64,000 bases of DNA from Myxacorys almedinensis A (GTDB lineage Bacteria > Cyanobacteriota > Cyanobacteriia > Leptolyngbyales > Leptolyngbyaceae): NCBI RefSeq assembly GCF_010091945.1, contig NZ_WVIE01000008.1, forward strand, positions 62,001 to 126,000. Direction: 5' to 3'. The notes beneath the pieces were generated by a model, which was not told the origin of the DNA, made no database searches, and saw only the letters and a list, made by a program, of their open reading frames with translations. The position numbers and the translations under genes are program-made. Numbering within the stretch: the first letter of the stretch is position 1; each line of letters starts with the position of its first letter. Shown piece by piece: positions 1-64,000 of the stretch.

Positions 1-1
1 T

Positions 2-511
2 GAGCGAACGGCGCAGGGAGAAGTCATGATTATGCCACCTGCTTTTTCGGATACAGGTAATCGAAACGTGAAGATTAGTCAGCAAGTGGCTAACTGGGCA
101 GCACAAGATGAAACAGGCGAAGCCTTTGACTCTAGTACCGGGTTTACCCTGCCCAATGGCGCAATGCGATCGCCCGATACCTCTTGGATTCGCCTAGAGC
201 GATGGAATGCGCTCACCGACGAGCAAAAAGCATCATTTGCGCCAATTTGCCCTGATTTTGTGATCGAGTTGTGGTCTGCCAGTGATGCATTAAGCAGGCT
301 ACAAGCCAAGATGCAGGGATATAGCAAGGATGGCGCTGTTTTAGAATTCTTAATCGATCTCAGAGAGATATCTGCTGAAGCAGATCGCAAAAATGTTACG
401 GTTCACGTCTATCGTCCCGGTCGAACCCCTGAAATTTTGGAGAACCCTGAAGCGGTAAGTGGTGATCCCGAATTACCAGGGTTTAGGCTGCGAATGGCAA
501 AGATTTGCTAA
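2..511 (+). CDS. Uma2 family (DUF820) endonuclease, 5'-truncated by window edge
   Basis: This is the C-terminal part of a Uma2/DUF820 protein, a PD-(D/E)XK nuclease-like family that is strongly expanded in cyanobacteria and often linked to mobile DNA. The frame is open to the first base of the window and reads ERTAQGEVMIMPP before the first ATG at 26. That is the conserved family segment (E-R-T-x-x-G-E-x-x-x-M-P-P), so the true start lies upstream and the ATG at 26 is internal. The core follows: SPDTSWI, then APDFVIELWS with the acidic catalytic-type residues, and a C-terminal LPGFRLRM close to the usual LPGF ending. The cellular role of the family is not well established. Confidence 0.85.
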   Translation, partial: ERTAQGEVMIMPPAFSDTGNRNVKISQQVANWAAQDETGEAFDSSTGFTLPNGAMRSPDTSWIRLERWNALTDEQKASFAPICPDFVIELWSASDALSRLQAKMQGYSKDGAVLEFLIDLREISAEADRKNVTVHVYRPGRTPEILENPEAVSGDPELPGFRLRMAKIC

Positions 512-730
512 GGCATAGCCGCCGCGCTCAACTCATACTTCAACTTATTTCAACTTATATAGTCCAGCCCGTTACTTAGATCCATACTCAAATTCCTACT
601 TGAGAGCATAGAAATGTCTAACCTTTCCTAAAGGCCACTATCTGGGTTTGGTTTACCTGCGCTCTGCCTTTTGAATTTAAGATTGAGAATTAATTGCATT
701 TACAGTATGGTTTGAACGAGTACGGAAGTC

Positions 731-880
731 ATACCAAATTGATTTTCCACTGCGACAGATCCTCGACCCCCCTGCCTACGGCATCCCCCCTGGGTCAGGA
801 GGGACTTTCCGGCTCCTCTCCTGAATAAGGAGGATTGGGAGAGATCGCACATCTGTAGCATTTACAGATTAATTTAGTAT
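731..880 (+). repeat. MITE-like interspersed element, copy 1
   Basis: About 150 bp. It starts ATACCAAATTGATTT and ends AGATTAATTTAGTAT, which form imperfect terminal inverted repeats (12 of 15 positions). The interior is C/G-run rich and can fold on itself. A second copy in the same orientation lies at 21329-21479 and is similar end to end. It has no coding capacity. Here it ends 33 bp before the araC-type start at 914, so it probably forms part of that gene's 5' region. No clear target-site duplication is visible. Confidence 0.75.
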
Positions 881-913
881 CACTCGTCAGATTACTGCTC
901 TCGCCTAAACACA

Positions 914-1957
914 ATGACCATTACCCTTTCGCAGCAAGACTATTGGGATCTCGTTTACTCAATGGACGAAACGGATGCTCTTTCAAATCAACACGAGCAA
1001 CAGCCTGAAAGCCAAAAAACTGATAGCCAATCAGCCGATCATGACACGACTTGGAGATCTCACAATCCGCTTAGGAAAGGCTATTATCGGGAAATTCAAA
1101 TCCGCGATGGATTAGACCTCGCGATCGCAGATGAGTGTTTTCACACCGATTTGATCATTACTAGCTGCGATCGCGATCATCCCCTGGAACTAAACTACAC
1201 CCTGGTCGGCGTAGAATCCTCGAATCTGAACTCTACCCATGCAGGACAACACGCCTTCTATGGTAGCGGCATGGCTCCTGGTGAAGCTCTAAACGTGGTT
1301 GCAAATCAGCGTAGCCTTTGCATCAGCATTCACATTGAGCCAGCACTTTTCTGTCAATGGGCAGCGGGTTCTCCTGAGCAACTTCCCGATCAGATCCGCC
1401 ATTGGGTGAAACCATCTGATCAAATCTATTACATCCAGGTGAGCAAGACTACAACAGCCATGCAGACTGCCCTCCAGCAGATTTTACAGTGCCCGTTTCA
1501 GGGGTTAACCCAACGCCTCTATTTAGAGAGCAAAGTGTGGGAATTGATGGCATTACAACTTGCCCACACCTTAGAGCCAGAGGGTGCCAATCCGAAGGCT
1601 AAACCGCTTAAACCTGAGGATGTAGAGCGAATTCACTATGCTAAAGAAGTGCTGGTGGCGCGCCTCGATCAACCCCCTTCGTTAATTGAGTTAGCCCGGT
1701 TAGTGGGGATTAACGATTGCAAGCTAAAGGTTGGGTTTCGGCAGGTGTTTGGCACAACAGTGTTTAGCTATTTGCACGACTGTCGCATGACGCGATCGCG
1801 CCAGTTGTTAGACGCAGGTGAGTTGACGGTTGCTGAAGCGGCAAAGGCAGTTGGGTTTGCCAACCGCAGCCATTTTGCGATCGCGTTTCGTAAAAAATTT
1901 GGGGTCAATCCCAGAACCTATCGTCAAGAAATGCTGAACTCGTGCAGAGTCGGTTGA
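914..1957 (+). CDS. AraC family transcriptional regulator (PchR-like), siderophore module 1
   Basis: A 347-residue AraC/XylS regulator. The N-terminal two thirds (from GYYREIQIRDGLDLAI) resemble the effector domain of PchR-type siderophore-sensing regulators. The C-terminal ~100 residues hold two HTH units (PPSLIELARLVGINDCKLKVGF and LTVAEAAKAVGFANRSHFAIAFRKKFG-type sequence) ending in the family signature F-G-x-N-P-R-x-Y-R. It lies directly upstream of a TonB-dependent siderophore receptor in the same orientation. Such regulators usually activate the adjacent receptor when the ferri-siderophore is present. Tandem 21-bp repeats just downstream (1961-2002) are its probable operator. It is clearly paralogous to the protein at 6301-7290. 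Confidence 0.93.
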   Translation: MTITLSQQDYWDLVYSMDETDALSNQHEQQPESQKTDSQSADHDTTWRSHNPLRKGYYREIQIRDGLDLAIADECFHTDLIITSCDRDHPLELNYTLVGVESSNLNSTHAGQHAFYGSGMAPGEALNVVANQRSLCISIHIEPALFCQWAAGSPEQLPDQIRHWVKPSDQIYYIQVSKTTTAMQTALQQILQCPFQGLTQRLYLESKVWELMALQLAHTLEPEGANPKAKPLKPEDVERIHYAKEVLVARLDQPPSLIELARLVGINDCKLKVGFRQVFGTTVFSYLHDCRMTRSRQLLDAGELTVAEAAKAVGFANRSHFAIAFRKKFGVNPRTYRQEMLNSCRVG

Positions 1958-1960
1958 GCC

Positions 1961-2002
1961 AAAAAACTCCGACTACCGTTCAAAAAACTCCGTTCACCGT
2001 TC
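1961..2002 (+). promoter_or_regulatory. Two tandem 21-bp direct repeats, probable AraC operator of receptor 1
   Basis: Two abutting 21-bp units, each beginning AAAAAACTCCG and ending ACCGTTC, match at 18 of 21 positions. Two helical turns is the classic spacing of AraC half-sites bound by a dimer. They end about 31 bp before a -10-like GATAAT (2033-2038), so a bound activator would touch the -35 region. An equivalent pair sits at 7289-7330 in module 2. Binding is inferred. Confidence 0.6.
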
Positions 2003-2032
2003 ACCGCGATCGCCCAAACTGCTTCTCTCTCT

Positions 2033-2060
2033 GATAATCTTCTTGAGAATAATTCTGATC
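2033..2060 (+). promoter_or_regulatory. -10-like GATAAT followed by Fur-like box, receptor 1 promoter
   Basis: GATAAT at 2033-2038 is followed by CTTGAGAATAATTCTGAT (2042-2059), whose centre AGAATAATTCT is a perfect 5-1-5 palindrome and resembles AT-rich Fur boxes. The 23-bp stretch 2038-2060 matches 7364-7386 upstream of the second receptor at 20 of 23 positions. Iron repression by Fur plus AraC activation is the inferred logic. Confidence 0.5.
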
Positions 2061-2131
2061 TAAACATCAGTGTCAACCATTCCGAAAGTTAATGGTTGAG
2101 GGGTAGTAGGTTGTTAATGGTGTGTGGAGCA

Positions 2132-4738
2132 ATGATATATCACGTACAGCGATTGATGTTTTTGGCGGGGATGATCGTGCTGCTGATCTCTCCATCTGTT
2201 GGGGCAGAAACAAAGGGGGCTGAGGTCAGCGAAACAGTGGAAATGGGCAGACGTGAAAGGAACCCCCGTCCTTCATCGGTTAAGGTTGCGCCTCCTGCCG
2301 CTCTCAACCCTCCTAGTGCTAACATTTCTACCCTAAAAGACTGGGAGCAACCTGCAACCAGTGTCAAGCAGTGGGTGTCGCAGATCCAAGCGCAGCAGAA
2401 CACCCAGGCATTCGTTCAAATTACAGGAGTGCAGGTCAATCCCTCCGAACGGGGTTTAGAGGTCGTGCTGCAAACCACTGACAATTTGGCAACGCCTGCA
2501 ACTTCAGTCGTTGGTAATGCTCTCGTTGCTGATATTCCCAATGCAGTGCTGGCACTGCCTAATGGCAATGAGTTTCGGGCAACCCAACCGTTTGAAGGCA
2601 TTGACAGTGTAACGGTGACTCAGGTGAATGCAACCAGCGTTCGGGTGAGTGTGACGGGGAACAATGCGACTCCAACCGCAGATGTCACCCTGAGGGTCGG
2701 TGAGTTGGCTTATCGCCTTAACCCAGACGATGGGGAGCTAGATGAGGAAATTGTAGTCACGGGCGAGCAGAGCGACGGCTACAACCCTTCCAACTCTAGT
2801 ACGGCTACAGGGATCGATACGCCGCTCCGCGATATCCCTCTGTCGATTCAGGTCGTCCCGCAAGAAGTTATTGAAGACCGTAACGTTACCGAATTAGGAA
2901 CTGCATTAGAAACTGTAGGGGGTGTTGTTTCCTCTGGTGGCAGAGGCACAAGCGTTTTTGGACCAGGGTTTCTAGTTCGAGGCTTTAGAGCCGGTGAGAG
3001 CGTTTTTCGAGACGGGATTAGTTACTTCTCGTTAGCCCCTTTAAGTACAAACGATATCGAAAGCGTTGAGGTGCTAAAAGGTCCTGCCTCAGTGCTGTTT
3101 GGTCAAGGAGAACCGGGTGGCATTATCAATCTGGTTTCTAAGAAGCCATTACGTGAGCCGTTTTATTCGGCATCTTTTAGCGCCGGAAGTTTTAGTACGT
3201 ACCGAGGCGATGTAGACCTTTCTGGGCCTTTGAATGACTCTAAGGCAGTGAGGTATCGCTTAAACCTATCCTATGAAAACTACGGGAGCTTCCGCGACTT
3301 TGTGGATGGAGAACGATTTATTGCTTCTCCTAGCCTGACTTGGGATATTGGTGAAAACACCTCAATTAATTTTTACGGTCAATATTCTACTAACCGGGAA
3401 ACCATAGATGAAGGGATAGTCGCCTTTGGAAATGGCATCGCTAATCTCCCTCGCGATCGCTTTTTAGGAGAAGATTTTGGTGAATTTAAACAACAGCAGT
3501 TTAATCTGGGCTATCGATTAGATCATAGGTTTAGCGAGAATTTGTCTGTCAGGCATGCGCTGCAATATACCCAATACAAGCCTGAACGATTTGCACCTTT
3601 GTTTGATTCGCTGGATGAAGACACGGGGGAACTCTCTCGTTTTGAATATTTTGCTGGTGGCACTTACCGTCGATTCTTTACCAACGCCGAGGTGATTGGT
3701 AAATTTAGTACGGGTTCGATTCAGCACCAAATTTTATTTGGAACTGAATATCGTCGCGATACAGAAAGTCCGAGCTTCCAGTTCAGCAATCTCTATGCGC
3801 CAATCAATATTTTCAACCCCGTTTATACCAGAGTTCCCTTCGCAATTGCTCCAGAATTTTTCCGGGATGACAAGGTGAATACGATCGGGATTTACCTCCA
3901 AGATCAAATCGAGCTATTACCCAACCTGAAAGTATTGGCAGGAATTCGTTACGATTATGTCGATCAATTCCGTACCACACAAAACTTAGGCGAAGCAAGA
4001 GAAGAATTTGAGCTAACAGACAGTGCTTTCACGCCCCGATTTGGCATCGTTTATCAACCGATTCAACCGATATCCCTTTATGCCTCTTACACGACCTCGT
4101 TTAACCCATCGTTTGGGACAAATCGTAATGATGATGGTTCGACCTTTGAACCCGAAACAGGGCGGCAGTTTGAAGTTGGCGTGAAAGCAGACTTGGCGGA
4201 GCAACTTAGTCTGACGTTTGCCGCTTTCGATATTCGCAAACAAAATGTAACGACGCCCGATCCTGGGAATCCTGCTTTCTCTCTTCAAACCGGAGAAGTC
4301 ACTAGTCGTGGGATTGAACTCGGTTTAGGGGGAGAAGTATTGCCAGGCTGGAACATCACCGCCGCCTATACCTACCTCGATGCCTTTGTTAGTGAAGATA
4401 ATACAGACATTGTTGGTAATAAGCTGGCGAATGTCCCTGAAAATCAGGTGAGCCTTTGGACGACCTACGAAATTCAACAAGGCAATCTGAGAGGATTTGG
4501 ATTGGGTTTAGGATTCTTTTTTGTGGGTGAACGCCCAGGGAATCTGGATAATACGTTTACGGTGCCTAGCTATTTCCGCACTGATGCGGCACTCTTCTAC
4601 CGACGTGATAATTGGCGTGCCCAGTTGAACATCCAAAACCTGTTCAATATTGCCTATTTCTCTTCGTCGGATGAGTTTCTGGGAGTTATTCCTGGTGCGC
4701 CGTTTAGCGTAATAGGAAAAATTTCTGTGGATTTTTAA
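2132..4738 (+). CDS. TonB-dependent siderophore receptor with AMIN domain (receptor 1)
   Basis: An outer-membrane ferri-siderophore receptor. From the chosen ATG it has a signal peptide, a Pro-rich linker, an AMIN domain (from FVQITGVQVNPSE to about the end of TVTQVNATSVRVSVTGN), a TonB-box-like EEIVVTGE, a plug domain (DTPLRDIPLSIQVVPQEV...VLKGPASVLFGQGEPGGIINL) and a ~530-residue beta barrel ending in phenylalanine (GKISVDF). The AMIN-TonB receptor fusion is typical of cyanobacteria. The frame is open from a TTG at 2096, but ATG 2132 is preferred because the sequence TGGTGTGTGG...ATG is conserved upstream of the paralogue's ATG at 7412; ATG 2117 is possible. Partners are the lipoprotein at 4787 and the FecCD/E importer at 14014-16873. 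Confidence 0.95.
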   Translation: MIYHVQRLMFLAGMIVLLISPSVGAETKGAEVSETVEMGRRERNPRPSSVKVAPPAALNPPSANISTLKDWEQPATSVKQWVSQIQAQQNTQAFVQITGVQVNPSERGLEVVLQTTDNLATPATSVVGNALVADIPNAVLALPNGNEFRATQPFEGIDSVTVTQVNATSVRVSVTGNNATPTADVTLRVGELAYRLNPDDGELDEEIVVTGEQSDGYNPSNSSTATGIDTPLRDIPLSIQVVPQEVIEDRNVTELGTALETVGGVVSSGGRGTSVFGPGFLVRGFRAGESVFRDGISYFSLAPLSTNDIESVEVLKGPASVLFGQGEPGGIINLVSKKPLREPFYSASFSAGSFSTYRGDVDLSGPLNDSKAVRYRLNLSYENYGSFRDFVDGERFIASPSLTWDIGENTSINFYGQYSTNRETIDEGIVAFGNGIANLPRDRFLGEDFGEFKQQQFNLGYRLDHRFSENLSVRHALQYTQYKPERFAPLFDSLDEDTGELSRFEYFAGGTYRRFFTNAEVIGKFSTGSIQHQILFGTEYRRDTESPSFQFSNLYAPINIFNPVYTRVPFAIAPEFFRDDKVNTIGIYLQDQIELLPNLKVLAGIRYDYVDQFRTTQNLGEAREEFELTDSAFTPRFGIVYQPIQPISLYASYTTSFNPSFGTNRNDDGSTFEPETGRQFEVGVKADLAEQLSLTFAAFDIRKQNVTTPDPGNPAFSLQTGEVTSRGIELGLGGEVLPGWNITAAYTYLDAFVSEDNTDIVGNKLANVPENQVSLWTTYEIQQGNLRGFGLGLGFFFVGERPGNLDNTFTVPSYFRTDAALFYRRDNWRAQLNIQNLFNIAYFSSSDEFLGVIPGAPFSVIGKISVDF

Positions 4739-4786
4739 GGGGCTAATATCGTTTACGGTGGAATCGGCAACTTGGCAAGAAGGTTT

Positions 4787-5785
4787 ATGACTCGACAACG
4801 CTTTCGCGGGCTGATCTTGACGACACTGCTCCTGTTTACCCTAGGGCTAACGGTGGCATGTCGCTCTGGGTCTAACTCAGTTGTTCAAACGACGTGCTAT
4901 CAGGTAAAACACGCCGCAGGAACTAGCTGTGTGCCTAACACAATTGAACGGCTCGTCACGTTGGATGGTGTCTCGCTTGAATATGCGATCGCACTTGGAC
5001 TTAAACCTGTAGGTGCTGCGTGGAACGAAGGTTTTTCATCCCACCTGCAAGATCAGTTAGCGAATGTCGAGAATATTGGGCAAGCAGGCGAACCAAATTT
5101 AGAACGGGTGCTTGCCCTGAAACCCGATTTGATTTTGGGTCTCGACTCTCAGCAAACGCTCTATGCTCAAGCTTCGCAAATTGCGCCAACGGTGCTGCTG
5201 AAATTTGAGCACAGTGGACAGTGGAAAGACGTGTTTCAGACATTTAGCAAAGCCCTCAATCGAGACGCGATCGCGCAACAGGTGATGGCTAACTATAACC
5301 GTCGCCTGCAAGACTTTAAGAACCGCCCACGGGCAAAGGCAACCCCTGCAAACAAACCGCTTCCCTCACCCCCTGAAGTTTCGGTGGTGCGAATCTATCC
5401 AGACAGCATCAATCTCTATCTTCGCGATTCATTTTGCGGCACAATTTTACAGGATGCGGGACTCGCTCGACCTGCTGCCCAAGATATTGGTGCCTCAGAA
5501 GCAAAGAGCCTATTTGATAACCAAATTCAAGTTTCAATTAGTCTAGAGCGGATCGATCAAGCCGATGGGGATATTATGTTTATCTGGACATCCGAGAATA
5601 CAACTCAAGGGAATCAAACCACCCAGAAAAAATTGGCAGAACTGCGGTCAAATTCCCTTTGGCAAAGCTTAAATGCGACGCAACAAGAGCGAGTTTATTT
5701 TGTGCCTAGCTACTGGATTGGCAGTGGCCCGATCGCAGCAAATGCGGTGATTGATGATCTGTTCAACTACATCAAGGAACAATAA
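4787..5785 (+). CDS. Iron-siderophore ABC transporter substrate-binding lipoprotein (module 1)
   Basis: A FecB/FhuD-like class III solute-binding protein of 332 residues. ATG 4787 is chosen because AAGAAGG lies 4 bp upstream and it gives a lipoprotein signal (MTRQRFRGL, hydrophobic core, lipobox LTVAC); the frame is open from a TTG at 4772. The fold shows ERLVTLDGVSLEYAIALGLKPVG, then PNLERVLALKPDLILG, and a C-terminal YFVPSYWIGSGPIAANAVIDDLF, all family hallmarks. It starts 48 bp after the receptor and is probably cotranscribed with it. It would deliver the ferri-siderophore to the permeases encoded from 14014. Confidence 0.93.
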   Translation: MTRQRFRGLILTTLLLFTLGLTVACRSGSNSVVQTTCYQVKHAAGTSCVPNTIERLVTLDGVSLEYAIALGLKPVGAAWNEGFSSHLQDQLANVENIGQAGEPNLERVLALKPDLILGLDSQQTLYAQASQIAPTVLLKFEHSGQWKDVFQTFSKALNRDAIAQQVMANYNRRLQDFKNRPRAKATPANKPLPSPPEVSVVRIYPDSINLYLRDSFCGTILQDAGLARPAAQDIGASEAKSLFDNQIQVSISLERIDQADGDIMFIWTSENTTQGNQTTQKKLAELRSNSLWQSLNATQQERVYFVPSYWIGSGPIAANAVIDDLFNYIKEQ

Positions 5786-5790
5786 TTTCA

Positions 5791-6183
5791 ATGGCGAATC
5801 ATATTCTAGTTGTGTGTGAGCATTGCGGATTTTCAGCCGATCAAGATCAGCATGAAGGACTATCTGGTGGGACTCATTTGCTCAAGCAATTGATGCCATT
5901 GTACGAGAACTGGTCAAGGAAATCAGAACTTGACATTCAAACAGTGGGGTGTTTGTGTGCGTGCGAGCGCCCCTGCGCGATCGCACTTGCCGGAACTGCT
6001 AAAATCACCTACCTGTTTGGTGATTTGCCCCCGCTAAACTGTGCCGCTGATCTGCTCACCTTGAGCGAACTCTACATCGACAGTGAAGACGGCTATATTT
6101 TGCCAGCCCATCTACCCAAATTGCTCAGATCGCGGCGATTTGCCCGGATTCCACCTGCACCAGGGGCGAGTGCTCTTGCTTAA
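5791..6183 (+). CDS. DUF1636 family metal-binding/ferredoxin-like protein
   Basis: A 130-residue DUF1636 protein. Cysteines occur as CEHC near residue 9 and as GCLCACERPC in the middle, a pattern like thioredoxin-fold [2Fe-2S] ferredoxins. The family is commonly found next to cyanobacterial siderophore receptors. It starts 5 bp after the lipoprotein stop, so it is very likely the last gene of the module 1 operon. Iron-sulfur binding and a role in iron release or reduction are inference; the family has no proven function that I can name. Confidence 0.8.
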   Translation: MANHILVVCEHCGFSADQDQHEGLSGGTHLLKQLMPLYENWSRKSELDIQTVGCLCACERPCAIALAGTAKITYLFGDLPPLNCAADLLTLSELYIDSEDGYILPAHLPKLLRSRRFARIPPAPGASALA

Positions 6184-6260
6184 TAGGAGGCTGATCGTGC
6201 TCCTTTGAGCCAATTTCGCCAGTCTCTTCTTGCAATCTGTCTAATAATCAAAGTATTAAT

Positions 6261-6285
6261 AACTAAGAATTATTTTCAATAGTTA
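6261..6285 (+). promoter_or_regulatory. Fur-like imperfect palindrome upstream of araC 2
   Basis: AACTAAGAATTATTTTC followed by AATAGTTA forms an AT-rich inverted repeat with AACTA/TAGTT arms. It resembles the candidate boxes before both receptors and before the FecCD gene. It lies 16 bp before the start at 6301; the AAGGA ribosome-binding site lies in between. Fur binding is inferred. Confidence 0.4.
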
Positions 6286-6300
6286 GGGGATAAGGAAATC

Positions 6301-7290
6301 ATGGCGATCGCCCTCTCTCAATCTGATTACTGGTCACTGTTTCGTGAAACTGAGCCAACTGACCCGGAGCCGGATTCATTCGATATCACGCGGAGTTATC
6401 CAGCTACGTTGGGGCAGGGTTATTACCGAGAAATTCATCTGCGGAATGGTTTAGAACTGGCGATCGCGAACTATCAGCTTCACCAAGATGTGATTGTCGA
6501 AGTTCCCGAACGAGAGCATCCCCTGGAATACGAATTCACAGTGGTTCAAGAGCATCTTAATCAACAAACTTGTTTTAGTTCGGAGCATTACTTTTTTTCA
6601 GGGAGTGGCTTAGCTGACAGCAACATCTGTGAATGGTTGGCAGGATGGCAGGTCTTAGATGTGAGCTTTCACCTAGAGCCAGATCTATTTTGCACCTGGA
6701 TGGGCGATCGCTTAGAGCAAACTTCAGCGCAGGTGAAACAACTGGTGAAAGCCCTTAATCAAGCTCGTTATACGCATGATTCTACTCCTACAGTGGCGAT
6801 GCAAGCGGCGCTGCAACAAATTTTGCACTGTCCCTATACAGGCATCACGCAGCAAATCTATCTCGAAAGTAAGGTCTGGGAACTGATGGCGTTGCACCTT
6901 GAGCAGATGTTGCAAGAATCGCCCTACGACCCTCCTAGTCGGGCACTCAAGCCAGAAGACATTGACCGGATACATCATGCTAAGGAGATTCTGGCACAGC
7001 GGCTTAACGATCCACCGTCGCTCAACGCTTTAGCCCGTCAGGTTGGACTGAATGAATTCACGCTCAAGCAAGGATTCCGTCAGGTCTTTGGGACAACAGT
7101 ATTCGGCTGTTCGCATCATTATCGAATGGAACGTGCTAGAGAATTGCTAGCGGCTGGAAGTCTAAATGTGACGGAAGTTGCCCGTGAAGTTGGGTTTACG
7201 AATCGGGGCTACTTTGCGGCTGCCTTTCGGAAGAAGTTTGGCGTGAATCCGAAAGCCTATTCGCTGGTCGTAAATCAAGAGGTTGGCTAA
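6301..7290 (+). CDS. AraC family transcriptional regulator (PchR-like), siderophore module 2
   Basis: A 329-residue paralogue of the regulator at 914-1957. It shares SQSDYW at the N-terminus, GYYREIHLRNGLELAIANYQ in the sensor part, the linker LYLESKVWELMAL-type segment, and two C-terminal HTH units (PPSLNALARQVGLNEFTLKQGFRQ and LNVTEVAREVGFTNRGYF) ending FGVNPKAY. The start is supported by AAGGA upstream. It should control the receptor at 7412 through the repeats at 7289-7330, whose sequence differs from module 1, so the two regulators probably have separate specificities. Confidence 0.93.
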   Translation: MAIALSQSDYWSLFRETEPTDPEPDSFDITRSYPATLGQGYYREIHLRNGLELAIANYQLHQDVIVEVPEREHPLEYEFTVVQEHLNQQTCFSSEHYFFSGSGLADSNICEWLAGWQVLDVSFHLEPDLFCTWMGDRLEQTSAQVKQLVKALNQARYTHDSTPTVAMQAALQQILHCPYTGITQQIYLESKVWELMALHLEQMLQESPYDPPSRALKPEDIDRIHHAKEILAQRLNDPPSLNALARQVGLNEFTLKQGFRQVFGTTVFGCSHHYRMERARELLAAGSLNVTEVAREVGFTNRGYFAAAFRKKFGVNPKAYSLVVNQEVG

Positions 7291-7330
7291 AAATTCCTGA
7301 TCGAGATCAAAAAATTCCCGATTGGGATCA
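7289..7330 (+). promoter_or_regulatory. Two tandem 21-bp direct repeats, probable AraC operator of receptor 2
   Basis: Two abutting 21-bp units, each beginning AAAAATTCC and ending GGATCA or AGATCA, match at 18 of 21 positions. The first overlaps the araC 2 stop codon. They lie at the same distance from the downstream promoter-like motif as the pair in module 1 (about 31 bp), although the unit sequence differs beyond the shared A-run and TCC core. Confidence 0.6.
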
Positions 7331-7361
7331 AAGCGATCTTCCGCTCTACTGCGTTTCCCGG

Positions 7362-7386
7362 TATCTTCTTGAGAGTAATTATGATT
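7362..7386 (+). promoter_or_regulatory. -10/Fur-like motif, receptor 2 promoter
   Basis: TATCTTCTTGAGAGTAATT and the next few bases correspond to 2038-2060 upstream of receptor 1 (20 of 23 matches over 7364-7386). The conserved block between the AraC-type repeats and the receptor gene is best explained as promoter plus repressor site. Fur binding is inferred. Confidence 0.45.
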
Positions 7387-7411
7387 AAGTCTTTCAAGTG
7401 GTGTGTGGCAG

Positions 7412-10021
7412 ATGAGCAGAGTTCAGTTTTATAGATGGTCGGTTGTTCTGGTCAGTAGCCTTGTAAGTGGGTTGGTGTTGCCAGGAGGGGCTGAGGAGAG
7501 ATCCCCCCTAACCCCCCTTAAAAAGGTGGGAACCGAACAACGGCTTGAAGTCCCCCTTCTCAAGGGGGATTTAGGGGGATCAAAACCTACGGATCAAGCA
7601 ACTATGTCTCATCTCCGCCCTCGCCCTGCCACTACCGTCAAAGAGTGGGTCGCTCAAATCGAAGCGGCTACTGTGCAGATCACAGGGGTAACGCTCAACC
7701 GCACGGACACGGGACTGGAAATTGTGCTGCAAACCGCAGAGGGCAAACCGCTACAAGTCGATGCTACAAAGTTTCGCACGGAAGGCACTTCTCTGATTGC
7801 CGATATTCCCAATGCGGTGTTGGCGTTACCGACTGGGCAAGAATTTGTTGCCGATAATCCCGTTGCAGATGTGACAACAATTCGGATTGCACAACAGGAT
7901 GCCAATACGATTCGAGTCAGTGTGACGGGGAATAATGCGCTGCCTAAATCAGAGGTGACGTTGAAAGCGGGTGGGTTAGCATATAGTCTTAACCCGGATG
8001 CAGATGAGCCGGATGAGGAAATTGTCGCGACCGGGGAAAGACGGGAAACCTATCGGGTGCCGAATGCGAGTACTGCAACACGAACGGATACACCATTGCG
8101 CGATATACCCCAATCAATTCAGGTAGTACCTGAAGCTGTACTGCGCGATCAAAATGTTGTCCATTTGGAAGAGGTGCTTAGAAATGTTCCTAGTGGCAAC
8201 CAAATTTCGCCTTCGACACAGTCTGACAGCATAACCAGTCTGCGAGGTTTTCCAATCTTTCCTTTGGGTGGCAATTTCCTTAGAAATGGTCTAAGAGAAC
8301 GATTGGGCGCAGTACCAGTTATTTTTACTAATATTGACAGGATTGAATTTCTTCAAGGTCCGGCTTCAGTGCTGTTTGGGCCAGGTAACCCAGGTGGAAC
8401 CATCAACTTAATAACGAAACAACCGTTGCGCGAACCTTTCTACTCTCTTGATGCCACAATTGGCAGCTTTGATTTTTATCAGGTTGCAGCCGATTTGTCC
8501 GGTCCATTGAATGATTCCAGGAACGTTTTATATCGACTCAATGCATCTTACCTGGACAGAAATAGCTTCATTGATATTTTTGAGGAGAATCAGTTCTTTG
8601 TTGCTCCCGTATTAAGCTGGGCGATTGGGGATAGCACTAAGTTAACGATAGAAGGCGATTATACAGACTCACAAACTTCATATGTTCCGGGTCTGCCAGC
8701 AGTCGGCACTGTATTACCTAACCCAAATGGTCGCATCCCTCGCAATCGGTATCTTGGAGAACCTGATACTGCCTTAAACACTACTATAGCTAGAATTGGA
8801 TATAGTCTGGAGCATCAGTTCAGCAACGACTGGTCATTAAAAAATGCATTTCGGTTTAGTTCACTGCGATTGGACGAAGTCTCTATTAATCCTGACAGCC
8901 TTGAACCGAACAATCGAACGTTAAATCGTTTTAGTCGATTTACGGACATCGAAAATGATGCTTATGAGTTGGCATTAGACCTGACAGGTAATTTCTCAAC
9001 GGGTTCGATTGAGCATCAACTAATCTTAGGAGCCAATTTAGGTCGTACATACTTTGATATTAGAGACTCCTTTGGATCGGTTGCCCCAATTGATTTATTC
9101 AATCCTGTGTATGGACAGCCCTTTGAGACGCCTCCGCTTACTAGAATCAATACCTTTATAAGAAAGGATTTAGGTATTTATGTCCAAGATCAGGTCACTC
9201 TGTTAGAGAATCTTAAGTTGCTACTGGGTGTACGGTTTGATATTTTTGATCAAACCGATCGATTTTTTCGAGCAAGTACAGGAATTACTGAATCAAACAA
9301 TCAATCTGGTAGTGCATTCAGTCCCCGTGTAGGCATTGTTTATCAGCCGATTAGACCAATTTCACTTTATGCTAGTTATACTAGCTCATTTGTTCCGGTT
9401 ATTGGCGTAGCCTTCGATGGTAGCGAGTTTCAACCAGAGCGGGGCACTCAGTATGAGGTTGGAATCAAGGCGGATGTGAATGATCGGCTTTCGACAACCC
9501 TTGCTTTTTACAACCTGACAAGATCTAATGCTTTAACGTCTGATCCAGACAATCAAGGATTTTCTATTCAAACAGGTGAACAGCGTAGCCGAGGGGTTGA
9601 ACTCAACGTCGCAGGTGAAATTCTGCCAGGATGGAACATCACTGCAGGTTATGCCTACACCAATGCCCGAATCACTAGAGACAATGATCTTCCTGTAGGC
9701 AATCGCTTAGATAATGTACCTGAAAACTCCTTCAACTTATGGACAACTTATCAAATTCAACAAGGTACCTTACGAGGTTTAGGGTTTGGCTTAGGATTAT
9801 TTTATGTAGGTGAGCGCCAAGCAAATTTAGATAATACATTTTCTCTGCCCAGTTACCTTCGGACAGATGCGACAATTTTTTACCAGCGCGATCGTTTGCG
9901 TGCTTCCCTCAATTTCCAAAATCTGTTTAATGTAGATTACTTTCAGTCTTCCTACGGGGAGTTAGAGGTTTTTCCTGGTGAACCATTTACAGTACAAGGC
10001 AAAATCTCGTGGGAGTTTTAA
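7412..10021 (+). CDS. TonB-dependent siderophore receptor with AMIN domain (receptor 2)
   Basis: A paralogue of receptor 1 with the same layout: signal peptide, linker, AMIN domain (VQITGVTLNRTDTGLEIVLQ onward), TonB-box-like EEIVATGE, plug (TPLRDIPQSIQVVPEAVL; EFLQGPASVLFGPGNPGGTINL) and a beta barrel ending in GKISWEF. The frame is open from a GTG at 7403; ATG 7412 aligns with the start of receptor 1. The linker after the signal peptide contains a translated palindromic repeat (7500-7581) that reads SPLTPLKK...LLKGDLGGS, absent from receptor 1. The divergent barrel and plug suggest a different siderophore. Confidence 0.95.
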   Translation: MSRVQFYRWSVVLVSSLVSGLVLPGGAEERSPLTPLKKVGTEQRLEVPLLKGDLGGSKPTDQATMSHLRPRPATTVKEWVAQIEAATVQITGVTLNRTDTGLEIVLQTAEGKPLQVDATKFRTEGTSLIADIPNAVLALPTGQEFVADNPVADVTTIRIAQQDANTIRVSVTGNNALPKSEVTLKAGGLAYSLNPDADEPDEEIVATGERRETYRVPNASTATRTDTPLRDIPQSIQVVPEAVLRDQNVVHLEEVLRNVPSGNQISPSTQSDSITSLRGFPIFPLGGNFLRNGLRERLGAVPVIFTNIDRIEFLQGPASVLFGPGNPGGTINLITKQPLREPFYSLDATIGSFDFYQVAADLSGPLNDSRNVLYRLNASYLDRNSFIDIFEENQFFVAPVLSWAIGDSTKLTIEGDYTDSQTSYVPGLPAVGTVLPNPNGRIPRNRYLGEPDTALNTTIARIGYSLEHQFSNDWSLKNAFRFSSLRLDEVSINPDSLEPNNRTLNRFSRFTDIENDAYELALDLTGNFSTGSIEHQLILGANLGRTYFDIRDSFGSVAPIDLFNPVYGQPFETPPLTRINTFIRKDLGIYVQDQVTLLENLKLLLGVRFDIFDQTDRFFRASTGITESNNQSGSAFSPRVGIVYQPIRPISLYASYTSSFVPVIGVAFDGSEFQPERGTQYEVGIKADVNDRLSTTLAFYNLTRSNALTSDPDNQGFSIQTGEQRSRGVELNVAGEILPGWNITAGYAYTNARITRDNDLPVGNRLDNVPENSFNLWTTYQIQQGTLRGLGFGLGLFYVGERQANLDNTFSLPSYLRTDATIFYQRDRLRASLNFQNLFNVDYFQSSYGELEVFPGEPFTVQGKISWEF
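7500..7581 (+). repeat. Palindromic cyanobacterial repeat translated inside receptor 2
   Basis: GATCCCCCCTAACCCCCCTT at the left end and AAGGGGGATTTAGGGGGATC at the right are imperfect inverted repeats of each other, with a second inner pair between them. This C/G-run palindrome resembles short dispersed repeats common in filamentous cyanobacteria. It lies wholly within the coding sequence between the signal peptide and the AMIN domain and stays in an open frame. Confidence 0.75.
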
Positions 10022-10038
10022 GCGGCAAGGTGACGCAA

Positions 10039-11019
10039 ATGAAGATATTTCAACGCCGTATTACCTGTCTATTTCTACTAGGAATCGTAGTTTGCTTAGT
10101 TATTGGGGCTTGTGCCAGAAGTGTTAACCATCCCGTCAAGAAATCAGAACAAGCAGCACCAGAGTGTCGAGTTGTAAAGCATGTAATGGGTGAAACTTGT
10201 ATTCCTCATAGCCCCAAACGGGTTGTTACTATTTCTCACTTCGCTCTGGCTAATGCACTTATCTTAGGCATTAAACCAATTGGTAGCACTTCAGCTTCAA
10301 GTTATCCACAGGATATTTTCCCGCCATATTTAAGAGAAGAAGTAGGAGCAATACCAGTATTAGGTAGTCAGGGTACGCCCAATTTAGAAAAAATATCACT
10401 ACTCAGGTCTGATTTGATTATCAGTTGGGATGTTGTTCGTAGCATTTACCCACTTCTCTCTCAAATTAGTCCTACGATAATATTTCATTTTGGAGGAATT
10501 CCATATTGGAAAGATTTTTTTAATCTCATGGCTGAAGCATTAGAAAAGCAAGATGTTGCACAAAAAGCATGGGATAGATACTACCAACGAATTGAAGAGC
10601 TTAAGTTAGCCTTGAAAGATCGATATGTAAATAAAACAATATCCGTTATTACTCTTACTGAAGAGGACAGTTTGCAAGTTTGGAGTAGAAATTCATTTGC
10701 AGGTTCTATCCTTAATGATGTTGGACTAAAACGCCCAAAATCACAAGATATTGATACGCCTGATGGCTTAGTTTACTATCCACTTTCAGAGGAAAAGTTA
10801 GGGGAAATAGATGCTGATGTTTTATTTATTCAAGCGCGTGAAAATGTGACCGTTGAAGCATTTCAGAAGTGGCAAAAAGACCCTCTCTGGCAATCGCTCA
10901 AGGCTGTTCAGCAACATCAGGTTTATGTTGTAGATGTTTATGCCTGGATTGGATCAAATTTGATTGCCGCTGACGCTGTAATTGACGATCTGTTCAAACA
11001 CTTGGTTGATGAGCAATAA
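10039..11019 (+). CDS. Iron-siderophore ABC transporter substrate-binding lipoprotein (module 2)
   Basis: A FecB/FhuD-like periplasmic binding protein of 326 residues, paralogous to the one at 4787-5785. ATG 10039 is chosen because AAGGTGA lies about 6 bp upstream and it gives a lipoprotein signal with lipobox VIGAC; the frame is open from a GTG at 10009 that overlaps the receptor stop. Conserved features are PKRVVTISHFALANALILGIKPIG, PNLEKISLLRSDLIIS and the C-terminal VYVVDVYAWIGSNLIAADAVIDDLF-type ending. Base composition is more A+T-rich than its neighbour. It is probably cotranscribed with receptor 2. Confidence 0.92.
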   Translation: MKIFQRRITCLFLLGIVVCLVIGACARSVNHPVKKSEQAAPECRVVKHVMGETCIPHSPKRVVTISHFALANALILGIKPIGSTSASSYPQDIFPPYLREEVGAIPVLGSQGTPNLEKISLLRSDLIISWDVVRSIYPLLSQISPTIIFHFGGIPYWKDFFNLMAEALEKQDVAQKAWDRYYQRIEELKLALKDRYVNKTISVITLTEEDSLQVWSRNSFAGSILNDVGLKRPKSQDIDTPDGLVYYPLSEEKLGEIDADVLFIQARENVTVEAFQKWQKDPLWQSLKAVQQHQVYVVDVYAWIGSNLIAADAVIDDLFKHLVDEQ

Positions 11020-11039
11020 CTTGCCAATTCCTAGCGCTA

Positions 11040-11145
11040 ATGCTAATAACCGATCTTAATTCAATCTGATTATCGCTTTTGCTCTACTGTGTCCAAAGTC
11101 AATGGGCAAGATCCAATTGGCTTAGTATGGCGTTACGATCGCTGA
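11040..11145 (+). pseudogene. Fragment of the 5' end of a sucrase/ferredoxin-like gene
   Basis: From about 11065 this stretch translates as SDYRFCSTVSKVNGQDP and on to YDR, then TGA. It aligns with DCRFCSTVSKANGHDP...YDR at 12836-12910, the start of the sucrase/ferredoxin-like gene, at roughly three quarters DNA identity over 76 bp. The ATG at 11040 is one frame off the rest, and similarity stops at CGATCGCT. It is therefore a decayed partial duplicate, not a gene. Confidence 0.7.
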
Positions 11146-11177
11146 GATATACTGAACATGATGGTTTTGGAGGGAAG

Positions 11178-11459
11178 ATGAAAACGATAGAAACCACTGC
11201 TATGGTTAACGCTGAGGGAAAGCTACTGATTGAACTCGTGTCAGACCTGCCACCCGGAACCCATCAAGTCATCCTCGTGATTGATGAAACGTTGACACTT
11301 CCAGCAGAGCCAACCGTGAAGGAGCCTAAAACGCAATCAGAAACGCCCAAAACCGCTTGGGAAACTTTACGCGCCCATGCTGGCACGGTAGAAATGCCAG
11401 AAGATTGGTCCAAAGAGCATGATCACTACCTCTATGGAACTGCCAAGCGAGAGTCATGA
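11178..11459 (+). CDS. Putative antitoxin of a PIN-domain toxin-antitoxin pair
   Basis: A 93-residue protein starting MKTIETTAMVNAEGKL, preceded by a strong GGAGGGA. The N-terminal part looks like the AbrB/VapB-type or short beta-strand antitoxins paired with PIN toxins in cyanobacteria; the C-terminal part (TAWETLRAHAGTVEMPEDWSKEHDHYLYG) is the kind of tail that wraps the toxin. The frame is open further upstream to 11079, but those codons overlap the sucrase/ferredoxin fragment and lack a ribosome-binding site. The stop is followed after 3 bp by the toxin start. Family assignment is by context and general character. Confidence 0.7.
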   Translation: MKTIETTAMVNAEGKLLIELVSDLPPGTHQVILVIDETLTLPAEPTVKEPKTQSETPKTAWETLRAHAGTVEMPEDWSKEHDHYLYGTAKRES

Positions 11460-11462
11460 TCA

Positions 11463-11881
11463 ATGAGTACAGCGCGCTTGTTTCTTGACACCGTTTTTAT
11501 TCAAGCCCTCTACAACTCCCGCGATCAGTTCCATGCCAAAGCCCTAGCTTTGTTGTCTCAAGTTGAAGTTGCAGCAGAGGTATGGGTTACAGAAGCAATT
11601 TTAGTTGAAGTTGGCAATGGGCTAGGCACAGTGAATCGACCAGGGGCAATCGAGTTTATCCAGTTATGTTACCAAACTCCCAACATTTATGTAGTAGCGT
11701 TGATACGACATTACTGAAACGGGCTTTACAGCTTTATACCGCTCGTGCTGATAAAACCTGGGGTTTAACTGACTGTATTTCGTTTGTAGTTATGCAAGAC
11801 CAAAAACTAACCGAAGCAATTACTGCTGATCAGCACTTTGTACAAGCAGGCTATCGAGCATTGTTGCTGATAAATGCTTGA
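11463..11881 (+). pseudogene. PIN-domain (VapC-like) toxin gene, frameshifted
   Basis: Two overlapping frames make one PIN ribonuclease. 11463-11717 gives MSTARLFLDTVFIQALYN and EAILVEVGNGL; the frame from 11666 continues SVDTTLLKRALQLY, TWGLTDCISFVVM and TADQHFVQAGYRALL. The four expected acidic residues (FLDT, AILVE, LTDC, TADQ) are all present, but only across the break. The switch near 11695 (after NIYVV) corresponds to loss of one base. This is either a real mutation that leaves the antitoxin alone or an assembly error. Confidence 0.8.
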
Positions 11882-11940
11882 CTATCAATTATCACAGGTC
11901 GGGTAGACGATTGGAGTGAGTTGCCATGCCAAATCAACGG

Positions 11941-12198
11941 TTATTTGTTTAGTTTGATTTGATGCTCAACATACGATCGCAGTACCGAATTCATTAAAGA
12001 CTGATATCCTTTCCCTTGCCCCTTAAACCAATCTAAAACATCCTTGTCAAGCCGCAGAGAAATTGATTTTTTAGTTGTTGGTCTGACGATCTTAGCTTCT
12101 TTCCAAAAATCCGCATCTAACTCTGGAATCTCAGACAGATCAATTTCCGAATCAGGGATTGATTGTAGTTCTTCAAGTCTCTCTGGTGAGATAGTCAT
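11941..12198 (-). CDS. brnA: BrnA family antitoxin
   Basis: About 85 residues starting MTISPERLEELQSIPDSEID. The family pattern is clear: an acidic N-terminal part with LDADFWKEAKIV, then a ribbon-helix-helix-like C-terminus KKSISLRLDKDVLDWFKGQGKGYQ followed by NSVLRSYVEH. BrnA neutralises BrnT and binds the operon promoter. It overlaps the end of the toxin gene by about 26 bp, as is usual for brnTA. The frame is open a little further upstream (12228), but ATG 12198 fits the family start. Confidence 0.88.
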   Translation of the reverse strand: MTISPERLEELQSIPDSEIDLSEIPELDADFWKEAKIVRPTTKKSISLRLDKDVLDWFKGQGKGYQSLMNSVLRSYVEHQIKLNK

Positions 12199-12457
12199 AG
12201 TATTCCTTCCGTTCCTTTCGAGTAGCAAGTCGAGCCGAAATAATCCGAATTACATCATTTCTCTCAGTATGGACAACAACAATAATCACAACCCCTTGAA
12301 TTGCGCCGATGCTAATTTCCCGTGTTTCGCCGTAATCAAAGCGCTCATCAAGTCGAGTAAAAACAATTCCATCAAAAATAGCTCGAGCTTCTTCAAAGCA
12401 AATTCCATGTTTTCTAAAGTTTTGCCGATCTTTGTCATCGTCCCATTCAAACAGCAT
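12173..12457 (-). CDS. brnT: BrnT family toxin (RelE-like ribonuclease)
   Basis: A 94-residue BrnT protein: LFEWDDDKDRQNFRKHGICFEEARAIFDG, then DYGETREISIG and the C-terminal RIISARLATRKERKEYY. These are the diagnostic segments of the family (W-D-x-x-K...N-x-x-K-H-G and I-R-x-I-S-A-R...E-R-x-x-Y). BrnT cleaves RNA and inhibits translation. It is first in an operon with brnA, on the strand opposite the PIN-type pair, and looks intact. Confidence 0.9.
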   Translation of the reverse strand: MLFEWDDDKDRQNFRKHGICFEEARAIFDGIVFTRLDERFDYGETREISIGAIQGVVIIVVVHTERNDVIRIISARLATRKERKEYYDYLTRET

Positions 12458-12486
12458 CAGGGCGTATATACAATTTGTAGCTACAT

Positions 12487-12714
12487 CTAGGATATAATAT
12501 TCTGGGATTGCTGGCGTACAGCCTTAATTTCAGCCCTGATGTCATCATCGGGTGATTGGTTATAGAATTCTTGGATTAAAGCTGTTAAATCTGAACGTAA
12601 CCCTGCTTGAACTAAGGCTCTAGCAACCTGTGCCTGTTCATCTGGCTGCAATTGTTGTACGGTTGCGATCAGTTGTTCCACAGAAATAGAAATTGATATC
12701 ATGTTCGTACCCAT
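12487..12714 (-). CDS. Small hypothetical protein, antitoxin-like
   Basis: About 75 residues from ATG 12714, which has AGGAAGG 7 bp upstream; the frame is open from a TTG at 12720. The sequence (MISISISVEQLIATVQQLQPDEQAQVARALV, then SDLTALIQEFYNQSPDDDI) resembles short helical cyanobacterial proteins often found as solitary antitoxin-like genes. No partner toxin sits beside it. It lies upstream of brnT on the same strand, 29 bp away, so the three could form one transcript. Confidence 0.6.
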   Translation of the reverse strand: MGTNMISISISVEQLIATVQQLQPDEQAQVARALVQAGLRSDLTALIQEFYNQSPDDDIRAEIKAVRQQSQNIIS

Positions 12715-12808
12715 AATCAAGCCTTCCTAATTTTAGTGCGAATCATCGAGATCACGATTGGTCACTGTTGCACAAAACAAAGCTACCTCCTCCTAATTTT
12801 TTAATCGA

Positions 12809-13846
12809 ATGCTAACCAATCTTTCCACCCAACCCGATTGCCGCTTTTGTTCCACTGTTTCTAAAGCCAATGGACATGATCCGATCGGCTCTGCATGGCA
12901 CTACGATCGCTAGCTCATCATCGAAATGCCCCAACCCTGGGAGCGATCGCCCTGGATGGATCATCCTATTTTGCATCCGATCTACCACGACCTGATCAAA
13001 CCCTTACATGAAAATCACGGTCTCTGGATTCGTCCCCTGCTAATTGCGCCCGATTGGGATTACTCGATTCCCGGACACACCCGCATTCTGTACTATCATC
13101 GTCCAGCCGGATTATTTGCTCAATTTGAAAAGCAAGAGTTTATCGTACCCACCGATCAAATTTTTCCACTCGCAGCAGCACTGTTGCAGCAGCCAGACCA
13201 ACTCCCTCAATTTGAAGCCTATCGACAGGAAACATCGCATATCCGAGAGTTGATGGTTTGCACTCACGGCAATGTCGATGTTGCCTGTGCCCGCTTTGGC
13301 TTTCCCATTTATGAACAACTCCGTAATGACTATGCCGCAAACTCCGAAGGAAAGTTGCGCGTTTGGCGATGCAGCCACTTTGGTGGACACGTCTTTGCAC
13401 CTACTCTAGTTGACCTACCAGAAGGGCGTTACTGGGGGCACTTAGAGCCTGAGATGTTAGATCTGTTGGTGCATCGCAATGGTTCGGTTGCAGACTTGCG
13501 TTCCTTTTACCGGGGCTGGTGTGGGTTGAAGCAGTTTGAGCAAATTGCCGAGCGAGAGATTTGGATGCAAGAAGGTTGGAACTGGCTTAATTATCTCAAA
13601 CGGGGAGCAACGACTGCGATCGCACCCACTCACAACGAAGATGAAGAGGCTGATTGGGCAGAGGTACGAATTGAGTACGCCTCACCAGATGGCGGCATTC
13701 AGGGAGCCTATGAAGCCAGAGTAGAAGTCTGTGGCACGGTGATGACTCAATGGCGATCGGGCATCGATCAACCCGTGGAAGAAACCAAGCAATATCGAGT
13801 CAGTCAACTCATCAAACAAACTCCAGTCGCTCAAAATTCTGTCTAA
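12809..13846 (+). pseudogene. Sucrase/ferredoxin-like protein gene interrupted by an in-frame TAG
   Basis: Reading from ATG 12809 gives MLTNLSTQPDCRFCSTVSKANG through SAWHYDR, then TAG at 12911-12913, then LIIEMPQPWERSPW and 300 further residues in the same frame. The family (Suc_Fer-like, PF06999; a thioredoxin-fold ferredoxin-like protein) normally reads W-L-x-x-E-x-P-x-P-W here, so TGG to TAG is a single-base nonsense change. The rest is intact, including MVCTHGNVDVACARFG, the thioredoxin-like C-rich site (VWRCSHFGGHVFAPTLVDLPEGRYWG) and GWCGL. A shortened product from ATG 12926 would lack the N-terminal cysteine segment. It lies next to iron-uptake genes. Confidence 0.8.
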
Positions 13847-13962
13847 GCCTCACACAACTCGTGCCAAGCGCCAACCGCAGTTGGGTTGAGAGATCGCGGG
13901 TGCCATTTTCGGAAGATCCGCCGATTCTCATCCTAGATCGAGTCACGCAAACCCCTAGACTG

Positions 13963-13989
13963 TATAATCAGGAATAATTTTCATTAGCA
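13963..13989 (+). promoter_or_regulatory. Candidate promoter -10 (TATAAT) with abutting Fur-like box before FecCD genes
   Basis: TATAAT at 13963-13968 is followed directly by CAGGAATAATTTTCATTAGC. The AATAATTTTCATTA core resembles Fur boxes and the motifs before the receptors and araC 2. A repressor bound here would cover the transcription start of the importer operon. No convincing -35 was seen. Confidence 0.45.
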
Positions 13990-14013
13990 ACGTAGAGGCA
14001 AGCCGCCAATAGT

Positions 14014-15042
14014 ATGATCAATAGCGAACGTCCGCCTAAAGACTTGACACAACCCAGATTATCGCCATTGATAGGGCTAGGTTTGGGTGCGATCGTATTG
14101 CTCATTTGTTTGATATTCAGCGTCACCTTGGGTGCCAAAGATATCCCGCTACCCACTATTTTGGAGTCATTCACAAGATTTGACAACTCTGTTGATCACC
14201 TGGTAATTCAGACGGTGAGAATCCCGCGATCGGTGCTGGCAATCGTTGTTGGTGCTGCTCTGGCGGTGTCTGGCGCGTTGATGCAAGGCTTAACCCGCAA
14301 TCCTCTGGCTGAGACTGGAATTTTAGGCATCGGAGCAGGGGGCGCGCTGGCGGTTGTGGCAACACAATTTTTGTTTGGCAGTGCCTCGCTGACGGCTTAT
14401 GCCAGTGCTGCCTTCCTCGGTGCAGGCGCAGCAGCCGTGGCGGTTTACGGTTTAGGCACATTGGGACGCGGCGGTGCAACGCCATTAAATCTCACCGTCG
14501 CAGGGGCAGCGCTGACCGCGTTTATTTCCTCGATCACAACCGCCATCTTGATCGTGAGCCAGCGAACATTTGAGGAAATTCGGTTTTGGTTGGCGGGTTC
14601 TTTGGCAGGGCGAGATTTTAGTCTGCTTTTGCAGGTTTTGCCGTTCATGGGTATGGGCTTGCTGATAGCATTTTTGCTGGGCAGACAAATTACCACCATG
14701 AGTTTGGGCGAAGACATTGCCACCAGTTTGGGTCAACGCACCCTGTGGATCAAAATCTTGACCGCCACGAGCGTGGTTTTATTGGCAGGAGGTGCAGTCG
14801 CGATCGCCGGTCCGATCGGCTTTGTGGGTCTGGTTGTGCCGCATGTGGTGCGCTTTTATATCAAAACTGATTACCGTTGGATTTTGCCGTATTCTGCTCT
14901 GTTGGGTGCCATCCTGCTGTTACTGTCAGACATTGCCGCGCGGGTGGTGCTCAAACCGCAAGAAATCCCGGTTGGCGTCATGACTGCGATCGTGGGCGCG
15001 CCCTTTTTTGTTTATCTTGCTAAATCCAAGGTGAAAAAATGA
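14014..15042 (+). CDS. FecCD-family iron-siderophore ABC transporter permease (first)
   Basis: A 342-residue BtuC/FecCD-type inner-membrane permease with about nine or ten membrane helices. Family segments seen are VRIPRSVLAIVVGAALAVSGALMQG, TRNPLAETGILGIGAGGA, FWLAGSLAGRDF, LGEDIATSLGQR and GPIGFVGLVVPHVVR, followed by the closing RVVLKPQEIPVGVMTAIVGAPFF. It would form the channel with the second permease, with which it overlaps by 4 bp (ATGA), and be driven by the ATPase at 16082. Confidence 0.95.
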   Translation: MINSERPPKDLTQPRLSPLIGLGLGAIVLLICLIFSVTLGAKDIPLPTILESFTRFDNSVDHLVIQTVRIPRSVLAIVVGAALAVSGALMQGLTRNPLAETGILGIGAGGALAVVATQFLFGSASLTAYASAAFLGAGAAAVAVYGLGTLGRGGATPLNLTVAGAALTAFISSITTAILIVSQRTFEEIRFWLAGSLAGRDFSLLLQVLPFMGMGLLIAFLLGRQITTMSLGEDIATSLGQRTLWIKILTATSVVLLAGGAVAIAGPIGFVGLVVPHVVRFYIKTDYRWILPYSALLGAILLLLSDIAARVVLKPQEIPVGVMTAIVGAPFFVYLAKSKVKK

Positions 15043-16076
15043 AAGACTGGCTCATGGTTCGTTCTCCAGGAATGTCGTTTCGGATGGATCGCCGCCTGCC
15101 TGCGATCGTTCTTGCCTTAGCGATCGCGAGTTTTGCTGCGATCCTCCTCAATGTTGGGCACGGCGAATATGCGATCGCCGTCGGAGACATCATCAAAACG
15201 CTATTTGGCATTGATACGGGCAATCCCGATCATGTTTTTGTGATTCAAACCTTACGATTGCCGCGAACGCTCGTTGCTTTTATGGTGGGGGTCGCGCTAG
15301 CAATTTCCGGCACAATCTTTCAAGGGCTGACTCGCAATCCCCTCGCTGATCCCAGCATTATCGGGATCAATGCCGGAGCAAGTCTCGTTGCAGTGGCAGT
15401 CATTGTGTTATTTCCCTCTGCGCCAGTGTATGTCTTACCGATCGCGGCATTTACAGGTGCATTGTTGATCGCGATTCTGATTTATGGATTGGCTTGGAAT
15501 GGCGGAAGTTCGCCAATTTTGTTGATTTTGTTGGGAATAGGACTTTCTGCGATCGCGGGTGCATTCACCAGTTTATTAATTACGTTTGGCTCAATTAACG
15601 AGGTCAGCCAAGCTTTGGTATGGCTAGCAGGTAGTGTGTATGGTCGCACTTGGGAGCAGTTTTTTTCCTTGCTCCCCTGGGTGATCCTATTCGTTCCTCT
15701 CGCCTTTGGGCTAACGCGGCATTTGAATATTCTCAATTTGGGTGATGATATTGCGACAGGACTCGGCAGCCAAATTGAATGGCAGCGAGGCTTGCTCGTT
15801 ATTGTTGCTGTCGCCTTAGCTGGCTCATCTGTTGCTACCGCAGGCAACATCGGCTTTGTGGGGTTAATTGCACCCCATCTAGGACGTAAGTTTATTGGGG
15901 GAAATCATGCCAGTTTGTTGCCCGTAGCTGCTTTGCTCGGCGGGTTTCTAGTGGTGGCGGCTGACTTTGTTGGCAAAACACTAGTAGCCCCAATCGAACT
16001 TCCCTGCGGAGTTATTACAGCCGCGATCGGTGCTCCATTTTTTCTCTACCTGCTCATTCGTAATCGCAAGCGTTAA
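15039..16076 (+). CDS. FecCD-family iron-siderophore ABC transporter permease (second)
   Basis: A 345-residue partner of the preceding permease. Landmarks are [69 protein letters not shown] and [17 protein letters not shown], ending [20 protein letters not shown]. Its ATG overlaps the stop of the first permease, indicating translational coupling; a second in-frame ATG lies 15 bp further on. It functions in the inner membrane importing ferri-siderophore. Confidence 0.95.
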
Positions 16077-16081
16077 TACCC

Positions 16082-16873
16082 ATGAAAGGACTCACAACCC
16101 AAAATCTATCGTTAGCCTACGACGGCACAACCATCATTCAACAACTCACCGTATCGATTCCTACAGGACAAATCACCGCATTGGTCGGCGCAAATGGTTG
16201 CGGAAAATCGACGCTGATCAAGGGCTTAGCAAGATTGCTCAAACCAAGTGATGGCATGGTTTATCTCGATGGCAAATCGATTGTTCAGCAATCAACCAAA
16301 TCTGTAGCTCAACAATTAGGGCTGTTGCCCCAAGGACCAACTGCTCCTGAAGGCTTGACCGTCAAAGATTTGGTGGCACAAGGGCGATACCCCTATCAAA
16401 ATTGGATGCAGCAATGGTCAGATCAAGATGAAAAACTGGTTCAGCAGGCATTAGAAATTACAAACTTAGTTGAATTGAGCGATCGCCCATTGGATACTCT
16501 CTCTGGTGGACAGCGACAACGCGCTTGGATTGCCATGGCACTTGCCCAAGATACGGAAATTCTCTTATTAGATGAGCCAACCACCTTTTTAGATTTGGCC
16601 CATCAAATCGAGGTGCTAGATTTGCTACATGACCTAAATCAGCAGGGGCGCACAATTGTGATGGTACTGCATGACCTGAATCATGCCTGCCGCTATGCCG
16701 ATTGTTTAATTGTTGTGAAAAACGGTCGGATTTTTGCAGTCGGAGAACCGCGATCGATTATGACGGAAGACCTGGTACAAGAAGTTTTCAATTTGGAATG
16801 CCGGATTTATCCCGACCCGATCGCTAACACACCGATGTGTATCCCGATGGGGAATAAACGAACCAAAAATTGA
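16082..16873 (+). CDS. Iron-siderophore ABC transporter ATP-binding protein (FecE-like)
   Basis: A 263-residue ABC ATPase. Walker A is GANGCGKST (about residues 37-45), the signature is [17 protein letters not shown], Walker B is [12 protein letters not shown], and the switch histidine is in [10 protein letters not shown]. The domain order and the C-terminal segment ([12 protein letters not shown]) match FecE/FhuC/FepC transporters. It starts 5 bp after the second permease and closes the importer operon that serves both receptor modules. Confidence 0.95.
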
Positions 16874-16904
16874 ACAATAGCCACCAATCAGACTATCAAA
16901 AATC

Positions 16905-16936
16905 AAACTATCAAAATTTGGATTGTTTGGTAGTTT
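16905..16936 (+). terminator. Hairpin downstream of the importer operon, possible terminator
   Basis: AAACTATCAAA (16905-16915) pairs with TTTGGTAGTTT (16926-16936): 11 bp with one G-T pair and a 10-nt loop, 32 bp after the ATPase stop. No T-run follows, so intrinsic termination is doubtful. The next 330 bp to the isiA end hold no supported gene. Confidence 0.35.
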
Positions 16937-17198
16937 GTACAGATTAGTTTGTATAGGTATGAACAGGTATTCAGTACATTTTGCTGATGATCATTTTCGT
17001 ACCATCTTTAATACAGCACTGGTAACAACAGCATCGCGATCGCACCGAGACCATACCTACGCTCTGCCCACAACACCTTTTAGAAGAGGCTCAGCAGCAC
17101 TTTATCGGAGCAGCTACGAGCCGTGGTTTTATACTGTTTTTTATACTTAGAGGCTTCGTGAATTGGAAGAAGGCATCATCGGCAGCACCCCTAAAGTC

Positions 17199-17237
17199 CG
17201 CCAGTGGTAAGGAAATTTGCAACCCCTACCACTGGCG
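17199..17237. terminator. Perfect 11-bp inverted repeat between convergent operons
   Basis: CGCCAGTGGTA and TACCACTGGCG are perfect complements, 17 nt apart. The repeat lies just past the isiA stop (17273 on the minus strand) and faces the importer operon, so a bidirectional terminator or 3'-end stabiliser is likely. It lacks a long T-run on either side. Confidence 0.45.
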
Positions 17238-17272
17238 TGAATGAGCCAATGATCAGCCGCCGCTTATAGCGT

Positions 17273-18301
17273 CTACGACTCGACCGTATTGAGTGCTCTC
17301 TCAACTCGCTTAAAGTCAAATCCCATCGCCCGCAGTGCGTGCCAGAGATGACCTTGCAGGAAGAAGAACGCTAAAAAGAAGTGAGAATTTGCTAACCAAG
17401 CACGAGACGTATGGGCACCCATCGGCAGTCGCACCGTATCGGCAAAATAAGGCGTGACCCCCAGTTTGACATCTAGCACAGGACCGTAAAACTCGACGGG
17501 ATAAGCCAATGTATTGACAGCACAGAAATAAGCTGCCACAAACCCTGCCAAGGCAATGCCGCCTAAAGAATAGGAAAGAATCGCTTCACCAGAAAAGATC
17601 AGCACTTTCTTCGCCCAAGCCAGGGGCGGCACTAAAATATGCCAAACGCCTCCAGCAATCAGCATTAAACCAACATAAACGTGACCTCCGACCAAATCTT
17701 CTAAATTGTTCACGCTGGCAAAGTGCGTTTGATAACCATAAATAACCAACGGGTTAAGCGTCGGACTTGTGACCATCCGCACATCTTGAATGGTGGAATC
17801 GTATAACCCACCAAAATACATGGCTTTGGCAACGAGCAATAATGCGCCTACACCCAAAAAGAGAAGATGATGACCCAAGATCAACCCCAATTGCCGAGAA
17901 TCGTCCCATTCAAAATGAAACTTACGCGCTTGACCTTTCGCATCCTTTAAGTTTTCTGGCGCTCTAAAGCTGTGAAATAAAGCTCCTGCACCCAAAACCG
18001 CAGAGGAAATTAGATGAACAGCACCTACCACAAAGTACGGATAAGTACTGACAACTTGCCCGCCTTGCCCGACTCCCAAGCCCAATGTTGCAAGGTGAGG
18101 TAGCAAGATCAATCCCTGCTCACCCATGGGTAGGTCTGGTGTGTAGCGAGAGAGCTCAAACAATGTAAAGGCCCCTGCCCAGAAAGTAATTAGAGCAGCT
18201 TGAGCAACATGAGCCGCAATAAACAAGCCAGATAGATTGGCAAAGCGAGCATTTCCTGCCCACCAATCGTATTTAACGTTTGGACTGTCGTATGTTTGCA
18301 T
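17273..18301 (-). CDS. isiA: IsiA, iron-stress-induced chlorophyll-binding protein (CP43')
   Basis: A 342-residue six-helix chlorophyll a antenna protein of the CP43/Pcb family. It begins [28 protein letters not shown] and has [49 protein letters not shown] and the C-terminal [25 protein letters not shown]; many helix histidines ligate chlorophyll. It lacks the large lumenal loop of CP43. IsiA forms rings around photosystem I in iron-starved cells. AAGGAA precedes the start. It is the last gene of the cluster fusion-cupin-isiA and sits beside the siderophore importer, consistent with Fur-type control. Confidence 0.95.
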
Positions 18302-18313
18302 GATTGTTGTTTC

Positions 18314-18332
18314 CTTGTTGAGAAGAATGATC
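18314..18332. promoter_or_regulatory. Fur-like motif upstream of isiA
   Basis: CTTGTTGAGAAGAATGATC resembles CTTGAGAATAATTCTGATC before receptor 1, on the strand opposite to isiA. Fur sites are near-palindromic, so orientation is not decisive. It lies 13 bp before the isiA start. The similarity is short, so confidence is modest. Confidence 0.35.
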
Positions 18333-18408
18333 GCAAATTCACATTTTTGTGTTGATTTCTACATCACTACACCACCTCCTTAACGGGCAATTTGGCAATC
18401 GCTAAAAC

Positions 18409-18792
18409 CTATAAGTTAATAATCCAAGATGATTCACCAATATCTGGATCGGGTCTACAGCGATTGAGTAAAAAGATGAGTTGGGATTGTGTTTGTAACA
18501 TGTGATAGGTGTTTGCAGGAATGAACACAAATACTCCAGGTTCTAATGTCACGATTTCATCATTTACAGTTAGAGTGCCATTGCCCTCTATGACTGCGAT
18601 CGTAATATCTTGAGCATCGCAAATTTCTGGCAGTTGCACGTCTGTACCTAAGCTCATGATGCTTTGCTGATAAAGCGCCTGATCGCCATAGCCATGGTGA
18701 ACGATTTCCAGATTAAGGACTTGGTGGGGCTGGATCTGAGCCGGCAATAGTTGCAGATAAAACGATCGTCGCCTATCGGCTGTTTGCACCAT
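18409..18792 (-). CDS. Cupin-domain protein between the antenna genes
   Basis: A 127-residue single-domain cupin. ATG 18792 is chosen because GGAGG lies 5 bp upstream; the frame is open to 18909, but that part overlaps the hairpin and the upstream gene. Visible cupin motifs are NLEIVHHGYGD, then VIEGNGTLTVNDEIVTLEPGVFVFIPANTYHML. The first motif lacks the standard HxH pair (it reads VHHG), but a C-terminal histidine is kept (TYHM). A role with the chlorophyll proteins is inferred only from its position. Function is unknown. Confidence 0.75.
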   Translation of the reverse strand: MVQTADRRRSFYLQLLPAQIQPHQVLNLEIVHHGYGDQALYQQSIMSLGTDVQLPEICDAQDITIAVIEGNGTLTVNDEIVTLEPGVFVFIPANTYHMLQTQSQLIFLLNRCRPDPDIGESSWIINL

Positions 18793-18827
18793 AAAAGCCT
18801 CCAGAGTTAGGAATTGAGTATTAGAAA

Positions 18828-18859
18828 ATGCCTGAGATAACCTGCACAATCTCAGGCAT
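18828..18859 (-). terminator. Hairpin between the CP43'-PsaL gene and the cupin gene
   Basis: ATGCCTGAGAT and ATCTCAGGCAT form a perfect 11-bp stem with a 10-nt loop. On the minus strand it begins 28 bp after the fusion-gene stop and is followed by TTTCTAATAC, a weak U-tract. It could partly terminate transcription and so set the ratio of fusion protein to IsiA. Confidence 0.5.
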
Positions 18860-18886
18860 GAACAGCAAGCAACCTTGTGCAGAGTT

Positions 18887-20380
18887 TTAATTTGCGACAG
18901 ATTGGGCAATTTGTTTCAGCAAATCTAAGTTGTCTAACAGCAAAAAAGCAAAGAATGCACCGCCAACGCCCCCGACCAAGAAGGCTCCAGAAAATTGACT
19001 CCAAGCATCAGACGTTTTAAGGGAGTCAGGAATGTTAGGTGTATAGAACTCTGAAAGACCTCTAGTTTCGATCGCAAGTCGCGCTTTATAGGAAACACTG
19101 CCATAAAGCGAGAGACAAATCGTGGCAATCACAATCAGCGCTGAGGCAGATAATAAGCCTGCAATATTCGCGGTTTCTGCATTCCGAAGCGGACCCAATT
19201 TCACAAAAGGGCCAATCAGCCAGTAACCATGGGCCATCCCAATTTCTAGCCCACGGCTCAATGGTGATAACCCTGGACGGTAAATGGGCAGATTCTTTAA
19301 GAAATTTAGCGTAATGTCTAGGGAATTTACAGGTGTTGCCAAATCCCCGCTTTGGGATAAAGGTCGCACAACTTGTCCTTTGCGAAAATCAAATCCGGCT
19401 GCTTTTCCCCGGGCTTGAATAGCATGCCAGATGTGACCCGCTAAAAACAATACAGCAAACACAAAGTGAAATGTCGCTAGCCAGCCGCGCGCTGAAACAA
19501 TTCCATCAGCACTGACAATGCTGCCAACAGGACCATAAAACACATCAGGATAGACGGTATTATTGACCATGGCAAAGTAAGCGGCAAGAAATCCCATATA
19601 GGCAAGTGCGCCCAAACTATAAGAAAGATACGCCTCGCCCGACCAGATTAGCGATCGCTTTGCCCACAAAAAGGGTTTGGTCACCAGATGCCAGATGCCA
19701 CCGCCCACGCACAGTAGCCCAACCCAAATATGACCACCAACGACATCTTCCAAATTATCCACACTCGCCATCCCTGACCAACCTTGTGCCCCGACGAGAT
19801 AACCAAAAATTCTCGCTGGATTTAGAGTCGGTTCTGTGATGATCCGTACCGCACCATTTGCTCCTGCTGCGGGATCAAACAATCCGCCCCAAAACATCGC
19901 TTTTGCCACTAATGCCCAAGCACCCAGACCCAGCAAAACTAAGTGAATACCAAGGATGCTAGTCATCTTATTCGCATCTTGCCAGTCGTAACCGAACAGA
20001 CCTGCAAACGATCGCTCTTGCTTTAGAGTTGCTGGACCAAACAGGGCATGAAAGATGCCGCCAGCCCCCAAAACTGCTGATGAAATTAGGTGAACTGCCC
20101 CAATGACAAAATAGGGGTAAGGGTCTTGAACAATGCCACCATCGCCAACCCCGATTCCTAACGTCGCTAAGTGAGGTAACAGAATCAAACCTTGCTCATA
20201 CATTGGCTGTTGGGGGTCGAAGCGGGCAATCTCAAACAGGGTCATTGCACCTGCCCAAAATACGATCAATCCAGCATGAGCCACATGAGCGCCCAAGAGC
20301 CGCCCAGAAAGATTTGTGAGCCGTGCGTTCCCAGACCACCATGGAAAGGTCTCGGTTGATTGGGCAACTGTGGTTGTCAT
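18887..20380 (-). CDS. Chlorophyll-binding antenna protein fused to PsaL (CP43'-PsaL)
   Basis: A 497-residue two-part protein. Residues ~1-345 are an IsiA/Pcb-type six-helix chlorophyll protein ([72 protein letters not shown]). From about residue 360 the sequence is PsaL, photosystem I subunit XI ([37 protein letters not shown] and helices to the end). PsaL sits at the centre of PSI trimers, so the fusion could plant an antenna domain at the trimer contact. Such fusions are known in some filamentous cyanobacteria beside isiA. AAGGAGGGA precedes the ATG. Confidence 0.93.
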
Positions 20381-20437
20381 GGCGTTGTCCCTCCTTAAAA
20401 GAAAAGCCTGATCAAAATGGCGAAAATTCCTAGTGCT

Positions 20438-20458
20438 TATTGAGTATTAATCTCAATA
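20438..20458. promoter_or_regulatory. Inverted repeat TATTGAG-N7-CTCAATA, candidate Fur box of the antenna operon
   Basis: Perfect 7-bp arms flank an AT-only centre, 58 bp before the fusion-gene start. A looser related pair, TATTGA and TCAATA, follows at about 20483-20504. The TTGAG element recurs in the candidate boxes of receptor 1, receptor 2 and isiA. Binding by Fur is inferred. Confidence 0.45.
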
Positions 20459-20792
20459 TCTAACGAGGGCTATCTTAGCAGACTATTGAGATGTTGTATC
20501 AATAAAATTCTATTAACTAATGTTAACCGCGAGTTTGGTAACTGAATGAACAAAACTGAAACAGCGTATCACTGCAACTAACGCAGGTAGAAAGTGCTGA
20601 AAGCTAGCTAAAAGACAGCTTCTCAGAGTTTATTCCTGGGATGAATCACCTGCGATCGCGCTCCGATTCCTATTAAGCCGTTCAGTTTAGCATCTACAGA
20701 CTCTGCTAATTATTCATAAGACTTGCTATGTAATCTCAATAGCTGGTACTGTAGTCGAAAGAATCCGATTTTTCAGATAACCTCATGCCTAG

Positions 20793-20852
20793 TTGGGCTG
20801 AGCCTGATCTCTGACGTACACTGTCAATCAGAGAGCAAGCCCAGTCCTTTTT
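20793..20852 (+). ncRNA. Terminator-like hairpin with T-run in a gene-free stretch; possible small RNA end
   Basis: Nested stems TGGGCT/AGCCCA (20794-20799 / 20838-20843) and TCTCTGA/TCAGAGA (20808-20814 / 20828-20834) are followed by CC and TTTTT (20848-20852). No plus-strand gene lies upstream, since the neighbour is transcribed away from here, so this would end a short independent transcript. The rest of 20381-21328 shows no supported gene; a 45-codon ORF at 21107-21244 has no recognisable homology. Confidence 0.35.
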
Positions 20853-21328
20853 GTGTTGGTGGATCGTTTTGTAGAGCTTTGTAGAGCATAGTGATCGCTA
20901 GCTTGGCGCTGCCAAATCTTGGAATAAACCCTAGAAATCCAGACCTGCGACTAGATATCTTGAGGAGGATTTGGCGAGATTGTCCCTATCTGTCACCTTC
21001 TCGTCACATTTCATACCCACTGTAAAAGTAGGTTTTATTTAGATAAAACAGCGATCGCAACAATTGTGACTCTACTTTTGATTCAGCCAGTGCTTCGCCC
21101 CAGCGAATGAACAATCTCGTAAAATTGCTCAACAGTTTTGGCTACAACACTGTGTTGCTTTGGGGATGCGAGTATTGGTATTGGCACCAAAAAAATGGGC
21201 GCTCTCATCGGTGGCAAGCGGTTCAACACTTGATCGAGGCTTGAGTCGTTCAAGATAAAACCAAAGGATAAAACCACGGAGTTCTAATCAATAGATAAAA
21301 GCTTGGAAAATAGAAAGATTGATGACTC

Positions 21329-21479
21329 ATACCAAATTGATTTTTCACGGCGACAGATCCTCGACCCCCCTGCCTATGGTATCCCCCCTTGGTTAGGAAA
21401 GACTTTCCGGCTCCCCTCCTTAGTCAGGAGGGGTTGGGGGAGGTCACACGTCTGTAGCATTTATAGATTAATGTGGTAT
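21329..21479 (+). repeat. MITE-like interspersed element, copy 2
   Basis: Same element and orientation as 731-880: it begins ATACCAAATTGATTT, ends AGATTAATGTGGTAT (imperfect terminal inverted repeats) and has the same internal C/G runs. It ends 59 bp before the baeRF gene at 21539, again in the 5' region of a plus-strand gene. Confidence 0.75.
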
Positions 21480-21538
21480 CAGAAGCCAAACTGTTGTCAT
21501 CGCGTAAGCAAACTTAGACATACACGAGGGAAAATAAT

Positions 21539-22732
21539 ATGAATCTCTTTTCAACTGATGAGCTAACGGTCTTAACCACAGAATCTGAAACGACTTGTGT
21601 TTCAATTTATTCACCAATGGAGCGATTAGGAGTTGAAACACAGCAGAACCCGATTCGGTTTAAGAATTTGATACGCCAAGCAGAGGAAAGACTGATCGCA
21701 GGAGGACTGCGCGGACAAGCTGCAAGAGACTTGCTAGAACCTGCACTTCAACTGGATAATTACGAATTTTGGCAGCATCAGCAAACCGGATTAGCGATCT
21801 TTCTTTCACCCAATTTATTTCGTTACTATCGGTTGCCAATCGACGTTCCTGAATTAGTTGTTGTTAATGATGCTAAAAACGATACTGAAGGAGGTGCGCT
21901 GTGCAATCGGTTCCATGTCAAACCCCTGCTGCCGTTGTTGTCTGGAGATGGGCAATTTTATATCTTAGCGCTCAGCCAAAATCAAATCCGATTGTTTCAA
22001 GGAACTCGCTTTAGTGTGGGTGAAATTGAGCTAGAGGATATGCCGACCAGCATGGCAGAAGCACTGAGATTTGATGATCCTGAAAAGAGTTTACAGTTTC
22101 ACACGGGCACTCCTCCATCGGGAAGCGGTGGTAGTCGAGCCGCAATCTTTCACGGTCAGGGAGCCGGAGAGGATGACCAAAACGAGAATCTGATCCGTTA
22201 CTTCCGTCAAGTAAACGACGGCTTACAAACCTTTCTCAAAAATCAGCGATCGCCGCTAATTTTGGCAGGTGTAGAGTATCTCTTCCCGCTTTATCGTCAA
22301 GCTAATACTTACTCCTATGTGCTGGAAGACGGTATCCCTGGCAACCCAGAGACCTTGACCGCCGAAGAGCTACAGCAATCAGCTTGGGCGATCGTGCAAC
22401 CCTACTTTGAACAAACTCAGCAAGAAGTAATCAGCCAATACGAGGCTTTGACAGAGACAACGGGGCAAACAGCAAGTGAAGTCCAAACTGTGGTTTCAGC
22501 CGCATACTATCATCAGGTTGAAGCTCTGTTTGTTCCGGTTGGGCAGCAACAGTGGGGACGATTTAACCCTGAAACTGGAGAGGTGAAAATGCATTCTGCT
22601 TCTGAACCAGGCAACGAAGACCTGTTAGATTTTGCTGCCTTACATACCCTGCTAAATGGAGGAACAGTTTATGCAGTTGAGCCAGACAAAGTACCGGGGA
22701 ACAAACCCATTGCTGCTGTTTTGCGTTACTAG
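21539..22732 (+). CDS. baeRF (bacterial eRF1-like) family protein
   Basis: A 397-residue protein of the baeRF group, bacterial relatives of the archaeo-eukaryotic release factor eRF1 that are thought to act in ribosome rescue or hibernation. The N-terminus (CVSIYSPMERLGVETQQNPIRFKNLI) and the segments NYEFWQHQQTGLAIFLSPNLFRYYRLP, FHVKPLLPLLSGDGQFYILALSQNQIRLFQG and the central ILAGVEYLFPLYRQ are typical. The eRF1 GGQ loop is not evident. The start has a GAGG upstream. It is monocistronic, preceded by a MITE-like element that may carry or alter its promoter. Confidence 0.75.
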   Translation: MNLFSTDELTVLTTESETTCVSIYSPMERLGVETQQNPIRFKNLIRQAEERLIAGGLRGQAARDLLEPALQLDNYEFWQHQQTGLAIFLSPNLFRYYRLPIDVPELVVVNDAKNDTEGGALCNRFHVKPLLPLLSGDGQFYILALSQNQIRLFQGTRFSVGEIELEDMPTSMAEALRFDDPEKSLQFHTGTPPSGSGGSRAAIFHGQGAGEDDQNENLIRYFRQVNDGLQTFLKNQRSPLILAGVEYLFPLYRQANTYSYVLEDGIPGNPETLTAEELQQSAWAIVQPYFEQTQQEVISQYEALTETTGQTASEVQTVVSAAYYHQVEALFVPVGQQQWGRFNPETGEVKMHSASEPGNEDLLDFAALHTLLNGGTVYAVEPDKVPGNKPIAAVLRY

Positions 22733-22830
22733 CAGCTAAAGAAAGATTGCTCGCTTCACTTCTTGCAATGACTGCCTTTGTCGCCTAAGAGCATGAGATA
22801 ATCAGGGGACAAAGAACTGTTTTCGATCCC

Positions 22831-23097
22831 ATGTTTTCGCTCAAATACTCCAGCGATCGCGCCAATGATCTGATAACTTACACTCCTACCAAGCCCGTAG
22901 GCAAATCTGTGATAAGCGTGTTTCAGTTTAGCCATTTCTCGATTCGCACTTGCTTGCCTCAAGACGTTTCCAAGCGTTGCATCAAGGGTTTAAGCTGGCA
23001 TGGGCTTTCGATTACTGTCTTGCTAACAGGGTGCTTTGTTTTACCCAGCAGAGGTTTTGCTCAAGAAGCATCTCCAGAGCCTTCTCAATTTGAGTAA
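22831..23097 (+). CDS. Short secreted-type ORF, possible gene remnant
   Basis: An 88-codon ORF whose second half reads like a signal sequence (LSITVLLTGCFVLPSRGFAQEASP) and stops soon after the predicted cleavage site. It may be the truncated 5' end of an exported-protein gene. There is no clear ribosome-binding site and no recognised family. The remaining gene-free sequence from 22733 to 23291 holds nothing else I can support. Confidence 0.3.
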   Translation: MFSLKYSSDRANDLITYTPTKPVGKSVISVFQFSHFSIRTCLPQDVSKRCIKGLSWHGLSITVLLTGCFVLPSRGFAQEASPEPSQFE

Positions 23098-23291
23098 TAT
23101 TTTTCTGGCATCATTTTGTTGGTGTCGCGTCTCTAGTTGACAGCCATTATGTTGATCTATAGTGAACAATAAGAAAAGTATTGCCAAGGGTTCTATGAAT
23201 AGTTATGTAAACTCAACCGGATAAATGCCAATGCTGAGCGCGATCGCTGATAGGAGATGCGAACGATTTGAAATAGCAATGCAGGCAAGCT

Positions 23292-24251
23292 ATGACGATT
23301 TTTAGAAAGGGTTGGCGATTATTGAAAGCGACGATTGAAGAATGGCAGGTCAATGACGCATCGCTTTTAGCATCTTCCCTTGCCTACGTTACGGTCTTCT
23401 CCCTTGCGCCCCTGATGGTGATTGTTGTTATGGTGGTAGGCGCAATTTTTGGTGAATCAACGGCGCAAGAACAGATCGTGGCGCAACTTGCAGAATTTAT
23501 GGGAGAAGAGGGCGCTCAACTGATGGCAACCGCGATCGAAAACATGCGAGCTGAGGCAGAGGGAGGTCCGATTCAACTTGTGATTAGTTTAGGGTTTCTA
23601 ATATTTGGGGCATCGGGGGTCTTTAGCCAGATACAGCACGCCCTCGATCGCATTTGGGAAGTTAAACCAATACCAGAGCGGCAATGGCTACACTTTTTAC
23701 GCAAGCGCTTATTATCTTTCGCGATGATTTTGGCAGTTGCATTTCTGTTGCTCGTATCATTTGTCGGCACAACTGCACTAGCTGCGATCGTAGAGTATCT
23801 CAATGAGTTGGCTCCAGGATTGGGATATGTGTGGCATTTGCTGCGCTGGATACTAACGTTTACAGTTACAACTGTTATTTTTGCCATGATGTATACAATT
23901 TTGCCTGATGCTGAAATTGAATGGCGCAATACGGTCATCGGGGCAGTGATCACAACCATTCTATTTTTGTTGGGACAAGCCTTATTTGGGCTGTTTCTCA
24001 ATCAAACTGATTTTGGTTCTGCTTATGGTGTGGCAGGCTCATTTATCATCGTGATCACCTGGATTTATTACGCGGCTCAGGTGCTGTTTATCGGCGCAAC
24101 ATTTACCAAGGTCTTTGCTCAACAGCGGGGAGTTCCAATCGTGCCAAGCGACTATGCAGTGCCGATCTCTCATGAGGAACGCCATTCTCGCTCTGCTCGA
24201 CAAAAGCGACAAAAATCACCACCGCTTCGGCTCAGACATCCCCGCAGATAG
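23292..24251 (+). CDS. YihY/virulence factor BrkB family membrane protein
   Basis: A 319-residue inner-membrane protein with about six helices. Family marks are the start LLKATIEEWQVNDASLLASSLAYVTVFSLAPLMVIVV, the glycine-rich ASGVFSQIQHALDRIWEV, YTILPDAEIEWRNTVIGAVITTILF, and FGSAYGVAGSFIIVITWIYYAAQVLFIGATFTKVF. The C-terminal tail is basic (SARQKRQKSPPLRLRHPRR). Despite older names (ribonuclease BN), the function is uncertain; a transport role is usually assumed. Confidence 0.9.
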   Translation: MTIFRKGWRLLKATIEEWQVNDASLLASSLAYVTVFSLAPLMVIVVMVVGAIFGESTAQEQIVAQLAEFMGEEGAQLMATAIENMRAEAEGGPIQLVISLGFLIFGASGVFSQIQHALDRIWEVKPIPERQWLHFLRKRLLSFAMILAVAFLLLVSFVGTTALAAIVEYLNELAPGLGYVWHLLRWILTFTVTTVIFAMMYTILPDAEIEWRNTVIGAVITTILFLLGQALFGLFLNQTDFGSAYGVAGSFIIVITWIYYAAQVLFIGATFTKVFAQQRGVPIVPSDYAVPISHEERHSRSARQKRQKSPPLRLRHPRR

Positions 24252-24426
24252 AGGAGATGAATTTGCCTTCTTGTCAAGCTATTTACCATGGTGCAGGCTA
24301 GCCGGATGACTGGGAACTGGAACGCAACTTGTGAGTGTAGGATTTGGGAGCAGCGGATACTCATACTGATGGTAAGCTAACCTTGCTTAAACGTTGCATA
24401 GGATAGAGGATAGAGGCAGTGTAGAT

Positions 24427-24990
24427 ATGTCAGAAGTGTTGTTAGAACCGTTGTTACGCAAGTTGCGAGTGCGGCAGGTTGTCCGCCAGATTCCGGCTAA
24501 TGCAAAGCTACTAGATATAGGATGTGGTCGCTCGGCAGTGTTGCTCAATGCGATCGCGCCTCATATTGCCCACGGTGTTGGCGTTGACTTCAAAGTTGAG
24601 CGGATGCAGACCAATAATATCGAGACAATTCCGATTAAACTCATCGATTCATTGCCCTTTCCAGACAATAGTTTTGATGTGGTGACAATGTTAGCAGTCT
24701 TAGAGCATCTCGAACACGAAACTCCGATTCTGCGGGAAATTCATCGCGTTCTAAAACACTCTGGCAAACTGATTCTCACCGTTCCATCGGTTTGGGCACA
24801 ACCAGTTCTTGAGTTTTTGGCTTATCAACTCAAGATTGTAGATGAGGCAGAAATTCGAGATCACAAACGATATTACGATCGCCAAGCACTCCAGAACATA
24901 ATTGTGAGAGAAGCCAAGTTTCAGGACTTTCATCATCAATATTTTCAGTTTGGGATGAATAATTTCTGTTTAGCAACAAAGCGGAGTTAG
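24427..24990 (+). CDS. Class I SAM-dependent methyltransferase
   Basis: About 187 residues from ATG 24427; the frame is open from a TTG at 24394. Motif I is LLDIGCGRSAVLLNAI, followed by GVGVDFKVERM, the LPFPDNSFDVVTMLAVLEHLEH segment typical of Methyltransf_11, and LKHSGKLILTVPS. It stands 6 bp ahead of a GT2 glycosyltransferase and probably belongs to the same surface-glycan or lipid-sugar operon. The substrate cannot be told from the sequence. Confidence 0.88.
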   Translation: MSEVLLEPLLRKLRVRQVVRQIPANAKLLDIGCGRSAVLLNAIAPHIAHGVGVDFKVERMQTNNIETIPIKLIDSLPFPDNSFDVVTMLAVLEHLEHETPILREIHRVLKHSGKLILTVPSVWAQPVLEFLAYQLKIVDEAEIRDHKRYYDRQALQNIIVREAKFQDFHHQYFQFGMNNFCLATKRS

Positions 24991-24996
24991 CAATCC

Positions 24997-25692
24997 ATGA
25001 AATTATCTGTTGTCATTCCATGCTTCAATGAATTGGGGACAATTGGAGAGGTTGTTAAAGCTGTTAAAGCTTCTCCTATTCCAGATTTGGAACTGATCGT
25101 TGTTGATGATGGCTCAACAGACGGAACTAGAGAACTGTTGCAACGGGCAATTGAGCCACAGGTTGATCGGGTTATCTACCATCCTAACAATCAAGGTAAA
25201 GGGGCAGCCCTACGCAGTGGATTTGCTGCCGCAACTGGAGATGTAGTGATCGTTCAAGATGCTGATTTGGAATACGACCCCCAAGAATTTCCGCTTCTGC
25301 TCAGACCTATTTTAGAGGGCAAAGCCGATGTAGTGTTTGGCTCTCGGTTCATGGGCGGGCAGCCTCATCGTGTTGTCTATTTCTGGCATATGGTGGTCAA
25401 TCGCGGTTTAACAATGCTCTCTAACATGTTGACCAATGTTAATTTGACGGATATGGAAACCTGTTATAAAGCCTTTCGCCGAGATATTATTCAAGCCGTT
25501 AAGATTCAGGAAAATCGGTTTGGTTTTGAACCAGAAATTACAGCGAAAGTTGCCAAAATGGATTGCCGAATTTATGAGGTCGGAATTTCCTACTACGGAC
25601 GAACATATAAAGAAGGGAAGAAAATTGGTTGGAAAGATGGATGTCGAGCTATTTTTTGCATCTTGAAATACAACTTATTTTCGTTTAGATAG
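24997..25692 (+). CDS. Glycosyltransferase family 2 (dolichyl/polyprenyl-phosphate sugar synthase-like)
   Basis: A 231-residue GT2 enzyme: [39 protein letters not shown], the DXD-type [12 protein letters not shown], and GSRFMGG, then [12 protein letters not shown] and [13 protein letters not shown]. The pattern matches DPM1/polyprenyl-phosphate glycosyltransferases that transfer a sugar to a lipid carrier. It lacks C-terminal membrane helices. The following GT-C-like membrane protein is the likely user of the lipid-linked sugar. Confidence 0.92.
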
Positions 25693-25749
25693 GCTTAGAT
25701 TAATCATCAAAATATCAAGAGAGAAGCCAAGACTAATTCAGATCACTTT

Positions 25750-27315
25750 ATGAGTAAATTTGGCGCAAGTTCAGCATTCTACTACTTATTACCTCTCCTT
25801 GTCATCTTCATCTCATTTCGCGCTTTTGCAGGATTCCTCACTCCTGATTTTGATGCGGATCAAGCCATTCATGTATTGATGGCAAATGACTTAAAGCTGC
25901 CAGACGATTTATATTTTTGGGGACAAAGCCGCCTTGGTAGCCTCTTACCAATTGTGAGTCATCTTATCTTAAAAATCGTCTCGATCTCGCCGCTTAAAGC
26001 AGTCTCATATGTTCATTTTCTCTTGCTGCTGACTGGATATTTTTGCTTTGCTAGCCTCCTTTCAAGAGGTCTTTCAAGAGTTATCTTGGCATTGGTTTGG
26101 TTTCTTCCAGCTACTCCGTTCATGAAAGTTGTGGAAGTAGCTCACCCCTACAGCCCACAATTTGCCTTATTTGGAATTGCAGTTATATTTGCACAAAATC
26201 TAATGCAAACTTCAGCAAGAAAATCCTATGAAAGTCGAATATTCATCTTGATTATTATTTCTGCTTTGCTCCTCAGCGTATGGGTTTCCGAACTCTCGAT
26301 CGCGCCAGTTTTGTTAGCCATAATTCTAATATTAGTTCGGTTTTTTAGGAACTATCGCACTGCGAAATTTCGAGCGATCGCACCTCAATCATCTAGCTTA
26401 CGTCAAATAAATCTATTTAAATCAAATCTGCTGTATGCTCTCATTATTCTATTAGCTTGGGTTGCTTTTTTAGCTTATGCAAAGCTAACTGCGTCTCCAG
26501 AGGATATCAAGGTTGGGTTTGCACAAATCAATAACTTAAGTATTATTGTTGAGATTATTCAAGTAGCCTTTACTTCTACACTAAGCGTCCTGTTATTTCA
26601 AGCAAATAATCTATTCTTGAGTTTGCACTCTATTACCAGTTTAATTGCCATAGGCGCGATTATTAAATACATTTTTCACGCTTATTGTCACCAATCCTTT
26701 ACTCTACCTCTTTCGCCACAGTTAAAGTGGGCAATGTTTTTCTTGATGAGTGCATTCCTTACTTTTCTATTAATCCTTGCCTCATATTGGACTTATTATC
26801 AGAGTGTACCCTCTCGATATTTCATCGTTGTTTATCTTTTTGTTTGGATTAGCGCCCTTCTGATTGTTGAGCATTTCCATTGCTTGAGTATAAGCCAAAC
26901 TGTGCTCAAACGAATGAATGCGCTTTTGTTAATTACTGCTCTGCTAGGTAGCTTTAGCCTTCCAGGATATGTATTTTCACTTGAAAAGCCTCTATCAAAA
27001 AGTGCACAACTGCAACCCCTTGAAGCACTTGGGCAAGCAGGATTTATTGGCAACTATTGGGCATCGTATCTTATGTGTATTCCTAACCCTAGTCTACTGA
27101 GTTGTACACCGCATGATCAAGATTATGTTCGCTGCGATCGCTGCGTTACTCAAGTTTTAAATTCCCCTGTTATCTATCTAGTGAAAAACGATTGGCTAAA
27201 CACGTTTCCAGAGGAAATCGAGCAATTTGGTCAACATCTGAGAAAACACGGAGCAGAGAACATTATTGCAGGTTATACAATAGCTCCTTATCAAAAGGTA
27301 TTAAATAAGCAATGA
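25750..27315 (+). CDS. Multi-pass membrane protein, GT-C glycosyltransferase-like
   Basis: A 521-residue protein with roughly ten hydrophobic helices. The first periplasmic loop carries TPDFDADQAIHVLMANDL, with acidic residues placed as in GT-C enzymes (ArnT/PMT type), followed by FWGQSRLGSLLP. The C-terminal ~100 residues form a soluble part. Composition is more A+T-rich than the flanks. Its place behind a polyprenyl-phosphate sugar synthase-like GT2 supports a lipid-linked sugar transferase, but family membership is inferred rather than certain. Confidence 0.65.
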   Translation: MSKFGASSAFYYLLPLLVIFISFRAFAGFLTPDFDADQAIHVLMANDLKLPDDLYFWGQSRLGSLLPIVSHLILKIVSISPLKAVSYVHFLLLLTGYFCFASLLSRGLSRVILALVWFLPATPFMKVVEVAHPYSPQFALFGIAVIFAQNLMQTSARKSYESRIFILIIISALLLSVWVSELSIAPVLLAIILILVRFFRNYRTAKFRAIAPQSSSLRQINLFKSNLLYALIILLAWVAFLAYAKLTASPEDIKVGFAQINNLSIIVEIIQVAFTSTLSVLLFQANNLFLSLHSITSLIAIGAIIKYIFHAYCHQSFTLPLSPQLKWAMFFLMSAFLTFLLILASYWTYYQSVPSRYFIVVYLFVWISALLIVEHFHCLSISQTVLKRMNALLLITALLGSFSLPGYVFSLEKPLSKSAQLQPLEALGQAGFIGNYWASYLMCIPNPSLLSCTPHDQDYVRCDRCVTQVLNSPVIYLVKNDWLNTFPEEIEQFGQHLRKHGAENIIAGYTIAPYQKVLNKQ

Positions 27316-27367
27316 AGATTTAGAGCAAGTCAACGTTTTGAAATGTTAATGAGATGCGACAGTTGGG

Positions 27368-28394
27368 CTAAGCAGACCGTTGCCAACGATCGAGAATATC
27401 TTTAAACAAGACTTCCTCAATCCAGGTTTTCACAACAACCGCAAGTGGAATTGCCATCAGCAGCCCTAATGCACCAAAGAGCGTCGTGAAAAAGATTTGT
27501 GAAGCTAAAGTGATAGCAGGTAACAACGCAACTTGATTTGCCATCACAGTTGGCGTAAGCCAGTAGCTCTCTATATTCTGAATGATAATATACAGCACTA
27601 AGACAGCCAACGCTTTCCAAGGAGCATCAAGAAACGCGATCGTAATTGGCAACACTGCACTTAAAGTAGGTCCAACATTTGGAATAAAATTTAATAGCCC
27701 TGCTAGCACCGCATGGGCTAGCGCTAGAGGCACCTGCAAGAGCCACAACCCAACGCCGCTTAAAACCCCAATAAAGACCATCTCGATCAAGGCTCCAACT
27801 GTCCAGTGCCCTAGACCTACGGCACAACAAGTAAGAACTTCATCAATTCGTGATCGATAAAAGGCAAAAGAACCGTATAAAAGCCTGACGATAGGCTTGA
27901 GGGTTAATCAGCAACATCAATGCCAATATTAGAACCAATGCTAACTCTAATGCTGCGTTCACAGACGTTGTAAACAGAGCAACGCCTTGTCCTAAGAGAT
28001 TGGTCGCAAATGGCTGGATCTGTCTTAGCAATCCATTCGCGTCAGGAATGTTGGGAAAGTAGGGATCAAGCACTCGATTTTCTAGCCAGTTGATCGCCTG
28101 TTCAATCTGCTCTAGCCCTGTAGGAAATAGCGCAATAAGATGGCTAAACTGATCTAGAAAAGGTGGAATGATTAACCAGGATATACCAACGAGGGCAAGG
28201 ATAAGCGAGAAAAGAGTAAGGAGAACTGCCCAACCTCGCTTGAGTCCAAGGCGTTGCAGTTGCTGCACCAGCAAGTTGAGGGCAGTTGCTAACACAATCG
28301 CTGTGAACAGGAGCAACAGAAGTCGGCAAATTTGCCAAATAATGTACAGTGAGGCAATTACAGCAATCAGTCCTAACCATTGCCCAAACTTCAT
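27368..28394 (-). pseudogene. AI-2E family transporter/permease gene, frameshifted
   Basis: The N-terminal frame (28394 to 27843) starts MKFGQWLGLIAVIASLYIIWQ and runs to INPQAYRQAFIRFF, then goes out of frame. The continuation, AFYRSRIDEVLTCCAVGLGHWTVGALIEMVF, appears one frame over and runs through LAHAVLAGLLNFIPNVGPTLSAVLPI to the end at 27368. Together they give the ~340 residues and eight helices of a normal AI-2E/PerM-type exporter. The break lies in a T4 run (minus strand, near 27867) and is fixed by removing one T. A sequencing slip or recent mutation are both possible. Confidence 0.85.
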
Positions 28395-28777
28395 AGCATT
28401 TTTCCTCGTGTTGGTAGTGCGATCGCGTTGCTATGCCAGAATCTGCGATCGCATTACTGATACGACAAGCAAAACAGGAAATGTAACTGACCGAAGAGAG
28501 ATTCTGCTCCGTATCAAAGCAGTAACCTGAGTTGTCACATTTCTGTCACTTTCTCAAACAATATTGAAATCAAGTCAAGCTACCCCCAATTTTGACTGGC
28601 TAACCTGAAAAACTATTCAATAATATGAGCTTTCTCAACTGTCTCCTCCTAGCGAGGGAAGTAAAAGCTGACTTTAGCTTCTAATCATAGGAAAACTTTA
28701 CGTTCAACTTGCCACACGTTGAAGTGACGTACAGATGTTAACTGGTGCCGTCTACGCAAATTTTTAGAGGTTAGAGT
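28395..28777 (+). promoter_or_regulatory. Gene-free upstream region of the rhodopsin gene
   Basis: 383 bp between divergent genes. A weak sigma-70-type pair is present: TTGACT at 28592-28597 and TATTCA at 28614-28619, 16 bp apart. A short inverted repeat TTCAAC/GTTGAA lies about 60 bp before the rhodopsin start. No ORF is supported. Confidence 0.3.
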
Positions 28778-29599
28778 ATGGATTGGCAATCTATCTTCCA
28801 TTGGCTTTACATTGCTGGTATGTCGATTGGAGCGATCTATTTTGCAATTCTAGGTCGCAATCCTCGTGGTCTTCCCAAGCTTGAATATTTCGTTGCTACA
28901 TTCATCCCAATTTGGTCAGGCTTAATGTATTTGTTAATGGTTCTTCCGACCAGTGGGAACGGCTTAGAACAAGGCAAAATTGAGGTTGCAGGGCAGATTA
29001 CTCATTTCGCTCGCTATGGCGATTGGCTCATAACAACACCGCTATTGCTGCTTGCCCTCTCTTGGACAGCCATGTATCATCAATCTGATAAAGACTGGAC
29101 ATTGACCTTCTCGTTGATGGCAACTCAGGTAGTTGTTGTTATCTCTGGCTTAATTGCAGACCTATCTGATGTCCCGTGGGTTAGGTATTTGTGGTACACG
29201 ATTGGGTGTGTTGCTTTCCTTGTCGTCATGTGGGGTATCTGGGTACCATTGCGAGCAAAAACTAGGGGCAATGCGGAACTATCGAGCTTCTACAAAGGGC
29301 TAACCACGTTTTTTACCATCACCTGGGTTTGCTATCCAATTATTTGGATTTTAGGTCCATCAGGAATTCGTTTATTTGATCAAAACGTTGATACCTTTTT
29401 GTTTTGCTTGGTGCCGTTCTTCTCAAAAGTTGTCTTTAGTTTCCTTGACCTAAACGGATTACGCAGTTTGGGACATCGTGAAGAGCAGAGCGGAGAAGAA
29501 CGGTTTGTTAGCAGCACACTGCGAATCATGAATGCGATTTCGTCTCGGCAACCTCGGCGATCTCGTAGACGAGCACGCGTCTTTCCTGAAAGCTTTTGA
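28778..29599 (+). CDS. Microbial rhodopsin, Anabaena sensory rhodopsin (ASR)-like
   Basis: A 273-residue seven-helix retinal protein closely resembling ASR (RNPRGLPKLEYFVATFIPIWSGL; SGLIADLSDVPWVRYLWY; GIWVPLRAKTR). Retinal lysine K217 lies in LVPFFSKVVFSFLDLNGLR, with P213 where proton pumps have Asp, as in ASR. Helix C reads ARYGDWLITTPLLLLALSW: counterion D82, T86, and A93 at the proton-donor site (ASR has Ser). The leucine at the proteorhodopsin tuning site predicts green absorption. A ~7-residue B-C loop insertion and an Arg-rich tail (RRSRRRARVF) are unusual. No transducer gene like asrT follows. A photosensory rather than pumping role is likely. Confidence 0.93.
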   Translation: MDWQSIFHWLYIAGMSIGAIYFAILGRNPRGLPKLEYFVATFIPIWSGLMYLLMVLPTSGNGLEQGKIEVAGQITHFARYGDWLITTPLLLLALSWTAMYHQSDKDWTLTFSLMATQVVVVISGLIADLSDVPWVRYLWYTIGCVAFLVVMWGIWVPLRAKTRGNAELSSFYKGLTTFFTITWVCYPIIWILGPSGIRLFDQNVDTFLFCLVPFFSKVVFSFLDLNGLRSLGHREEQSGEERFVSSTLRIMNAISSRQPRRSRRRARVFPESF

Positions 29600-29703
29600 T
29601 GATGAAGCGATCGCACCTGTCGGATGATCTGTTGCACTTGCTAAGCAAAACATACTTCTTTAAAGAGTCCATTGCGTTTGGTGTAGCAACGTTGATTGCA
29701 TAG
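29599..29703 (+). CDS. Possible 34-residue peptide overlapping the rhodopsin stop
   Basis: An ORF starting ATGATGAAG overlaps the rhodopsin TGA by one base (TGATG), the arrangement of translational coupling, and reads MMKRSHLSDDLLHLLSK and on to a hydrophobic end before TAG at 29701. No homology is recognised and it may be chance. The remaining spacer to 29737 is empty. Confidence 0.2.
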   Translation: MMKRSHLSDDLLHLLSKTYFFKESIAFGVATLIA

Positions 29704-29737
29704 ATTAACAGCTAAGGATTGAGGTTAGAAAGCGACC

Positions 29738-30718
29738 ATGGTCAAGGTTGGTTATCATGCTTCTCATGAACAGTTTAAGCCCAGTGCCTTACTGAAATAT
29801 GCCCAACTTGCTGAACAAGCAGGGTTCAGCCGCATCTCGTGTTCAGATCATTTTCATCCGTGGAGTGAGCGACAAGGCGAAAGCGGTTTTGCCTGGGCGT
29901 GGCTTGGTGCGGCATTGCAAGCAACTTCATTGCCGTTTGGAGTTGTTTGTGCGCCGGGTCAACGCTATCATCCGGCGATCGTTGCTCAAGCCGCCGCTAC
30001 CCTTGCAGAACTGTTTCCAGAGCGGTTTTGGATTGCAATCGGTAGTGGGCAAGCTTTGAATGAGCTAATTACCGGCGATCGCTGGTTACCGAAAGAACAA
30101 CGCAATGCACGGCTAAAAGAATGTGCTGATGTAATGCGATCGCTGTGGGCAGGCGAGACCATAACCCATGATGGATTTGTTCGGATAGAGGAAGCTAAAC
30201 TTTACACCCGCCCAATTGTGCTTCCTCAAATGATGGGAGCCGCCATTACGCCCCAAACTGCAAAGTGGGTCGGCAGTTGGGCAGATGGTTTGATCACTAT
30301 ATCTCAGCCACTGTCCCAGTTAAAGGCAGTGGTGGAGTCCTTTCGGCAAGGAGGCGGAGATGGTAAACCGATGTACCTCAAGGTTCAACTGTCGTATGCC
30401 TCAAGTGATGCGATCGCCCGTGAGCTTGCCTACGATCAATGGCGCACTAATATTTTCCAAAGCTCAGTGTTGACAGATCTGCGTAGCCCTCAGCAGTTTG
30501 ACCTAATGGCAGAATTGGTTGAGCCGCATGATATGGATACCCATGTGAACATTTCATCTGAGCCTGAACAACATGTGGAATGGCTTCAGCACTATATTGA
30601 GCTAGGATTTGATGAACTTTATTTACATAATGTGAATCGAGAGCAACAACGATTTATTGAAGTGTTTGGTGAACAAGTGCTATCAAAAGTTACAAATCGT
30701 GACCCTGCCTTTCAGTAA
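29738..30718 (+). CDS. LLM class flavin-dependent oxidoreductase (TIGR03885-type)
   Basis: A 326-residue luciferase-like TIM-barrel oxidoreductase: VKVGYHASHEQFKPSALLKYAQLAEQAGF, SCSDHFHPW, YHPAIVAQAAATLAELFPERFWIAIGSGQALNE and PQMMGAAITPQTAKWVGSWADGLIT. These fit the FMN/F420-type LLM subfamily TIGR03885. The substrate is unknown. It follows the rhodopsin by 138 bp on the same strand, which hints at, but does not show, joint expression. Confidence 0.9.
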   Translation: MVKVGYHASHEQFKPSALLKYAQLAEQAGFSRISCSDHFHPWSERQGESGFAWAWLGAALQATSLPFGVVCAPGQRYHPAIVAQAAATLAELFPERFWIAIGSGQALNELITGDRWLPKEQRNARLKECADVMRSLWAGETITHDGFVRIEEAKLYTRPIVLPQMMGAAITPQTAKWVGSWADGLITISQPLSQLKAVVESFRQGGGDGKPMYLKVQLSYASSDAIARELAYDQWRTNIFQSSVLTDLRSPQQFDLMAELVEPHDMDTHVNISSEPEQHVEWLQHYIELGFDELYLHNVNREQQRFIEVFGEQVLSKVTNRDPAFQ

Positions 30719-31049
30719 AGTTCAGAGCGCTGAGGCTTTTAGCCCTAGCAGGCTGTGGCATCAGGTTTCTCCTGGGCTTGCAATTTCAAACTGCCGTTCT
30801 GCTCTGTATCATTTTCTCGTCACTTTTGAATGTTACGTTAGAGATAAGACGGTTTGAATGCATGATCGATCGTAAGTGATGCAGGTCTTGCTGAAATAGT
30901 CAAATAGCTTTTTTAACACCTAACTAGAATAAGAAGTACACCATTTGATAGACGTAGAGAATAAAAATGCTATTCAGAATAGCCCTAGCAATAGACACGA
31001 TTGAGCTTACTAAATCTTGTTCGATGGACATTACATTAGTGGAGGAACT
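30719..31049. other. Gene-free stretch
   Basis: 331 bp between the LLM oxidoreductase and the small lipoprotein. I see no supported ORF, hairpin with T-run or repeat. GGAGGA just before 31050 is the ribosome-binding site of the next gene. Confidence 0.5.
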
Positions 31050-31253
31050 ATGAATAGAATTTTGATTGCACTGGCTCCAGTATTGGGGATATCAATTCTG
31101 TTGGGCGCTTGTGAGCCAACTGGAACGGGTGGAACGGGTGGAACCACAACGACTACTCCAACCGTTAGTCCTACAATCACCCCGACTACTCCAATTGATC
31201 CAACTGTTAGCCCAACTGTTGACCCGACTGTTAGCCCAACAACTTCACCATAA
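31050..31253 (+). CDS. Small Thr/Pro-rich lipoprotein
   Basis: A 67-residue protein from ATG 31050, which has GGAGGA 4 bp upstream. The first 21 residues are a lipoprotein signal (MNRILIALAPVLGISILLGAC). The mature part is low complexity: GTGGTGGTTTTT, then repeated PTVSPT/PTIDPT units built from Thr, Pro, Ser, Val. It probably sits as an extended, possibly modified, surface-tethered peptide. No function is known. Confidence 0.75.
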   Translation: MNRILIALAPVLGISILLGACEPTGTGGTGGTTTTTPTVSPTITPTTPIDPTVSPTVDPTVSPTTSP

Positions 31254-31463
31254 AATATCCCTCGTTTTATTTAACCCATCGCGATCGCAGGTCTAAATTT
31301 ATGTTGCCCAACTCACGAACAACATAGATTTTCTGTTGTAGAACAGACACCCCCTGCGATCGCTAGCTATCTCGATTTGCTTTTTTGAATGCTTTAACAA
31401 AGTTTGTCTAAACCGTTTGCCTAAATCAATGTATTAATCTTAGAAATATCAAAGGAGTAGACC

Positions 31464-33608
31464 ATGCGAATTAGCGTTGGTCCACCTATTCTTACAATCA
31501 ATCACGGCAGCACCTTTATGGTGAGTGATTTGGCAGGGCAAATTCATTCTGAAGGATATCTTGGCATCTTTTCGGACGATACTCGGTTTCTCAGCCACTA
31601 TGCATCTTATATTGATGGGCATGAGTGGCTCCGGATTAGCTCAGCAACGACAACCTACTATGGGGCGCGAGTTTATCTTGCAAATCCAACGTTCACATCA
31701 AAAAATGGCGAAATTCTGTCAGGAGAGCTATCTCTAACGATCAGCCGCGTTGTAGAATCTGGAATTCACGAGGAATTAGAACTCACAAATCATAGACTTG
31801 AGCCAGTGAGCTTTAGCCTTGAAATTGTTCAGCGATCAGACTTTGCAGATGTTTTCGAGGTTGAGTCGCAGCAGTTTGTAAGACGGGGACGAATTGAAAC
31901 CGTATGGAATAGCGACAAGCGGGAATTGTCAACCACGTATCAAAATGAAGATTTTTATCGTTGCTTAATCTATCGTGTTCGCCGTTGCAGTTCACCGGTG
32001 CATTATGCAAACGGGCGCATCACCTTTGAAATTACGCTACAGCCAGGTGAGGTCTGGAAAGCTTGCTGCAACTATGTTTTGTCAGACAATGAGCATGTGC
32101 GGGATGTTCTTGACTATAGCTATCAATCTGCGGTTGACCCCAGCCAAATCAACACTGAAATTGAACAACTCCATGCTGATTGGTGCGGCTCTGTTACCGC
32201 TATTGATTCATCAGACGAAACTTTGAATCGGCTGTACCAACAATCGGTTGAGGATTTAGGGGCACTGCGGTTGTTTGACTATGATTATGGATCTGATATC
32301 TGGATTGCTGCCGCAGGTGTACCAAAATATGTCACGCTGTTTGGGCGGGATAGCCTAATTACTGGTTTGCAAACGATGATGGTGCATTCGAGGTTTGCAG
32401 TAGGGGCACTCAAAAAACTTGCAGAGTTGCAAGCAACGGAACTTGACGATTGGCGCGATGCAGAACCCGGTAAGATTTTGCACGAAGTGCGGCAGGGGGA
32501 GTTAGCAAAACTTCAACAGATTCCTCACACTCCCTACTATGGAACAGCAGATGCAACGCCATTGTTTTTGATTACGCTACACGAAACATGGAAGTGGTCG
32601 GGAGATGATTTGCTATTGAACGACCATCGCGATGTGATATTGGGGTGTTTAGAGTGGATCGATCGCTACGGTGATCTAGATGGCGACGGCTTTCAAGAAT
32701 ATAAAGTTCGATCGCCGAAGGGCATTGAGAATCAGGGATGGAAGGATTCGGGAGATGCGATCGTAAATGCCGATGGAACCCAAGTTGACGCGCCCAAAGC
32801 CTTGTGCGAACTGCAAGGCTATGCCTTTGATGCCCAGATGCGAATGGCAGAAGTATTTGAGTATTTGGGAGAGTGCGATCGCGCTAACAATCTTAGAACC
32901 AAAGCAACCCATCTCCAACAGCAATTTGAGGACACCTTCTGGTGCGAGGATTTGGGATTCTATGCCTTTACGCTCGATCCCGAAAAGCGCCCCGTTAAGA
33001 CTATTTCCTCAAATGTAGGGCATTGTTTGTGGAGCGGGATTATCCGACCTGATCGCGCTGCACGGGTAGTAGAGCGCCTTTTACAACCCGATATGTGGAG
33101 CGGATGGGGCATCCGGACGCTTTCTACCCAAAACCCGGCTTACAACCCGTTTTCCTATCACCGGGGCACCATCTGGCCTCATGACAACGGCATCATCGCG
33201 ATGGGCTTTAGACGGTATGGCTTTGCAGAGCAAGTGGCTCAAGTTGCACAGGGCATCTTTGATACCGCAAATTATTTTGCGAGCTATCGGCTGCCTGAGC
33301 TATATGCAGGAATTCCACGGGAACCGGGCACGTTTCCTGCACCATATTTAGAGGCAAACGTTCCGCAGGCGTGGGCGGCTGCCTCGGTATTTCATTTGCT
33401 GCAAGCCATGCTCGGACTACAAGCAGATGCCCCTCACCGTCACTTGTATGTTGACCCTCACTTACCCAACTGGTTGTCGGCGATCAAGCTTGAGCGTGTT
33501 GAAGTTGGTGAGGCGCGCGTTGATTTGAAGTTTTGGCGCGAGGGCACGCAGACTCGTTGGGATGCCACGGTGACATCAGGAACGTTGGAAATTAAATCCC
33601 ACCCTTGA
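31464..33608 (+). CDS. Amylo-alpha-1,6-glucosidase / glycogen debranching-type enzyme
   Basis: A 714-residue protein. Residues ~10-200 match the GDE N-terminal 'bis' domain (FMVSDLAGQIHSEGYLGIFSDDTRFLSHY). The rest is an (alpha/alpha)6 glucosidase barrel with IAAAGVPKYVTLFGRDSLITGLQ, HEVRQGELA, YYGTADATPLFLI, YHRGTIWPHDNGIIAMG and the catalytic-type acidic residues in these segments. The likely role is hydrolysis of alpha-1,6 branches or related alpha-glucans. AAAGGAG precedes the start. It is monocistronic. Confidence 0.92.
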   Translation: MRISVGPPILTINHGSTFMVSDLAGQIHSEGYLGIFSDDTRFLSHYASYIDGHEWLRISSATTTYYGARVYLANPTFTSKNGEILSGELSLTISRVVESGIHEELELTNHRLEPVSFSLEIVQRSDFADVFEVESQQFVRRGRIETVWNSDKRELSTTYQNEDFYRCLIYRVRRCSSPVHYANGRITFEITLQPGEVWKACCNYVLSDNEHVRDVLDYSYQSAVDPSQINTEIEQLHADWCGSVTAIDSSDETLNRLYQQSVEDLGALRLFDYDYGSDIWIAAAGVPKYVTLFGRDSLITGLQTMMVHSRFAVGALKKLAELQATELDDWRDAEPGKILHEVRQGELAKLQQIPHTPYYGTADATPLFLITLHETWKWSGDDLLLNDHRDVILGCLEWIDRYGDLDGDGFQEYKVRSPKGIENQGWKDSGDAIVNADGTQVDAPKALCELQGYAFDAQMRMAEVFEYLGECDRANNLRTKATHLQQQFEDTFWCEDLGFYAFTLDPEKRPVKTISSNVGHCLWSGIIRPDRAARVVERLLQPDMWSGWGIRTLSTQNPAYNPFSYHRGTIWPHDNGIIAMGFRRYGFAEQVAQVAQGIFDTANYFASYRLPELYAGIPREPGTFPAPYLEANVPQAWAAASVFHLLQAMLGLQADAPHRHLYVDPHLPNWLSAIKLERVEVGEARVDLKFWREGTQTRWDATVTSGTLEIKSHP

Positions 33609-33767
33609 GCCTCTTTCATTTATGCCCTGCGATCGCGGGTCAAGTTTCGATCGCGCACATACTTTACGGCTTGCTGGGCAAGCAGACAATCGCAACTAAA
33701 CGGCGCTCCAGCGACCGACGTAAGGTTCATAAGCATCCCCTGCCGCCCACTCAGATTTCTGGTCTGA

Positions 33768-34032
33768 TTCGTTGTAGGGTTAGTTCCTGACCAATGCCAG
33801 TCTGGGCAAACCAATCGCTTAGGGGCGATTACCCGCTGAGGGTCAAGGTTATTGCCAGGAGCATTGGTTGAGGTGGCATGGATGCTGCTGCGCTTCAACC
33901 CTTGGGCACAACGAACCTTTAAGCGTATTTGTGAGGGGCAGAAAACATGGAAGAAAACAGCTATTGTGGCAGTCGCTCGCAAATTATTAGTGCGTTGTTG
34001 GACGATGTTGAGACACCATCAAGCCTGGACTC
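33768..34032 (+). pseudogene. IS110-family transposase C-terminal remnant
   Basis: In one frame the stretch reads FVVGLVPDQCQSGQTNRLGAITR, a stop, then GALVEVAWMLLRFNPWAQRTF and KTAIVAVARKLLVRCWTML. This is the Transposase_20 (IS116/IS110/IS902) C-terminal domain. It lacks the N-terminal DEDD domain, has in-frame stops and no matching termini, so it is a dead fragment. The flanking gene-free sequence (33609-33767) holds nothing further. Confidence 0.65.
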
Positions 34033-34092
34033 CTGATGATCATGTTCTAATCTGGGTGGTGGTTACTATATCTACCGTTGAATTTATGCCTC

Positions 34093-34120
34093 AAAAAAGG
34101 GCTGGACGTTCGCCCAACCC
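34093..34120 (-). terminator. Intrinsic terminator of petC-petA
   Basis: On the minus strand GGGTTGGGC and GTCCAGCCC form a 9-bp stem (two G-T pairs) with loop GAAC, followed by six T. It starts 27 bp after the petA stop. Confidence 0.8.
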
Positions 34121-34146
34121 TAATTTACAAAGAAGATTTGACAAAT

Positions 34147-35103
34147 TTAGAAGTTCATTTCGGCGGCTTGAACCCGCTCGACTTGCTTCTTCTTGAGAAC
34201 CAGCATGATTTGAGTCAAAGTGACTATTCCAAAGAACGCCAATAGCCCCTTGATGCGGCTCGGATTTTGCAACACGATTTCCGCATCGATCTGACCAAAC
34301 CCACCCACGTTAGGGTTACTGGTCAACGCATCGCCCGCTTTAACTTCGTCACCTTGAGCAACGAGCAACTCAGAACCGGGGGGAATCGTGTCTTCCACAG
34401 CGCCCTTGTCAGAGTTAATGGTGACTGTAAAGCCGCCCTCCTCGGTTTTTGCGATCGCGGCAATGGTTCCCGTTGCAGAAGCGTTGTAAACGGCATTGTT
34501 GCTCTTATCCCCTGTCGGATAGACCTGACCGCGACCCCGGTTTCCACCCGCATGCACCGAGTACTTACCAAAGCGCAACGATTTGTCGGTGTTGGGATTT
34601 GGGGACAAAATAGGGAACTCAATTTCTTGATACTGCTCACCCGGTACTGGGCCCACCACGAGCCAGTTAGGATGCTCGTCGCTGTAGGGCTGGATGTAAA
34701 GCTCAGCCAATTTTTCTTTTGTTTCTTCGGGTAAGCGCTCTTCCGGAGCTAACTGAAAGCCGTCGGGCAACATCAACACTGCCCCAACGTTTAGAGGCCC
34801 TTTGCTGCCATCCCCTTGAACTTGCTGCACACTGGTATCGTAGGGAATTTTAACCACCGCTTCAAACACAGAGTCGGGCAGGACAGACTGAGGCACTTCG
34901 ATTTCTGTAGGTTTTGCGCCTAAGTGGCAGTTTGCACAGACAATCCGACCCGTTGCCTCACGGGGGTTCTCGTACTGCTGCTGAGCAAAAATTGGGTAAG
35001 CCGCCGCAGATTGGGGCAGGGCTAGGCTTGCCGACAGTAGAATAGCGACGGTTGCCAAGGCAACCCAGACCCGCTTTGTCATGGTTATCAGGTTTGTTCT
35101 CAT
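34147..35103 (-). CDS. petA: Cytochrome f (apocytochrome), cytochrome b6f complex
   Basis: About 318 residues from ATG 35103; the frame is open to 35145. A signal peptide ends in SAAAY, which leaves Tyr1 (YPIFAQQ) as axial haem ligand after cleavage. Haem attaches at [11 protein letters not shown]. The lumenal domain ([38 protein letters not shown]) is followed by a single C-terminal anchor, [26 protein letters not shown]. Cytochrome f passes electrons from the Rieske protein to plastocyanin or cytochrome c6. It lies 54 bp downstream of petC in the conserved petCA operon. Confidence 0.96.
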
Positions 35104-35157
35104 CTCTAGCAAATTATTCTCGCTCGGAATAAATAAAGGTTGCAAACTGGTTAAGAT

Positions 35158-35700
35158 TTAAGTCCACCAAGGATCTTCGCCGGTGCGAAAATCGGTTTCT
35201 TCCCAGGGGGTAAAGCTAATTTTGTTGTCGGCAATATCGGCATGAACCAGCGCCAACGACAGGGGAGCCGGGCCGCGCACTACTTTTCCAGTGTTGTCGT
35301 ATTGAGAGCCGTGGCAAGGGCACATGAATTTGTTCTCGCTGGCGTTCCAGGGGACGACGCAGCCCAGGTGAGTGCAGACGGCGTTGATGCCATAACTTGC
35401 GATCGCTTGATCCCCTTCCACCACGATGTAGGTCGGATCACCTTTGAGACCTTGGGCGAGAGAGCGATCTCCTGCGGGATGGCTGGCGAGATAGTCGCTC
35501 ACCACAATGTCATTACCGAGGGCATCTTTTGCGGTGACGCCTGCGGAACCTGTGCCTGACGAGGGAGGGATAAAGTATTTGATGACCGGATATAAGGCTC
35601 CAGCTGCTACGAGCGCCTCAGAGCCGAACATCAGGAAGTTCATGAATTGGCGACGACCCATGCTGGGTACATCATCTGCGGGTCCAGTAAGTTGAGCCAT
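35158..35700 (-). CDS. petC: Rieske iron-sulfur protein, cytochrome b6f complex
   Basis: A 180-residue Rieske protein with an N-terminal anchor ([25 protein letters not shown]) and twin-arginine-like start. The [2Fe-2S] cluster ligands are in [11 protein letters not shown] and CPCHGSQYD, followed by [14 protein letters not shown]. It accepts electrons from plastoquinol and passes them to cytochrome f. First gene of petCA; DUF3067 is divergent upstream, an arrangement common in cyanobacteria. Confidence 0.96.
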
Positions 35701-35945
35701 GTCTACTCTCTAGGGATTGCGGGACGAAGTGAAAAAAGATTTACGCGCAGACCTTTTACCAAGGCTCTGTGTTTAGATCTAGTTACATGGGGTGGCTACA
35801 ATGACAACCTCTAAAAATTTTTCTATCTAAAGCCAGGTGCTAGAAATCTTTCAGGACAGCCAGTTTGTAGTCTTTCTTAGATGTATTATTACATTTCTTG
35901 ACACTAGCATCATAGCTAAGCGATGGAGTTGAAAATTAATACGAA

Positions 35946-36293
35946 ATGTTAAAGATCTTCGCGCAATACCCTGCCATGACTGGACAAGACCTCCGCCAGC
36001 TTCTCATTAACAAGTGGGGATTTTCCTACGATATTCAGGTTCGCCGTGCTGTGGGCAGGCTGTTTGTGCAGGTGATGTGGCGCTATCAAGAGCAGGTTTC
36101 GTTTCCGTTGAGCGAGACGGAATATTTGGAACATCTCGACCAGGTGGCGAGGTATTTGGCGGCGTGGAATGCGATCGGGCAAGTCCAAACCTTTATTGAA
36201 ACGACGCGCGAAAAGCCGAGGTTGGGAAAAGCAGTAAATATTCCGATCGATTTGGGTGATCGCGCCTCTGAGTGGTTGTTAGAAGATTTTTAG
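35946..36293 (+). CDS. DUF3067 family protein
   Basis: A 115-residue cyanobacterial/plastid family protein of unknown function. The diagnostic N-terminus is MTGQDLRQLLINKWGFSYDIQ, so ATG 35976 may be the real start rather than ATG 35946; neither has a good ribosome-binding site. Further conserved segments are LFVQVMWRYQEQVSFPLSE and the C-terminal GKAVNIPIDLGDRASEWLLEDF. Its divergent position beside petC suggests a link with cytochrome b6f biogenesis or regulation, which is inference. Confidence 0.85.
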   Translation: MLKIFAQYPAMTGQDLRQLLINKWGFSYDIQVRRAVGRLFVQVMWRYQEQVSFPLSETEYLEHLDQVARYLAAWNAIGQVQTFIETTREKPRLGKAVNIPIDLGDRASEWLLEDF

Positions 36294-36306
36294 CGAGTCA
36301 AGATTT

Positions 36307-37179
36307 TTAGCGGGTTTTGCGTTCGGTGAGTTCGTTTAAGCCTTCGCCGAAAAGGGATAGCCCAACAACCAGGAGGGTCATGGCTAATCCTGGAAAAACG
36401 GCTGTCCACCAGATGCCGCCGGTAGATAACCCATCTAGAGCTTGATTGAGATCTCGTCCCCATTCGGGCACATCATCGGGTAAGCCAAGACCGAGAAAGC
36501 CGAGACCGCCCAGGGTTAGCACGGCATCTGCGGCGTTTAGGGTAAACAGAACTGGGACGCTTTGAATGACGTTTAAAAATAAGTAGCGGGAAAGCACGCG
36601 CCATGTAGATGCGCCCATGGCTTGAGCCGCTTCGATGAAGAGTTCGGTTTTAACGCTGATCGTTTGATTTCGGACTACCCGAAAATATTGCGGAACGTAG
36701 GCGATGCTGAGCGCGATCGCAGCATTCAAAACGCCTCGCCCGACCACAAATGCCAGCGTCACCGAGAGCAATAGTCCCGGTAGCGTGTAGATCGTATCCA
36801 TGAAGAAAATTAGAACCCGATCGAGCCTACCGCCCAAATAGCCGCTCACCATGCCAAGCGGAACGCCAATGATTAAGCTGAGTGTGGTTGCCAAAATGAC
36901 GACCTGAAGCGCCGCTTGCGTGCCAAACAGCGTTCGAGAGAAGACATCGTAACCCAGACTGCTTGTGCCAAACCAATGAGCTAGAGAAGGCGCTTGATGG
37001 GGCGGATTGTCGAGAAACTCAGTGGGATTTTGCAGCCATCCGATCGATTGAAACAGGGGAGCAAGGAGCGCGATCGCAATGAAAACGATCGCAATTGCCG
37101 CGCCAACCCGCATCATTTGGCGAGAGAGCGACGGACGTTCGACATCACGGAACAGCCGGGGCAGACGAATCGAAGTCAT
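36307..37179 (-). CDS. ABC transporter permease (DppC/OppC family)
   Basis: About 290 residues from ATG 37179 (the frame is open to 37191). It has the OppC N-terminal helix and linker (PSLAHWFGTSSLGYDVFSRTLFGTQAALQV), five further helices and the EAA loop (EAAQAMGASTWRVLSRYLFLNVIQSVPV). The C-terminal part has LGFLGLGLPDDVPEWGRDL. This family imports peptides, nickel or opines. The usual companions (DppB permease, ATPases, binding protein) are absent nearby, so it works with subunits encoded elsewhere, as is frequent in cyanobacteria. Confidence 0.9.
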   Translation of the reverse strand: MTSIRLPRLFRDVERPSLSRQMMRVGAAIAIVFIAIALLAPLFQSIGWLQNPTEFLDNPPHQAPSLAHWFGTSSLGYDVFSRTLFGTQAALQVVILATTLSLIIGVPLGMVSGYLGGRLDRVLIFFMDTIYTLPGLLLSVTLAFVVGRGVLNAAIALSIAYVPQYFRVVRNQTISVKTELFIEAAQAMGASTWRVLSRYLFLNVIQSVPVLFTLNAADAVLTLGGLGFLGLGLPDDVPEWGRDLNQALDGLSTGGIWWTAVFPGLAMTLLVVGLSLFGEGLNELTERKTR

Positions 37180-37499
37180 AGGATAAGGCAAACGGTTCGC
37201 TCATCATCATAAAGCTTGGTTGGCAATGGGTAAAAACAGATGTAGCGGCAGAGCAAGCCCATCTAAAACTTAACTGTTGCTTTCAGGTCTGACGAGCTAA
37301 CGCCCCAAATCAGCGACGGCTAGTAACCTTGACAACATAGCCAGTAGCTTTCAACCGTCCGCTGCATTTGGATTGTTGTGCGGCGCGCTACATCAGAGTT
37401 GTACATCGGCTTCGGCATCTCGTAAATCGGCTTTGCGGCGATCGCTCCCCTGCAAAATCGGGCGTTGCATACTGGAGGGATGAATTGAGGTCAGATTTG

Positions 37500-37604
37500 A
37501 TGCCATGCCCGGACTGCCCATCCACTCACACCCGTAAAAATGGACATAGAAGCGGTCAACAAAATCACATCTGTGTCAGTTGCAACCGTCAATTTATGGA
37601 TCTT
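37500..37604 (+). pseudogene. IS1-like transposase (InsA zinc-ribbon) remnant
   Basis: MPCPDCPSTHTRKNGHRSG then QQNHICVSCNRQFMDL is the four-cysteine zinc ribbon at the start of IS1-family InsA proteins in cyanobacteria. After ~35 residues similarity ends abruptly and an IS630-like sequence begins in another frame. The upstream 37180-37499 shows no supported gene. Confidence 0.65.
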
Positions 37605-37615
37605 AGGGTCGCCGC

Positions 37616-37987
37616 ACCAATGCTGATTTTGCCCAGTGGCTCAAGCAACTCGTCGATGAGTGGTTTCCGAGCGCAACAAAGATTCGTTTTATACTCGAAA
37701 ATCTCAATATTCACTCTCCCACTTCGTTGTATCAAACGTTTGAGGCACAAGAAGCCCGACGAATTCTGGAAAAATTGGAGTGGCACTACACCCCGAAGCA
37801 TGGCAGTTGGCTGAACATAGTCGAAATTGAGTTGTCAATTTTGGTGCGGCAGTGCTTAGACCGTCGCTTGCCTGACATCGAAACCTTGAGCCGAAGCGAA
37901 ATTGAAACGGTTGTGCCCAGAAATTGCCCCATTATAATCAACATGGTGGATACTACTTGCAAAAGGTTACACCAACGCAGAAATTGA
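37616..37987 (+). pseudogene. IS630-family transposase DDE-domain remnant
   Basis: Translates from ADFAQWLKQLVDEWFPSATK through IRFILENLNIHSPTSLYQTF, EARRILEKLEWHYTPKHGSWLN and ELSILVRQCLDRRLPDIETL. The catalytic Asp of the usual (V/L)DNLNTH motif is Glu here (LENLNIH); the later glutamate region (IVEIE) is kept. The N-terminal HTH and first Asp are missing. It is a fragment, joined upstream to the IS1-like piece. Confidence 0.75.
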
Positions 37988-38076
37988 AGCGCAGCTTTGG
38001 GTGATCCAAAGCTCCGTCAAGCAATCTTTAAGCTGTATGTTCCGCAAGCTCAACCTCTCAGCACGAGCAGAATGAG
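37956..38076 (+). pseudogene. LuxR-type HTH C-terminal remnant
   Basis: A different frame overlapping the end of the IS630 fragment reads LAKGYTNAEIEAQLWVIQSS and VKQSLSCMFRKLNLSARAE, then TGA. This follows the GerE/LuxR DNA-binding pattern (G-x-T-N-x-E-I-A...S-x-x-T-V-K...L-x-R-K-L-x-V-x-x-R-A-E). Only the last ~39 residues remain, so it is the stub of a response regulator gene cut by insertion sequences. Confidence 0.6.
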
Positions 38077-38177
38077 TCGCCGCTCTGCATCACTCAAATA
38101 TTCAGTTAAGAGCTTGTAGTCCATAATCGGCGTCGGAATGACCACAGACTATGGGCTACAAGTCACAGAATCACAAC

Positions 38178-41100
38178 CTATCTGGCTAGCGTTCTCCGCT
38201 TGGTTACCATGCGATATGCCTCGATGATGTCTCCTTCCTTCCAGTTGTTGAAATCATCTAAACCAATACCACATTCGTAGCCAGCGTTGACTTCACGCGC
38301 ATCTTCTCGCATCCGTTTGAGCGAATCTAAATTGCCCTCGTGAACCTTTTGGCTACCCCGATGCACACGCGCCTTACAGTTCCGAATGAGCTTACCGGAC
38401 TGCACATAACAACCCGCGACTGCACCACGACCTACCGGGAAGACGGCACGAACTTCCGCCTGACCCAAAGCTTCTTCTACAAGCTCCGGTTCTAGCAGAC
38501 CTTCCATCGCACCTTGAACATCATCTAGCAACTTGTAGATAATGGCGTACTCTCGCACATCGACGCCTGCCCGATCGGCTGCTTGACGCGCCCCCGTTGC
38601 CAGAGTCGTGTTAAAGCCGATGATCACTGCATCGCTTGCTGCCGCCAAGTCCACGTCTGTTTCAGAGATTTCGCCCGGAGCCGCATACAGCACCCGGACT
38701 TGAACTTCACCTTGCGGCAACTGTCTGAGCGATCCCAAAATGGCTTCTACAGAACCCTGTACATCGGCTTTGAGCACGAGGTTAAGTTCTTTCAGTTCGC
38801 CCTCTTGAGCTTGAGCAGATAACGTATTTAAGCTGACCCGGCGAGAAGACATTGCCGCCAATAGACGAGACTGACGCTGCTCATCTGCTTTGGCCGACGA
38901 CACAGCCCGTGCCTGTTTCTCATCTGGGAAGACTTCAAACTCGTCTCCGGCGGCTGGAACATCAGCCAAACCAAGAACTTCTACCGCAAACGACGGAGAA
39001 GCAACCTGCACCCGTTGGGCGCGATCGTCTACCATTGCCCGCACCTTACCAAGAGATGAACCCGCGACTAAAATATCGCCAACCTGCAATGTACCGTTTT
39101 GGATCAGCAGCGTCGCCACTGGACCTTTCGCTTTATCGAGGTGAGCCTCGATCACCGTGCCTCTAGCAGAGCGATCGGGGTTTGCGTAGAGATCTTCTAC
39201 TTCTGAGACCAGCAGAATCATATCTAGTAGCGTATCTAGGTTATCGCCCGTGATGGCACTAACCGGAACCATGATCGTGTCGCCGCCCCACTCTTCTGGA
39301 ACTAACCCATACTCTGTGAGTTCTTGCTTAACGCGATCGGGCTGTGCTCCCTCCTTATCTACTTTATTGATGGCAACCACAATTGGCACTTCTGCTGCTT
39401 TCGCGTGACTGATCGCTTCAATGGTTTGAGGCTGAACTCCATCATCGGCAGCAACCACCAGAATAGCGATGTCGGTGACTCGCGTTCCCCGTGCCCGCAT
39501 TGCCGTAAATGCTTCGTGACCCGGAGTATCGAGAAACACCACCTGTTCTTGGTTGCCGTTGTGGTTAACATCAACGTGGTATGCGCCAATGTGCTGTGTG
39601 ATGCCACCTGCTTCGCCTTGAGCCACTTTGGTTTTGCGGATCGAGTCAAGCAGGGTTGTTTTACCGTGGTCTACGTGACCCATGATCGTTACCACCGGAG
39701 GACGCCGTTGGAGACTATCAAGATCCCCAGCCTCGATCATTTCTGTAACTTTCTTCGCTGCTGCTTCTTTCTCGCTCTTCTCAACCACGATGTCATATTC
39801 TTCGGCAATCATCTCGATCGTTTCGACATCTAGGGTCTGCGTAATGGTTGCCGCTGTTCCTTTCATGAAGAGCTTTGTGATGATCTCCGTTGAGGAAACA
39901 GTTAGCAGATTCGATAGCTCTTGTACGGTCAAGCCTCCTGTGATCTGGATCATTTCTGGACGCTCGACCTTGGCTTCTTGATGGCGGCGATCGCGGCGAT
40001 CGCGGAGGCTGCTCCCCGATTTTTTGCGCTGAGTCGGAGCCGCGATCGCGGCAGGTTTTGCCTGCTGCCCCGGTAAGCCTTTGGGTTTTGCAGGGCGCGC
40101 CAACGACAAACTTACCTGGGTTTGGGTGACGCCGCTTGCATCTTCTTCATCGAGCAGATCCAAATCATCATCATCATCTTCGATACGAGGTTGGGCACGG
40201 CGTTTACCCTTCGCCGGGGCTTTTGCCAACTCTTGGTTTTCCTCTTCCTCATCTTCCCAAGCTTTACCGCGTTTAGGCTTAGGCGGCGTAGGTCGATTGA
40301 GTTGCAGCGCGGCTGCCTCCTGAGGGTTGGGAGTCGGCTTGGCAGGACGATTTGCCTTCAAAATTGGCTGCATGACCGAAATGCCGTCGTCTTGAGGCAC
40401 CTCGTCGTCTTGGGCAGGTCTAGGGCGACGAAGTTCGACCACCTGTTGAGGTCGGGCGGCGTCTGAGGGTCGTGTAGGTTGCCCAGGGCGCTTTCCAGCA
40501 GGAGGCGCAGAGCGCTGAGGTTTAGCGCCATCTCTCTGATGCCGTTCGTCCGTCTGGGTATCTGTGCCGTCATCCGAACTCGGCGGACGATCGCGCTTTA
40601 AAATCGGCTTGCTGTTGGCGCTAGGGCGAGAGGGCGGGGCCGGGCGAGGGGGGGGAGAGGCTAGAGGCTGCTTTTGCTCAACGGGTGCTGGCTGAGGCGC
40701 AGGCGGCTGAAGCTCAACCGATGGGGGAGGGGTTGGCTGAAGGGCTTCTTGTACCGGAGTAGCTTCAGGCTCTGCCATAGCTGGGGTAACCGGAGTGGCT
40801 GGGGCAACGTCTTCGGTTGCGGGACGCGCCGGTGGCTCGCTGGGTTTGTCAATGGGTTTAGCCGGAGCGGTCGGAGCCTGTGCCGCAGGTGGCTGAGGGG
40901 CAGAAGGCGATCGCAGTTCAGGAGTCGGCTCAGCAGGCGGGGCTGAGCGAGTGATCGGACGGCGGATTTCTAAAATTTGCTGTTTCTTCTGAATATTCAA
41001 GGGCGTTTTCTTTCTAGAATCGACTGACGGGGAATGGGCGGCTTGACGGGCAGGGGGTGCCTTGGTCGAAGCAGGATGGCTGGCAGCGTATTTTTCTGCT

Positions 41101-41252
41101 GCTGATCGAATGTGCTCGGCTTCGGTTTCGGTAATGGTGCTGCTATGGCTTTTGACTGCAATATTTAGTTGTTCACAAATAGCAAGAATATCTCGATTGT
41201 CCAAATTCAATTCTTTCGATAGCTCGTAAATTCTGACTTTGCCGTTGTTCAT
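38178..41252 (-). CDS. infB: Translation initiation factor IF-2
   Basis: About 1024 residues from ATG 41252 ([23 protein letters not shown]), which has a GGGAAGAG ribosome-binding site; the frame is open to 41279. The IF2 N-terminal domain is followed by ~370 residues of Pro/Ala/Glu-rich linker (typical for cyanobacteria), a second IF2_N domain ([17 protein letters not shown]), and the GTPase core: [29 protein letters not shown] and SAITGDNLD. Domains II-IV complete it. IF-2 places initiator tRNA on the ribosome. It is the last member of the rimP-nusA-ylxR-infB block, but lies 510 bp after the gene before it. Confidence 0.97.
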
Positions 41253-41762
41253 CCACTCTTCCCTCATTCGACGATCCACGTGTTGTCACATAAGTTGCCT
41301 TCTGTTCTGACTAAAACGACATTTGATTTGATCAGTTGGTGGCGTGGGCTTCACACATTGAGTTTGCAAGAAACTTAACTCGGAAGCTGCCCAGAAGATT
41401 TTAGCGAACTAGCCTCCTTAAAGACTAGCCTACCTCACACCGTTTGAATTTCGCTTCACTTTGAATTTTAGACCACTCGAACACGGATAGATTCTATCAG
41501 CGATCGCGAGTTAGCCAAATTCCATTCTAGCCTGTTCAGTTTTGCACAAGTTTCCATTTAGATAAACTATTGACCAACTGACCTGCTTCAAGGCAGTCAC
41601 CCTCTAAGCCTGGCATCTGCTGCTTGCCATCGCTTCAATTTCGCCAAAGAGCAGAAATTTAATTGATAGACAGAAATTTGTAGACGAAAAATGATGGTGC
41701 GCTGAGAAGGCTTCTAGAGGCTTTGGGCAAGTACTACAACTGGCTAAACACGATCTGGTTAT
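41253..41762. other. Gene-free stretch upstream of infB
   Basis: 510 bp between the PEP-CTERM gene and infB. It is long enough to hold a separate infB promoter. I found no ORF, strong hairpin with T-run or repeat that I can support. Confidence 0.5.
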
Positions 41763-42455
41763 TTATCGATCTTCGTTGCGGACTCGCAAATTCGCCGAGC
41801 GTCTCCGAGCCTGAGTGCGCTGATATAACCATCCTAACCCCAATCCGAAGATAGGCACGATCGCGGTGGCAGGCGGTTCAGGGATAGGTTCTGCATCAGT
41901 AAAACTAAACGTTCCAGAAACATAATTAACGGCACCAATGTCTCCAGGAACGTTTACAGAACCAGGGCGATAAATAAATAAATCTCCAATAATTCTCACA
42001 ACCGAGGTGTCATCTGTTGTACTGAGGTATAGACTCTGCGGTGTATATTGTCCTGCTGGAGTGCGATCGTATAAAAGGAATTCGCCGATTCTGGTTCCAA
42101 CATACGTCAGTTGCGTGTAGTTGCGGTTAAAAAAATTGAGGGAGAAATCTGAAAAAGCGATGGCTCCCGGTCTACCCAAATAGTAGCCTATAGGATAGGC
42201 AGTAGGCTGGTTGATGTAGTTCAGTTGGGATTCGTCGTAGGTATATGATCCCAGCCCTTTTGACCCGATCGGTGGAAGGGGCAGTTTGTTCAGTGGAGAA
42301 TCAGCCTGACCTTGTGAAGCAGATTCAATGCGAGTCACCGTCAGTTCAAGGTTCTGCCGAAAAATTGCTGCACTAGCAGGGTTTGGCGCAACGATCAGGA
42401 GAACGCCTAAGGAGCTAAACAGCCAAGCTATGCGGCAGTGCATAAGGCAACCCAT
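41763..42455 (-). CDS. PEP-CTERM sorting domain protein
   Basis: A 230-residue exported protein with an N-terminal signal (LFSSLGVLLIVAPNPASAA) and a C-terminal PEP-CTERM segment: PIPEPPATAIVPIFGLGLGW followed by basic RTQARRR. The middle part is a beta-rich, Tyr/Asn-rich domain (SGTFSFTDAEP) of the kind found in cyanobacterial PEP-CTERM proteins. An exosortase would process it for surface delivery. Either ATG 42455 or ATG 42443 could start it. Its place within the ylxR-infB interval, on the same strand, is unusual for this conserved operon. Confidence 0.75.
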   Translation of the reverse strand: MGCLMHCRIAWLFSSLGVLLIVAPNPASAAIFRQNLELTVTRIESASQGQADSPLNKLPLPPIGSKGLGSYTYDESQLNYINQPTAYPIGYYLGRPGAIAFSDFSLNFFNRNYTQLTYVGTRIGEFLLYDRTPAGQYTPQSLYLSTTDDTSVVRIIGDLFIYRPGSVNVPGDIGAVNYVSGTFSFTDAEPIPEPPATAIVPIFGLGLGWLYQRTQARRRSANLRVRNEDR

Positions 42456-42660
42456 GGAAACTCATCGGCTTTACCTTAGGAAAAGGGATTTTTCTAAACC
42501 TCTGTCTAGCGAGAGAAATAGAACACAGATGAGAGCGAGGGAACCAAGGCACAAAGGAGGGGGGGTGGTCGCACGTTAACTCACTACCCATCACAACATG
42601 GCAGAGGGATGCTGGCGCAGCGCCTACCCAAAAATCTATGCTGCGCTAAAGGCAGGTGCA

Positions 42661-42921
42661 TCAGCGAGAAGGGGAAACTACAAGCTGTTGTAACAACTGT
42701 TGATAAAGGGATTCGGGAACAGGAGCCTTCAGAGCGCGACTGAGCCGATCTTTTTTGCGGACACTCCGAAGGCATTCGGCTTGAGGGCACAGATATGCCG
42801 ATCGCCCTATTCCCTGATTCAAAACGATGTCGTGGGAGGGATGAAGCCGGACAACCCGCAGAAATTCTTCTTTGGGCGCAGCTTTGCGGCAACTGATACA
42901 GCGACGGTAATTTGGAGGCAT
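42661..42921 (-). CDS. ylxR: YlxR family (DUF448) RNA-binding protein
   Basis: About 86 residues from ATG 42921 (MPPNYRRCISCRKAAPKEEFLRVVR); the frame is open to 42936. The C-x-x-C-R-K motif and the GRSAYLCPQAECL segment are diagnostic. YlxR binds RNA and is reported to affect RNase P or transcription in other bacteria. It sits between nusA and infB, its standard position. Confidence 0.9.
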   Translation of the reverse strand: MPPNYRRCISCRKAAPKEEFLRVVRLHPSHDIVLNQGIGRSAYLCPQAECLRSVRKKDRLSRALKAPVPESLYQQLLQQLVVSPSR

Positions 42922-43119
42922 GGTAGAAAGACGCAAGAGAGGGGTGTTAGAAATGCTGGACTCGATTACCTAACTCGATTACCTAAACAACTGTTCAACT
43001 TACCAAGCAACTGTAAACACTAAGCGGTTCGGCTTTTTGGCTCAGTCTTTTTGGCTCAACTGTAGTCAATGACCGTTATTCTGCCAAGGCATTGCCGCAA
43101 GCGTCTCTTTATACTTTAG

Positions 43120-44454
43120 CTACTCTGCCTCCGATTCCTCCTGAGCGGTAGTCGTCCCAAGCGGTTCTTCTGGCGACTGGGGTTCAGAGGTGTCTTCACC
43201 TTCATTTTGGTACTCTTCTTGATCCTCTTCACCCTCATCTAAATACTCTTCCTCCTCATAGGCAGCTTGTGTCTGACGACGGGCTTCGATCACGACCGCG
43301 ATTTTTTCTTCTTCTGCGGCAGCTTCGTACTTTTTGCTGTCTTTGATGTCGATTTTCCAACCTGTTAGCCGTGCGGCTAGGCGAACATTTTGACCTTCTT
43401 TCCCGATCGCTAAGCTCAGTTGATCTTCTCCGACCAAGATGTGGGCTTGTCGCCCTTCGGGATCAACGAGGCGCACCTCATCGACTCGCGCTGGGCTAAG
43501 AGCATTGGAAATATAGGTAGCAGGATCGGGCGACCATCGAATGACATCTATTTTCTCACCGCGTAACTCATTCACCACTGCCTGAATCCGAGATCCCCGC
43601 GCGCCGATGCATGCTCCCACGGGATCAACATCCCGTTCTAGCGTATCTACCGCAATTTTGGTGCGAGGACCGACATAACGAGATGGCGGATTTGCTTCCC
43701 GTGCCACTGCAACAATTCGCACCACATCATCTTGAATCTCAGGAACTTCGTTTTCAAACAGATAAACGACCAAACCTGCATCGGCTCTAGATACAAGCAG
43801 TTGAGGACCCCGATGGGAACCTTCGCTGACTTTTTTGAGGTAAACCCGAAACGTTGCGTTTGCCCGGTAATTATCGTTGGGAAGTTGATCTCGCTTTAGG
43901 AGTTCTGCTTCTACTTCAGGTTGCCCAAAGCCACTGTTGACTGCCATGATCACAGACTGCCGCTCAAATCTTAAGACTCTTGCTTGTAAGATTGTGCCTT
44001 CTAGCTCCTGAAATTCTTCTTGCACAAGTTTCCGCTGCTGGTCTCGCAGCTTTTGAGCTAGAACCTGTTTCGTTTGAATAGCGGCCATGCGTCCAAACTC
44101 GCCCTGATCGGGGGTAACATCTAGAACGACCGTATCGCCCGTTTGGGCTTCTGCCGCGACTTCTTGAACTTCTTTGAGGGCGATCTCGTGATCTGAATTT
44201 TGGACTTCATCGACGATCGTTTTCGTTGCCAGCACCCGAAAGCCTTCTTCTTCGATGTCTAGCTCGACTTCAAAGTTATCAAAATAGGTTTCGTCGAAGG
44301 TGTTGCTGTCCATCTTTTGGGTGCGACGGAAGCGCTCGTATCCTTTGATTAAGGCTTCGCGCAGGGCAGCTTGAACTGATAGTTTTGGTAAGTTGCGATC
44401 GCGACTAATGCCATCGATCATGTCTTTGAGTCCGGGCAAAGCGACCATTGACAT
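43120..44454 (-). CDS. nusA: Transcription termination/antitermination factor NusA
   Basis: A 444-residue NusA. The N-terminal RNA-polymerase-binding domain (GLKDMIDGISRDRNLPKLSVQAALREALIKGYER) is followed by an S1 domain (GTILQARVLRFERQSVIMAVN) and two KH domains (VGACIGARGSRIQAVVNELRGEKIDVI; ILVGEDQLSLAIGKEGQNVRLAARLTGW). The C-terminus is a short, very acidic tail (EEEYLDEGEEDQEEYQNEGE), without the AR repeats of E. coli NusA, as is usual in cyanobacteria. It follows rimP by 38 bp. Confidence 0.97.
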   Translation of the reverse strand: MSMVALPGLKDMIDGISRDRNLPKLSVQAALREALIKGYERFRRTQKMDSNTFDETYFDNFEVELDIEEEGFRVLATKTIVDEVQNSDHEIALKEVQEVAAEAQTGDTVVLDVTPDQGEFGRMAAIQTKQVLAQKLRDQQRKLVQEEFQELEGTILQARVLRFERQSVIMAVNSGFGQPEVEAELLKRDQLPNDNYRANATFRVYLKKVSEGSHRGPQLLVSRADAGLVVYLFENEVPEIQDDVVRIVAVAREANPPSRYVGPRTKIAVDTLERDVDPVGACIGARGSRIQAVVNELRGEKIDVIRWSPDPATYISNALSPARVDEVRLVDPEGRQAHILVGEDQLSLAIGKEGQNVRLAARLTGWKIDIKDSKKYEAAAEEEKIAVVIEARRQTQAAYEEEEYLDEGEEDQEEYQNEGEDTSEPQSPEEPLGTTTAQEESEAE

Positions 44455-44492
44455 AAAACTAATCTCCGTAAGTATTGAGTTGTGTAAAAGGC

Positions 44493-44957
44493 TTATTCCT
44501 CACCATCGGCAAGTTCAACGGTTTTGACGACCGTCCGAGGAACTGCGATCGCTCGCCCCTTGAGGTTGATATGAACTGCATCGTCATCTCGGCGAACTAA
44601 GTTACCAGTCCACTCGGCGCGGTTGTTGAACGGCTCGGAGGTGGTGACGATGACCGGAAAGCCTCGAAATGAGGTGAATTCTCGGTCGGTCGTCAGCAAT
44701 TTTGAGATGCCAGGGCTTGAGATTTCCAAAACATAGGCATCCAAAATTAAATCAGACTCATCTAGCACCGCTTCTAGAGCGCGGCTCATCTGTTCGCAGT
44801 CTTCCAGCCCGGTATCATCCTTTGTATTTCGGACATCGACTCGCAAAACGGGCGGACTTTGATGGGTATGAAACACGGCTGTCACCACTTCTAAGCCCAA
44901 CGACTGAGCTACCGGAGCAGCCAAATCTAAAATTTGGGGAATTAAAGGATGCGCCAT
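44493..44957 (-). CDS. rimP: Ribosome maturation factor RimP
   Basis: About 154 residues from ATG 44957 (MAHPLIPQILDLAAPVAQSLGLEVV), which has GGAGGG 8 bp upstream; the frame is open to 44993, but that part covers the leader hairpin. Conserved parts are LRVDVRNTKDDTGLEDCEQMSRALEAVLDE and YVLEISSPGISKLL, followed by the C-terminal SH3-like domain. RimP is needed for 30S subunit maturation. First gene of the rimP-nusA operon. Confidence 0.94.
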   Translation of the reverse strand: MAHPLIPQILDLAAPVAQSLGLEVVTAVFHTHQSPPVLRVDVRNTKDDTGLEDCEQMSRALEAVLDESDLILDAYVLEISSPGISKLLTTDREFTSFRGFPVIVTTSEPFNNRAEWTGNLVRRDDDAVHINLKGRAIAVPRTVVKTVELADGEE

Positions 44958-44975
44958 TGATAATACCCTCCAAAT

Positions 44976-45023
44976 AAAAAAAGTGGGGGACACCCACTTC
45001 TCATGAAACGACTGAATTTCATG
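44976..45023 (-). promoter_or_regulatory. Leader hairpins before rimP, attenuator-like
   Basis: On the minus strand a first stem CATGAAA/TTTCATG (45002-45008 with 45017-45023) is followed by AAGTGGG/CCCACTT (44981-44987 with 44993-44999) and a run of seven T ending 5 bp before the GGAGGG ribosome-binding site. Stem plus T-run is an intrinsic terminator in the leader of an operon encoding NusA, so attenuation is plausible. Alternatively it ends an upstream minus-strand transcript. Confidence 0.5.
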
Positions 45024-45462
45024 GAACTTTGTGATTCAGTAAAACTGCTTTCACTATTTGATATTTTAGCGAATTAATTTGCAAGTGACGCAATTGCAAC
45101 TGAGTCATGAGCAGAGCAAGCGGATCAGAGGTTTGGTTGGGGTGCGATCGTAGATAACCTTGTGGATCACAAAGGAGAGTGGAAGCAGGCTGAGCATCTA
45201 TTCAGAAGCGATTTGGTCAATCGGAACTGACCTTTGCATAGACATCATTCATACCTTCAACAATGCATAAATCAGAACCTAAATCAGAACCTATTGATCG
45301 CAGGGCGTTGTATGAGACACTCCTGTTTTTGATGGTTGGCTTGTAACCTTGGATAATCAAACCCATAAAGTCCTGCGAAATGTGCTGAGTACGTCAAGTT
45401 TTCGCGCTATGTTAAACAGCAAAGTTAAACAGCAAAGCTGGCTCTAGCAAGTAAACATTCCT
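45024..45462. other. Gene-free stretch between divergent genes
   Basis: Sequence upstream of rimP on one side and of the 97-residue gene on the other. It should contain both promoters, but I see no clear -35/-10 pair or repeat. Confidence 0.4.
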
Positions 45463-45756
45463 GTGAAATACTTCTTTCTAACTGATGGCTGGGCGGTGGG
45501 TCGCGTTTGGGAGCTAGGTGGCTTGTGGAATGAACTCTCTTGGCGTCGCAAACCCCACATTGAGCAAACGACGGTATGTGTGTGGGAAAACGACGAAAAG
45601 CTATGGCTTTACCGCGTTGAAGATGCTGTGTTGATGGTCGAAGTTAAACCAGTTTCTGATGCTGAGGTCGATGCGATCGGGCAAGTGGTTTTAAAACGAT
45701 TGATGACGGCTGATCAGGCGATCGATATGCTCAACAAGACGGGAGGAGAAACCTGA
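45463..45756 (+). CDS. Conserved hypothetical protein, 97 residues
   Basis: Starts with GTG (KYFFLTDGWAVGRVWELGGLWNELSWRRKPHI) and contains CVWENDEKLWLYRVEDAVLMVEV and a C-terminal helix. The Trp-rich N-terminal half and compact size suggest a small folded cytosolic protein seen in other cyanobacteria. It has no signal peptide or membrane segment. I do not recognise a named family. No ribosome-binding site is obvious, so the start is provisional. Confidence 0.6.
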   Translation: MKYFFLTDGWAVGRVWELGGLWNELSWRRKPHIEQTTVCVWENDEKLWLYRVEDAVLMVEVKPVSDAEVDAIGQVVLKRLMTADQAIDMLNKTGGET

Positions 45757-45981
45757 GAACCGTCTCGAAGCATGACCGAATCGACCCTCGACATTCTCTC
45801 GACATTCTATAGTTGCTCTCTGCCGGAGACCCCCGCATCAATCTTTGCCCCCTCGCCAAGTGGGTCGAAAGCAGCAAAGAGGTGAAGTATCCGGGGATCT
45901 GGCGTAAGTCTGAATTTTTAAGTCTGAGTTTTATCGACCTCATGTTTTCTGAGCAGAGTGCGATCGCACCCTCATTTTCCT

Positions 45982-46204
45982 AACGCAGATAGCGCTTCAT
46001 CTTGGAACTCCTTAAAATTTGTCCTCCGTAACTTGATCCCATTTTCAATAGGGCGAGTATAATCGCAAACATCACCCTCCTCAGGCGTTGCGTAGAGTTT
46101 AACGTCAGGCTAGCTCTGAGTGTCGCTTTATATTCCGCTTGGGTTAGGGTGCGGTTCGCACTGCCAAGTTTTGCAAAAGCGGTGGAATCTTTAGGGCATT
46201 CCAT
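45982..46204 (-). pseudogene. Candidate decayed gene of unknown family
   Basis: The minus strand first reads KDSTAFAKLGSANRTLTQAE, then a protein-like continuation appears one frame over: VKLYATPEEGDVCDYTRPIE and RTNFKEFQDEALSALGK, with a TGA before 45982. The two pieces overlap near 46085 and look like one sequence broken by a frameshift. No family is recognised. The rest of 45757-46242 holds no supported gene. Confidence 0.3.
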
Positions 46205-46242
46205 ATCTACTGTTCGTTTGATTTGTCATCCATAGCAAAGCC

Positions 46243-47343
46243 ATGCCTCAAGACATCAACGGTAATAAGGCTCTTCTTGATCCGTCCCAAGATGCTCCTG
46301 GGAAAGCCTTTCAAGCCGTCATGCCATCACAATCTTTTCGGGTTGATTCGTTTGCCGATCGGCTGATGGATGATCTGTTTGACGATGTGGAACGACTGTT
46401 AGATGGAAGTCTACCACCGCCACCGCTGAAACGGATCGAAACTGCAAAGCGCCAACCGATGGACGTTAACCCGACTCCTCAATTTTCAGACCTCGTTCCA
46501 CAGCCCCATCTGCCGCAGTGGAATACGTTGATTCGAGAGGACAGTCTGGCGGTGCCGGAAGTTCATGAATTGATGAATGGCAAACCTCAGGTGTTGCGGC
46601 TCAGTAGCGTGTTTCAAAAGCTTCTAGTCGTGGCGCTGTTTGCCTCTGCGATCGCAGCAGCGAGTCTGTGGCTGACGCAACGGGGCATGGTGGGTCGGCT
46701 CGTTAGGGCGATCGCTCAAGAGCCGCAGGTGGTTGCCCCAGTTGCGATCGCAAAAGCGCCCCCGGTAGAACACAATCAACAGTTTTCGGAATATGTGCAG
46801 CGATCGCTAGCTGCCATCGATCGCAAAGCGGCCAGCGGAAAGCCAATGAATGGGGCAACCGTTCCTTACAAAAATAGCCTTCCTACGGCGGCAGGCAGTG
46901 GCGCAACCTCTTCTACACCACTGCCAAAAGTGCCAGTCGTGATCAACGTTCCTCCGATCGCGGCAGCCCCTCCTACGGCTCCGGCTGCCGTTATGGTTAA
47001 CGATCCTGCCCGCCAAGAATTAAATCAACTTTTGGCAAGACTTTCAGGCGTTTTAGAAAGAATGTATCCTGCCAATCGCCCGCAGATTCAGCAGGCGATG
47101 GCATCTGCCACAAAAGCCGTGCCCAGCACTCCCGAACTTCAACGCACGATTCGCGGCTTGGTGATTGCCACCGATCCTACCCAGTCGGCGGCGTTGGTGG
47201 AGACAAACGGTGTAACCCAGCGCTACTATACGGGTGAAACCGTTGGGTCTAGCGGGTGGAGCATTGTTGAGATTGCTGGCAGTAGTGCTGTCTTAAGACG
47301 AAATGGGGAACTCCGAACGCTCTCGACTGGGCAAAAATTCTAA
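46243..47343 (+). CDS. Single-pass membrane protein with GspC/PilP-like C-terminal domain
   Basis: A 366-residue protein: an acidic cytoplasmic N-terminus (FADRLMDDLFDDVERLLDGSLPPPP), one membrane helix (LLVVALFASAIAAASLWL, about residues 128-145), a Pro/Ala-rich periplasmic linker, and a C-terminal domain (RTIRGLVIATDPTQSAALVE to ELRTLSTGQKF) that resembles the HR domain of GspC or PilP. Such domains bind secretins. The likeness is by pattern, and no other type II secretion or pilus genes are nearby. Confidence 0.6.
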   Translation: MPQDINGNKALLDPSQDAPGKAFQAVMPSQSFRVDSFADRLMDDLFDDVERLLDGSLPPPPLKRIETAKRQPMDVNPTPQFSDLVPQPHLPQWNTLIREDSLAVPEVHELMNGKPQVLRLSSVFQKLLVVALFASAIAAASLWLTQRGMVGRLVRAIAQEPQVVAPVAIAKAPPVEHNQQFSEYVQRSLAAIDRKAASGKPMNGATVPYKNSLPTAAGSGATSSTPLPKVPVVINVPPIAAAPPTAPAAVMVNDPARQELNQLLARLSGVLERMYPANRPQIQQAMASATKAVPSTPELQRTIRGLVIATDPTQSAALVETNGVTQRYYTGETVGSSGWSIVEIAGSSAVLRRNGELRTLSTGQKF

Positions 47344-47412
47344 AATAGCGGTTAGGGGGAGTCGGCTAGTCGCCTTGCTCCTAAATTTAATCGCTAGTAT
47401 CGGAGTTTCACT

Positions 47413-47988
47413 ATGGGTCTGTTTGATGATCTCAGCCGGTTTTTAGAGAGCCGACTGGATGAATTTTTGAGAAACAATCCTCATCTCGAACTGCAAGCAT
47501 TGGATGAGAACCTCCGAGAGCAAGAGTTGGAAACTCGGCGACTGATTGTAGACTTGCGATCGCGCGAAAAGCAGGTTGAAAGCGAAATTCTCTCAACGGC
47601 GCAGGAAATTCAGCGTTGGCATATCCGCATTGAAAAAGCAAAAGCCGCCGGACGACTGGATTTAGCCGAGCCTGCTCAAACCCACGAAGCGTCGCTCTTG
47701 CGCGATGGCAATCAGAAATGGGGACAAATGCAAGTGTTGAGAGAGCGCATCAAACACACCGAAGACCTTCGACAAAAAATTCAGGTGCGCCAGCAGGAAG
47801 TGAAGGCAGAACTGGCGCAAGTGCAAACGGCACGGGCAACCCAAGCCGAGCAGCGCTGGGCATCTACAGGTTGGAATCAGAGCCGGAGTGCATTTAATGA
47901 TCCTAGCGACCCATTAGAGCAAAAATTTAGAACGTGGGAAACCCAGGAAGAGCTAGAGCAGATGAAGCGAAAAGCGGGGAATGGGTAA
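47413..47988 (+). CDS. TIGR04376 family coiled-coil protein
   Basis: A 191-residue protein starting MGLFDDLSRFLESRLDEFLRNNPHLELQAL, the signature of the cyanobacterial TIGR04376 family. Residues ~30-150 form a long coiled coil rich in Glu, Arg and Gln, reminiscent of PspA/IM30 helices. The C-terminus ends DPLEQKFRTWETQEELEQMKRKA. It follows the GspC-like gene by 69 bp in the same direction. Function is unknown. Confidence 0.85.
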   Translation: MGLFDDLSRFLESRLDEFLRNNPHLELQALDENLREQELETRRLIVDLRSREKQVESEILSTAQEIQRWHIRIEKAKAAGRLDLAEPAQTHEASLLRDGNQKWGQMQVLRERIKHTEDLRQKIQVRQQEVKAELAQVQTARATQAEQRWASTGWNQSRSAFNDPSDPLEQKFRTWETQEELEQMKRKAGNG

Positions 47989-48316
47989 GACCGCCGCGAT
48001 CGCACGGCGAATTAGGGATATCGGCATAAACCTGACTATGGATACCCAGATCTGGGGATATCCAAACTTTGTGGATCTGCCCGTTTGGTGTTTGGCGAAC
48101 CAGCGCTCACTCGCGATCGCGGGTTCAGCCCCCTCAATCTTTCAAATTTGGCGAACCTGAAACGCTGGCTTCGGTTTTTCAGCCATGCCAGAATCCCAGT
48201 TCTGCCCTTGCTTTCTTTGCAAAAGAGACCGCCTAAATACCTCACATCCTGCTACCCTCAGTAAAGACCCCTTTCTTGAGCGGAAAGGAGGAGTTTACCC
48301 CCTACTGGCTGTAATT
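47989..48316. other. Gene-free stretch upstream of sat
   Basis: 328 bp. The sat frame is open across the second half (from 48185), but the encoded sequence there ([15 protein letters not shown]) does not belong to the ATP sulfurylase family. No clear promoter or hairpin was found. Confidence 0.5.
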
Positions 48317-49480
48317 ATGAGTGATCGCGATGGTATCGCCCCCCACGGTGGGCAACTAATTAACCGCATTGCAACGCCCCAAGAGCGTGAAGAATTTCTT
48401 TCTAAAGCAGAATTTTTGCCAAGAGTGCAGCTTGATGAGCGGGCTGTGTCTGATTTGCAACTCATTGCGATCGGGGGCTTTAGTCCGTTAACCGGGTTTA
48501 TGGGCAAAGCCGACTACGATCGCGTCGTGAGCGAAATGCATCTCGCCAATGGGCTACCCTGGTCAATTCCCGTTACGCTGTCTGTCACCGAAGAGATTGC
48601 AGATTCTCTGAAAGAAGGCACACTGGTACGGTTGGATGATACTACGGGACGCTTTCTTGGCATTTTGCACCTCGCCGAAAAGTATGCGTACGATAAAATT
48701 CACGAAGCCATCAACGTTTATCGTACTGATGAAGAAAAGCATCCTGGGGTTGCGGTTGTTTACCGTCAGGGAAACGTGAATCTTGCAGGAGACGTGTGGT
48801 TGCTAGAGCGAGAAGCTCACCCATTATTTCCTACCTATCAAATTGATCCGGCGGCATCGCGGCAGATGTTTCGCGAAAAAGGCTGGCAAACGATCGTTGC
48901 CTTTCAGACACGCAATCCCATTCATCGCGCCCACGAATACATTATCAAGTGCGCGTTAGAAACGGTGAACGGTTTATTTTTGCATCCTCTGGTGGGGGCA
49001 ACGAAAGAAGATGATATCGCCGCTGATATTCGGATGCGGTGTTATGAAATTATGCTGGAGCATTATTTTCCCCGAAACCAGGTCATTCTTGGCATTAATC
49101 CGTCTGCAATGCGCTATGCGGGACCTCGTGAAGCCATCTTTCATGCGCTGCTGAGAAAAAATTATGGGTGCACTCACTTTATTGTCGGTCGTGATCACGC
49201 GGGTGTTGGTGATTACTATGGCACCTACGATGCTCAATCTATTTTTGATGAGTTTGATGCGGCGGCGTTGGGCATTACGCCGATGAAGTTTGAACATGCG
49301 TTTTACTGCACTCGAACTCAGGGCATGGCAACGACAAAAACAAGTCCGAGTATGCCTGAAGAACGCATTCACCTGTCTGGAACCAAAGTCCGAGAAATGC
49401 TTCGTCGGGGAGAATTGCCGCCTCCAGAATTTTCTCGTCCTGAAGTAGCTGCCGAACTTGCCAAAGCGATGAAAGTTTAG
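48317..49480 (+). CDS. sat: Sulfate adenylyltransferase (ATP sulfurylase)
   Basis: 387 residues from ATG 48317 ([19 protein letters not shown]), the usual family start. It catalyses ATP + sulfate to adenosine 5'-phosphosulfate and pyrophosphate, the first step of sulfate assimilation. Visible motifs are [17 protein letters not shown], the nucleotide-binding [13 protein letters not shown] (Q-x-R-N and HxxH), [33 protein letters not shown] and the C-terminal [24 protein letters not shown]. It lacks an APS-kinase domain. It is monocistronic. Confidence 0.96.
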
Positions 49481-49836
49481 CCCATTTTTAGCCCTTTGTT
49501 CTAGCGACTAGGCTTCTTGTAAAAGTGGAGTGGCAACGGATGGGATAACCGATGGAGCGGATGAGCAGAGGGTTTTGGGGCAACGTCTCCTCCGTTATAT
49601 CTGGTTCATCCGCTACCCTGTCTGCTGCTGACGGATTTATGCCAGAAGTCTACTGTTCTAGCCCACCGTTATTCACGCCAGATTTTGTCGTGCTCTTCCT
49701 TAGAGGCAAGGAGGAGATTGGGTCGATCGGCTGAATTTTGGGATTGCTGATTAGAGCGCAAATCTTTTCTAAATTGCGAATTTACGAATTCGTTAGCTGT
49801 TACCCTGATAGCTATGAGCATAGGGTAGTTGAGAAC
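49481..49836. other. Gene-free stretch upstream of the caspase-like gene
   Basis: 356 bp with no supported ORF. The next gene's frame is open from 49738, but the Tat signal only begins at ATG 49837. Confidence 0.5.
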
Positions 49837-52086
49837 ATGAAGCGGCGATCGTTGTTGCGAAGAACGGGGCTTTTGCTTGGCGCTTGGGGCGTAAGTGAAC
49901 TCGGCTTGTCTCTAGGCGTTCCGATGGTGAGCCGCACCGCTTCTGCCTTGGCTCAGCCGACAACTCGTAAGCTTGCTCTGCTGATTGGAATTAATGCGTA
50001 TCGCAATGAGCCGCTCAATGGCTGTCTCACAGATATAGAATTGCAGCGAGAATTGCTGACTTATCGGTTTGGGTTTCAACCGGGTGATATTTTAACCCTC
50101 GCAAATGAAAAAGCAACGCGATCGCAGATCGAAACCGCTTTTACAGAGCATCTGATCCGGCAAGCGAAACCGGATGATGTGGTCGTGATTCATTTCAGTG
50201 GCTACGGTAGCCTGCTCAAGCTGGGCACGGCAGACGAGATTCAGCCCGCGTTGATCACCGCTGATCTGCCCTCTGAAGAGTTGCTCACCAATGCAATTCC
50301 AGAAGACACTCTGTACCTGTTGCTGCGATCGCTGCAAACCGATCAAGTCACCACTGTTCTCGACACAAGTTATGTTTATCCGGGGTCTGCCCTCCAGGGC
50401 AATTTGCGGATTCGCTCTCGCCCTGCCGATGGCGTTGCTTCCCTCGATCAAACAGAACAGCTTTTGCAACAAGACCTGCTCAACACCCTAGCTCTCGATC
50501 GCGCTCAAGTGCGCACTCAGCGGCTGTCTGGGCAGATGCCGGGAATTATTTTGGCGGCGGCAGGTGATCAGCAAGTTGCCACCGAAGCGCCGTGGAATGG
50601 ATTTCATGCAGGGCTGTTTACCTATGCGCTGACTCAGCAGTTGTGGCAAGCGCTGCCCCACTCGACCCTGCGCGTCAATCTTAGCCGCACCGCAGAACGC
50701 CTTGGCAAACGAGTCGATCAAAAACAGCAGATTACCATCAGTGGAAAAAATCGCGGCTCATCGGGCGGCATTCTCAGTGCGCCCCACTTCTCAATGCCCT
50801 ATAATTTATCGCCGTCGCAACCTCCAGCAGATGGTGTAATTACCGCCACAGATGATCCCAAGACCGTGCACCTGTGGCTGGGCGGGCTAGCGCCGCAAGT
50901 CTTTGAGCAATATAGTCTCAACTCGTTGTTTACGGTGGAATCAGACTCAGTGGCATCAGCCTCAGATGCTCAGCCGCTTCCCTTGCTGCAAGTGTATGAA
51001 CGGAATGGACTCACGGCTAAAGCTAAGGTTGTGGCAACAAGCTCGACGCAAGATGCAGTGCTGGCGGTTGGGCAGCGCGTGCAAGAAGCGATTCGGGTGT
51101 TGCCGCGCACGGTGGGGCTTGCGATCGCCATCGATAGCCATCTCAAACGGATCGAGCGAGTTGATGCAGTCAGCGCTTTTTCGGCGGTGTCCTACGTTTC
51201 GGCGGCGACGGCGGGCGAACAGGCGGTCGATTATGTGTTTGGCAGGGGTCGTGCCACCACTCAAGTTGCGTCTCTCTCGACCGATGCGATCGTGGGATCG
51301 ATCCCGCCTTCGAGCTATGGGCTGTTTTCCCAAGGGCGTGACGTGATTCCAAAAACGCTGGGTGACTCGGATGAAGCCGTTAAGCTGGCTGTCCGCCGGT
51401 TAGCACCTCAACTGCAAACCTTGCTGGGGGCTAAAATGTTGGGGCTAACGGTGAATGATAGCTCGTCTCAGTTGGGGGTTCGAGCTACGTTGGCGCAGCT
51501 TGGGTCGCCAGAAAAACTGCTCGTGCAGCAGCAAACTGATCGGGTCGCGAGTGATCCTAATCTCATTACCCCTTCTGATGGAAAGTTGATTACAATTCCG
51601 ATTGGTAATCGCATTCAATATCGCATTGAAAATACTAGCACCCAACCTATTTACGTATTGGTGTTGGGGTTGGATAATTCGGGGACTGCAATTGGGGTTT
51701 GGCACAATTCTGAAGCCGCCCTGCAACCGTCTTCTCCGAGCACTATTCCCGATCAGCCCTACTGGGTTGCACCCGGCGAAAGCGCTTTTATTCCCGTCTC
51801 TGCGCCAAATTCAGAATGGGTGATTCGCGACCCGGTGGGGCTAGCCGAAACCTATATCATTTGCAGTCGTGCCCCGTTTCAGCAAACCGAAAGCTTGCTC
51901 AATAGCAATCTGAGTAGTCGGGTGTTGCGCCCGATCGACAATTTTTTAGAGGTGGCTCAAGCGGTGGTGCAAGATTTGCATCAAGCCAGCGATCGCGCCT
52001 CTCAGTGGATTGGCACCTCTGATGTATTTACGCTAGATGTGAATGCATGGGCAACGTTTCGGTTTATTCATCAAGTCACCGCCTGA
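49837..52086 (+). CDS. Caspase-fold protein (pseudo-orthocaspase) with Tat-type signal
   Basis: 749 residues from ATG 49837, which gives a twin-arginine signal (MKRRSLLRRTGLLLGAWG). A caspase/peptidase C14 domain spans residues ~43-300: KLALLIGINAYRNEPLNGCLTDIELQ, VVVIHFSGYGS and VLDTSYVYPGS. The catalytic His of SGHG is Tyr123 and the catalytic Cys of the D-x-C motif is Ser178, so a protease is not expected. Tyr/Ser variants of cyanobacterial orthocaspases have been described. The C-terminal half contains a DUF4384-like domain (YRIENTSTQPIYVLVLGLDNSG; WVAPGESAFIPVSAP). A binding or regulatory role is inferred. Confidence 0.85.
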   Translation: MKRRSLLRRTGLLLGAWGVSELGLSLGVPMVSRTASALAQPTTRKLALLIGINAYRNEPLNGCLTDIELQRELLTYRFGFQPGDILTLANEKATRSQIETAFTEHLIRQAKPDDVVVIHFSGYGSLLKLGTADEIQPALITADLPSEELLTNAIPEDTLYLLLRSLQTDQVTTVLDTSYVYPGSALQGNLRIRSRPADGVASLDQTEQLLQQDLLNTLALDRAQVRTQRLSGQMPGIILAAAGDQQVATEAPWNGFHAGLFTYALTQQLWQALPHSTLRVNLSRTAERLGKRVDQKQQITISGKNRGSSGGILSAPHFSMPYNLSPSQPPADGVITATDDPKTVHLWLGGLAPQVFEQYSLNSLFTVESDSVASASDAQPLPLLQVYERNGLTAKAKVVATSSTQDAVLAVGQRVQEAIRVLPRTVGLAIAIDSHLKRIERVDAVSAFSAVSYVSAATAGEQAVDYVFGRGRATTQVASLSTDAIVGSIPPSSYGLFSQGRDVIPKTLGDSDEAVKLAVRRLAPQLQTLLGAKMLGLTVNDSSSQLGVRATLAQLGSPEKLLVQQQTDRVASDPNLITPSDGKLITIPIGNRIQYRIENTSTQPIYVLVLGLDNSGTAIGVWHNSEAALQPSSPSTIPDQPYWVAPGESAFIPVSAPNSEWVIRDPVGLAETYIICSRAPFQQTESLLNSNLSSRVLRPIDNFLEVAQAVVQDLHQASDRASQWIGTSDVFTLDVNAWATFRFIHQVTA

Positions 52087-52141
52087 TCAAATCCGGCAGA
52101 TTAGGGCTTGATTTAAGGACTGAAGTACTGTCAAAAACGCC

Positions 52142-52176
52142 AAAAAAAGGCAGAGGAAAGGCAACGCTCCCCTGCC
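52142..52176 (-). terminator. Intrinsic terminator of nrdJ
   Basis: On the minus strand GGCAGGGGA and TCCTCTGCC form a 9-bp stem (one G-T pair) followed by seven T, 29 bp after the nrdJ stop. It lies between convergent genes. Confidence 0.8.
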
Positions 52177-52204
52177 GTTAAACGCTAGTGATGAAAGGGA
52201 TAAT

Positions 52205-54532
52205 CTAGCCTTTCTGTTCTGGCAACATGCACTTGTCGCTGTCGCACCCTGCTGGCCCTTCCGCGATCTCCTCACCCGAATCGTAGCGGCTTAGGGCACT
52301 ATAAAAATCGCTGGTGCGCTGACGAGCGATCACCTCAGCCTGGAGTGATGTGTAGGTTGCCTGATCGATTTTTTCAAACGGCAGCCGGGGAAACGGGGCA
52401 TCAAATCGAGCTAGCAACGCAGCACTGATGTAGCCTTCATTGGTTGCGATCGCGTCATAAATTCGGGTTGCCAATGCCTCGATTTCATCTTCGCGAAGCT
52501 CGATCGTGGCGCTGGTGTTGTGGGCAGTGTAATATTTCTGCACTTGCAAGTAAAAATCCATTTGTGCCAACGCCGAGAATTTCTCAATCTCGATTTGGTC
52601 TGCCCCTGGAATCGTTGCCCACGGCACTTCGACTGGAATTTCAACCAGCCATTCGCTACACCGAGGATCAAACGGATCGTTGAGCAAGTTGCCGTTCTCG
52701 TCTTTATCCGACTGGGACGGCACAATACTGTAGCCGTAGTCTAAACATGCCATCGCAACGGGATCGTTTTTGCGGAAAGTAATCCGACGAATGAACCGCT
52801 GAGCCTTGGGCGGATGCCATCCTGGGCTTGCCCCCGTCAGCAAAGATTTTGTGCCCGCAGGCTGAACGGTGGTGCAGCGATTGGGGCGACGCAGCCCATG
52901 GCGATCGCAGTACTCCCACACCACCCGATGCACGATCGCTTTCCACCGGCTCAGGTATTCTTTCTCTCGCGCCTTGAACTGCAAACCCGTTACTGTATCC
53001 GGTCTGCCAGCTTCCCACCAGCGCAACCACTCAACGCCAAAGGCATGAACGAAAAAGTCAAACAAGCCGGTAAACGAGACGCCCACGATCGGGTCGAGGT
53101 CACGAGAATACTGATATCGCGGCTCAGCAAAGGTGTGATTGAGCAGCGCTGCGACCGACAGCGCCCCGGCTGTAAACGCCTGCTCTTGGGCGGCATCATC
53201 TAAGGGATCAATCTGATTGAGGTGAACTTCAGATAAGTTGCAGTGAAAATTTTCGCCCAAAATTTCGCCACACGGATTCAGCCCATAGCGCCCTAACCGA
53301 TGGTCGATTTCTTGGTCGAGCATTTTGCCATCGTGCTGTTGCAGCCACTGCCGACCCCGACCTGCCTCATACGCCTCGATGAACGCCGATTTTAGCTCAG
53401 GGGTGGTCAGAATATCGGCGTTAGATCGGGCGATCGCTTCCGGTGCATACTGAATTGCACCCTCGCCAGAGTAAAACTGCTTTCGCACCGCCGCGATCGA
53501 TTCGGGCAGGGTTGGCTTGTGGTGGTAGACGCGCGTGTGGTTTGCCATCCGTAAAACGTCGCGATCAGGATCAATGCTCCAGTTGCCGCTTTCGTCTTGC
53601 TGCCACAAGTTTTCTTTTGCCGCCGCAAAGTCAATATCTTCACTGCTGCCCTGGCGCATCCCGGCTGAGCGTCTGATGTTTCCGGCAACAACGCAGGCAG
53701 CCGCCTCGTCAATCAGCAAGCAGCACTCAACCGGCGACAGTTTCCGACCCACGGCTCGGTTTAAAACGGTGACACAGCGATCGTAGAGTTCTGGCAGTTT
53801 TACCGGGTTAGCCACGCCACCAAAGCCTTTGAGCCGCTCTCCGGCGGGGCGCACATGGCTGAGATCAACCGACACATCAACCACTCCAGCAGCAAACCGC
53901 GTATCGGTTGATAACTCTAGCAAGCCTTGATAGGAATCAACCCAGCCTTGGCGGCTATCTCCCACACGAATCGTGACGTGATTGCCGCTAACGGTGATCT
54001 CGGTTTTGTCTTGGCGTACGTTGGGGAGTGCCGTGCCAATTTGGCTCACCAGCGTGACGCTTAACCGATTCCGAATGGCGGGGAGTTGCTCGGTATATTT
54101 TGGCTCTAACACGGCTCCTGTGCCGCTTCCCATCATGGCAAGATCCATCATCAAGCCAAACGATCGCCAGTCGGTGACATTGGTGCTGGTGCAATTATAC
54201 GAACCGGAAAAGTTTTCTGGCTTGGCGATCCAGCCTGTGCCGCCGACCCACAGCCAGCGACCAGAGGGCAAACATCGCATTGTCTGCTGCATGGTGTGGA
54301 TCAGGGCTTTTTCTGCGGGGGTAAATTTGCCAAGCTCGGCAAGTCCGTTGAGGGTGCGATCGCTCACCTCTTGCCAAGACTCGCGACGAGCTTCTCCTAA
54401 CTTGCGGCTATAGGTGCGGTAGAAAACCGGATTGGCTGCGGGAGCCGCTTCTGGAAATTGCCCATTCAGGTGGTGTTGAGGGGAGCTATCTGAGCCAGAA
54501 TAGTCTCGTATCCGTGCGATGTCTTGAACCAT
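52205..54532 (-). CDS. nrdJ: Adenosylcobalamin-dependent ribonucleoside-triphosphate reductase (class II)
   Basis: A 775-residue monomeric class II reductase like the Lactobacillus leichmannii enzyme. It makes dNTPs from NTPs using a B12-generated thiyl radical. The first active-site cysteine is in SGSYNCTSTN (C114). The thiyl-bearing cysteine and glutamate are in NPCGEI, with the second disulfide cysteine nearby (ENFHCNLSEVHL). The C-terminal shuttle pair is CDSDKC, eight residues from the end. No intein is present, although cyanobacterial homologues often carry them. The upstream region has tandem NrdR-like boxes but no recognisable cobalamin riboswitch. Confidence 0.95.
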   Translation of the reverse strand: MVQDIARIRDYSGSDSSPQHHLNGQFPEAAPAANPVFYRTYSRKLGEARRESWQEVSDRTLNGLAELGKFTPAEKALIHTMQQTMRCLPSGRWLWVGGTGWIAKPENFSGSYNCTSTNVTDWRSFGLMMDLAMMGSGTGAVLEPKYTEQLPAIRNRLSVTLVSQIGTALPNVRQDKTEITVSGNHVTIRVGDSRQGWVDSYQGLLELSTDTRFAAGVVDVSVDLSHVRPAGERLKGFGGVANPVKLPELYDRCVTVLNRAVGRKLSPVECCLLIDEAAACVVAGNIRRSAGMRQGSSEDIDFAAAKENLWQQDESGNWSIDPDRDVLRMANHTRVYHHKPTLPESIAAVRKQFYSGEGAIQYAPEAIARSNADILTTPELKSAFIEAYEAGRGRQWLQQHDGKMLDQEIDHRLGRYGLNPCGEILGENFHCNLSEVHLNQIDPLDDAAQEQAFTAGALSVAALLNHTFAEPRYQYSRDLDPIVGVSFTGLFDFFVHAFGVEWLRWWEAGRPDTVTGLQFKAREKEYLSRWKAIVHRVVWEYCDRHGLRRPNRCTTVQPAGTKSLLTGASPGWHPPKAQRFIRRITFRKNDPVAMACLDYGYSIVPSQSDKDENGNLLNDPFDPRCSEWLVEIPVEVPWATIPGADQIEIEKFSALAQMDFYLQVQKYYTAHNTSATIELREDEIEALATRIYDAIATNEGYISAALLARFDAPFPRLPFEKIDQATYTSLQAEVIARQRTSDFYSALSRYDSGEEIAEGPAGCDSDKCMLPEQKG

Positions 54533-54586
54533 GAGGGACTCCGTATGTCAGATGTAGAGGCAGATCGGGTTAAATCTAAACTTGCG

Positions 54587-54619
54587 ACGCCATATCTAGG
54601 GTCACGCTATATGTGGTGT
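54587..54619. promoter_or_regulatory. Tandem 17-bp repeat resembling NrdR boxes, upstream of nrdJ
   Basis: ACGCCATATCTAGGGT (54587-54602) and ACGCTATATGTGGTGT (54604-54619) repeat with a 17-bp period. Both resemble the palindromic NrdR box (ACxCxATATxTxGxGT pattern). They lie 55-87 bp before the nrdJ start. Known NrdR pairs are spaced about 31 bp centre to centre, so the 17-bp period is atypical. The remaining 54620-54818 shows nothing else. Confidence 0.4.
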
Positions 54620-54818
54620 TTAATGTACACGCTGTTTTGATTTTGTGCAACCTTTCCTCAGATCAAATCTGCTAAGTGGTAGAACGGGAACAGATTGTCC
54701 TAAAGAGAGGGCGATGATCAACTTGGCGGCTTCTAGATAGCGCCTCCCTGACAAGTGCAGACGTACTAATCTTCCGTTAGAGTTTAGCAAGATTTCTGCA
54801 CGTTGGCTACGACGGTTC

Positions 54819-56099
54819 TCAGAGCAACCGCAACTGCGTTTCAGCCGCCTCTTGTTCTTCGACCAAAACGACCTCTGCTAAAGGTTCTTGCTGCGCGAGG
54901 AGCCGCCGCGCCGCTTCTAAAATTGGGGCTTCGAGGTCGCGGAGGTCATCTCGATTGGAGAGGTAGGTTTTCAGCGCTTCAAACGGCTCGATCGCCGCTC
55001 CAACACCAAGTTCGGGGAGGCGCGATCGCGAGAAATAACTGACCAATTCTGACTGAATGGTGTAGCTGTGGGTAATCTCCAGCGCTTTATGAATTTGAGG
55101 GTCATCCAGGTGATCCAACTGTTCTGGACGAATCTGATAGTGCAATCGCACCACCGCATCTTGAATTAGCTCGGGTTTTAGAGCGCGAATCAATGCCGCT
55201 TGCGGATCTTTCTTTTCGGAAAGATCAACCTTGATCGTCCGAAACGATCGCACGGGCAACGGGCAGAATTCCACCGTTGTTGAACTGCCGTTTAGCTCCA
55301 CGAGGACAAACCCCTTGTCTTCTTTCTCTTCGCTAAAATCAACTCGTTCAATGCTGCCAGGATATACAACAAACGGATTTTTACACAAAATTTGGTGTTT
55401 ATGAACATGCCCCAGCGCAACATAATCAAAACACTCGCGAGTTAGAAACGACAATGGAATCGTAAACCCTTTTCCAACTGCTAAAAGCCTTTCTGCGCCA
55501 TAGGTTGCAGTGTCGGTCATTAAATGGGCAAGCAATATTGTTGGAAGATCAGGATTGAGGTTGCGAATCTCGCCTTCTAGCGCCACCCGCAGGCGATCGA
55601 GCAACAATTGCCCGACTTCCAGCATCGACAACCCCTCAGTTTCGGGGCGCGTGAGAAGGGTCGATCGCGTTAGCCAGGGCAAGGTAATCACCTGCACTGT
55701 CCCGTTTCTAGTCTCAATCGTGTGCGTATCGAGGCGATCGCCAACCCGCACATTGGGCACACCCAGGGTACGGTAGATGCATAAACTTGCGCCGCCAGCC
55801 CCTTGAGAATGCTGATCGTGGTTGCCAACAAGTAATACCGTCGGAATTTTTGCCTCTACCAAGCGCTGAAACTGGCGGGCAAACGCTTGCTGAATGTAGG
55901 GTGGTGGCGTTGCATCCGGAAAAGCATCTCCGCCAAACAAGACGAGATCGACCGGTTCTGCCAACGCGCGATCGATGCATCGTCCTAACGTGGCAACAAA
56001 ATCTTCTAAGCGCGTGTTTAGCCCTGTTTTCGGATTGATCCGCCCGTGCACAAATCCGCTACCTAAATGAATGTCGGAGAGATGGAGGACTTTGATCAT
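54819..56099 (-). CDS. sbcD: DNA repair exonuclease, SbcD/Mre11 family
   Basis: A 426-residue metallophosphoesterase nuclease. Metal-binding motifs are in order: VLHLSDIHLGSGF (D-x-H), LFGGDAFPD (GD), LLVGNHDQHS (GNHD), ILLAHLM and LGHVHKHQI (GHxH). The C-terminal capping domain continues to a Glu/Ala-rich end. It would act with an SbcC-type ATPase, not in this window, on DNA hairpins and double-strand ends. The SDR gene upstream on the same strand ends 16 bp before its start. Confidence 0.92.
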   Translation of the reverse strand: MIKVLHLSDIHLGSGFVHGRINPKTGLNTRLEDFVATLGRCIDRALAEPVDLVLFGGDAFPDATPPPYIQQAFARQFQRLVEAKIPTVLLVGNHDQHSQGAGGASLCIYRTLGVPNVRVGDRLDTHTIETRNGTVQVITLPWLTRSTLLTRPETEGLSMLEVGQLLLDRLRVALEGEIRNLNPDLPTILLAHLMTDTATYGAERLLAVGKGFTIPLSFLTRECFDYVALGHVHKHQILCKNPFVVYPGSIERVDFSEEKEDKGFVLVELNGSSTTVEFCPLPVRSFRTIKVDLSEKKDPQAALIRALKPELIQDAVVRLHYQIRPEQLDHLDDPQIHKALEITHSYTIQSELVSYFSRSRLPELGVGAAIEPFEALKTYLSNRDDLRDLEAPILEAARRLLAQQEPLAEVVLVEEQEAAETQLRLL

Positions 56100-56114
56100 G
56101 GCTGAGGGCAGACG

Positions 56115-56951
56115 CTAGCGGACGACGATTTTGCGAACAAGACTGCTGAAGGCGCGATCGCTGAGCAGCTTTCGTAATAGTAAAAGTGTACCTGCATTTC
56201 CGCCGGCTGGGTAGCGCAATCGAGAGGATTGATCGGTGGCGGCTTGGTAGATGATGTCTGCAACGGTTTCTGGCGTTCCGCCCGTTTCGCCGGCTCGGCT
56301 CATATTCGGCAAGACCTTGGCGACGAAAGCATCGTAGGCGGTTAGCCCAGGGCGGTGAGAGAGATCAGCGGATCGGCTGTAGAAGTCGGTCTTGATCGGA
56401 CCGGGTTCTATGATCTTAACGCGGATGTTAAACGGCTCTAGCTCATACTGCAACGACTCTGAAAAGCCTTCGACTGCCCATTTTGTGCTGTGATAGAGGC
56501 TGTAGAGCGGAAACGCGAGCTTGCCAGCGATGGAGGAGACGTTGACAATTGTGCCAGATCTGCGATCGCGAAAATGAGGCAACAGCGATCGCGTTACGTT
56601 CATCAGCCCAAACACGTTGGTGTCAAACTGGCGTTGAATTTGTTCGGGTGTGCAGGCTTCAAAAGCACCCATCAGACCGTATCCCGCGTTGTTGACCAAT
56701 ACATCAATCTGCCCTACGCTGTCTAGCGCTTGGCTCACTGCCGTTTGGATGGAGGCTTGATTTGTCACATCTAGCGCTAAGCAGTGCACCTTGGCTAATG
56801 CCGCTAGTTCACCTGCTTTTTCGAGCGATCGCATGGTGGCGATCGTCGTCCATCCTTGCTGCTGAAATTTCAAGACAGCGGCTCGACCAATGCCAGAAGA
56901 TGCGCCTGTAATCAGCACTGTTTTTGTTACTGTTCTCACTGGTTCTATCAT
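56115..56951 (-). CDS. Short-chain dehydrogenase/reductase (SDR) family oxidoreductase
   Basis: About 278 residues from ATG 56951 (MIEPVRTVTKTVLITGASSGIGR); the frame is open to 57083, but that stretch lacks family character. Cofactor motif TGASSGIG, then LDVTNQ, VLVNNAGYGLMGAFE, the Ser of NVSSIAGKLAFPLYSLYHSTKWAVEGFSE with the YxxxK pair (YHSTK), and IEPGPIKTDF. This is a classical NAD(P)H SDR of the ketoreductase type; the substrate is unknown. It is read towards sbcD and is divergent from the glutaredoxin-like gene. Confidence 0.92.
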   Translation of the reverse strand: MIEPVRTVTKTVLITGASSGIGRAAVLKFQQQGWTTIATMRSLEKAGELAALAKVHCLALDVTNQASIQTAVSQALDSVGQIDVLVNNAGYGLMGAFEACTPEQIQRQFDTNVFGLMNVTRSLLPHFRDRRSGTIVNVSSIAGKLAFPLYSLYHSTKWAVEGFSESLQYELEPFNIRVKIIEPGPIKTDFYSRSADLSHRPGLTAYDAFVAKVLPNMSRAGETGGTPETVADIIYQAATDQSSRLRYPAGGNAGTLLLLRKLLSDRAFSSLVRKIVVR

Positions 56952-57081
56952 GCGATCGTCATGCCCATCATCATTACCGCCATTACGATAACAGTTATGC
57001 CTTGAACGGTGCGTACGATCGATCGTACTCCTAAAATAGATCACGGTCAGAAAGCCCAGTAAGACGTTCTTAAGGTTCAGC

Positions 57082-57351
57082 ATGAAACTGATTTTTTATA
57101 GCAAATCGGGGTGTCACCTCTGCGAAGGTTTGCAGGCGAAATTAGCCCAAGTTCGACAGCCAACAATTGAGTTAGAACTACGCGACATCACCACTCGTGA
57201 CGACTGGTTTCAAGCCTATCAATATGAAATTCCGGTACTGCTTATAGAACACCCGCTCACGGCTCAAGTTGTCCCCTTGCCTCGGCTCTCTCCTCGCGCT
57301 ACTGTTCAACAATTAGAGAGCCTGTTACAAAAATATTGCTCAGCAGGCTGA
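57082..57351 (+). CDS. Glutaredoxin family protein (DUF836-type)
   Basis: An 89-residue thioredoxin-fold protein: LIFYSKSGCHLCEGLQAKLAQV carries the CxxC site (CHLC), with ELRDITTRDDWFQAYQYEIPVLLIE containing the cis-proline (IPVL). It matches the short glutaredoxin-like DUF836 family. It is likely a thiol-disulfide redox protein. It precedes murE by 43 bp on the same strand and may be cotranscribed. Confidence 0.9.
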   Translation: MKLIFYSKSGCHLCEGLQAKLAQVRQPTIELELRDITTRDDWFQAYQYEIPVLLIEHPLTAQVVPLPRLSPRATVQQLESLLQKYCSAG

Positions 57352-57394
57352 TCATTGAGTAAACTCACGACAATCACCGGCATGGAGTGACCTT

Positions 57395-58924
57395 ATGCAG
57401 CTTAAAGCGTTACTGGCAACGCTCCCCCATGGGGGCGATCTTCCCACCCATCCAGCACTCGCCCTAGATGTGAAAGGGTTGACGACAAATTCTCTCGCCT
57501 GTCAGCCTGGAGATGTGTTTATTGGAATGCCAGGAACCCGGGTTGATGGTGGAGATTTTTGGCAAAGCGCGATCGCGGCAGGGGCGATCGCCGCGATCGT
57601 CTCTCCCGACGCGGCAAGCCGAGCCATGGGCAATCCGGCATTTAGTTCAGAACAGCCGCCGCTGGTGATCCCAGCGATCGACATGACCCAAGCCTGCGCT
57701 CACCTCGCCACCACGTTTTACGACCATCCCGCCGCCAAACTAAAGCTCATCGGTGTTACGGGGACAAATGGCAAAACCACCACCACGCACCTGATCGAAT
57801 ATCTCCTCAATCAGGCGGGCAACCCAACTGCCATGCTCGGAACCCTCTACACACGCTGGCAGGGCTTTCAGCAAACCGCCGTGCATACGACCCCTTTTGC
57901 GGTGGAGCTTCAACAACAATTTGCCGCCGCCGTTGATGCAGGCTGTAAATATGCCGTGATGGAAGTCAGTTCCCATGCGCTTCATCAGGGGCGAGTGCTG
58001 GGTTGCCCGTTTGAGGTGGCGGTATTCACCAATTTGACACAAGATCATCTCGACTATCACACCAATATGGAGGATTATTTCGCGGCAAAGGCGCTGTTGT
58101 TCAGTCCGGCTTATTTAAAGGGGCGCGCGATCGTGAATCTCGACGACCCTTACGGACAGCGATTGCTCGAACACCTCAACGGTCAACCGGTTTGGAGCTA
58201 TAGCACGCAGCAAAAAGCTGACTTGTGGACAAGCGATCTGAGCTACAGTCCGGCGGGGGTGCGGGGAAGGCTGCATACGCCGATGGGAGAGGTGCCGTTT
58301 CAATCGCCGCTTGTGGGTCAGTTTAATCTGGCAAATCTGCTGGCGGCAGTTGGGGCAGGGTTGGAATTGGGGTTGGGATTGGATGCGATCGCACAAGCTC
58401 TCCCCCATTTCTCCGGCGTTCCGGGACGGATGGAGCAAGTCCAAATCAAGCCCGATCAAGACATCAGCGTGATTGTCGATTATGCCCACACGCCCGATAG
58501 TTTGGAAAATATGCTGAACGCGGCGCGACCGTTTATTTCAGGTCGGATGATTTGTGTATTTGGCTGTGGGGGAGATCGCGATCGCACCAAGCGCCCGAAA
58601 ATGGGTGCGATCGCTGCCGAGCTTGCAGATCAAATCATCGTCACTTCAGATAATCCCCGAACAGAAGACCCACAGCGCATTTTAGACGATGTGGTAGCAG
58701 GCATTTCTGCCGCGTCTGCGCCAACAGTGATTGCCGATCGAGCTATTGCCATTCGGACAGCGATTCTCCAAGCAAAGCCAGGAGACGGGATTCTTATCGC
58801 TGGCAAAGGACACGAAGACTATCAAATTTTGGGAACTGAAAAGATTCACTTCGACGATCGCGAGCAGGCAAGAGACGCTCTGATAAAGCGAGATTGCCAA
58901 ACGGAGTTAGCAACGGATTCTTAA
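57395..58924 (+). CDS. murE: UDP-N-acetylmuramoyl-L-alanyl-D-glutamate--2,6-diaminopimelate ligase
   Basis: A 509-residue Mur ligase. The N-terminal UDP-binding domain (LTTNSLACQPGDVFIGMPG) is followed by the ATP loop GVTGTNGKTTTTHLIEYLL, the central domain (MEVSSHALHQGRVLGCPFEVAVFTNLTQDHLDYH), and the C-terminal domain with VIVDYAHTPDSLENML, CVFGCGGDRDRTKRPKM and SDNPRTEDP; the DNPR motif specifies meso-diaminopimelate. It adds the third residue of the peptidoglycan stem peptide in the cytoplasm. Confidence 0.97.
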   Translation: MQLKALLATLPHGGDLPTHPALALDVKGLTTNSLACQPGDVFIGMPGTRVDGGDFWQSAIAAGAIAAIVSPDAASRAMGNPAFSSEQPPLVIPAIDMTQACAHLATTFYDHPAAKLKLIGVTGTNGKTTTTHLIEYLLNQAGNPTAMLGTLYTRWQGFQQTAVHTTPFAVELQQQFAAAVDAGCKYAVMEVSSHALHQGRVLGCPFEVAVFTNLTQDHLDYHTNMEDYFAAKALLFSPAYLKGRAIVNLDDPYGQRLLEHLNGQPVWSYSTQQKADLWTSDLSYSPAGVRGRLHTPMGEVPFQSPLVGQFNLANLLAAVGAGLELGLGLDAIAQALPHFSGVPGRMEQVQIKPDQDISVIVDYAHTPDSLENMLNAARPFISGRMICVFGCGGDRDRTKRPKMGAIAAELADQIIVTSDNPRTEDPQRILDDVVAGISAASAPTVIADRAIAIRTAILQAKPGDGILIAGKGHEDYQILGTEKIHFDDREQARDALIKRDCQTELATDS

Positions 58925-58933
58925 AAGACAAGG

Positions 58934-58958
58934 GGGCAGGATTTGGCAAATCCTGCCC
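58934..58958. terminator. Perfect hairpin between convergent murE and TPR genes
   Basis: GGGCAGGATTT and AAATCCTGCCC are perfect complements around a 3-nt loop, 10 bp after the murE stop. Only scattered T residues follow, but position and strength make it a likely 3'-end structure for murE. Confidence 0.6.
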
Positions 58959-58966
58959 TATCTTCG

Positions 58967-59005
58967 TTAATTTGATGTGGTTAATTTGATGTGGTTAATT
59001 TGGTG
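58967..59005 (+). repeat. 14-bp tandem repeat, nearly three copies
   Basis: TTAATTTGATGTGG occurs twice in tandem (58967-58980, 58981-58994) and a third, partial copy follows (TTAATTTGGTG). It lies between the murE hairpin and the TPR gene stop. Confidence 0.7.
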
Positions 59006-59017
59006 CGATCGCACCCT

Positions 59018-59959
59018 CTAGTTCGCAGGTGCAGGGCTACTTTCGGGTTGGGCATTGGGTGTTGCCGGAGCCGAGAAATCTCCTGTCGCTGGAGTCGTTG
59101 TACTTGCATTGGGCGCATCACTTGGCGCAGAAGAATTGGGGGCTGACGACGGAGGAGCCGCCGCAAACTTATTGATCTGATCTTTGAACTGAGCCGGAGC
59201 TAAAGATGCGGCTTTATCAAAAAACGGTTTCGCCTGATCGTCTCTGCCTTGCTCCTTAAGCACCTGTGCCTTATACAGCACGGGTTGGAAATCATTGGGG
59301 TTGGTCTGCATTGCCTGATTAAACACATTGAGTGCTTCATCGTAACGCTTCTGCGTGGCAAAGACTTTGCCCAACAGCACTTGGATAGCGGTTATATCAA
59401 CACTTCCAGCCTGATTTTTGTTAGCGGCGGGCGCTTGCCTGAGCGTATCTTGCAACAGCCCGATCGCGGCTTCAGGGCGTTCTTGCTTCACGAGCAAATC
59501 TGCCAATCCTTGCAGGGATAGCAAATCTCCGGGCTTGTCTCGCAGCACCTCGCGATAGGTTTGGGCAGCACCCTCGCGATCGCCGTTATACTGCTTCACC
59601 TGAGCCAACAGCACAGCATACTCGGTCATTCCTGGATTCAGCCTTGAGAGTCTTTCGAGAGGCTCAACCATGCCTTTGGGATCGTTTAATTGCCGCCGCG
59701 CATCGAGCAATCCTCGGAGCGCTACCTGGTTGTCTGGCTCTTTTTGAAGGACGGCCTCATAGCCCTTTGCTTGCACCTCAAGTTCTCCCTTGCGCCCATC
59801 GGCGGAAGCCGACTGGCTGGGGTTTGGGCTGGCTTTCGACTGGGCGTCACTACTGTTGATCGCAGACGTAAGCAGGGGAATCATCGTTACCCCCAACAGC
59901 CCCACCGTTGCCACAATCAGCACAACATTTATCAGCCAACGATTCCGCTTTTCTGACAC
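59018..59959 (-). CDS. TPR-repeat membrane-anchored protein
   Basis: About 313 residues from a GTG at 59959 (VSEKRNRWLINVVLIVATVGLLG), which has GAGG 8 bp upstream; the frame is open to 59983. One N-terminal membrane helix is followed by about five tetratricopeptide repeats (GYEAVLQKEPDNQVALRGLLDARRQL; AAQTYREVLRDKPGDLLSLQGLADLL; ALNVFNQAMQTNPNDFQPVLYKAQVL) and a low-complexity tail of Ala, Pro, Ser and Thr. TPR proteins of this kind act in protein assembly, often of photosynthetic complexes in cyanobacteria; the partner is unknown. Confidence 0.88.
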   Translation of the reverse strand: MSEKRNRWLINVVLIVATVGLLGVTMIPLLTSAINSSDAQSKASPNPSQSASADGRKGELEVQAKGYEAVLQKEPDNQVALRGLLDARRQLNDPKGMVEPLERLSRLNPGMTEYAVLLAQVKQYNGDREGAAQTYREVLRDKPGDLLSLQGLADLLVKQERPEAAIGLLQDTLRQAPAANKNQAGSVDITAIQVLLGKVFATQKRYDEALNVFNQAMQTNPNDFQPVLYKAQVLKEQGRDDQAKPFFDKAASLAPAQFKDQINKFAAAPPSSAPNSSAPSDAPNASTTTPATGDFSAPATPNAQPESSPAPAN

Positions 59960-60166
59960 AAGATTGCCTCTTACTCTACGCAACCTATGATAGTTCGCAA
60001 TTTGCGATTCGTACTTTATAAGTTGGCGTTGCTGATGCTGGGCAGACGCCGTTCTCTTGGCAACGCAGATTAACCCTTTCTCCCGCTTTTACAGCACAGG
60101 GTGGAAGGGTGGGCAATTTTAAGCAAATCCCAGCGACCCAAGCCTCAGCATTACCAACCGTTGGTA

Positions 60167-60469
60167 TTATGAACTCGCTGTTGCCGGTTGTTGGCTGGCT
60201 GTAGGTAAGGTGGTTTGAGAAATGGGGCCTGCTTCTGAAATCTCAATGTGGTTGAGCAGCGTTGTGACGAAGGCAAAGAGCAGAAACGGCAGAGACAGCA
60301 CCAAAATTAAGCCGACCGTTGCCAGGGCATAAACGGGGCGGCTAGCTCCCATGAGGGCCATTGCGGCTGCCAAACTCAGGAAGATAACAATTAACCAAAC
60401 GATAATCTGACCGTAGACATCTCCAAAGGAAAGCGTACACTTCACTTGATACCGTTGGATGTTACTCAT
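60167..60469 (-). CDS. Small two-helix membrane protein
   Basis: A 100-residue protein starting MSNIQRYQVKCTLSFGDVYGQ, with two hydrophobic helices (IIVWLIVIFLSLAAAMALMG; VYALATVGLILVLSLPFLLFAF) and a Thr/Pro/Ala-rich tail. It resembles conserved cyanobacterial proteins without a known function. No partner gene is adjacent. The flanking gaps 59960-60166 and 60470-60744 show nothing supportable. Confidence 0.65.
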   Translation of the reverse strand: MSNIQRYQVKCTLSFGDVYGQIIVWLIVIFLSLAAAMALMGASRPVYALATVGLILVLSLPFLLFAFVTTLLNHIEISEAGPISQTTLPTASQQPATASS

Positions 60470-60744
60470 AGTTTCTAACCGTCTCGACTGTTTCTCTAAA
60501 CGTAGCGTTTTCCTTAGAAAAGCGAGAGTCTTCTCAATGTTATTGAATGGATCTTAATCTACTGTTACAGAACTAATAGGGGGATGAGCCGTGTATTATT
60601 TCTATTCCTGCGTTTCATTTTTGAGGTGGTGATCTTGGGGCACGTTAGCGATCGCAGGTAAAAGTTTCACGACTCCTGACCTACGCGGAACGAAGGTCTA
60701 TGCCACAATTGCAGGTACAGCGTTGGTCATTGAGGCGAATCCCT

Positions 60745-61326
60745 ATGTTGTCTGAACCGCTCACTCTTAATCTTAGGACTGTCCAGTTTACGGATGAGCA
60801 GTTCTATCAGCTTTGTATGAGCAATCCAGATTTGCAAGTGGAGCGATCGCGTCAAGGAGAATTGATTCTGATGTCCCCAGTCGGCGGCTCTAGTGGTACT
60901 CGTGAGATGGAACTTGGCGGTGAACTTTATGTCTGGAATCGTCAAACAAAGCTTGGAAAAGTGTTTAGCTCGTCAACCATTTTTAAGTTGCCGGGTGGTG
61001 GAGACCGTTCTCCCGATGCCGCTTGGGTAGAGTTGTCGCGGTGGACTGCACTAACGCCTGAGCAACGATCGAAGTTTCCTCCGATTGCACCAGATTTTGT
61101 GTTGGAGTTGCGATCGCGCACTGATTCGTTAGAGTTGCTGCGATCGAAGATGGGGGAGTATCTAGAAAGCGGAGTGCGGTTGGGATGGTTATTCAATCCG
61201 CAGGATCAGCAGGTGGAGGTTTACAGGCAGGGAGAGGCAACGGAAGTACGATCGCTGCCGACAGAGCTATCGGGTGAGGCGGTGTTACCAGGGTTTGTGC
61301 TTCAGGTCGAGCGGTTTGAGGACTGA
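60745..61326 (+). CDS. Uma2 family (DUF820) endonuclease
   Basis: About 193 residues from ATG 60745; the frame is open to 60700. It follows the full Uma2 layout: FTDEQFYQLCMSNPDLQVERSRQGELILMSPVGG, RSPDAAWVELSRW, PDFVLELRSRTD with the PD-(D/E)XK residues, and a closing VLPGF. It shows what the truncated homologue at the left window edge is missing. Its role is unproven; cyanobacteria carry many copies. Confidence 0.9.
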   Translation: MLSEPLTLNLRTVQFTDEQFYQLCMSNPDLQVERSRQGELILMSPVGGSSGTREMELGGELYVWNRQTKLGKVFSSSTIFKLPGGGDRSPDAAWVELSRWTALTPEQRSKFPPIAPDFVLELRSRTDSLELLRSKMGEYLESGVRLGWLFNPQDQQVEVYRQGEATEVRSLPTELSGEAVLPGFVLQVERFED

Positions 61327-61703
61327 AGCAGAAAGATTAGCGCGTAGATGGAGAGGCTGGATTCACAGGAACGATCCTCTGGAGCTTGCAAGCAACCGCA
61401 GCTTGGAGTGGACAGTTTATGAGTTCAGTTTATCGTTCTTTTCTCTCGCTTCTGCCGATTATCTGCTGAAGCTACGGTTGAATGTGCCGCAGTAGTCGTT
61501 GCAGCCAGGTTGGAAGGGACGAGCGGGGTAGGTGATTCTTCTAAGTTGTCCAAGAACTCGCTGACGCATTGCTAGAGCCTGTAGCTAGAGAGATTCAGCT
61601 TTTTGGAAATGTTCTTGATAAATGCCCTTAATAATAGTAGGGAACTGCCAGATTGCTGCTTAGAAAGGCAAACGCCTCGATCGTAAGGGCAGAGATGGGG
61701 TCT

Positions 61704-61913
61704 GGCATAGGAACAGTGCTAGATAGTGCTACTTCTCTTCTACATCAAGAATCAACGTTTCTCCCTAAAGCTTCAGTGTTTCTATTTGATCTGCGATCGC
61801 TCCTATTTGATCAGGGAACGTTCCTGTTTAATTTAGGAATGTTGCTGTCTAGAGTGCGATCGCTGCTATTTAATCTAGGAACACTTCTGTTTGATCAGCG
61901 ATCGCTTGCAAGC
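61704..61913 (+). repeat. 21-bp minisatellite, ten degenerate units
   Basis: Ten 21-bp units fit exactly between 61704 and 61913. The last six are most alike, with endings CTATTT, CTGTTT and CTGTCT and HIP1 cores GCGATCGC in units 5, 8 and 10. The period equals seven codons. The plus-strand frame is open and reads a heptad-like protein (SLLFDQG, FLFNLGM, LLFNLGT, LLFDQRS) within an 88-codon ORF from 61653. Whether it is translated is unknown. The rest of 61327-62051 holds no supported gene. Confidence 0.7.
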
Positions 61914-62051
61914 TTCTGAGGATGGCTCATATCTCGAAAGTCAATGCTCCACGTCAACAAGTCACCATTTGTCTATCAAGAGTCGCAGATCTATCTCTCG
62001 ATTCCCTTGTACCCTGTACGTTAGCGCCTTTCACCTCTCTATCGTGCTGCC

Positions 62052-62588
62052 ATGCCTCTCGAACACATTGAAATCTTATCGAGCGAAGAAGTCCGCCGTA
62101 CTGTCAATCGCTTAGCCTCACAAATTGTCGAGCGCTCAGGCGATTTGTCTAAACTGGTGCTATTGGGAATCTATACGCGGGGTGTTCCCCTAGCAAACGT
62201 GCTTGCCGACCAGATCGACTTGCTAGAAAACGTGAGCGTTCCCCTCGGTGCGATCGATATCACCTTCTACCGAGACGATTTAGATACTATTGGAGTGCGA
62301 ACGCCTGAAAAAACAAACATTCCGTTTGATCTCACCGGCAAAACTGTCGTACTCGTAGACGATGTAATTTATAAAGGGCGAACCATTCGCGCCGCATTAG
62401 ATGCAGTAAACGACTATGGCAGACCAGAAGTGATTCGTTTAGCTGTACTGGTCGATCGCGGGCATCGAGAACTACCCATTCATGCAGACTTTATCGGCAA
62501 ACAACTCCCTACCGCCAAAGAAGAAATGATTAAAGTGTATCTACAGGCTACAGACGGACGCGACGGTGTTGAACTTGTCAAAGGATAG
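62052..62588 (+). CDS. pyrR: Bifunctional pyr operon regulator / uracil phosphoribosyltransferase
   Basis: A 178-residue PyrR. It starts [25 protein letters not shown], has [12 protein letters not shown] and the PRPP loop [19 protein letters not shown], then [22 protein letters not shown]. In Bacillus it binds pyr mRNA to promote attenuation and has weak uracil phosphoribosyltransferase activity; in cyanobacteria the regulatory role is less clear. No pyr biosynthesis gene is adjacent. It precedes fni by 15 bp. Confidence 0.94.
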
Positions 62589-62603
62589 AACCTCCAGAAT
62601 CTT

Positions 62604-63677
62604 ATGCTGAATCCATCCATGGGCAGAACAGATGCAACTCAGAGTAGCGCAAACGAAACCCAATCTCGCAAAGCCGATCATTTGAGAGTTTGTCTCGAAG
62701 ATGACGTTGAATTTAGAGAAACAACGAGTGGATTAGAGGCATACCACTTTACCCACACCTGTCTACCCGACCTCAATCGAGACGAGATTGATATCAGCAC
62801 CACGTTCTTGAACAAAGCCTTAGCGGCTCCGATTCTAATTTCCTCAATGACGGGGGGAACAGACCTGGCAAAGAGGATTAACTGTCGATTAGCCGCGATC
62901 GCACAGCAGTATCACCTAGCCATGGGAGTTGGCTCTCAGCGCGTGGCAATCGAGAATCCTGCGGTTGCCGATACGTTTGCCATCCGCGCGATCGCACCCG
63001 ATGCATTATTGTTCGCCAATCTTGGAGCCGTGCAACTCAATTATCGGTATGGCATAGACGAATGCATCAAAGCGGTTGAAATCCTAGAAGCCGATGCGCT
63101 GATTTTGCATCTCAATCCGTTGCAAGAAGCGGTGCAAGCAAAGGGCGATACAAACTTCCGAGGATTGCTCGATAAAATTGCGATCGTGTGTGATACCTTA
63201 CCCGTGCCTGTGATCGCCAAAGAAGTGGGCAACGGCATTTCGGCAGTCATGGCAGACAAACTCATCGCCGCCGGAGTTGCCGCGATCGATGTAGCAGGAG
63301 CAGGCGGCACATCGTGGGCAAAAGTGGAAGGCAGACGAGCACAAGACCCAAAACAGCGACGATTAGGCGCAACGTTTGCCGATTGGGGCATTCCGACAGC
63401 AGACTGCATTACTGGGCTGCGGCACATCGCGCCCTTTACGCCCCTCATCGCATCGGGAGGACTGCGAAACGGCTTAGATATCGCCAAAGCGATCGCCCTT
63501 GGAGCCGATCTGGCAGGGTTAGCCCTTCCTTTCTTGCAAGCCGCTAACGAATCAGAAACCGCCCTGCATACCCTGGTTGATATTCTTAAAGCAGAGATTA
63601 CAACGGCTCTTTTTTGTACCGGAACCGCCACGCTTGCCCAACTCAAACGATCCGATGCGTTGGCTAAAAGAACGTGA
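62604..63677 (+). CDS. fni: Type 2 isopentenyl-diphosphate delta-isomerase
   Basis: A 357-residue FMN-dependent IPP isomerase; ATG 62619 is a possible later start. Motifs are [101 protein letters not shown] and [30 protein letters not shown]. It converts IPP to DMAPP for carotenoid, chlorophyll and quinone side chains. Cyanobacteria use this type 2 enzyme. It is likely cotranscribed with pyrR. Confidence 0.96.
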
Positions 63678-63767
63678 GTTCGATGCATTGATTGGGCAGA
63701 GTGCGGGGAGCGATCGTCAGCGATCAAACAAATGCCAGCAACCAGATACGATGCGATCGCCAGCATC

Positions 63768-64000
63768 CTACCAAACCTTGGTCAGGCTCAATGTCCACTC
63801 TTGCGCCATCTTCATTCCCGAAGGGGATGTGAGATTATAGTGCAACGGCGTAATCGTGATGTAATTCTCGCGAATCGCTTCTACATCGGTAGGCGCATCG
63901 GCTGCCACATCTGGATCGTCAACATCTTCGAGCAATTCGCCTGCCAACCAGTAGTAGGTTTTCCCCCTCGGATCAACGCGCTTTTCAAACACATCAATAT
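63768..64000 (-). CDS. surE: 5'/3'-nucleotidase SurE, 3' part only
   Basis: The frame is open to the right edge of the window and reads IDVFEKRVDPRGKTYYWLAGE, then DAPTDVEAIRENYITITPLHYNLT and a Lys/Trp-containing end. This is the C-terminal region of SurE, including the conserved R-x-D-P-R-G-x-x-Y-x-W and Y-x-S/T-I-T-P-L motifs. SurE is a metal-dependent phosphatase on nucleoside monophosphates. The GTG at 63992 is internal; the start lies outside the window. Confidence 0.9.
   Translation of the reverse strand, partial: IDVFEKRVDPRGKTYYWLAGELLEDVDDPDVAADAPTDVEAIRENYITITPLHYNLTSPSGMKMAQEWTLSLTKVW

Follow-up and report, generated by a model that had tools for sequence, protein, structure and literature searches.

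An ordinary Anabaena-type sensory rhodopsin of Myxacorys almedinensis and its conserved upstream operator, with an RppA-like regulator as the likely activator

Anabaena sensory rhodopsin (ASR) has mainly been studied as a photochromic sensor acting with ASRT, a model derived from one strain, and what ASR and its relatives do in the cell is regarded as unclear (PMC7541481). The rarity of asrT has been known since 2011: Ugalde et al. described other xenorhodopsin genomes without an ASRT homologue and, for Cyanothece PCC 7424, a two-component system near the xenorhodopsin gene (Ugalde et al. 2011, PMC3198991). In PCC 7120, asr is a FurA target and responds to iron limitation with strong induction (PMC4005646), in keeping with regulation by stress. 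The gene is also strongly affected in FUR misregulation strains of PCC 7120 (PMC12282138).

The asr gene described here was found in a stretch of 64,000 nucleotides of Myxacorys almedinensis A (contig NZ_WVIE01000008.1), referred to as the window. It is located at 28778-29599 (+) and codes for 273 amino acids. The product matches PF01036 (E 8.3e-56), and a seven-helix rhodopsin fold is predicted by homology. No other microbial rhodopsin was found in the 4.96-Mb genome, the assembly of which consists of 85 contigs with a completeness estimate of 100%. Alignment with Anabaena ASR (1xio) extended end to end over 267 residues with 59% identity (E 2.9e-98). The Schiff-base lysine of helix G is present (K217, ASR K210), the helix-G aspartate is replaced by proline (P213, ASR P206), the Asp counterion is retained (D82, ASR D75) and the donor site is without aspartate (A93, ASR S86). 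Further equivalents are E36 (E36), T86 (T79) and D224 (D217). The original prediction had assigned the protein to the ASR type by D82, P213 and K217, and this is borne out by the alignment. In a tree of 43 ASR-family sequences with BcXeR as outgroup, the protein was placed inside the ASR clade; its smallest strongly supported set comprises seven rows (100/99) and is nested in larger ASR sets. Judged by its sequence, the window protein is an ordinary retinal protein of the ASR family (xenorhodopsin clade), a known family to which it adds a further member. Two carotenoid-oxygenase homologues (PF03055) of the same genome are candidate suppliers of retinal.

Three features had been pointed out as distinctive: alanine at the donor site (codon 29054-29056, +; BR Asp96 site), seven additional B-C loop residues compared with ASR (codons 57-63, 28946-28966, +) and an Arg-rich C-terminal tail (residues 231-273, 29468-29596, +). 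All of them are present. The motif RRSRRRARVF, which had been given as the end of the protein, also occurs, but is followed by four more residues, the true end being RRSRRRARVFPESF. The presumed rarity of these features did not hold. Orthologues were gathered by searching phylum, order and class genome samples, and their loci were fetched and aligned. Of the 43 tree sequences, 29 have Ala at site 93, 13 have Ser and one has Thr, with about six changes, back and forth, across the tree; Ala, Ser or Thr was likewise detected in the 21 scorable Nostocaceae orthologues. Genome G496 holds two ASR copies, one with Ser and one with Ala at this site. The loop is longer by seven residues throughout the near clade and by five in the sister group, and no additional residues occur in the group of Anabaena ASR. 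The tail of the window protein, with ERFVSSTLRI ahead of the Arg-rich end, has the layout of other long-tailed ASRs. All 33 of these have a basic end, usually after a DRxVxxT-like segment. Identical tails in a studied ASR had been named as evidence against distinctiveness, and in substance this is the case for Anabaena ASR with its Arg-rich end NSRRQQSRRR. Hence, A93, loop and tail were rejected as distinguishing traits, as alignment and tree show them to be traits of the family. Furthermore, the Ser/Ala difference alone is unlikely to be decisive, since substitution at Pro206 and Ser86 is insufficient for pumping according to the title of a published study (reference 84 in PMC3267196).

Four ASR copies (L071, L266, L271 and L273 of genomes G408, G739, G775 and G656) contain an in-frame stop codon, which suggests repeated decay of asr.

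The asr upstream regions of close relatives were aligned and one conserved block was found. A first matrix of six sites revealed further sites before many other ASR genes. Most of these are on the strand of the gene, and a distance of 55-80 nt to the start codon is frequent. The matrix was rebuilt from 23 ASR upstream sites. Its consensus, RTCAC-WTTTCN-RTCAC-ATTT, is a direct repeat of 21 bp with an 11-bp period. The predicted operator of the window asr, TGTCACATTTCTGTCACTTTC (28533-28553, +; 26.3 bits), is located 245 nt before the ATG and is followed at conserved spacing by the -10 element AATATT (28560-28565, +). Transcription is predicted to start at about 28572, with a 5' leader of about 206 nt. 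A second operator, TATCATTTTCTCGTCACTTTT (30807-30827, +; 18.8 bits), was predicted with the -10 element TACGTT at 30834-30839, and a third, TGTCACCTTCTCGTCACATTT (20991-21011, +; 25.2 bits), with CACTGT at 21018-21023. The -10 element lies outside the matrix; of 70 aligned sites, 99% have A at +28 and 90% have T at +32. Both bases are present at all three window operators.

Operator and -10 element precede most ASR genes, across many families. In a scan of 295 kb of ASR loci, 52 matches of at least 18 bits (including the 23 training sites) were obtained; 40 matrices with permuted columns gave 0.10 on average. Nostocaceae, none of which had been used in building the matrix, served as held-out set. 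Here the surroundings of ten ASR genes (172 kb) gave 30 sites of at least 18 bits (0.12 with permuted matrices). Outside long ORFs lay 28 of them; A+28 was present in all 30 and T+32 in 29. Thirteen of the 21 Nostocaceae ASR genomes with readable upstream region have the operator upstream of asr. The repeat is also present at asr of G802, the product of which is 89% identical to ASR of PCC 7120. An IUPAC pattern with two mismatches gave 14 matches in the M. almedinensis genome and eight for the reversed control. As this pattern is noisy genome-wide, our conclusions on the operator are based on the weight matrix and the held-out loci. In the searchable open-access literature, no description of this operator with its set of genes near asr was found, and the conserved promoter switch of asr is apparently undescribed. 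Its tandem repeats of 11-bp period and the -10 element at fixed spacing fit the promoter of a PhoB/OmpR-type activator. We presume a resemblance of the operator to the RcaC L box and the E. coli Pho box.

The operator is shared with other genes. Matches in the ASR loci are mostly intergenic and oriented toward genes for ASR, AI-2E transporters, ferric-reductase-like proteins, P-type ATPases and MgtE; the operator also occurs before genes for a trehalose-synthase-like enzyme, BrkB, an SDR and others. Recurring around asr of Nostocaceae are AI-2E, DUF389, FerRed, P-type ATPase, SDR, GDE and LLM genes and the regulator pair discussed below. In the window, an AI-2E family transporter gene (PF01594) is divergent from asr, as in seven other loci (L071, L072, L076, L094, L105, L106, L107). 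On the other side of asr follow a TIGR03885 LLM-class flavin oxidoreductase gene (29738-30718, +), also found after ASR in G005, G070 and G694, and then the second operator, which precedes genes for a small Thr/Pro-rich putative lipoprotein (31050-31253, +) and a glycogen-debranching-enzyme-like protein with GDE_N_bis and GDE_C (31464-33608, +). The third operator precedes the gene of a baeRF-family protein (21539-22732, +), the first sizeable ORF downstream of it.

The reading frame of the window AI-2E transporter (27368-28394, -) is broken between an N-terminal piece (27843-28394, -) and a C-terminal piece (27368-27790, -); 172 and 127 PF01594 residues were matched and the middle is lost, by either a frameshift or a sequencing error. 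In other loci, a cation P-type ATPase gene is located directly beside asr (L091, L095, L101-L103, L305, L306). In the group of short-tailed ASRs it is divergent from asr and has an operator of its own.

Beside asr, a response regulator of the OmpR family recurs together with its kinase and c5, a small secreted protein. Within 20 kb of ASR, an orthologue of the regulator was found in 13 of 35 genomes of the class sample (0.35 expected) and in five of 21 Nostocaceae (0.24 expected). According to Fisher tests, which ignore shared ancestry, the regulator is associated with ASR in general (36 of 39 ASR genomes, 74 of 349 others; p 7e-19) and in the window's own family (6/6 ASR genomes, 18/36 others; p 0.03), as well as with the operator at asr, being present in all 38 genomes that have it, while none of the three ASR genomes without the regulator has the operator (p 0.04). 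Twenty ASR genomes are without a strong upstream operator; 17 of these have the regulator. In M. almedinensis the regulator-kinase pair is encoded on a contig other than that of asr (G000:C45; regulator at 8199-8912) and is followed by an operator of 28.4 bits. The operator also follows the pair in G403 and G129, two genomes without ASR match. With 264.6 bits the M. almedinensis regulator is above the NCBIfam cut-off for RppA (250). The kinase is closest to RppB and, with 262.6 bits, below the cut-off of 400.

The regulator of M. almedinensis belongs to a cassette (L218 on G000:C45, 119-10201) with invertase-like and MGH1-like glycosidase genes, an SDR, two BOF-like secreted proteins with operator upstream, the kinase, the RppA-like regulator, the divergent c5 and a DedA-like protein. 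c5 (L218 9078-9470, +) is small, N-terminally anchored, divergent from the regulator-kinase pair and without match in Pfam or NCBIfam. It adjoins ASR in L091, L095, L101 and L102 and is possibly an accessory sensor.

For RppA of Synechocystis the motif AAMAWCTCYYWCCCC is given (review, PMC13421787). Compared by eye, it does not match the operator with its RTCAC direct repeats. Because of this other motif the name was kept at "RppA-like", and as the kinase is also below the RppB cut-off, the pair may be a paralogue of RppA/RppB. The unlike motif (PMC13421787) also speaks for the operator belonging to a different regulator (SphR/PhoB, RpaB or another member of the OmpR family), with the RppA-like gene as a mere neighbour. 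The layout of two direct repeats with 11-bp period is Pho box-like, PhoB and SphR binding 8-bp repeats with 3-bp linkers (PMC1906773), and another OmpR-family regulator could be the binder. Nevertheless, we consider a different regulator unlikely. The cyanobacterial Pho box, CTTAACCT (PMC1906773), is unlike RTCAC, the operator adjoins the RppA-like pair even in genomes without ASR match, and all genomes in which asr has the operator contain the RppA-like gene. Two individual candidates were rejected: a Pho box/SphR regulon, as the half-site is RTCAC and not a direct repeat of CTTAACCT, and OrrA, which belongs to the LuxR family and in the published account of which no binding sequence was found.

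In our opinion it is probable that an ordinary ASR is transcribed from a response-regulator-dependent promoter of PhoB/OmpR type, common to stress genes, with the RppA-like regulator as the likely activator. The RppB-like kinase would sense an envelope, ion, redox or osmotic signal, a range deduced from the gene content of the regulon. The regulator would then bind the operator by occupying both RTCAC half-sites, which lie 11 bp from each other where a -35 element would be expected. Binding would activate transcription by recruiting RNA polymerase, with the -10 element (nAnnCT) at fixed spacing and no -35. Stress genes for envelope, ion transport, redox and carbohydrate functions would be driven by the same promoter, and many of these genes adjoin asr. 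The activator would be the RppA-like regulator with its RppB-like kinase, encoded on G000:C45 here and beside asr in many relatives. ASR would hence be expressed within an RppA-like stress regulon, co-produced with transport and carbohydrate genes, and may act without ASRT on the physiology of cells exposed to the stress to which the kinase responds. We tentatively propose, as a possibility that falls somewhat short of an even chance, that ASR is mainly an output of this conserved regulon and works, independently of ASRT, alongside genes for ion transport, redox and carbohydrate functions, and that the model of ASR and ASRT in chromatic adaptation applies to a minority of lineages.

ASR could instead serve ion homeostasis, moving protons weakly or inward for the transport genes of the regulon, and not be a sensor. 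This was proposed from the adjacency of an antiporter gene in the commentary printed with PMC3198991, and AI-2E, DUF389, MgtE, P-type ATPase and Na+/H+ antiporter genes are indeed abundant in the regulon and its neighbourhood. The exchange D217E turns ASR into an inward pump (PMC3198991). However, D224, the equivalent of D217, is Asp and not Glu in the window protein, the donor site is without carboxylate, and no ion transport is detectable for wild-type ASR (PMC7541481). Such a function is rather unlikely.

Direct signalling by the Arg-rich C-terminus, which would bind nucleic acid or a membrane or protein partner in a light-dependent manner, is doubtful as well, and we give it a low probability. 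Its basic end and the preceding DRxVxxT-like segment are retained in the long-tailed ASRs, and the title of Irieda 2012, cited in PMC4005646, names photo-induced gene regulation by ASR itself. On the other hand, dN is higher in the tail (about 0.15-0.46) than in the core (0.02-0.12), a readout limited to faster amino-acid change, as dS is saturated in most pairs. In ten ASRs the tail is short, with 14-21 residues. Of these ten, eight with 14-17 residues form one supported group, which keeps the gene family and in most members the operator. The persistence of this group indicates that the tail is dispensable for the family-wide function.

The original prediction had noted that no asrT-like transducer is adjacent to asr, and this was confirmed for the window. 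The search of the whole genome (85 contigs, completeness estimate 100%) with PF07100 (ASRT) gave no match either, and ASRT as a hidden partner in M. almedinensis was thus rejected. Signalling through another partner, as had been suggested, is plausible; the missing asrT is no special trait, since 32 of 39 ASR genomes (82%) of the class sample are without ASRT. Among its 388 genomes ASRT was detected in 15, ASR in 39 and both in seven, which corresponds to ASRT in 7/39 ASR genomes and 8/349 others (odds ratio 9, p 2e-4). Where present, ASRT is usually unlinked to ASR. Directly downstream of ASR, asrT was found in at least three of 22 Nostocaceae ASR loci (G694, G304, G785) and, judging by locus matches, in G700. 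The gene order in G694 is ASR, asrT, LLM oxidoreductase and GDE; the window order of ASR, LLM, small lipoprotein and GDE is this block minus asrT. Classical photosensory signalling, with a soluble ASRT-type transducer adjusting light-harvesting genes, is highly improbable here, although ASRT is a DNA-binding protein with an effect on the pec promoter (PMC8660804), co-occurs with ASR above expectation and is encoded directly downstream in these four genomes: it is contradicted by the missing PF07100 match, unless the gene falls into a gap of the assembly, and by the ASR genomes in which ASRT is absent or unlinked.

An ASRT fragment of 80 amino acids was observed in G185 (L020), a congener of the window organism without rhodopsin match, hinting at decay of asrT in the genus.

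In general, most genomes with ASR have no asrT, and asr is found together with the promoter architecture and the RppA-like regulator in many families of cyanobacteria. A candidate regulator and a set of genes that should be co-expressed with ASR are now named. Thus, it becomes directly testable when and why cells make ASR, and a long-puzzling light sensor gains a testable genetic context. If the assignment of the regulator is true, the RppA-like system gains a defined operator and a new set of targets.

Compared with known systems, the window protein is closest to ASR of Anabaena (Nostoc) sp. PCC 7120 (1xio). Both have the counterion Asp, the equivalents of Pro206, Lys210, Glu36 and Asp217, a non-carboxylic donor site and an Arg-rich tail. 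They differ in Ala for Ser86 and seven additional B-C loop residues, both common among orthologues, and in the genome without asrT. Xenorhodopsins (Ugalde 2011; BcXeR, 7zmy) share Pro at the Asp212 site and a donor site without Asp, which is Ala in BcXeR as in the window protein, but are more distant (about 170 compared with 332 bits). The asr promoter has the direct repeats of 11-bp period and the -10 element at fixed distance in common with PhoB-type class II promoters (E. coli Pho box, cyanobacterial SphR box). In contrast to these, its half-site is RTCAC and not the cyanobacterial CTTAACCT, and the regulated genes are not phosphate genes. From RppA/RppB (NrsR/NrsS) of Synechocystis the pair of M. 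almedinensis is distinguished by the kinase score under the RppB cut-off, the operator unlike the RppA motif and the linked c5, but its regulator passes the RppA equivalog cut-off and the kinase next to it resembles RppB most.
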